A stretch of 21,044 nucleotides of DNA from a virus. The notes below the pieces were generated by a model. The model was not told the DNA's origin. It saw only the letters and a program-made list of their open reading frames with translations, and searched no databases. This document shows, in pieces, positions 1-21,044 of this stretch. The DNA lies in IMG/VR virus record IMGVR_UViG_3300046455_000160, positions 1 to 21,044 of that record, one strand, 5' to 3'. Each line of letters starts with the position of its first letter. The stretch's first letter is position 1. The translations under genes were made by a program, and so were the position numbers.

Positions 1-216
1 GGCCATGCACTCGTGAAAGGTGATGTCGTGTTTGTTGCAATAGTCCTCGATGATCACGAACGGGATTTTGGCCGCGTGCTTCATTTCCGACCCACCATGC
101 ATCCCGGCGTTGTGCAGGGACTTGGTGTAGTCGGCGATGGGCGTGCAGTCCTGCGTGCGCTCGACTGTCATCTTCCCATCGTGGAAATGAAATTTCGTTT
201 CGAGGTCGAGCATCAT
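1..216 (-). CDS. Phage hypothetical protein, 3' part cut off by the window edge
   Basis: An open frame runs from an ATG at 216 to the left edge of the window, giving the first 72 residues (starts MMLDLETKFHFHDGK). The start overlaps the TGA of the preceding virion gene in an ATGA arrangement, and a GGAG lies a few bases upstream. The visible part has many His and Lys residues and no membrane segment. It lies downstream of the capsid block, where head-completion or neck genes usually sit. I do not recognise a named family, so any neck or tail role is inferred from position only. The C-terminus is not in this window. Confidence 0.75.
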   Translation of the reverse strand, partial: MMLDLETKFHFHDGKMTVERTQDCTPIADYTKSLHNAGMHGGSEMKHAAKIPFVIIEDYCNKHDITFHECMA

Positions 217-521
217 GCGTTCTCCACCGGAGAAACCTGCACAACACCCGCAGCAGTCACTTGAATGGCGGAGATCGACTTCAGCCCGCAGACGGCCAAG
301 ATGACGGCGTCACCTGGCTGAACCAGCAGGTCTGTCGTTACTGCAGTAGGCGTGCCGTTGCCGATTCGCACATACGCGGCGGCCGTAGCGGCGACACGGA
401 TGTATTTTGGCACCGCATTACCCATATCGAAGGGAATGGTGGCGCTGGCCGATACGCCAGACGTGGTGATAGACACACCGGTCGACGTCACCGTGATGGC
501 GTTTTCGAAGGTATTGCTCAT
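213..521 (-). CDS. Small beta-rich probable virion protein
   Basis: A 102-residue protein dominated by Val, Thr, Ala, Ser and Gly in an alternating pattern typical of beta-strands, with no membrane segment or signal peptide. It starts at 521 behind a GGAG, just downstream of a UUCG-loop terminator, and its stop overlaps the start of the next gene. The composition and its place two genes after the major capsid protein suggest a head decoration, head-tail joining or fibre-like component. That role is inferred; I see no diagnostic motif. Confidence 0.8.
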   Translation of the reverse strand: MSNTFENAITVTSTGVSITTSGVSASATIPFDMGNAVPKYIRVAATAAAYVRIGNGTPTAVTTDLLVQPGDAVILAVCGLKSISAIQVTAAGVVQVSPVENA

Positions 522-532
522 GAGCGAGCTCC

Positions 533-557
533 AAAGAAAAACGCCCCGAAGGGCGTC
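533..557 (-). terminator. Intrinsic terminator with UUCG loop between two virion genes
   Basis: On the minus strand a 6-bp stem (541-546 with 551-556) closes a cUUCGg tetraloop and is followed directly by a run of U. The U-tract runs into the Shine-Dalgarno of the gene starting at 521, so the hairpin lies inside the late operon rather than at its end. Confidence 0.8.
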
Positions 558-575
558 TAGTCAGGCGGCGTTGGT

Positions 576-998
576 TTAGGCCGGGTTCAGATGAAGGCTG
601 AGAGCACCAACGGCGGATGTTGCGGTGCCGGTCAGGTCGAAGCAGATCGAATCGCCAGCAGCGAGCAACAGGTCGCTTGCCGTGGTCGAGAGCGTCAATG
701 CCTGCTGGGTATTCACGGTGCCGACCAGGTTGAAACTACCGGTATGCAGCGCTGTGCCAGAGGTGATGGCTGTTCCGCTCGCCACCTTGCGAATGGTCGC
801 GGTGCAAGCACCACCAGTACCCGCCACATCAACCCGGCCACGAATGGCCTTGACGACGTAAGGGCGGTCAGCGGTGAACATGGTGCAATCAACGATTGAA
901 GCGGTGTAGTTCAGCGTGACGGGGAGGAATCCACCGTCGCCACCCGCCGTACCCTCGATGCCGAACGAGCCGTCGGCATTCTGTCTGAGCATGGGCAT
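576..998 (-). CDS. Small beta-rich probable virion protein (decoration-like)
   Basis: A 140-residue protein. The open frame extends further upstream to 1115, but that would overlap the capsid gene; the ATG at 998, with GGAG about 8 bases upstream, gives the N-terminus MPMLRQNADG. The rest is rich in Thr, Ala, Gly and Val and looks like an all-beta fold, with no membrane segment. It is the first gene after the major capsid gene and is separated from it by a UUCG terminator. A head decoration or stabilising protein fits position and composition, but no family motif proves it. Confidence 0.8.
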   Translation of the reverse strand: MPMLRQNADGSFGIEGTAGGDGGFLPVTLNYTASIVDCTMFTADRPYVVKAIRGRVDVAGTGGACTATIRKVASGTAITSGTALHTGSFNLVGTVNTQQALTLSTTASDLLLAAGDSICFDLTGTATSAVGALSLHLNPA

Positions 999-1010
999 GT
1001 CAAATTCTCC

Positions 1011-1040
1011 ACAAAGAAAAGGGGAGCCGAAGCTCCCCTT
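1011..1040 (-). terminator. Intrinsic terminator with UUCG loop directly after the major capsid gene
   Basis: A perfect 9-bp stem (1019-1027 with 1032-1040) closes a cUUCGg tetraloop on the minus strand and is followed by UUUUCUUU. It lies 18 bases after the capsid stop codon and just before the ribosome binding site of the next gene. Confidence 0.88.
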
Positions 1041-1057
1041 GGGTGATTGCCTTATGT

Positions 1058-1981
1058 TCAGGCGACGTCGTAGATCGCACCGTTCGCCTTGGGCGCACGG
1101 CATTCGACGGTCCACTCGACTTTCAGCATGCGCTTCTCGGCATCACCGGTTTTGGCCAGTTCGTCGGTGCTGAATGGGCGCAGGTAGCTGATCGCCCACT
1201 TGTCTGCCTGGAGCACGAACACGTCGTTCGCGTCCTGGAAGCGAGAAGGGATCGCCTTCAGCTCACCGAAGTCCGACACGTACACGTCGACCGAGGCGAA
1301 CAGCTTGGCGTCTTCGCTCTTGTCGAAGCGGGTAGCGTTACCGGTGAAGGTACTGAAGGTCTGCTTGGCACCAGGTGGCAGCAGGATCGAGTCAGGATCA
1401 CCGCCAGCCGTGAAGCACTTCTGCAGCACGTCCTTGAGGCGAGCCTCGGTGAACGCGATTGCAGTGCCCTTGGTACGACCGGTGTTGGCGGTGTACGACG
1501 CCAGGGTGCCGCCATTGCGGTTCACGTTGTCCACGACCCAGCCGACCAGGCCGCGAGATTGGCGCGGAGCAGTAGCCAGCACATCGAGCTGAGTGGCAGA
1601 GGTCTCCATGTCGCGGCGCAGTTCCAGCGAGGCCAGGCTGAGCTGGTAGGCCAGTTCATCCTTGCGGCCTGCAGGGTTCATGCCTTGCTGGGTGCCGGAC
1701 ACGATCACGGTTTTGGTCGAGATCTGGGTGCGGTTGTTCAGGCGCACGGTCGGCGTAACGGTCTTGGCGGCCGCGTCGTCACCTTCAGCCTGGGCGTTGT
1801 TGCTCACGGCAGACGCCAAGTCCTGGGTTTGCCATTCGTGCAGGGTGTTGGACGCCTTGCCCTTGGCTGCCAGCGAGATGAACGGCGTGGCAGTCGGGGA
1901 AATGCGGTAGATGGTGTCGGTCAGGTCCTCACGGTTGCCGATGGCGGCCGTGGTGAGGAAAGTGCCACTAGGTGCGGTCAT
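1058..1981 (-). CDS. Major capsid protein, SU10/DUF5309-like
   Basis: A 307-residue protein that I assign to the SU10-type major capsid family (DUF5309), which makes the icosahedral shell of several tailed phages. Supporting features are the N-terminal region with IYRISPTATPF (residues about 23-33), the central stretch with STKTVIVSGTQQGMNPAGRK, and the C-terminal TVECRAPKANG segment; these are recognised from memory of the family. It starts at 1981 behind GGAG, 15 bases after the scaffold-like gene, in the order portal, accessory, scaffold, capsid. A strong terminator right behind the gene suggests that a high-level capsid transcript ends here. Confidence 0.88.
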   Translation of the reverse strand: MTAPSGTFLTTAAIGNREDLTDTIYRISPTATPFISLAAKGKASNTLHEWQTQDLASAVSNNAQAEGDDAAAKTVTPTVRLNNRTQISTKTVIVSGTQQGMNPAGRKDELAYQLSLASLELRRDMETSATQLDVLATAPRQSRGLVGWVVDNVNRNGGTLASYTANTGRTKGTAIAFTEARLKDVLQKCFTAGGDPDSILLPPGAKQTFSTFTGNATRFDKSEDAKLFASVDVYVSDFGELKAIPSRFQDANDVFVLQADKWAISYLRPFSTDELAKTGDAEKRMLKVEWTVECRAPKANGAIYDVA

Positions 1982-1996
1982 GATGTTGCTCCGGAA

Positions 1997-2989
1997 TTAA
2001 TCAAGGAATTGGCGAAATACTTGAGCGCCCGTCTCGACAGTCCCATTGCGCTCATGCCGTTTCGCGGCAGTAGTGCGGCCATCGGGAGCGCCGTTCGACG
2101 TAACGCCTGGCTTGACCACCCGCTGCGGGGCTTCTTGGACCTTCTTGGCTTGCACATTGGCTTTGGCCATTAGTTGGTCGTAGAGCATCGCCTTGCGTGC
2201 AACGAGCACGTGGCGGTGGTCGGCAATGGACGAAATGTCCTCAGCCTCGAACCCCTGCTCTTGCAGGAACTTCGAGATAGCGGTTTTTTCGGCTGCAGCC
2301 TTGGCATCGTCTTTCCAGTCCGGGAGCTTGGCGAGGAGGTTGTCCTGCTGCTCGGCCAGGTAACTTTGGTGGGCTTGTGCCTGTTCGTGCTGGAACTGCT
2401 GGGCGAGTTTTTGGCGTTCCTGAGCGTTTTGCTGATACAGCGCTTGTCTCTGTTGAAAGAGTTGCTGCTGCTTCAGGTACTCCACCGGATCTGACTCGAT
2501 CAGTGCGTTCCAGTCGATTTGACTTTGTTGTTCAAGGGCGCCTTCGAGCTGAGCAGCCATGCGTTCGAGCTTGGAGTGGTACTCCTGACGCTCTTGCTGG
2601 GCCTGCTGGACGACGGCATCTGCGGTCTTGCGTTGCTCGGCGGCCTCCATCGTCTTCTTGGTGTAGTCAGACTGACGCTGGTAGCCATTCAACAGCTCGC
2701 TCAGGGGAACCTGAACCTCCTTGCCATCAATCTTGACGGTGAAGGTTTGCGCCTCTTCCTCGGACTCGCCGGGTTCTGCTTCTTCCTCCAGCTCAGCCTC
2801 GACTTCAGGCTCAACCGGTTGTTCTGGGTGTTCTTCAGTGCCTTCTGGCTGCTCGGTAGCAACAGGCGGGTCAAGCAACGCAGCAAACGCCATCGCGCCG
2901 CCATTGACGTCAAGCGCGCCGCCGCCACTGTCGCCGCCGGCTTCGTTCATGAGGAAATGGCCGAGTGCGCGGTGAATAAACATGCTCAT
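1997..2989 (-). CDS. Scaffold-like head assembly protein
   Basis: A 330-residue, highly charged protein with an acidic Glu/Pro-rich stretch at about residues 43-80, then a segment carrying KIDGKEVQVPLSELLNGYQRQSDYTKK, then a long Gln/Glu/Ala-rich region (about 110-220) expected to form coiled coil. It lies between the portal cluster and the capsid gene, the usual place for an internal scaffold. The function is inferred from composition and position, since scaffolds diverge strongly. Two ATGs, at 2989 and 2983, could start it; 2989 has GAGGG about 7 bases upstream. No protease domain is visible. Confidence 0.83.
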   Translation of the reverse strand: MSMFIHRALGHFLMNEAGGDSGGGALDVNGGAMAFAALLDPPVATEQPEGTEEHPEQPVEPEVEAELEEEAEPGESEEEAQTFTVKIDGKEVQVPLSELLNGYQRQSDYTKKTMEAAEQRKTADAVVQQAQQERQEYHSKLERMAAQLEGALEQQSQIDWNALIESDPVEYLKQQQLFQQRQALYQQNAQERQKLAQQFQHEQAQAHQSYLAEQQDNLLAKLPDWKDDAKAAAEKTAISKFLQEQGFEAEDISSIADHRHVLVARKAMLYDQLMAKANVQAKKVQEAPQRVVKPGVTSNGAPDGRTTAAKRHERNGTVETGAQVFRQFLD

Positions 2990-3049
2990 TGATTGTCCCT
3001 CGAGGGATTCATTTGCGAATGATTACGGATTGGCCAGTGAGGTAGGCCC

Positions 3050-3340
3050 TCAGAACCGCAAGATCTCTTTGGCGCGGTCCGCGAGTGTTTTCTTGTGCTG
3101 CAACTCCAGATCCGCCAACTTGCCCGTCTCCAGGCTGTGCGTGATCGTGGCCTTCAACTTGGTCAGCAACTGGAGCGACAGATAGATCTTCTCCCTGCCC
3201 TCCGCGTCTCTTGCTGGAGAGGTTCGCCATGCTTCGGTCAACTCCTGCTCAATACCTTCAAATGCCCAGATGAACGCCTCGTTTTCGAGGCACTCCTTGG
3301 CCCGGTTGCCCTCGTAGATCCGCTCTTCAAGCGTTGCCAT
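3050..3340 (-). CDS. Small helical protein between portal and scaffold
   Basis: A 96-residue protein (starts MATLEERIYEG) that looks almost wholly alpha-helical and charged, with no Cys cluster or membrane segment. The frame allows a start at 3364, but the ATG at 3340 has GAGG about 6 bases upstream and gives a short overlap with the end of the portal gene, which is usual in this operon. Its place suggests a head-assembly accessory role. I do not recognise the family. Confidence 0.78.
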   Translation of the reverse strand: MATLEERIYEGNRAKECLENEAFIWAFEGIEQELTEAWRTSPARDAEGREKIYLSLQLLTKLKATITHSLETGKLADLELQHKKTLADRAKEILRF

Positions 3341-5600
3341 TCGGCGCCTCTTTGGTGGCTGCACTGGTCTGCGCGTTGCTCATGCTGGTGTGGGCCTGAA
3401 TCTGCGCCACCAGCACCTTGGTTTCGTTGTCTGCCACGGTCTTCCACTGGTTGAACTCGAGCTGCATGCGGAGCTGCTCGGTCTTCTGCTGCTCTTTGAG
3501 CGCATCCAGTTGGGCCTGCTGCTGACTCTCCAGCGTCTTCTGGTCGGCCTCGACCTGCTGGCGATTGGCATCGACTTGGGCCTGCATCTGCATGCGCGCC
3601 TGCTCAAGCTGAAGCTCGTGATCGCGTTTGGCCTGATCGAGCTGAGCGTTATGCTGCAACTCCATCTGCTTGAGCTGAGTGCTCGACTGCAGCTTGGCCT
3701 GCTCGATCTGCATCTGCGCCTGAGCCTTCATCTGCTCAGGATCAGGCTTGTCCTGCTGCTGGTTCTTCGAGGGATCGGTGAAGAACTTGTCGGCATTCTT
3801 GAAGCCGAGCTGCTTGGAGAGCTCGGTAGCCGCGTGGTAGATGTTGTCCGGGGTCGCAATGCCAATCTCCAAGCCTTGCGCCTGTACTTGGCCCAGCATG
3901 GTCAGGTGCTGGATCTTCTGGTCCTTGTTGCCCATGCCAATGCCGACGTTGATGCACACGTCGAACTGGTTGCTCCACTCGCGGGGATCTATCGGCACCC
4001 AGCCACCGGTCAGCTTGACGATCTGTTCTTTCTGCTGGTACTGGCAGACCAGCTTCAGGATCAGCTTGAACAGGTCGACATAGCCCTCGGAGAAGTTGCG
4101 AGCGATCAGATCGAGGCGCATGTCGGCGCGGTTGGTGATGACGTTCACGCCGGTAGCGGTATCGTTCAGCGAGCCGCTGTCATTACCTTGGCTGTAGCGC
4201 GTCCAGCCGGTCTTGTTCTCCAAGTCCTGCTGCATGTACTCCATCATCTGCATGGAGTTGCCAATGTCTGGTGCGCCCTGATCGAGACGGCCGACAGCCA
4301 TGTTGTCCTTGACTCGAACAACGCCGCCCGGGCGCGAGGTCAGCAGGTCGTCAAGATTGACCTTGCCCTCGACCGCGAAGTACCGGCCATTCACGGCCAG
4401 ATACATGTTGTCGAGCTGGGCGCGCAGAATGCTGGTCTTGGTCTTCTGGCTTTCCATCGCCAGATCAGCCACCGACAGCCCGAAGAACTGGTGTGGCAGC
4501 GGTACAGGGGTGATCGACACAAACGGAATGGCGTCGACTGGCTCGTTGTCCAGCAGCGTGTTGCCGGCCATCGTGACCTTGCGCAGCTCGGCAATGCCGT
4601 CGCCGTCGAAGTCGCAGCGGATGTAGGCCTCGACGACCCAGATTAGGTCTTGGCTCTTGTCGCCATCACCGTTGTCATCGGCATAGGCGTTCTCGTCGTT
4701 GTAGCTCAGGCGCTGGACGCGCTCGGAGTTGACCGCCTGATCGCCGTCCTGCGAGGTCAGATCATCCACGTTCTTGTAGCCCATGGATTTCAGTTCAGAC
4801 CGCGAGCGCTGTAGCCTGTGAGCTACGAGCGAGGATGTCTCGATATCCTTGGCGTTGCGTGATATCAGGAACTCTTCAGGCGGCACGTTCTCGATGCACA
4901 CCTTACCCTCGGTCTTGGTGCGCTTGCAGACGACGTCGTAGACCAGCTTTGGCGGCTGAGCCTGGATCATCTGGATTTGCTGCATGACCTGAGGCCCGGA
5001 CTGCGGTTGAGCCTGAGCCTGCTGTGTCAGTTGGGCTATCGCCTGCTGACGCTGTTCTTGGTCATCCTCGTCTACAGACGTGGAGTGTTCGGTGATCTTG
5101 ACATCGTCGTCTTCCATCAGCTGAGTCAGCTCGACTTCCGACAGGCCGCGGTACTCCTCGCGAGTTTCCTCGTTGCGAGTGTCCCACCAGACCTTGACGA
5201 TGCCGTTCTTCTGAAGCAGCGCATCCTTCATCCAGGTGTAAGCGATGCGGTGGCCGTTGTTCTTCTTGTAGAAGAGGTAGTTGACGTATTCAGTCGCCTG
5301 CTCGGCCTTCTGCTCGTCGCCGGGCTTGGTCGCCTCGAACTCAGCCACAGTGTCGGAACCCACGAACGTGACCATCAGCTGGGGCATCATCGACTCAATG
5401 GTGTCGCGCACGTCGGTAGAGACCACAGACGAGCGACCCTCGACCTCAGGCGGCGCCAAATCACCCACTGCCATGCCGAGGTAGTAGTACATCGACTTCT
5501 GCCGCGCCTGGCTCAGCTTGGACGATGAATACCCAAGCGACTGGCGCATCTCGGCCTCAACCAAGGCCTTAAGTTCGTCCTCGGTCAGACCCTTAGTCAT
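3327..5600 (-). CDS. Portal protein (large, podovirus/P22-type size)
   Basis: A 757-residue protein immediately downstream of the large terminase gene. As a dodecameric portal it would form the DNA entry vertex of the head and dock the terminase. Family-like segments include LAPPEVEGRSSVVSTDVRD near residue 48, RCDFDGDGIAELRKV near 330, and an ITNRADMRLDLIARNFSEG segment in the stem/wing region. The last 140 residues are very rich in Gln, Glu, Lys and Met and should form a long coiled coil, comparable in place to the C-terminal barrel of P22-like portals. The size matches the large podovirus portals. The start at 5600 has AGGG upstream and lies 9 bases after the terminase stop. Confidence 0.87.
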   Translation of the reverse strand: MTKGLTEDELKALVEAEMRQSLGYSSSKLSQARQKSMYYYLGMAVGDLAPPEVEGRSSVVSTDVRDTIESMMPQLMVTFVGSDTVAEFEATKPGDEQKAEQATEYVNYLFYKKNNGHRIAYTWMKDALLQKNGIVKVWWDTRNEETREEYRGLSEVELTQLMEDDDVKITEHSTSVDEDDQEQRQQAIAQLTQQAQAQPQSGPQVMQQIQMIQAQPPKLVYDVVCKRTKTEGKVCIENVPPEEFLISRNAKDIETSSLVAHRLQRSRSELKSMGYKNVDDLTSQDGDQAVNSERVQRLSYNDENAYADDNGDGDKSQDLIWVVEAYIRCDFDGDGIAELRKVTMAGNTLLDNEPVDAIPFVSITPVPLPHQFFGLSVADLAMESQKTKTSILRAQLDNMYLAVNGRYFAVEGKVNLDDLLTSRPGGVVRVKDNMAVGRLDQGAPDIGNSMQMMEYMQQDLENKTGWTRYSQGNDSGSLNDTATGVNVITNRADMRLDLIARNFSEGYVDLFKLILKLVCQYQQKEQIVKLTGGWVPIDPREWSNQFDVCINVGIGMGNKDQKIQHLTMLGQVQAQGLEIGIATPDNIYHAATELSKQLGFKNADKFFTDPSKNQQQDKPDPEQMKAQAQMQIEQAKLQSSTQLKQMELQHNAQLDQAKRDHELQLEQARMQMQAQVDANRQQVEADQKTLESQQQAQLDALKEQQKTEQLRMQLEFNQWKTVADNETKVLVAQIQAHTSMSNAQTSAATKEAPNGNA

Positions 5601-5609
5601 TTCGTGCCC

Positions 5610-6917
5610 TTATGCGTTGTTGAGCTTTGGATAATTGAGGGGTTGCGATTCTTTCGGCTCTTCCCAGATGACGCAGACCAGGCCGAAAGCGTCGGCACTG
5701 TGGCTTGACCAGTCATGTTCTGGCCCGAGACCAATATCGCGCTGCTCATCCCACTTCTCTCGATACCAGCCGAGAGCGGCGAGACCGTCTTCTGTGGTTT
5801 CCTCGTGGAAACGGATCTGAGGAAACAGGGCGCGGGCGCGCTCTACGCGCATCATTGCGGCCCCCTTGCCTTGGTTTGGGATCACCGTTACGTCGTACCC
5901 AGCATCAGTCAGGGCTGACTCGTAGGACACGTCGTAGACCTTGTCCTGTGTCGAGCCATCGTGAGGCAGATAGAACTGCGCGCGCCCAGGGACGTACCCA
6001 TTCAGGCGGCACCATACTAGGTGCGCGTCGATGGGCTGGCCTGAAACCTCGTAATGGTTAACAAGCCGGATCTCCATACCGATGAACTGAACAGCCCAGA
6101 TGACGAAGTTGTCTGCCTTGGCGCCAGTCCCGCCGATGTCGCAGACCAAGCGGATAGTCATCAGCGGATCTGCAGGGAAGAAGCCAATGCGGCCCTCTTC
6201 TTTCACCTTGATCAGATGCTTGGCGAAATAGGCACCTTTGAGCGCTGTCACGTAAGCACCATCCCAAATATGCGGGTATTGCTCTGGCTGCTCTTTGAGA
6301 TCGCGTTGACGATCTCGCTCAAGCTTTGCCGGGAACTGCGTGTTGTCTTTCCAGTTGAGCTGGACAACCTTAATCAGGCTGTCTTTGATGAAGCGGAATC
6401 GCTTTTCAACCGGTGCCTTCTTGCGCTTCGGGTTCCAGGTGACCCAAAGCTCAGCGTTCCAGTCTTCACCCTCTTCGCGAAGCGTGGGGATCAGCGTTGT
6501 CCATGCCTCATCAGTGACCGGCTCGGCTTCGTCAACCCAGCAGATCAGGATGCGACCTTTCGACTTGATCGAGGCGATGTTGCGGTCGAGACCGGCGAAC
6601 GCGAACCAGATGCGCTTGTCGCGACTTCTGATGTACGTGTCGCCGATCTCGTAATAGGCCTTTAGGAATGGCTCCTCTTCGATAGCCCGAACACACTCCT
6701 CGAAGGAAGAGTCGGCCAGCGAGTTCATGAACTGGCGACCACAGAGCAGAATCCCTTTAACCCCCTGCTTTCCATACATGTAGCCGCGAACTGCGAGCAT
6801 TGTGGCGAAACTGCGTGTCTTGCCTGAGCCGCGACCGCCGAACGCGCCACGAACGTCAGCCGCACCCTGGAACACTGGAATCAGTTTCTCAGGGATCTTG
6901 AGTTGAGCGACCGCCAT
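5610..6917 (-). CDS. Terminase large subunit
   Basis: A 435-residue DNA-packaging motor with ATPase and headful/site nuclease activity. Walker A is GGRGSGKT at residues 27-34, Walker B is ILICWVDE with D129 and E130 at 123-130, and a coupling motif WVTWNP sits at 158-163. Candidate RNase H-like nuclease acidic residues are D260 (CDIGG), D320 (LPHDGS) and D409 (HSADAFG). The length and motifs fit the PBSX/Terminase_3-type group. The start at 6917 overlaps the terminase small subunit stop by one base (TAATG), indicating translational coupling. The portal gene follows after 9 bases. Confidence 0.95.
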   Translation of the reverse strand: MAVAQLKIPEKLIPVFQGAADVRGAFGGRGSGKTRSFATMLAVRGYMYGKQGVKGILLCGRQFMNSLADSSFEECVRAIEEEPFLKAYYEIGDTYIRSRDKRIWFAFAGLDRNIASIKSKGRILICWVDEAEPVTDEAWTTLIPTLREEGEDWNAELWVTWNPKRKKAPVEKRFRFIKDSLIKVVQLNWKDNTQFPAKLERDRQRDLKEQPEQYPHIWDGAYVTALKGAYFAKHLIKVKEEGRIGFFPADPLMTIRLVCDIGGTGAKADNFVIWAVQFIGMEIRLVNHYEVSGQPIDAHLVWCRLNGYVPGRAQFYLPHDGSTQDKVYDVSYESALTDAGYDVTVIPNQGKGAAMMRVERARALFPQIRFHEETTEDGLAALGWYREKWDEQRDIGLGPEHDWSSHSADAFGLVCVIWEEPKESQPLNYPKLNNA

Positions 6918-7423
6918 TACATCGCGACCAGTTCAATTCTCGTTACTGTGTCGCCTTTGTCACCCTCGCCATTGTCGTCGCCGAGGTTGTAAGCCTGGCG
7001 CTCGCCCTTGATGACCTTGAGCTGAGCATCGACGCCAGCGTTCAAGGCCCGGGAGAAGTCGCCCATGTTCTCTTCGTCAACCACCACGCTGCTCAGTGCA
7101 ACACGCAGCTTGTTGGCGATCGCTCTCCAGTGACCGAGATCAACACGGTGAGCCAGTACAACAGAGGCCGCCTCATCAGCAGCCTCTTCAACTATCTCGG
7201 AGTCTTCACGCAGCGTGGCGTCAGTGCGTGAAGCATTGCGTGAAAGCTTGCCATTGGTTGCAGCGCGGACTTGTTCAGTGAGGTCGCGCAACCAGCCATA
7301 CTTCTTGGCTCGACTGCGGATCGTTCCCTCGTTGGTGCCGTACTTCTCTGCAATACCACGCAGTGAAAGCGAGCCGGCCCGATAGGCGCTTTCGATCGCC
7401 TCCCAATCGGGCTTGGCTGTCAT
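6917..7423 (-). CDS. Terminase small subunit
   Basis: A 168-residue protein with an N-terminal helix-turn-helix: residues about 5-45 carry WEAIESAYRAGSLSLRGIAEKYG and TIRSRAKKYGW, the pattern of a DNA-binding terminase small subunit. The middle is helical and suited to oligomerisation. The C-terminus is acidic and Gly-rich. It would recognise the packaging site and recruit the large subunit, whose gene overlaps its stop codon. AGGA lies about 8 bases before the start at 7423. Confidence 0.87.
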   Translation of the reverse strand: MTAKPDWEAIESAYRAGSLSLRGIAEKYGTNEGTIRSRAKKYGWLRDLTEQVRAATNGKLSRNASRTDATLREDSEIVEEAADEAASVVLAHRVDLGHWRAIANKLRVALSSVVVDEENMGDFSRALNAGVDAQLKVIKGERQAYNLGDDNGEGDKGDTVTRIELVAM

Positions 7424-7438
7424 GTTGGAGTCCTTCAG

Positions 7439-7597
7439 TTATTCGATCTCGCGGTAGCGAGTGAGCTGCTTGACCTGAGCGCGAATGACCTCTTCGTCAA
7501 CCTCAAGCCCAGCCATGTAGGCGAATGCGTAGACTGCACGGACGTAGGCTCTGAACCACCACGGCAGATAAGCGCGAACCTTGATCTGGCGTGTCAT
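7439..7597 (-). CDS. Small phage protein of unknown function between holin and terminase
   Basis: A 52-residue basic, aromatic-rich protein (starts MTRQIKVRAYLPWWFRAYV). Its start lies one base beyond the TGA of the upstream DUF7940-like gene (TGACATG), with no good Shine-Dalgarno, so coupled translation is likely. It ends 16 bases before the terminase small subunit gene. The central segment is amphipathic rather than a clear membrane helix. I do not recognise the family. Confidence 0.65.
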   Translation of the reverse strand: MTRQIKVRAYLPWWFRAYVRAVYAFAYMAGLEVDEEVIRAQVKQLTRYREIE

Positions 7598-7598
7598 G

Positions 7599-7805
7599 TC
7601 ACGCAGCCGGAGGATCTTGCTTGATGATGCGACCGAGGATCACGGCTGCACCAAGGAATGCGTTTACAGTGGCAAACACACCTGGGGACACAACACCTTG
7701 CAGCGCGGGCCAGTAGGTAGCTGCAGCGTTCAACGCGACGAGGATCGCGGCAATCTGCACGCTGTACATCTTCCAGAGCTGCTGCCATTGGGGAATGAGG
7801 TTCAT
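7599..7805 (-). CDS. Small two-helix membrane protein, DUF7940/holin-like
   Basis: A 68-residue protein with two probable membrane segments at about residues 14-31 and 40-59 and a short charged tail. The pattern and wording (residues 12-35 carry MYSVQIAAILVALNAAATYWPAL) match the small phage holin-like proteins I know as DUF7940. It would sit in the inner membrane and time lysis or assist another holin. GGAG precedes the start at 7805. It lies 12 bases downstream of a second, larger membrane protein, so the two probably work together. Confidence 0.8.
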   Translation of the reverse strand: MNLIPQWQQLWKMYSVQIAAILVALNAAATYWPALQGVVSPGVFATVNAFLGAAVILGRIIKQDPPAA

Positions 7806-7817
7806 GTGCGCTCCGAG

Positions 7818-8231
7818 TTACTGCGGCGTGATGCTGTTGGTGATGGTCTTCTTCAGGTCAGTCAGGTCAGTGGCAAGCTGCGCCAAGTCCTTATCCTTGC
7901 GATTCTCGGCCCACTTGAACCAGGCGCGGACCAATACCCATGCAGGAAGGCCGCAGACGAAGATGATGCCGCCGATCGCAATCAGGCCGATGTCGTCATG
8001 GGCCCAGACGCCAAGATTGAACCAGCGCACCACGAAGGCGCCGCCGCAGATACTGGAGACGGTAGTGCTGATCATGGCGACGACGAATTCTCGAACTGTC
8101 TTCGGGAGCGTCATGGCCATCACGACGATTGCTGCGAGTACAGCCACGAAACCGAAGGCTCCGAGCTTGTAGAGCGCGATACCACCAAATGCGGTCAACG
8201 GTCCGGGCTCTGACATGGCTTGCGATCTCAT
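7818..8231 (-). CDS. Holin-like inner membrane protein
   Basis: A 137-residue protein with three predicted membrane segments at about residues 23-41, 49-69 and 80-104, followed by a charged, probably cytoplasmic tail (RKDKDLAQLATDLTDLKK). This layout and its place as first gene of the late operon fit a class I-type holin. The start at 8231 has CGAGG 6 bases upstream; an in-frame ATG at 8216 is an alternative, which could give a dual-start pair as in lambda S. No endolysin gene follows, so the assignment rests on topology and position. Confidence 0.75.
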   Translation of the reverse strand: MRSQAMSEPGPLTAFGGIALYKLGAFGFVAVLAAIVVMAMTLPKTVREFVVAMISTTVSSICGGAFVVRWFNLGVWAHDDIGLIAIGGIIFVCGLPAWVLVRAWFKWAENRKDKDLAQLATDLTDLKKTITNSITPQ

Positions 8232-8259
8232 AGGCGCCTCGTGGGTCTCGGCGTTGGGG

Positions 8260-8286
8260 AATAAAAAGGGCCGTGGTGAGCGGCCA
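8260..8286 (-). terminator. Second late-leader intrinsic terminator
   Basis: On the minus strand a 5-bp GGCCG/CGGCC stem with a 7-base loop is followed by C and a U-rich tract (8260-8267). It stands about 30 bases upstream of the holin start, behind another terminator, and would need antitermination for late expression. Confidence 0.7.
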
Positions 8287-8318
8287 AGCGCTGGAGGGGC
8301 AGCGATGAATTCTGGGCA

Positions 8319-8346
8319 TAAAAAAGCCCAGCGCGATGGCTGGGCT
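8319..8346 (-). terminator. First late-leader intrinsic terminator (tR'-like)
   Basis: A 7-bp stem AGCCCAG/CTGGGCT (8325-8331 with 8340-8346) with an 8-base loop is followed by six U on the minus strand. It lies about 75 bases downstream of the predicted late promoter and before any gene, the layout of a Q-controlled terminator. Confidence 0.85.
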
Positions 8347-8425
8347 CTACCGAACGATTTGTGCTTCTGCGAGAGGCTGTTCGGATTTCAATTGTTTGAA
8401 GCGGTAAAACCGCATACTGGAAAGG

Positions 8426-8455
8426 AATATACCCCAAACCGTCCGGACGATTCAA
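8426..8455 (-). promoter_or_regulatory. Predicted late promoter (pR' equivalent)
   Basis: Minus-strand TTGAAT (8455-8450) and TATATT (8431-8426) are separated by 18 bases. The -35 overlaps the stop codon of the Q gene. A small GCGGT/ACCGC hairpin (8401-8413) lies just past the expected start of transcription, followed by two terminators and then the holin gene. Confidence 0.6.
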
Positions 8456-8820
8456 GCAGCTTCGGTGAGCCTGTCATCGATAATCGCCTCTACCCACAAC
8501 TCAGCTGACTTGACCAGAGACTCGGCGCGAGGCTTTGAAACATCGATCTTCCTTCCAATGGCGCTGTAGCTGATCTCCCATGAGTAGCGGTAGATGAGCG
8601 CATCGCCCATTTTGGCGTTCTTGTGCCGCAATCTGGCCACGATCCCGTCAATCAACATGCATAGGTCTTCGCTGATCATGGCTGTGGGGCCACTGGAGTG
8701 CTGCTCAACGTTGTCGCGCATCAACGCATAGTGTGGTGACACGTATCGCGGAATGCCGTCGCCGTAACGCAGCCAGATGCCCCACTGAGAGAGGAGATAG
8801 AAGATATCGAGTGCTTTCAT
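8452..8820 (-). CDS. Late-gene antiterminator Q family protein
   Basis: A 122-residue protein of the Q antitermination family. Residues about 45-115 carry AMISEDLCMLIDGIVARLRH, MGDALIYRYSWEISYSAIGRKIDVSK and a final helix, giving the helix-turn-helix pattern of these proteins. Q binds DNA near the late promoter and modifies RNA polymerase so that it reads through terminators. The context agrees: a promoter and two tandem terminators follow at once, then all late genes. The start at 8820 overlaps the stop of the phosphoesterase gene (ATGA). It is the last gene of the leftward early operon. Confidence 0.85.
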   Translation of the reverse strand: MKALDIFYLLSQWGIWLRYGDGIPRYVSPHYALMRDNVEQHSSGPTAMISEDLCMLIDGIVARLRHKNAKMGDALIYRYSWEISYSAIGRKIDVSKPRAESLVKSAELWVEAIIDDRLTEAA

Positions 8821-9956
8821 GCTGCCACCTCTTTCAACATGGACGGATGTACGGTGTGGCGGGCCACCTCACCATGCTCGCGGTGCAGGACGATGGCCTT
8901 CATGTTCTGGCGCGATCTCCAACCACCGGCAGTGGCGTAGCTATCGTTCGGCGCCAGGGTGTTGAACGACTCGACGGTGCAGCCCGGGTATTCCTTCTTC
9001 GTCTCGTGGTGGATGTGGCCAGTCCACCAGTAGCGGTGCAGGGTTTCGCCCCAGTCCTTGGCGCGGTCAGTTGCCATGACACCCGGCAGTTTGTCGGCCT
9101 TGCTGGTGTGTCCGTGGTGCATACCGATGAGGTTCTTGCCCCAGCGGTAGTAGCTGAAGACGCTCGGCGAGGTTTCGACGGTGACGCGCGGCTCGTTGGC
9201 GTACAGGTGGGCGAACAGGCGACTCAACCAGACGGCGCCGGTTTCGTCGTGGTTGCCGATGACGTGGACCACATGCACGAACTTGTGCTTGGTCAATGCC
9301 GACTCGACGCACTGGCGCATCGCGAGAATGAGAATGTCGACCATCTTCGCGTAGCGGCTGTCTGCATCCAGGTGGTGGCCACTGCGCGGGGTGATGGCTG
9401 CCATGGAGTCGTAATGGCAAGCGTCACCGAGATTGATTATCAACGCCGTCTCGGTCGGTGGCGCGGACTCAACCAGTGAAGCCATGGCCGCGCAGTGCAC
9501 GCGCTCGGCGATGCTCAGGTCCCAGTCCTCCCCACACTCGGCGGCCCAGATGTACTCCCCGAAGTGCGGATCGCCGATTGGGTAGGCCGTCATCAAGTCC
9601 GGCAGGTACTCACCAGCGAATGGGCGCGCTGGTACGTGCGGCAAGTCCTTCACCGCCGCTTCACACGAGGCCTCAATGAGGGCCTGTAATGCTTCGCCGT
9701 CGGTGTTTGTCTTGACCCAGGACAGCAGCGGCTCCGTCTCACCGCGGCGCATGAGCTGGGACGTACCCTTGATCTTCAGGAACGGTGGCAGCTTCGTCTC
9801 GATGTGCATTTCCGGGATATGCCCCTTCAGCGCCATCCGTGCCTTGCGCTTCTGCAAGCTGCGGACATTGAGCCCGAGGTACTCGGCAGCCTTGACGACC
9901 CCCATAGTCTTAAACGCTTCGATGATCTGCTCGTCAGTGACTTTGCGTTCGGCCAT
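8817..9956 (-). CDS. Calcineurin-like metallophosphoesterase with N-terminal HTH
   Basis: A 379-residue protein. Residues 6-45 look like a helix-turn-helix (MGVVKAAEYLGLNVRSLQKRK). From about 122 all metallophosphoesterase motifs are present: GDPH (D129, H131), GDACH (D178, H181), GNHDE (N235, H236, D237), MHHGH (H280-H283) and GHIHH (H314, H316). These bind two metal ions and hydrolyse phosphoesters; the substrate is unknown. It sits just before Q, as the phosphatase gene ninI does in lambda, though it is longer and has the added DNA-binding-like domain. The start overlaps the upstream stop by one base (TAATG). Confidence 0.9.
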   Translation of the reverse strand: MAERKVTDEQIIEAFKTMGVVKAAEYLGLNVRSLQKRKARMALKGHIPEMHIETKLPPFLKIKGTSQLMRRGETEPLLSWVKTNTDGEALQALIEASCEAAVKDLPHVPARPFAGEYLPDLMTAYPIGDPHFGEYIWAAECGEDWDLSIAERVHCAAMASLVESAPPTETALIINLGDACHYDSMAAITPRSGHHLDADSRYAKMVDILILAMRQCVESALTKHKFVHVVHVIGNHDETGAVWLSRLFAHLYANEPRVTVETSPSVFSYYRWGKNLIGMHHGHTSKADKLPGVMATDRAKDWGETLHRYWWTGHIHHETKKEYPGCTVESFNTLAPNDSYATAGGWRSRQNMKAIVLHREHGEVARHTVHPSMLKEVAA

Positions 9957-10231
9957 TATTTGCGCTCCGCGAGTGCTTCAGCCTTGAGGGCGGCATAGGC
10001 CACGCAGTCTTCGGCGGAGTCAGCGTGATACTCCGGTCGCTGCCACTGGCGGACGTCCTTGAGGATCTGGAGCAATAACCAACCTTCAGCTTCGCTGATC
10101 AGTTGGCCTGTAATGGTGTTGAACGCCGACACAGCAGTGCCCATGCTGCGCTCGCCTTCCGGCTTGTCGTACTGCTTGCCCCGTTCCAGCATAAGAGCCT
10201 GGGCCTTACCGAGAAATTCGTGAGCCTTCAT
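9956..10231 (-). CDS. DUF6378-like phage protein
   Basis: A 91-residue protein (starts MKAHEFLGKAQALMLERGKQ). The frame opens further upstream, but the ATG at 10231 has AGGAG about 9 bases before it and overlaps the stop of the tiny upstream gene. Segments such as RGKQYDKPEGERSMGTAV and the helix with WLLLQILKDVRQWQ and EDCVAYAALKAE match the small, MazG-like helical proteins I associate with DUF6378. No reaction is established. The stop overlaps the start of the phosphoesterase gene. Confidence 0.83.
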   Translation of the reverse strand: MKAHEFLGKAQALMLERGKQYDKPEGERSMGTAVSAFNTITGQLISEAEGWLLLQILKDVRQWQRPEYHADSAEDCVAYAALKAEALAERK

Positions 10232-10326
10232 GCGAACATCTCCTGATGAATCAATATTCCGAAAAAACAGGCCATGTAGAGGAAGCTGACAACACAGGCG
10301 ATGCACATCCAAAGATCAAACTTCAT
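10228..10326 (-). CDS. Tiny single-pass membrane protein (32 aa)
   Basis: The frame has ATGA overlaps at both ends: its ATG overlaps the upstream stop and its TGA overlaps the start of the DUF6378-like gene. The 32-residue product is nearly all one hydrophobic helix (about residues 5-26) with three Cys. Perfect packing between two genes argues that it is translated, although an alternative is a coupling device without a protein function. Confidence 0.6.
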   Translation of the reverse strand: MKFDLWMCIACVVSFLYMACFFGILIHQEMFA

Positions 10327-10526
10327 GCCGCCTTCCCCCTGGTCAATTCAAAATGGTCGATGCATGCAGCCTTGGCCTTCTCGTAGTCCATGCCTGAATG
10401 CAGAATCTTTCCTGACGGCAGGCGCGCGACGTAAGCCATGTCCTTTTTTGCGTTCATCACGTATTTGCAGATCATGTATCCGCTGTCGGAGATGAGCCGC
10501 CACTCGGTGTCTTTCTTCCATTTCAT
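10323..10526 (-). CDS. Small phage protein of unknown function
   Basis: A 67-residue basic protein (starts MKWKKDTEWRLISDSGYM). The frame extends upstream to 10652, but the ATG at 10526 makes an ATGA overlap with the preceding stop and has an AGGTGA-like ribosome site. It has a KDMAYVARLPSGKIL segment suggesting small beta strands and a C-terminal helix. No family recognised. Confidence 0.72.
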   Translation of the reverse strand: MKWKKDTEWRLISDSGYMICKYVMNAKKDMAYVARLPSGKILHSGMDYEKAKAACIDHFELTRGKAA

Positions 10527-10795
10527 GGCTTCACCTTCCGAATGCCAGCGGTTTTTACCCAGCGACGGACATACAGTTCGCAGCCACTCGTCAAACAGAC
10601 GCCATTGGCAAACCCTGTATGCGTCTTTGGAGTGCCGCAGCCGCAGTTGCACTTCGGCTTGCGCCCAGCGCGCTTGGGACGCAACTCCATATACCGGATA
10701 TGCTCAGCAAGACCGCCAACCTGACCCCATCCAGCGGTGCCGCCACGCATCGCCGCAGAGCGTGCGGTGTTAGAGAGATTGTTCAGATCCGTCAT
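10523..10795 (-). CDS. Small Cys-rich protein, possible metal-binding finger
   Basis: A 90-residue protein (starts MTDLNNLSNTARSAAMRGG). Residues about 49-73 hold CNCGCG, then two more Cys (C67 and C72), which could bind a zinc ion. The basic N-terminal and central parts (RPKRAGRKPK) would suit nucleic acid binding. The ATG at 10795 overlaps the stop of the upstream small gene; the longer frame to 10987 is a read-through of that other gene. Function unknown. Confidence 0.72.
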   Translation of the reverse strand: MTDLNNLSNTARSAAMRGGTAGWGQVGGLAEHIRYMELRPKRAGRKPKCNCGCGTPKTHTGFANGVCLTSGCELYVRRWVKTAGIRKVKP

Positions 10796-10935
10796 GGCTT
10801 CGCCCTCACCGTTGTGGCCAGACCCTGAAGATCCTTCGCCATGCAGTCGCGCTTCCACTTGGGCCATTTGGCTACGAGCTCGGCGCAGGCCTGGCAGTGC
10901 TCGCGGAGGGTGAGCTGCTTCGTTGGCTTGCTCAT
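10792..10935 (-). CDS. Small unknown protein (47 aa)
   Basis: A 47-residue protein (starts MSKPTKQLTLREHCQAC) with three Cys and several Lys/Trp. Both ends form ATGA overlaps with neighbouring genes in the same operon. It is too short for a family call. The overlap pattern and phage-like composition support translation. Confidence 0.65.
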   Translation of the reverse strand: MSKPTKQLTLREHCQACAELVAKWPKWKRDCMAKDLQGLATTVRAKP

Positions 10936-11063
10936 CGCACACCCCGCGCAATCCGGTCCCGGCGCAGCAGGCGGCGGCAGGACTCAATGAAGCCCCCAGA
11001 TAGAACCAGGAGGAAGGCGAGCCACAGATGGATCAGGATGTCGCTTGGAATGGTGATCATCAT
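10932..11063 (-). CDS. Tiny membrane protein (43 aa)
   Basis: A 43-residue frame beginning at 11063 in an ATGATG that overlaps the NinG stop and ending in an ATGA overlap with the next gene. Residues about 9-25 form one hydrophobic helix, followed by a strongly basic tail (RRLLRRDR), so the tail is expected in the cytoplasm. Function unknown. Confidence 0.6.
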   Translation of the reverse strand: MMITIPSDILIHLWLAFLLVLSGGFIESCRRLLRRDRIARGVR

Positions 11064-11698
11064 GCTGCCCTCTTGAGTTCACGGGTCTTGGCGCGGTATT
11101 CAGCGGTGATGGCTTTCAGTTCATCCACGGTGTACTTGCGGGGTTCGTGATCGGCTTCCAGTGCTTCGACTGCTTCCAAGCCGATGCGGGCGATCAAGCC
11201 AGTGCGGAAGCCCTGCGAAACCGTCTCGCCTTTGCGGGCGTGCATGTAGGAGCCCGAGTTACAGCCTTTGCACTGCAACCAGATGTTGGTCGGTACCAGG
11301 CGCAGTTCTGGGCGGGCACCCTTTCCGAGGAAGTGACCCGCATCGAACGCGCCGCCAGTCTTCCAACCCTGCGCGGACAGAATCGACTCCTGCGACTCCC
11401 CACAGCTGATGCAGCCGCTGCCAATGCTCAGCTCGTAGGTTCGGCGGTAGTCGCGGACGGCCTTCTCTGCCTCATGCAGGAACTCCGAACGCGATTTCAG
11501 CTTCTCCTTGCGCACCTTGATCTCGGCGCGCTCGACCTGGGAGAGAGCCTTGCGAGCCTTCTCCTGATTCTTCGGGGCATCCAGAATCGCGCAGGCCGGG
11601 CTGCACACTGCCTGACCGAGACGCGACGGGACGAATGAGGCCCCGCAGATTTCGACACGGCATTTCTTGGCACGTGGTGGTTTCGCTGGCAGGCTCAT
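11060..11698 (-). CDS. ninG: NinG-family recombination protein
   Basis: A 212-residue protein matching the phage NinG (Rap) family, a junction-targeting nuclease that aids phage recombination in lambda. The N-terminus has a Cys cluster (C13, C18, C32, C36), the middle a CISCGE pair (C95, C98), and an HNH-like zone with DAGHFLGKGARPELR and LQCKGCNSGSY. The family is normally about this length. It starts at 11698, overlapping the stop of the upstream gene (ATGA), and lies in the nin-like section between replication genes and Q. Confidence 0.93.
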   Translation of the reverse strand: MSLPAKPPRAKKCRVEICGASFVPSRLGQAVCSPACAILDAPKNQEKARKALSQVERAEIKVRKEKLKSRSEFLHEAEKAVRDYRRTYELSIGSGCISCGESQESILSAQGWKTGGAFDAGHFLGKGARPELRLVPTNIWLQCKGCNSGSYMHARKGETVSQGFRTGLIARIGLEAVEALEADHEPRKYTVDELKAITAEYRAKTRELKRAA

Positions 11699-11997
11699 GC
11701 CGACACCTCCCGCGACTTCTGCTGTTCAGGCTGGTGATCGCCAAGAGGCATCAGGTGGCGCGGCTCATGGACGCCGAAGCCCAGATAAACCAATTCGCCT
11801 TCAAGCACGGCGGCCAGGCCATCTCCGACCATCGTCCAGCATGGAACATCAGCGTGACGATAAACCTCGCCGTTCGGGGCCACGAAGATGTCGCCGTCAA
11901 CAACAAACTCGCGCAGCTCGCACTGTTTTCCGATGTTCTGGGTAAGGGAGTTGGCGCCCACAATCATCACAGTGTCACCGCTCTTGAACTGGCTCAT
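11695..11997 (-). CDS. Small phage protein of unknown function, KOW/SH3-like N-terminus
   Basis: A 100-residue protein. The opening FKSGDTVMIVGANSLTQNIGKQC and the later beta pattern (GELVYLGFGVHEPRHLMPLGD) suggest a small SH3-like beta barrel, common in phage nin-region proteins. Both ends overlap neighbours by ATGA. The likeness to a KOW-type fold is a visual inference, not a family match. Confidence 0.75.
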   Translation of the reverse strand: MSQFKSGDTVMIVGANSLTQNIGKQCELREFVVDGDIFVAPNGEVYRHADVPCWTMVGDGLAAVLEGELVYLGFGVHEPRHLMPLGDHQPEQQKSREVSA

Positions 11998-12509
11998 GCG
12001 GCCTCCTTGAACGCTTCGAACTCGGCCATTTCGGTCAGGCGCTCTTCGGTGAGTGACGGCCAGTCATGCAGCACCAGGTACGCGCAGCACTGGCGCCAGA
12101 AGTCTTGGAAGACCTCTTCACCCATCGAGTCGTAGGAAAGGCTGCGCGGCGTCTTACGGGTGAGCTGGCCAAGACCGGGAATGTCGAACTGCTCCTCGTC
12201 GCAGCACACACCTGACTCCAGTTGCAGGGCCTTGATGGCGTCGTGAGACTGCTTGCCAGTGAATCGGTCGATGTTCTGGCTCAGCACCCGGCCAAGACCA
12301 TGAACCAAGCCATTGAATCGTGGGTTGCGCGGTTGCTTGAGGTCGGCGCGGATCTTCGTGTTGATCTTGAAGTCCCGCTCACGGAGGATCGACCGGTCAG
12401 CGTCGGAGGACGGAACGAAGGCGGCGACCTCCTTGCCGGTGGCCGGATCAACGAGACGGCGCAGGACCAGATAGACAGGCATTGGGCGTGGTTTGGATGG
12501 GCTAGCCAC
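11994..12509 (-). CDS. DUF1367-like nin-region protein
   Basis: A 171-residue protein. The central motif KIRADLKQPRNPRFNGLVHGLGRVLSQN recalls phage DUF1367 proteins, where a similar Lys/Arg...His element occurs; I am moderately sure of that link. The C-terminal half is helical (EEVFQDFWRQCCAYLVL). It lies between the finger protein and the small gene before ninG, with short overlaps on both sides. Its role is unknown, though its neighbours are replication and recombination genes. Confidence 0.78.
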   Translation of the reverse strand: MASPSKPRPMPVYLVLRRLVDPATGKEVAAFVPSSDADRSILRERDFKINTKIRADLKQPRNPRFNGLVHGLGRVLSQNIDRFTGKQSHDAIKALQLESGVCCDEEQFDIPGLGQLTRKTPRSLSYDSMGEEVFQDFWRQCCAYLVLHDWPSLTEERLTEMAEFEAFKEAA

Positions 12510-12720
12510 GGCGCACCCCCTGAGCTTTCAACTCGGCCCGATCACCACCCTCCTTGCAGAGCTTCACGCCATCCACAGCCTTGCGGCGTGCCTCGGGGAT
12601 ATCCTCATTGCAGTCTTCGCACTCAGTGGCGCTGATGCCGGTGTAACGGGGGATCTGGGCAATCGCTTGGTCGCGGCGTTGCTCAATGAGGATGTCTGCG
12701 TCATCTGCTACGTCGGCCAT
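12502..12720 (-). CDS. DksA/TraR-like small zinc-finger protein, incomplete finger
   Basis: A 72-residue protein resembling phage members of the DksA/TraR family, which bind RNA polymerase in its secondary channel. An N-terminal helix with an acidic start (MADVADDAD) leads into CEDCNEDIPEARRKAVDGVKLCKEGG. The family finger has two CxxC pairs; here the first is intact (C34, C37) but the second reads CKEG, so the fourth Cys is missing. The start at 12720 overlaps the stop of the helicase loader gene by one base, and its end overlaps the next gene by eight bases. Confidence 0.82.
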   Translation of the reverse strand: MADVADDADILIEQRRDQAIAQIPRYTGISATECEDCNEDIPEARRKAVDGVKLCKEGGDRAELKAQGVRRG

Positions 12721-13529
12721 CAGAAGCCCTCCTTGCCGCGCTGTGATTCCCAGTCGAACTTCACCGCAATGCCGCCGCCTTCGCGCAAACGATCGACACA
12801 GCGATCACCCAGCGCGCCAGGCAACTCTTCGGCCTTCAGGTTGGAAACGATGATGGTCGGGCGCTGCTGCTCGTAGCGGCCGTTGATGATGGTGAACAAG
12901 GTGGCCAACTCGAAGTCGCTCGGCTTTTCCTTCGTGGCGCCGATCTCGTCGAGGATCAGCAGCGACGGCTTGATCATGCTGGCGAAGATCTGGCTTTCAC
13001 TCTGCTCGCTGGTTTTGTCGTAGGTGCCGCGGATCGCTTGGAGCAAACCACCGACAGTGCGATACACCGCCGTGGCGTTGCTGGTGCTCATGATTTGGTT
13101 GGCGATGGATACGGCCAGATGCGTCTTGCCGGTCCCGGGCTTCCCCAGCAGCAACAGACAGCGACCAGTCTCGAAGATCTCCGGGAAGACATCGGCATAC
13201 TTGCGGCAGATGCGCAGGGCCTCCTTCTGCTCGGCAGTCTTGGCGACGTACCCGTCAAAGGTCTTGCCGGTGAAGCGCTTTGGAATCAGTGCAGCACCGA
13301 GCTTTTCAGCCATGCGCATCCGCTCCAGCATCGCGTCTTGATCCTGCTTGCGCGCCTCTTCCTCTTCGTTGCGAATACGGCTGCACTCAGGGCAACCGGT
13401 CTTGAACTCCTTGCCGAAAATCACGTTGATTTTTTGGCTGAAGGGGCCGTGGTCTTCGCACATGGCAGGCTGGGCGTGAGGCTCGGCTACAGCGACCGAA
13501 GGCATTGCAACAACGTTTTCAGAACGCAT
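12720..13529 (-). CDS. DnaC-like helicase loader ATPase
   Basis: A 269-residue AAA+ protein of the DnaC/IstB type that would load the host replicative helicase at the phage origin. A probable N-terminal zinc site (C24, H27, C46, C49) precedes the ATPase part with Walker A GKPGTGKT near 129-136, Walker B LLILDE near 190-195, and a sensor-like IVSNL segment. Of two nearby ATGs, 13538 is flush against the GGGAGG, while 13529 lies 9 bases from it and is preferred. It follows the DUF1376 initiator, repeating the order of lambda O and P. Confidence 0.93.
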   Translation of the reverse strand: MRSENVVAMPSVAVAEPHAQPAMCEDHGPFSQKINVIFGKEFKTGCPECSRIRNEEEEARKQDQDAMLERMRMAEKLGAALIPKRFTGKTFDGYVAKTAEQKEALRICRKYADVFPEIFETGRCLLLLGKPGTGKTHLAVSIANQIMSTSNATAVYRTVGGLLQAIRGTYDKTSEQSESQIFASMIKPSLLILDEIGATKEKPSDFELATLFTIINGRYEQQRPTIIVSNLKAEELPGALGDRCVDRLREGGGIAVKFDWESQRGKEGF

Positions 13530-14307
13530 AGGTTCCATCCTCCCGCTGGGTCAGGCCAGCGGAGTAGTCGCGACTGTCGAAGCCGGTATGACGCGATTGG
13601 GGGAATGGGTGGACGTTGCTTGGCGCAGCAGAAATCTCGTCTTCCCAGCGCTTGCCGTTGAGCCAGGTGGTCGGCATGGGGATGTACTTGCCGCCGTCCT
13701 TGAGCCAATCAGTGGATACGACTTGAGCGGACAGCCCTTTGGCGATCAGGGCGAACAGGTCGTTAGTGACCTTGAGTTTCGCCCATGCCTTCTGCGCCTT
13801 GGCCTTGTCCTGTTTCCGAGGGTAAAGCGCCCAGAACTTCGGGAAGAGATCCTCCCCCGCAGGGGGTAGGGGGTGTTCTTTTATATTCTTATCTGTATCT
13901 GTATCTATATGGTTGCCATTCCGTTGCAACGGATCGTCAACGGTCGTTGAACGTTCGTTGAGTTCCTGTTGTTTTTTGAGCGCTTTTGCCTTCGCGGAGG
14001 CCTTTCCTGCGTTAGAGGCGGTGACGACCTTGCTATTCACTGCCTCAAGGTCAGCCTCAACACGGAAGTGAGCCCAGTGAGTTTCTGTGATGTGAAAGAA
14101 CTCGCTCAACGTCTCGGCAACGGAATGCCAACGGTCGTTGGGAATACGTGCAACGGTGGCGAGCCGATCAATGCGCAGCGGCTTGCCGGTCTGCCAGTAG
14201 CTGAACAGCAGGAGCATGTATGCGCCATGCTCCTCAGCAGTCAGGTGAGTGGTGTCCGCCAGATAGTCGGCAACGTAGAACTGCATGTACGGGAGCGCGG
14301 CCATCAT
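13519..14307 (-). CDS. Phage replication initiator-like protein, DUF1376 N-terminal domain
   Basis: A 262-residue protein. Residues about 8-90 match DUF1376 (MQFYVADYLADT, LTAEEHGAYMLLLFSYW), a winged-helix-like domain of phage replication proteins. Residues 100-152 are a polar linker. Residues about 154-224 carry FPKFWALYPRKQDKAKAQKAW and YIPMPTTWLNGKRWEDE, a C-terminal motif frequent in phage replication proteins. With the adjacent DnaC-like loader it would act as the lambda O equivalent. It begins at 14307 in an ATGATG overlapping the antirepressor stop; GGAGG lies just upstream, and the second ATG (14304) is equally possible. The linker DNA holds repeats described as a candidate origin. 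Confidence 0.9.
   Translation of the reverse strand: MMAALPYMQFYVADYLADTTHLTAEEHGAYMLLLFSYWQTGKPLRIDRLATVARIPNDRWHSVAETLSEFFHITETHWAHFRVEADLEAVNSKVVTASNAGKASAKAKALKKQQELNERSTTVDDPLQRNGNHIDTDTDKNIKEHPLPPAGEDLFPKFWALYPRKQDKAKAQKAWAKLKVTNDLFALIAKGLSAQVVSTDWLKDGGKYIPMPTTWLNGKRWEDEISAAPSNVHPFPQSRHTGFDSRDYSAGLTQREDGTYAF
13874..13960 (-). other. Candidate replication origin inside the initiator gene
   Basis: Two tandem 11-bp iterons (13939-13949 and 13950-13960, differing at one base) stand beside a CCGTTGCAACGG palindrome (13921-13932) and an AT-rich block (13875-13910) with GATACA direct repeats. CAACG or CGTTG elements recur at 11-bp steps. An exact third copy of one iteron lies at 14130-14140 within a CAACG series at 14107, 14118, 14129 and 14151. 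Iterons next to an AT-rich unwinding block inside the initiator gene is how lambda ori is built. Confidence 0.5.
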
Positions 14308-15044
14308 TGAGCCTCCAGCTTGTACTGAGCCCATAGGCCGGCCACCCAGGTGACGCCCTTAGGGGTAAATTTGGTTTGATTGAAAGCGTGACCGCTATCG
14401 CTGGTGCCGGTCTTCACGTCGAAACGATCAGCATTTATGTGTTGGGCGTGGGCCTGCCATTCGCCTCCCATGCGGTACATGATTTTCTTGTCGAGCAAGA
14501 ACTCGCGGAAACGAGCTTCATTGGCGCCGAGCAATTTGGCGGTCTGGCGAAAGCCCTTCAGGCCGGTTGATTCAACGTACCGATCTACAAACTCGACCTT
14601 TGGCGCGGCGATGATCAGGGCTTGGTTGGCGGCCTGTTGAAGTTCGAACTGCTCAGCCCAGGCGCGGGCCGCTGCGGCGGGATTGGAAAAGTCTGGCAGC
14701 GTGACGGACTGGCGTGACTCAAGCGCTTGCCACCGGTCTACCAGCGCAGCGGTGAACTCTGGGCTGAGCTGTGCAACGACTACGAAACTGTCGCGCTTGC
14801 TCACCTGGTATTGCTCGACGATCTGCTGCAGATGATTTTTAACTTCCACCAATGGTGGGAGTTGGATGGTTCCGCGTTCTGCAAGTCGTTCAATGGTCCG
14901 CTTCACACTATCGTGGCGCGAACCGACCAGCTCCGCGATTTCTAGGCTGGACATCGAAACCACTCGCGACACGTTTTCAGAGATAACGAAACGGGGGGCG
15001 GCATGGATGGATCGGGGATTGACATTGCTTTGTTCTGTACGCAT
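14304..15044 (-). CDS. Antirepressor: Rha-like N-terminal and KilAC C-terminal domains
   Basis: A 246-residue regulator. Residues about 28-110 fit the Rha domain (SSLEIAELVGSRHDSVKRTIERL, SFVVVAQLSPEFTAALVDRWQALE). Residues about 130-240 fit the KilAC/ANT antirepressor domain (LQQAANQALIIAAPKVEFVDRYV, FRQTAKLLGANEARFREFL). Such proteins inactivate phage repressors or redirect phage development. It starts at 15044 with GAGGTGA a few bases upstream. On the opposite strand, a promoter overlapping this start and a terminator just upstream suggest control by a short antisense RNA. Confidence 0.9.
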   Translation of the reverse strand: MRTEQSNVNPRSIHAAPRFVISENVSRVVSMSSLEIAELVGSRHDSVKRTIERLAERGTIQLPPLVEVKNHLQQIVEQYQVSKRDSFVVVAQLSPEFTAALVDRWQALESRQSVTLPDFSNPAAAARAWAEQFELQQAANQALIIAAPKVEFVDRYVESTGLKGFRQTAKLLGANEARFREFLLDKKIMYRMGGEWQAHAQHINADRFDVKTGTSDSGHAFNQTKFTPKGVTWVAGLWAQYKLEAQ

Positions 15045-15047
15045 TAT
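15019..15047 (+). promoter_or_regulatory. Predicted promoter antisense to the antirepressor start
   Basis: Plus-strand TTGACA (15019-15024, perfect -35) and CATTAT (15042-15047, -10-like) are exactly 17 bases apart. Transcription would begin near 15054, opposite the Shine-Dalgarno of the antirepressor gene, with an intrinsic terminator about 40 bases on. Confidence 0.55.
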
Positions 15048-15053
15048 TCACCT

Positions 15054-15097
15054 CAACTTGATGTAGCAATGAACCGGGCCGTGAACCCGGTTTTTTT
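15054..15097 (+). ncRNA. Candidate sar-like antisense RNA against the antirepressor leader
   Basis: The predicted transcript is about 44 nt: a 17-18 nt single-stranded 5' part and a terminator hairpin. It is complementary to the antirepressor leader from the edge of its GAGGTGA site upstream. No protein is encoded on this strand here. In P22 the sar RNA is likewise made antisense to the antirepressor ribosome site. The start point is estimated, not observed. Confidence 0.45.
15072..15097 (+). terminator. Intrinsic terminator on the plus strand upstream of the antirepressor
   Basis: A perfect 7-bp stem AACCGGG/CCCGGTT (15072-15078 with 15086-15092), a 7-base loop and seven T on the plus strand. 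All genes around it lie on the minus strand, so it must serve an antisense transcript or be an accident of a leader hairpin. Confidence 0.8.
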
Positions 15098-15152
15098 GTG
15101 CCTGCTAAAGGACTTTTAAGCCCCTTCGAAGGCCCTCAAGGAGGGTCTCCGT

Positions 15153-15362
15153 CTACCCTTCTGAGGCCCTCTCTGAGGCCCTCTTTTGTACAAGCAGAAG
15201 AATTGGCGCCTTGCTTCTGCCAACGGCTGAAGTCGCTCCGCTCGCTATGCCAACAATCCCAAGCTCGTTTAACGCTTTCTCCAAACTCCATCCGTTTACC
15301 CGCATCAGTTGATCAATCTTTCGATTGGCCTCGGCTGACAATCGCGATCTTTCAAAAAGCAT
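15153..15362 (-). CDS. Small phage early protein of unknown function
   Basis: A 69-residue protein (starts MLFERSRLSAEANRKIDQLM). The frame opens further upstream, but the ATG at 15362 has GAGGG about 6 bases before it and lies 19 bases after the preceding gene. The first half, with RLSAEANRKIDQLMRVNGWSLEKALNEL, looks like a strand-helix-helix and could be ribbon-helix-helix related. The tail is basic. Function unknown; its place is between the RHH-like gene and the antirepressor. Confidence 0.62.
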   Translation of the reverse strand: MLFERSRLSAEANRKIDQLMRVNGWSLEKALNELGIVGIASGATSAVGRSKAPILLLVQKRASERASEG

Positions 15363-15381
15363 TCGGCCCTCCAGAGGGGCT

Positions 15382-15582
15382 TCAGCCCGCGATATCTTGT
15401 TCTTGGTCCTGCATGAGCTCTTCGATGGCACCGTTGGCTACTGCCCATTCGATGACTTCGTAGAGATACGTTGCGTGTTGACGGCGTGACTTGTTGGCGG
15501 CCTTGCGCAGGATTCGATCCAGCACCGGCTCGAAACGAACCTTCACTGGAATGTCCCGCTTTTGGTTTGGGTCCTGATACAT
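15382..15582 (-). CDS. Ribbon-helix-helix-like (Arc-type) small DNA-binding protein
   Basis: A 66-residue protein. Residues about 11-52 (IPVKVRFEPVLDRILRKAA, then HATYLYEVIEWAVANG) show the short strand followed by two helices typical of Arc/MetJ-like repressors. It lies right after the Cro-like gene, where lambda carries cII, and two genes upstream of the antirepressor. AGGA precedes the start at 15582 by about 11 bases. A regulatory role is inferred from fold and place; it might control the antirepressor as Arc does in P22. Confidence 0.72.
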   Translation of the reverse strand: MYQDPNQKRDIPVKVRFEPVLDRILRKAANKSRRQHATYLYEVIEWAVANGAIEELMQDQEQDIAG

Positions 15583-15614
15583 GCTGGTATTTCCTATGTG
15601 GCTGGCGAGGTTGG

Positions 15615-15815
15615 TTAAGCGGCGATTGGGTAAAGATCGGGGCGAAGCTCATGGCGAGACACGCCAGTAGCTTGTTCGATAGGGATGGCCTGGCGAGCGG
15701 GAACACCTCTGACCTTCCAATAGGAAACGGCCATCGGGGTCACGCCCAAGAGTTCGGCCAAGGCTTTGCCGGTGCCTACGGCCAAAATTGCGCGTTCAAG
15801 AGGTGTAGGTTTCAT
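15615..15815 (-). CDS. Cro/YdaS-like lytic regulator
   Basis: A 66-residue single-domain helix-turn-helix protein (starts MKPTPLERAILAVG). The segment GTGKALAELLGVTPMAVSYWKVRGVPARQAIPIEQATGV is the YdaS-like Cro pattern, with recognition helix TPMAVSYWK. It is divergent from cI and first in the leftward early operon, so it should repress cI and favour lytic growth. Of the possible starts, the ATG at 15815 is preferred because GGCGGA lies about 6 bases upstream; 15821 is the alternative. Confidence 0.85.
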   Translation of the reverse strand: MKPTPLERAILAVGTGKALAELLGVTPMAVSYWKVRGVPARQAIPIEQATGVSRHELRPDLYPIAA

Positions 15816-15849
15816 AAACATTCCGCCGTCGGCGAGTAAACACGAGTCA

Positions 15850-15878
15850 ACGATACGTTTATTTAATAAACAATGCAA
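15850..15878 (-). promoter_or_regulatory. Predicted leftward early promoter (pR equivalent)
   Basis: Minus-strand TTGCAT (15878-15873) and TATCGT (15855-15850) are 17 bases apart. A 15-bp palindrome, GTTTATT-T-AATAAAC (15857-15871), fills the spacer, so a bound repressor would block polymerase. The expected leader to the Cro start is about 28 bases. Confidence 0.55.
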
Positions 15879-15890
15879 GACGGGTAAACT
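15862..15890 (+). promoter_or_regulatory. Predicted repressor promoter (pRM equivalent)
   Basis: Weak TTTAAT (15862-15867) and TAAACT (15885-15890) are 17 bases apart. The expected transcription start coincides with the ATG at 15899, so the cI message may be leaderless; no Shine-Dalgarno is visible before that ATG. Confidence 0.4.
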
Positions 15891-15898
15891 TTGTGTTT

Positions 15899-16624
15899 AT
15901 GACTACTGAACATTCAGGCGACCGCCTACGCCAATTCATGGACCAGCGAGGGCTTACTCCGAAAGGTGTTGCCAAGACGCTGAGCGTGACCCCTCAGGTT
16001 CTCAATAACTGGTTCCGCCGGGGTCTCCCCGCGCGCGCCATATACGATGCTGCGCAGATCCTTCTCGTTGACCAGCACTGGCTAACGACTGGACAGGCGC
16101 ATCCATCCGGGATGGCGCTCGCTCCGATACCTCCTGAACCGAACGCCGAAATGCTTGGCCCTATAGATGTCTGGGATGACGACACGCCTCTCGATGACGA
16201 CGAGGTCTATGTTCCGTTTCTCAAGGAGATTGAATTGTCAGCAGGGAGCGGCAGAACTGCGGTTCAGGAATCTTCCAATAGGAAGCTGAGATTTGGCCGT
16301 AACAGCCTGCGGAACAAGAACGTAGATCCCGCCTCCGCAAAATGCGTGACCGTTGCCGGAAACAGCATGGAGCCAGTCCTACGCAACGGAGCCACGGTGG
16401 CGGTCGACACCAGCAATACGCGCATTGTCGACGGAGACATGTACGCAATAGATCACGCTGGGCAGCTCCGAGTGAAGCAGGTCTATCGGTTACCAGGCGG
16501 AGGCATCCGACTCCGGAGTTTCAATCGAGATGAACACCCGGACGAGGAATACCCTCCTTCCCAGGTAGAAGCACAAGAGATCGTTATTCTCGGTCGCGTC
16601 TTCTGGTCCGGTGGGTTTCATTGA
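15899..16624 (+). CDS. CI-like prophage repressor (HTH + S24 peptidase)
   Basis: A 241-residue repressor. Residues about 7-50 form the helix-turn-helix (LTPKGVAKTLSVTPQVLNNWFRRG). Residues about 104-238 form the LexA/CI-type self-cleaving domain with catalytic Ser in GNSMEP (S156), Lys in RVKQVYR (K193), and a likely Ala-Gly cleavage site in ELSAGSG (115-116). It should hold the lysogenic state and be inactivated through RecA after DNA damage. A GTG at 15893 is an alternative start. It is divergent from the Cro-like gene across shared operators. Confidence 0.93.
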   Translation: MTTEHSGDRLRQFMDQRGLTPKGVAKTLSVTPQVLNNWFRRGLPARAIYDAAQILLVDQHWLTTGQAHPSGMALAPIPPEPNAEMLGPIDVWDDDTPLDDDEVYVPFLKEIELSAGSGRTAVQESSNRKLRFGRNSLRNKNVDPASAKCVTVAGNSMEPVLRNGATVAVDTSNTRIVDGDMYAIDHAGQLRVKQVYRLPGGGIRLRSFNRDEHPDEEYPPSQVEAQEIVILGRVFWSGGFH

Positions 16625-16650
16625 GCTGAATCGACCATAAGGAGGCGAAA

Positions 16651-16890
16651 ATGGGAAAGGATCTAGGGTGGCTAATTATCGTTCTGATCATTGGGTTTGG
16701 GATAGGCAGGTATACCGCGCCCGACCCTAATGCAATTCCCACCTACGGAAAAACCGGACTCCCGAAAAATTGCCGAGCTGTGATCCAAACGAACTTGGAT
16801 GCATGGGAGGCAAAGCAGTACTCCGCTGACGCTATTTTCTCTTCTATTGCCAGAAACTGCGGAGTCACCGGCCAATCTTGGGAGCAATAG
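16651..16890 (+). CDS. Small membrane-anchored protein co-transcribed with the repressor
   Basis: A 79-residue protein behind a strong GGAGG, 26 bases after the cI stop and followed by a terminator. One hydrophobic helix at about residues 7-19 anchors it. The remaining 60 residues, with C41 and C70 able to form a disulfide, probably face the periplasm. Expression from the repressor operon would make it a lysogen-expressed protein. A superinfection exclusion or other lysogenic conversion role is a reasonable guess; no family is recognised. Confidence 0.8.
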   Translation: MGKDLGWLIIVLIIGFGIGRYTAPDPNAIPTYGKTGLPKNCRAVIQTNLDAWEAKQYSADAIFSSIARNCGVTGQSWEQ

Positions 16891-16918
16891 CCCCTCCTCT
16901 CCCGCATTCCACCCAGCA

Positions 16919-16943
16919 AGCCCGCCACTGAGCGGGCTTTTTT
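16919..16943 (+). terminator. Intrinsic terminator ending the lysogeny operon
   Basis: A perfect 7-bp stem AGCCCGC/GCGGGCT (16919-16925 with 16932-16938) with loop CACTGA is followed by six T. It separates the cI operon from the next promoter. Confidence 0.9.
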
Positions 16944-16953
16944 GTGGGCGCAA

Positions 16954-17003
16954 TAAACAAAATAAACAAAACGTGTTGACGGGTTTATAAACATGCTGTT
17001 TAC
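16954..17003. promoter_or_regulatory. Second operator region with TAAAC/GTTTA boxes
   Basis: Boxes occur at 16954 and 16963 (direct repeats), as the perfect palindrome GTTTATAAAC at 16983-16992, and at 16998. The palindrome lies in the spacer of the predicted promoter, just as in the cro promoter, which suggests control by the same repressor. Confidence 0.58.
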
Positions 17004-17004
17004 T
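16976..17004 (+). promoter_or_regulatory. Predicted rightward early promoter (pL equivalent)
   Basis: TTGACG (16976-16981) and TTTACT (16999-17004) are 17 bases apart, with an operator palindrome in the spacer. It would drive the accessory operon starting at 17210 after a leader of about 200 bases. Confidence 0.65.
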
Positions 17005-17127
17005 TGCATCAACGCCGCAGAAATACGGCAGCCCCTCAAAAGGGCCACACGACTGGTGAAGCCGCCAGATAGCCCGGGATCAGCGAAGTGATCTCCAAGC
17101 CTCCGGAAGGAGACCGACTTGAACCAA

Positions 17128-17185
17128 GTTCTTTAAGCAGAACGGAACCCACAGATTTACTGATGCCGATTCGATGAGTCGGCAT
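17128..17185 (+). promoter_or_regulatory. Possible nut-like antitermination site in the early leader
   Basis: GTTCTTTAA (17128-17136) resembles boxA of bacterial and phage antitermination sites. A 7-bp hairpin (17163-17169 with 17179-17185, loop TTCGATGAG) follows 26 bases later and could act like boxB. The spacing is longer than in lambda, and no N gene is recognised, so this is tentative. Confidence 0.35.
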
Positions 17186-17209
17186 TGGAAATCAACGGAG
17201 GGCACCAAC

Positions 17210-17359
17210 ATGAAAGCTCATTACTTCGCAAGCAAGAACAAGAAGGTCGTCATCCTCAGCACCGGCTTTGAGCCGGTCGGAACTGAGGTGGCTGTTAGCG
17301 GGAAAGCTGAGGCGCGCAAGATTGCAAGGCAGCACGGCGCCGAACCTCATAACTTCTGA
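17210..17359 (+). CDS. Small phage early protein of unknown function
   Basis: A 49-residue basic protein (starts MKAHYFASKNKKVVIL). GGAGGG lies about 7 bases before the ATG at 17210; the earlier in-frame start at 17174 is inside the leader hairpin and has no ribosome site. It is the first gene after the predicted pL-like promoter, where lambda has N, and is small and Lys/Arg-rich. No arginine-rich N-type motif is clear, so I leave its function open. Confidence 0.75.
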   Translation: MKAHYFASKNKKVVILSTGFEPVGTEVAVSGKAEARKIARQHGAEPHNF

Positions 17360-17428
17360 TGGGCAGCATCACTGAAGCGCCTTGGCCAACAGGGCGTTTC
17401 GGGATGTCAATCAAGAAGAGGAAAGACC

Positions 17429-17698
17429 ATGAATGCCCTCGTAAGCCCGATATGTGATTCAGCAGTTGCGCGCCAAAACCTGCTTGGCGAAATAGATCGA
17501 CTTGCAGATATTGTGCAGGACCTTGAAGGCCGCCTGCAGCAAGTGACAGTGCAGTCCGGAAGCATTGGCAGTACTTGCGCTCCTGGTGCGCCTACGCCGA
17601 TGCGCAGCGTTTTCGCAGATGAAATCTACAACCGCGCAGAACGCATCAGCGGTATCAGTGACCGCCTGATCAATCTGCGTAATAGCCTCGACTTGTAA
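17429..17698 (+). CDS. Small helical phage early protein of unknown function
   Basis: An 89-residue protein behind GAGGAAAG. Residues about 14-42 (RQNLLGEIDRLADIVQDLEGRLQQV) and 62-89 are helical and likely coiled coil, separated by a Gly/Pro/Ser segment. No membrane segment or catalytic motif is seen. It is followed by a 13-bp perfect hairpin. Confidence 0.75.
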   Translation: MNALVSPICDSAVARQNLLGEIDRLADIVQDLEGRLQQVTVQSGSIGSTCAPGAPTPMRSVFADEIYNRAERISGISDRLINLRNSLDL

Positions 17699-17707
17699 CT
17701 AGTCAGC

Positions 17708-17742
17708 ATCCTCCTGCGCATTCACTGAGTGCGCAGGAGGAT
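17708..17742 (+). repeat. Strong 13-bp perfect hairpin after the 17429-17698 gene
   Basis: Arms at 17708-17720 and 17730-17742 pair perfectly around a 9-base loop TTCACTGAG. No T-run follows, so it is not a classical terminator. It could protect the 3' end of the message or bind protein. The loop resembles that of the leader hairpin at 17163-17185. Confidence 0.75.
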
Positions 17743-17936
17743 GTGGACGAAGCAACACTCCTCGCAACGAGGCCACCTACATCACCTCACCGCTAACGCC
17801 ACACCCAGTCGCTGCCTCCAGTAGAGGGCGACCGGATATCAGTTGGCTTCCTGCTGTTTCAGGCTGGCCATCTGGCTTTACAAATGCCTCTCACACCCCG
17901 GGAGGCATTCGAAAGCCAACGAACGGAGCAAGTGTG
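17743..17936 (+). other. Intergenic leader before the 17937 gene
   Basis: Together with the hairpin above, this leaves about 240 bases without a gene. A second stem, AATGCCTC/GAGGCATT (around 17883-17910), precedes the next ribosome site. I see no promoter or open frame of substance here. Confidence 0.5.
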
Positions 17937-18119
17937 ATGAATGATGATGCCAAGCCCCGGCGGGTCCGGGCAAGAATCACCAGAGTAGTGACCGAACTCG
18001 CCATTGTTGTTCTGGATCGACAGGGCAATGTCGAAGAATTCGAAGAGACGATTGAAGAGTATGAGTGCGGCGAGATCCTTGAGCTTCACGATATTCGATC
18101 TGTCATCACAACCTATTGA
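17937..18119 (+). CDS. Small acidic phage protein of unknown function
   Basis: A 60-residue protein (starts MNDDAKPRRVRARITRVV) with a basic N-terminal third and an acidic remainder (EEFEETIEEYECGEILEL). A GGAG lies 9 bases before the ATG at 17937; a GTG directly before it is an alternative. The pattern suggests a small beta barrel or beta-hairpin protein. Family not recognised. Confidence 0.72.
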   Translation: MNDDAKPRRVRARITRVVTELAIVVLDRQGNVEEFEETIEEYECGEILELHDIRSVITTY

Positions 18120-18612
18120 CCCTCTCCGTGCACGTCTAGCCAGACGCAAATGGCCCGATATCTCCATGGTGATGGAGAGTGCATCGGAGTGTGATCTTCA
18201 GTCTCAGGCTCGACCCTTTGGGTGAATGTTGGGTTGCTCCAACGGAAACAAGGCCGAACGAGAGTTCCTGTTTGACTCAGGAAGCAGGCAAGCGTCGTGG
18301 AATGCGTAGCCTGAACAGCCCGGATAATCGACTGACCACAAGATCACACCCCAATGCAGGTACAGCTGCAACCATCCAAATAGGTGCCCACTGCCTTTCC
18401 AGTGAGAGAACAAGAGGAGACCCCATATATCCCGATGGGTCGGCATCCCTTCGGCTACCGCATTACCAGAGACGCCGAGCAGACAGATAAGTCTTGGTCA
18501 GGGCTTCCCATAAATTACCGGGAGGCGCGGCAGGTAGATTGCTAGATATTCAGCCAAGCCCTCCAGCAGGAGGCAAATATCCCCTCACGTAGGGAGGTCT
18601 GCGTGAGTGAGT
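18120..18612 (+). other. Hairpin-rich segment without a convincing large gene
   Basis: About 490 bases hold at least six short hairpins, for example CTCCAT/ATGGAG (18162-18177), TTCCTG/CAGGAA (near 18265-18285), CACTG/CAGTG (near 18390-18405), a GACCCCAT/ATGGGTC stem (near 18418-18441) and CTCACG/CGTGAG (near 18585-18607). The stretch ends in a strong terminator. Tiny frames exist, two of them abutting (18166-18225 and 18226-18309). It may be a structured untranslated RNA or a row of very small genes; I cannot decide from sequence alone. Confidence 0.4.
18435..18545 (+). CDS. Possible tiny protein (36 aa) in the hairpin-rich segment
   Basis: A 36-residue frame (starts MGRHPFGYRITRDAEQTDK) with protein-like composition. 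A GAGGAG lies about 15 bases upstream, farther than usual. The opening GRHPFGYR recalls a motif of large serine recombinases, but nothing else of such a protein is present. It may be a real small gene or a chance frame. Confidence 0.28.
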   Translation: MGRHPFGYRITRDAEQTDKSWSGLPINYREARQVDC

Positions 18613-18638
18613 AAAGCCCGATTTAGGTCGGGCTTTTT
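18613..18638 (+). terminator. Intrinsic terminator before the 18663 gene
   Basis: A perfect 9-bp stem AAAGCCCGA/TCGGGCTTT (18613-18621 with 18628-18636) with a 6-base loop is followed by T-rich sequence. Genes resume 25 bases on, so the downstream genes need read-through, antitermination or their own promoter. Confidence 0.88.
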
Positions 18639-18662
18639 ATTGGGCGATTGGAGGTGAGTGTG

Positions 18663-19010
18663 ATGAGCATTGAATGGGATGGAACCGGCCCTCCCTCAGT
18701 TGGAGTGGTGTGTGAATACCGATCTGACAAGTGGCCTGAAGGCTTATGGGAGAAACGTACGGTTCGCTATGTCAGCGACTATCACGTGATAACGGCAGAA
18801 GAGGATGGGATTGAGCGAAGTGTCCCTGCCGCAATGGCCAAGTTCAGGCCAATCCGCACGCCAGAGCAAGCCGAGATGGAAGAGCGAGATCATGCATCTT
18901 TCGAGTTGGCCGGAATTATTGCTGGTCATGATCAGCACATCGCCGTTCGTGACATAGAGATGGCCAAGTACCTCTATGACATCGGCTATCGCAAGCAGGT
19001 GCAGCCATGA
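18663..19010 (+). CDS. Phage early protein of a widespread unknown family
   Basis: A 115-residue protein (starts MSIEWDGTGPPSVGVVCEY). The sequence resembles a recurrent phage protein type that opens with a W-D/N-G-x-G-x-P-P-x-G-x-x-C-E-Y pattern and carries KFRPIRTPEQ in the middle (residues about 62-71), with a helical C-terminal part ending in LYDIGYRKQ. Function is unknown. GGAGGTG lies about 8 bases before the ATG at 18663; an in-frame start at 18648 is less well placed. Confidence 0.83.
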   Translation: MSIEWDGTGPPSVGVVCEYRSDKWPEGLWEKRTVRYVSDYHVITAEEDGIERSVPAAMAKFRPIRTPEQAEMEERDHASFELAGIIAGHDQHIAVRDIEMAKYLYDIGYRKQVQP

Positions 19011-19132
19011 AACGCACAACCCCCTCACCCCGCAAGCCCCGCCCCGACGTCCACGACTGCGCCAAAGGCCGTATGCATGACCCTGTCGCCAAGAAGGTTG
19101 TTGTCACTATGCCGGGCGGGTATATCGCCTAG
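19007..19132 (+). CDS. Small basic phage protein (41 aa)
   Basis: A 41-residue protein rich in Pro, Lys and Arg (starts MKRTTPSPRKPRPDVHDC). It overlaps the upstream stop by ATGA, and the next gene follows after 9 bases. No family recognised. The overlap and downstream gene with its own ribosome site support a real operon member. Confidence 0.6.
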   Translation: MKRTTPSPRKPRPDVHDCAKGRMHDPVAKKVVVTMPGGYIA

Positions 19133-19141
19133 GAGATTGAG

Positions 19142-19381
19142 ATGGAACTGAGTTTTGAAGTTAGCAGCTTGTCGGTCGAGCCGCATGGCCGAAACGGCGT
19201 TTATGCAACGGTCGAGGTTGAGGCCAGCGACATCATCGAACAGATGCTTGATGCAGATCGCCTCGAAGGAATAGACATCGATGTGGCTCTTGCATGGGTT
19301 CTGAAAAACGTCAACCACGATGACATCCTCGAAGCGATTGGCGAGAACAAGATTCACGAATTCCTGTCGCACGCCGAATAA
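19142..19381 (+). CDS. Small acidic phage protein of unknown function
   Basis: A 79-residue acidic protein (starts MELSFEVSSLSVEPHGRNG) with an N-terminal beta part and helical C-terminal half (AWVLKNVNHDDILEAIGENKIHEFL). GGAG lies 8 bases before the ATG. The high acidic content could suit a DNA mimic or a polymerase/nuclease-binding inhibitor, but that is only a possibility. Confidence 0.8.
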   Translation: MELSFEVSSLSVEPHGRNGVYATVEVEASDIIEQMLDADRLEGIDIDVALAWVLKNVNHDDILEAIGENKIHEFLSHAE

Positions 19382-19402
19382 CCCCGCCACTCTGGAGGCG
19401 AC

Positions 19403-19825
19403 ATGAACGCAATAGCACTTGCTCAACGTGAATTCGATGAACGCCTGCCGCCTCCAGTGAGCGAAACGCCTCAGGAGATTGCGCGGGCCGAGTGGCTGTA
19501 CAACGCCGCCGAGGATTTGCTGCGTGGTGTCAGCGTGACCTTCCAGCGCCGTATGCGCATAGCTCAGGGCGTGAGTGCCGATCAATTCGCACTGGCCGTC
19601 GACGAACACGTCAACAAGCGGCTGGCAGACTGTGAGGTCGAATCCTCGGCGCTGGGCTGGCTGGTCATCGCCGCCGAGCGCGGACAGACCGACAAGACCG
19701 CTACAGCCGAACTGCTGGGAAACAGCGATCACCCGCTGGGCATGCTTGGCGAGATCGCCGAATCCCTGCTCGCCCCGCTGGCCGAAGATGCGCTCCAGGC
19801 TCAGGCCGAGGACGATTTGCTATGA
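19403..19825 (+). CDS. Helical phage protein of unknown function
   Basis: A 140-residue protein (starts MNAIALAQREFDERLPPP), predicted mostly helical and acidic toward the end (LAEDALQAQAEDDLL). GGAGG lies 5 bases before the ATG at 19403, and the end overlaps the next gene by ATGA. No catalytic or metal-binding motif seen. It lies in the accessory part of the early operon. Confidence 0.82.
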   Translation: MNAIALAQREFDERLPPPVSETPQEIARAEWLYNAAEDLLRGVSVTFQRRMRIAQGVSADQFALAVDEHVNKRLADCEVESSALGWLVIAAERGQTDKTATAELLGNSDHPLGMLGEIAESLLAPLAEDALQAQAEDDLL

Positions 19826-20010
19826 CACCCAGCCCCCACATTCTCATCGACAACGACCTCGACGAACTCACCCACCCGGCCTGCCCTCCACTGTACGAAA
19901 CCCTGGTACTGCGAAACATCACCAGGTTCTACACGGACAGCGCCATAACCCTTGAAGAGTTCGACCACTACTGTGAGCGCCTGAACAGGCTAGGGAGGAG
20001 TGCGGCATGA
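19822..20010 (+). CDS. Small acidic phage protein (62 aa)
   Basis: A 62-residue protein (starts MTPSPHILIDNDLDELTHP) with an acidic N-terminus and a helical C-terminus (LEEFDHYCERLNRLG). ATGA overlaps join it to both neighbours. Family not recognised. Confidence 0.72.
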   Translation: MTPSPHILIDNDLDELTHPACPPLYETLVLRNITRFYTDSAITLEEFDHYCERLNRLGRSAA

Positions 20011-20144
20011 CGATCATCGCAGGATCATTTGAAGGAATCGTTGAAGCCCTGAGAAATCGGGGCTTCGTGTTTCTGGTCGATGTGAAATGGATCGACCAGC
20101 CATGCAAGTTCGCGGGCCGGTGGACCTGCAAGGTGATGCCATGA
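20007..20144 (+). CDS. Small phage protein (45 aa)
   Basis: A 45-residue protein (starts MTIIAGSFEGIVEALRNRG), linked to both neighbours by ATGA overlaps. GGGAGGAG lies about 6 bases upstream of its start. The short helix-strand pattern gives no family. Confidence 0.65.
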   Translation: MTIIAGSFEGIVEALRNRGFVFLVDVKWIDQPCKFAGRWTCKVMP

Positions 20145-20275
20145 AGCCGCGCCTTGCCACTCGCATCTACAGCCTCGAAGAACTCCTGCATCGCATCGAT
20201 CTGGAGTACTGGAGAGTCCGCCACCACGGCCGCGAGCATTACACGTTCGTCCCGCTTCAATACTGGGGGAAATGA
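20141..20275 (+). CDS. Small basic phage protein (44 aa)
   Basis: A 44-residue protein (starts MKPRLATRIYSLEELLHRI) rich in Arg, His and Tyr, overlapping the upstream stop by ATGA. The in-frame ATG at 20087 lies inside the preceding gene and is not needed. Function unknown. Confidence 0.62.
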   Translation: MKPRLATRIYSLEELLHRIDLEYWRVRHHGREHYTFVPLQYWGK

Positions 20276-20277
20276 CC

Positions 20278-20394
20278 ATGAAGCTCGTCTACTGGATTTG
20301 CGTAGTCATGACTGTCTTCTGGTGGGGCATTTACGCAGAGATGCGCGAGATTCAGCGCGAGCAGATCAGCCTTCCTGTGGCGGTGGTGAGATGA
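20278..20394 (+). CDS. Tiny single-pass membrane protein (38 aa)
   Basis: A 38-residue frame beginning 2 bases after the preceding stop, with GGGGG-A nearby as ribosome site. Residues about 3-19 form one hydrophobic, Trp-rich helix, followed by a charged segment (EMREIQREQ). Its stop overlaps the next start by ATGA. Confidence 0.6.
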   Translation: MKLVYWICVVMTVFWWGIYAEMREIQREQISLPVAVVR

Positions 20395-20579
20395 ACATCT
20401 CAATCGTACAAATCATCATTGAAGTCGACGGCCAGCTCTGTAACGCCAAGGTGCCGAAGGGCATGGAACACATGATCCTGAGCATTTTGCAGGCCAACGA
20501 CGACGGCAAGATCGCAGCCGTGAAGCTGCCGCCATCATGGAAGAAGATCAGCCTGGCTGAGGCGGTGGCCGGTGACTAG
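20391..20579 (+). CDS. Small phage protein (62 aa)
   Basis: A 62-residue protein (starts MNISIVQIIIEVDGQLCNAKVPKG) with a likely beta hairpin at the N-terminus and a helix after it (MEHMILSILQAN). The in-frame open region upstream of 20391 belongs to other genes. GGTGG-AG lies near the start. Family not recognised. Confidence 0.7.
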   Translation: MNISIVQIIIEVDGQLCNAKVPKGMEHMILSILQANDDGKIAAVKLPPSWKKISLAEAVAGD

Positions 20580-20688
20580 CTACCAGAAAGCCAAACGCAT
20601 CTACCTGTGGCGAGGCTCGGCCATCGTCCTCCTCGGCACGACCTTCGTCATGCTGCTCAGCGCCCTCGCCGACCGCATCACTTCGTAA
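20572..20688 (+). CDS. Tiny single-pass membrane protein with GTG start (38 aa)
   Basis: A 38-residue frame starting at a GTG that overlaps the preceding gene by 8 bases, with GAGG about 9 bases upstream. Residues about 14-32 (RGSAIVLLGTTFVMLLSAL) form one membrane helix with a basic N-terminal part. Position and ribosome site support it. Confidence 0.55.
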   Translation: MTSYQKAKRIYLWRGSAIVLLGTTFVMLLSALADRITS

Positions 20689-20920
20689 TTCACCCTCGCT
20701 GGGAGGGCCTTAACTGGATGGCCCAGACGCGCAAGGCGGCAAGAGCGCGATAGCACATCACCGCCAATCAGGGCACCTAGGAGCTGGTCCTTCACCTGGA
20801 TGGCTTCTGTCTCGACAGCAAGAGGCCAACAGGCTAACCCAGACCGGGTGTGACCTGATAACCCTTCCCGCCTAACAACTCGAACTCATACGCCGCCTGC
20901 ATGGCGGGGAGGATCTCTCC
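20689..20920 (+). other. Intergenic stretch before the DUF1351-like gene
   Basis: About 230 bases hold no frame of convincing size on either strand. A short CCGCC/GGCGG stem lies close to the next ribosome site. I see no clear promoter or terminator. Confidence 0.5.
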
Positions 20921-21044
20921 ATGTCCGCGAATCAAGTTGCCGTCACCATCGACGACATCAGCGAAGTCAATGCCCCAGCCATCTACGTGAAGGACGGCCT
21001 GAAGCCGTTCCTGCAAGCGGTGAAGGAAGAGGTCGGCTCCCAGG
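20921..21044 (+). CDS. DUF1351-like phage protein, start only (cut by window edge)
   Basis: The frame opens at ATG 20921 with GGGGAGG about 8 bases upstream and runs off the right edge, giving 41 residues (starts MSANQVAVTIDDISEVNAP, then AIYVKDGLKPFLQAVKEEV). This N-terminus resembles phage DUF1351 proteins, which commonly lie next to recombination genes (Bet/RecT, exonuclease). The assignment is from memory of that pattern and needs the missing part. Confidence 0.65.
   Translation, partial: MSANQVAVTIDDISEVNAPAIYVKDGLKPFLQAVKEEVGSQ

Follow-up and report, generated by a model that had tools for sequence, protein, structure and literature searches.

An antisense RNA unit resembling lambda pO-oop-tO predicted at antirepressor gene starts in Pseudomonas phages

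Repression by antisense units has been shown experimentally for P22 sar and lambda OOP/pO (PMC12197685, PMC3985674, PMC5869508). The lambda OOP RNA is 77 nt long (PMC12197685). A 52-base stretch of it lies over cII, and it suppresses CII; its promoter, pO, reportedly needs sequence further inside O (PMC5869508). Activity of pO lowers transcription from pR, and its loss harms replication (PMC3985674). On the strand opposite O, pO reads TTGAGT, a 17-bp spacer, and CATAAT, and the -10 lies exactly on the O start codon (sense ATTATG). The function known for OOP is not to repress O. In P22, sar RNA is about 69 to 70 nt long with two predicted stem-loops. Its start is at position -1 of ant, and the entire ribosome site is covered. 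The c4 RNA of P1 and P7 is cut out of the transcript that also carries ant; it is not made by an opposite-strand promoter. It exerts antisense control of the antirepressor (PMC12197685).

We analyzed a stretch of 21,044 nucleotides from a virus record (IMGVR_UViG_3300046455_000160), here called the window. A promoter and a terminator lie on its plus strand at 15019-15097, over the start of an antirepressor gene (Table 1). The TTGACA and CATTAT hexamers are 17 nt apart, and the terminator lies 23 bp past the -10. The promoter scores 10/12, with 4/6 for the -10 alone. A joint scan of both strands over the 21 kb, requiring a terminator no more than 75 bp after a promoter, returned this pair only, and the unit described in the earlier note is thereby borne out. 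Dinucleotide shuffles contained 0.07 promoter-terminator pairs per window at 8/12 or better; at 9/12 or better, 100 shuffles gave no pair. Promoter-like sites taken alone were not rarer than chance (3 found versus 5.5 expected in shuffles), so the weight of evidence rests on the pairing of promoter and terminator and on conservation.

Table 1. Positions of the predicted unit, its parts, and neighboring features in the window
Feature	Positions	Strand	Remarks
Antirepressor gene ant, 246 aa	14304..15044	-	Rha N-domain (PF09669) and KilAC/ANT C-domain (PF03374), Pfam
Shine-Dalgarno region of ant, TTGAGGTGA	15048..15056	-	From sequence
-35 hexamer of antisense promoter, TTGACA	15019..15024	+	Inside ant codons ~7-9
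-10 hexamer of antisense promoter, CATTAT	15042..15047	+	CAT lies opposite the ant start codon ATG (15044-15042)
Predicted antisense RNA, ~44 nt	15054..15097	+	17-nt 5' tail and terminator hairpin; start predicted
Intrinsic terminator stem-loop, then T-run	15071..15093	+	
Inverted repeat in ant codons ~13-25	14970..15006	.	Just upstream of the antisense promoter; left arm degenerate in the window
Primosomal/replication-initiation-like gene (DUF1376)	13519..14334	-	Overlaps the end of ant
Small ORF upstream of ant	15153..15431	-	phrog_5333
CI-like repressor gene	15893..16624	+	S24 peptidase domain; same strand as the predicted RNA

The unit very probably makes an RNA of about 44 nt against the start of the antirepressor gene. 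Its start was placed about 7 nt after the -10, at 15054 ± 2. The predicted RNA folds into one hairpin at -11.8 kcal/mol. The earlier note had it begin at the Shine-Dalgarno; more precisely, it begins at the first base of that sequence (GAGG, 15054-15051), and it overlaps only the Shine-Dalgarno edge and the leader and not the whole ribosome site; the start codon would be uncovered. Because it ends before the upstream ORF, what it overlaps is the downstream gene's leader. On these predicted coordinates, that leader is the main pairing target.

The layout looks closer to that of lambda OOP than to that of P22 sar. As in lambda, an opposite-strand promoter at the head of a gene is followed by a short RNA with a terminator hairpin (GC-rich and followed by T6 in lambda). 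The features of the pO type are present: a -10 on the start codon, a -35 about 17 bp away, and a terminator within about 80 bp. In many relatives the unit also has a CII gene on one side and the ant/O replication genes on the other, as in lambda. Unlike OOP, the predicted RNA is about 44 nt long, has one hairpin, and heads an antirepressor. OOP is antisense to the 3' end of cII, whereas here the upstream ORF lies outside the RNA, by 6 to 7 nt in relatives and by 56 nt in the window. No sequence homology to OOP was detectable: a covariance model built from the RNA and leaving out its promoter (R1; 48 sequences, all linked to ant) gave no match to the lambda cII-O region. The promoter of lambda oop is reported to contain a LexA box; no such box was conserved here (2 matches in 65 loci).

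The unit shares with P22 sar its position at an antirepressor start, a promoter inside the gene, and a terminator upstream of the gene. The description as sar-like stands for this layout. Beyond the layout it is unsupported or incomplete: the geometry is that of lambda pO/OOP, the Shine-Dalgarno is not predicted to be covered as it is by sar, the predicted RNA is shorter and has one hairpin instead of two, and the unit is not specific to antirepressors (see below). The Rfam sar model RF00262 gave no match at the window site at the gathering threshold or at E ≤ 1; P22 itself scored 97.8 bits. P22 Ant (P22_AR_N/C) is unrelated to the Rha/KilAC antirepressor, so that the earlier note was right to suggest an independent version.

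Rfam scans of the window and its relatives returned no family at the unit site, and c4 was not matched there either. Two mir-296 matches at 15129-15183 were below threshold and were taken as chance. The Proteo-phage-1 RNA (RF03044) was matched elsewhere, at 20693-20769 (+) in the window, with 43 bits against a gathering threshold of 42, and at 2499-2569 of locus L101. In a literature search limited to open-licence papers, we found no description of such a unit in Pseudomonas or at a KilAC gene. RNA-seq of phage Fc02 (PMC9936078) was set aside as not relevant, since that phage is B3-like.

Homologous antirepressor starts were collected from IMG/VR and GTDB (105, of which 75 were distinct). The unit, defined as a promoter of at least 8/12 and a terminator on the strand opposite the gene, was present in 62 of the 75; these sequences are related by descent, and the counts are not independent events. 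Shuffled controls contained it once in 750, and the sense strand in 0 of 75. The earlier note had looked to such conservation, and homologues that lack the unit are not the rule within this lineage. The spacing between -35 and -10 was 17 bp in 46 of 58 homologues. The -10 was found in the same place, mostly as CATAAT, CATTAT, TATAAT, or CATGAT. The -35 mostly began with TTG (TTGNNN) or was TGTACA. Loci L112 and L126 carry TTGACA, a 17-nt spacer, and CATTAT as in the window but with other spacer letters. At the place of the -35, the AAT:AAC ratio of asparagine codons was 44:9; elsewhere in these genes it was 206:231. The -35 is thus conserved at the DNA level. Of the cells of the terminator stem, 98.5% were paired; double changes were counted in 49 cells, against 11.3 in shuffles.

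The side of the T-run bears on whether the hairpin acts on the sense strand. It could be an attenuator or terminator before ant, or a bidirectional one, with the promoter match incidental. On the sense side, the stem is in many leaders followed by some T residues (mean, 3.2 of 7). However, a T-run of at least 6/7 was found in 59 of 65 loci on the antisense side and in 0 of 65 on the sense side. A promoter of at least 8/12 lay over the antirepressor start in 56 of the 65 loci with a terminator. Of 347 starts of other genes in these loci, only 11 had one. We consider a sense-strand role very unlikely, and it was rejected on the T-run side and promoter placement.

The earlier note placed every gene on the minus strand. 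This holds to the left of about 15,880; to the right of it, the CI-like repressor gene lies on the plus strand. Its product is the presumed target of the antirepressor. The promoter at 15019 could be an establishment promoter for this gene, like pRE, and its strand and direction would fit. Such a promoter is hard to reconcile with a conserved intrinsic terminator about 25 bp downstream of the -10; this reading was also rejected and is extremely improbable.

On the window, R1 scored 46.3 bits at 15049-15101; the next best site scored 19.6. In 14 Pseudomonas genomes, all 19 matches above 41 bits lay over gene starts, and the lower-scoring matches inspected were plain terminators. Matches were found in 84 of 199 Pseudomonas genomes, which is an upper bound because most R1 loci without a promoter are generic terminators. 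When 88 further loci were read, 66 had a promoter of at least 8/12 over a start codon and the remainder were mostly generic terminators. Roughly three quarters of the inspected matches were the real unit. R1 gave no match on LESphi2.

The unit was absent from the Rha-ANT genes of Acinetobacter, Cronobacter, Aeromonas, and Citrobacter phages and from the homologous antirepressor genes of Xenorhabdus prophages. Three antirepressor loci from Haemophilus and Aggregatibacter (L099, L100, and L235) have an opposite-strand terminator with a T-run, and a promoter-like site is placed differently. They are possibly an independent version of the arrangement. Since other genera lack the unit or place the promoter-like site differently, the unit as defined is, by sequence, characteristic of Pseudomonas phages, and it is conserved across diverse ones.

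The gene below the unit varies. The 52 downstream proteins included 31 with Rha, 20 with ANT, 7 with BRO-N, 4 with phage replication O, 1 with HNH, and 1 with T5orf172 domains. KilA-N genes are also headed by the unit in Pseudomonas prophages. The O-type loci L156, L176, L203, and L215 have similar, weaker promoters (7/12), L199 has one of 9/12, and L165 has no promoter by the rules used. From these predicted sites, the unit is not specific to antirepressors and occurs also at BRO-N, KilA-N, HNH, and some O genes. The antirepressor is truncated or replaced while the unit persists at L139, L146, L171, L179, L189, and L195. A regulator ORF of only 29 to 73 codons, or a different next gene, was seen with the unit and leader codons at these loci and at L161, L163, L174, L178, L193, L194, L210, and L218.

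We propose that the locus is a complete small unit that makes a cis-antisense RNA of about 44 nt, is built like lambda pO-oop-tO, and restrains the gene that it overlaps. This is probably the correct explanation. At the sequence level, the locus has a promoter of the sigma-70 type, with its -10 superimposed on the ant start codon, and a terminator about 25 bp further on, and it shows conservation and covariation. Leaky or early pR transcripts would run through cro and the small ORFs into ant, and the RNA would be complementary along its full length to their leader. The RNA would pair at the Shine-Dalgarno edge and upstream in the ant leader, and cleavage by RNase III would probably follow. RNA polymerase fired head-on at the ant start would act together with the pairing to keep the antirepressor low. 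Low antirepressor would prevent accidental loss of lysogeny, and strong pR transcription after induction would override the brake. Judged from the sequence, either leader pairing or convergent transcription could be the dominant effect. We expect repression of the overlapped gene whatever its identity, because regulators of several types, and some O genes as well, carry this same head. Several points count against a brake: the -10 in the window is only 4/6, the predicted RNA reaches just the Shine-Dalgarno edge, unlike sar, the unit is kept at loci with a truncated or replaced antirepressor, and homologous antirepressors in phages of Acinetobacter, Cronobacter, Aeromonas, Citrobacter, and Xenorhabdus lack it. 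In lambda, moreover, where the geometry is the same, OOP is not known for repressing O.

The promoter itself might be the working part. As a head-on roadblock, it would tune how much pR transcription enters the ant/replication operon, with the RNA as a by-product. The geometry and gene order are those of lambda pO (phage Fyn8 has cro, CII, the unit, ant, a hypothetical protein, and a helicase loader, in that order), and pO in lambda lowers pR transcription and is needed for normal replication (PMC3985674). Occurrence on some O genes and survival beside truncated ant genes also fit. However, the covarying hairpin and T-run lie about 25 bp from the promoter and would give a very short transcript, so that collisions of elongating polymerases would be limited. 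That the hairpin keeps the transcript so short suggests that the RNA itself matters. We regard the roadblock as the main working part as rather unlikely.

The RNA could instead act upstream, as OOP does. It would pair with the mRNA between cII and ant, and cleavage by RNase III would destabilize the CII-like message. Upstream ORFs belonged to the CII family (Phage_CP76) in 16 of 30 examined, and in relatives they mostly end 6 to 7 nt from the 3' end of the RNA. The upstream coding region is nevertheless not overlapped, unlike the 52 bases of cII in lambda (PMC5869508). In the window, where ant precedes the primosomal gene, the small ORF upstream has no CII-family match in Pfam or PHROGs and stops 56 nt past the predicted 3' end of the RNA. 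Action on the upstream message is improbable.

Within the ~100 bp upstream of the unit, at 15129-15190, the window contains a number of near-repeats centered on GAGGGCCTC / GAGGCCCTC. Many relatives likewise carry motifs similar to GAGGGCCTC upstream of the unit.

Many of the downstream proteins share an N-terminal leader of about 25 residues. An inverted repeat lies in this part of the gene, just upstream of the -35 and at about -65 from the RNA start. In many relatives it reads CGCG(A/C)CACGTTTT..AAAACGTG(T/G)CGCG at codons ~13-30. The arms are 12 to 14 bp long with a spacer of about 8 to 12 bp (L070, L016, L092, and L060, codons ~15-30 of ant). The variable base covaries between the arms in 38 of 39 cases (C-G, 20; A-T, 18; mismatch, 1), even where the amino acids change. 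The repeat marks the junction where different protein bodies join. Its core also occurs near +650 to 750 in two loci, and L109 has a similar peptide near its C terminus. At L157 (1563-2402) an HNH endonuclease, and at L173 (1047-1814) a T5orf172-domain protein, carries a fused leader peptide of the antirepressor type. We tentatively suggest an exchangeable head in Pseudomonas phages, consisting of the OOP-geometry RNA, the first ~25 codons, and the covarying repeat. It may be shared across the unrelated bodies Rha-ANT, BRO-N, KilA-N, HNH, and T5orf172-type. The repeat could be the swap junction, a site that activates the RNA promoter from upstream, or both; the regulator would change and the brake would be kept. 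We hold this idea to be possible and less probable than its negation.

The unit recurs in many Pseudomonas prophages, and from its sequence it looks like a standard brake. The isolated phages Fyn8, phiPSA1, and psageK9 make it directly testable. If expressed, it would be a widespread antisense RNA family without an Rfam model. It joins in one layout the antirepressor control of sar and the cII-O junction of OOP. If the unit is expressed, this points to a general design in which the gene that opens the ant/replication block carries a common brake on its opposite strand.
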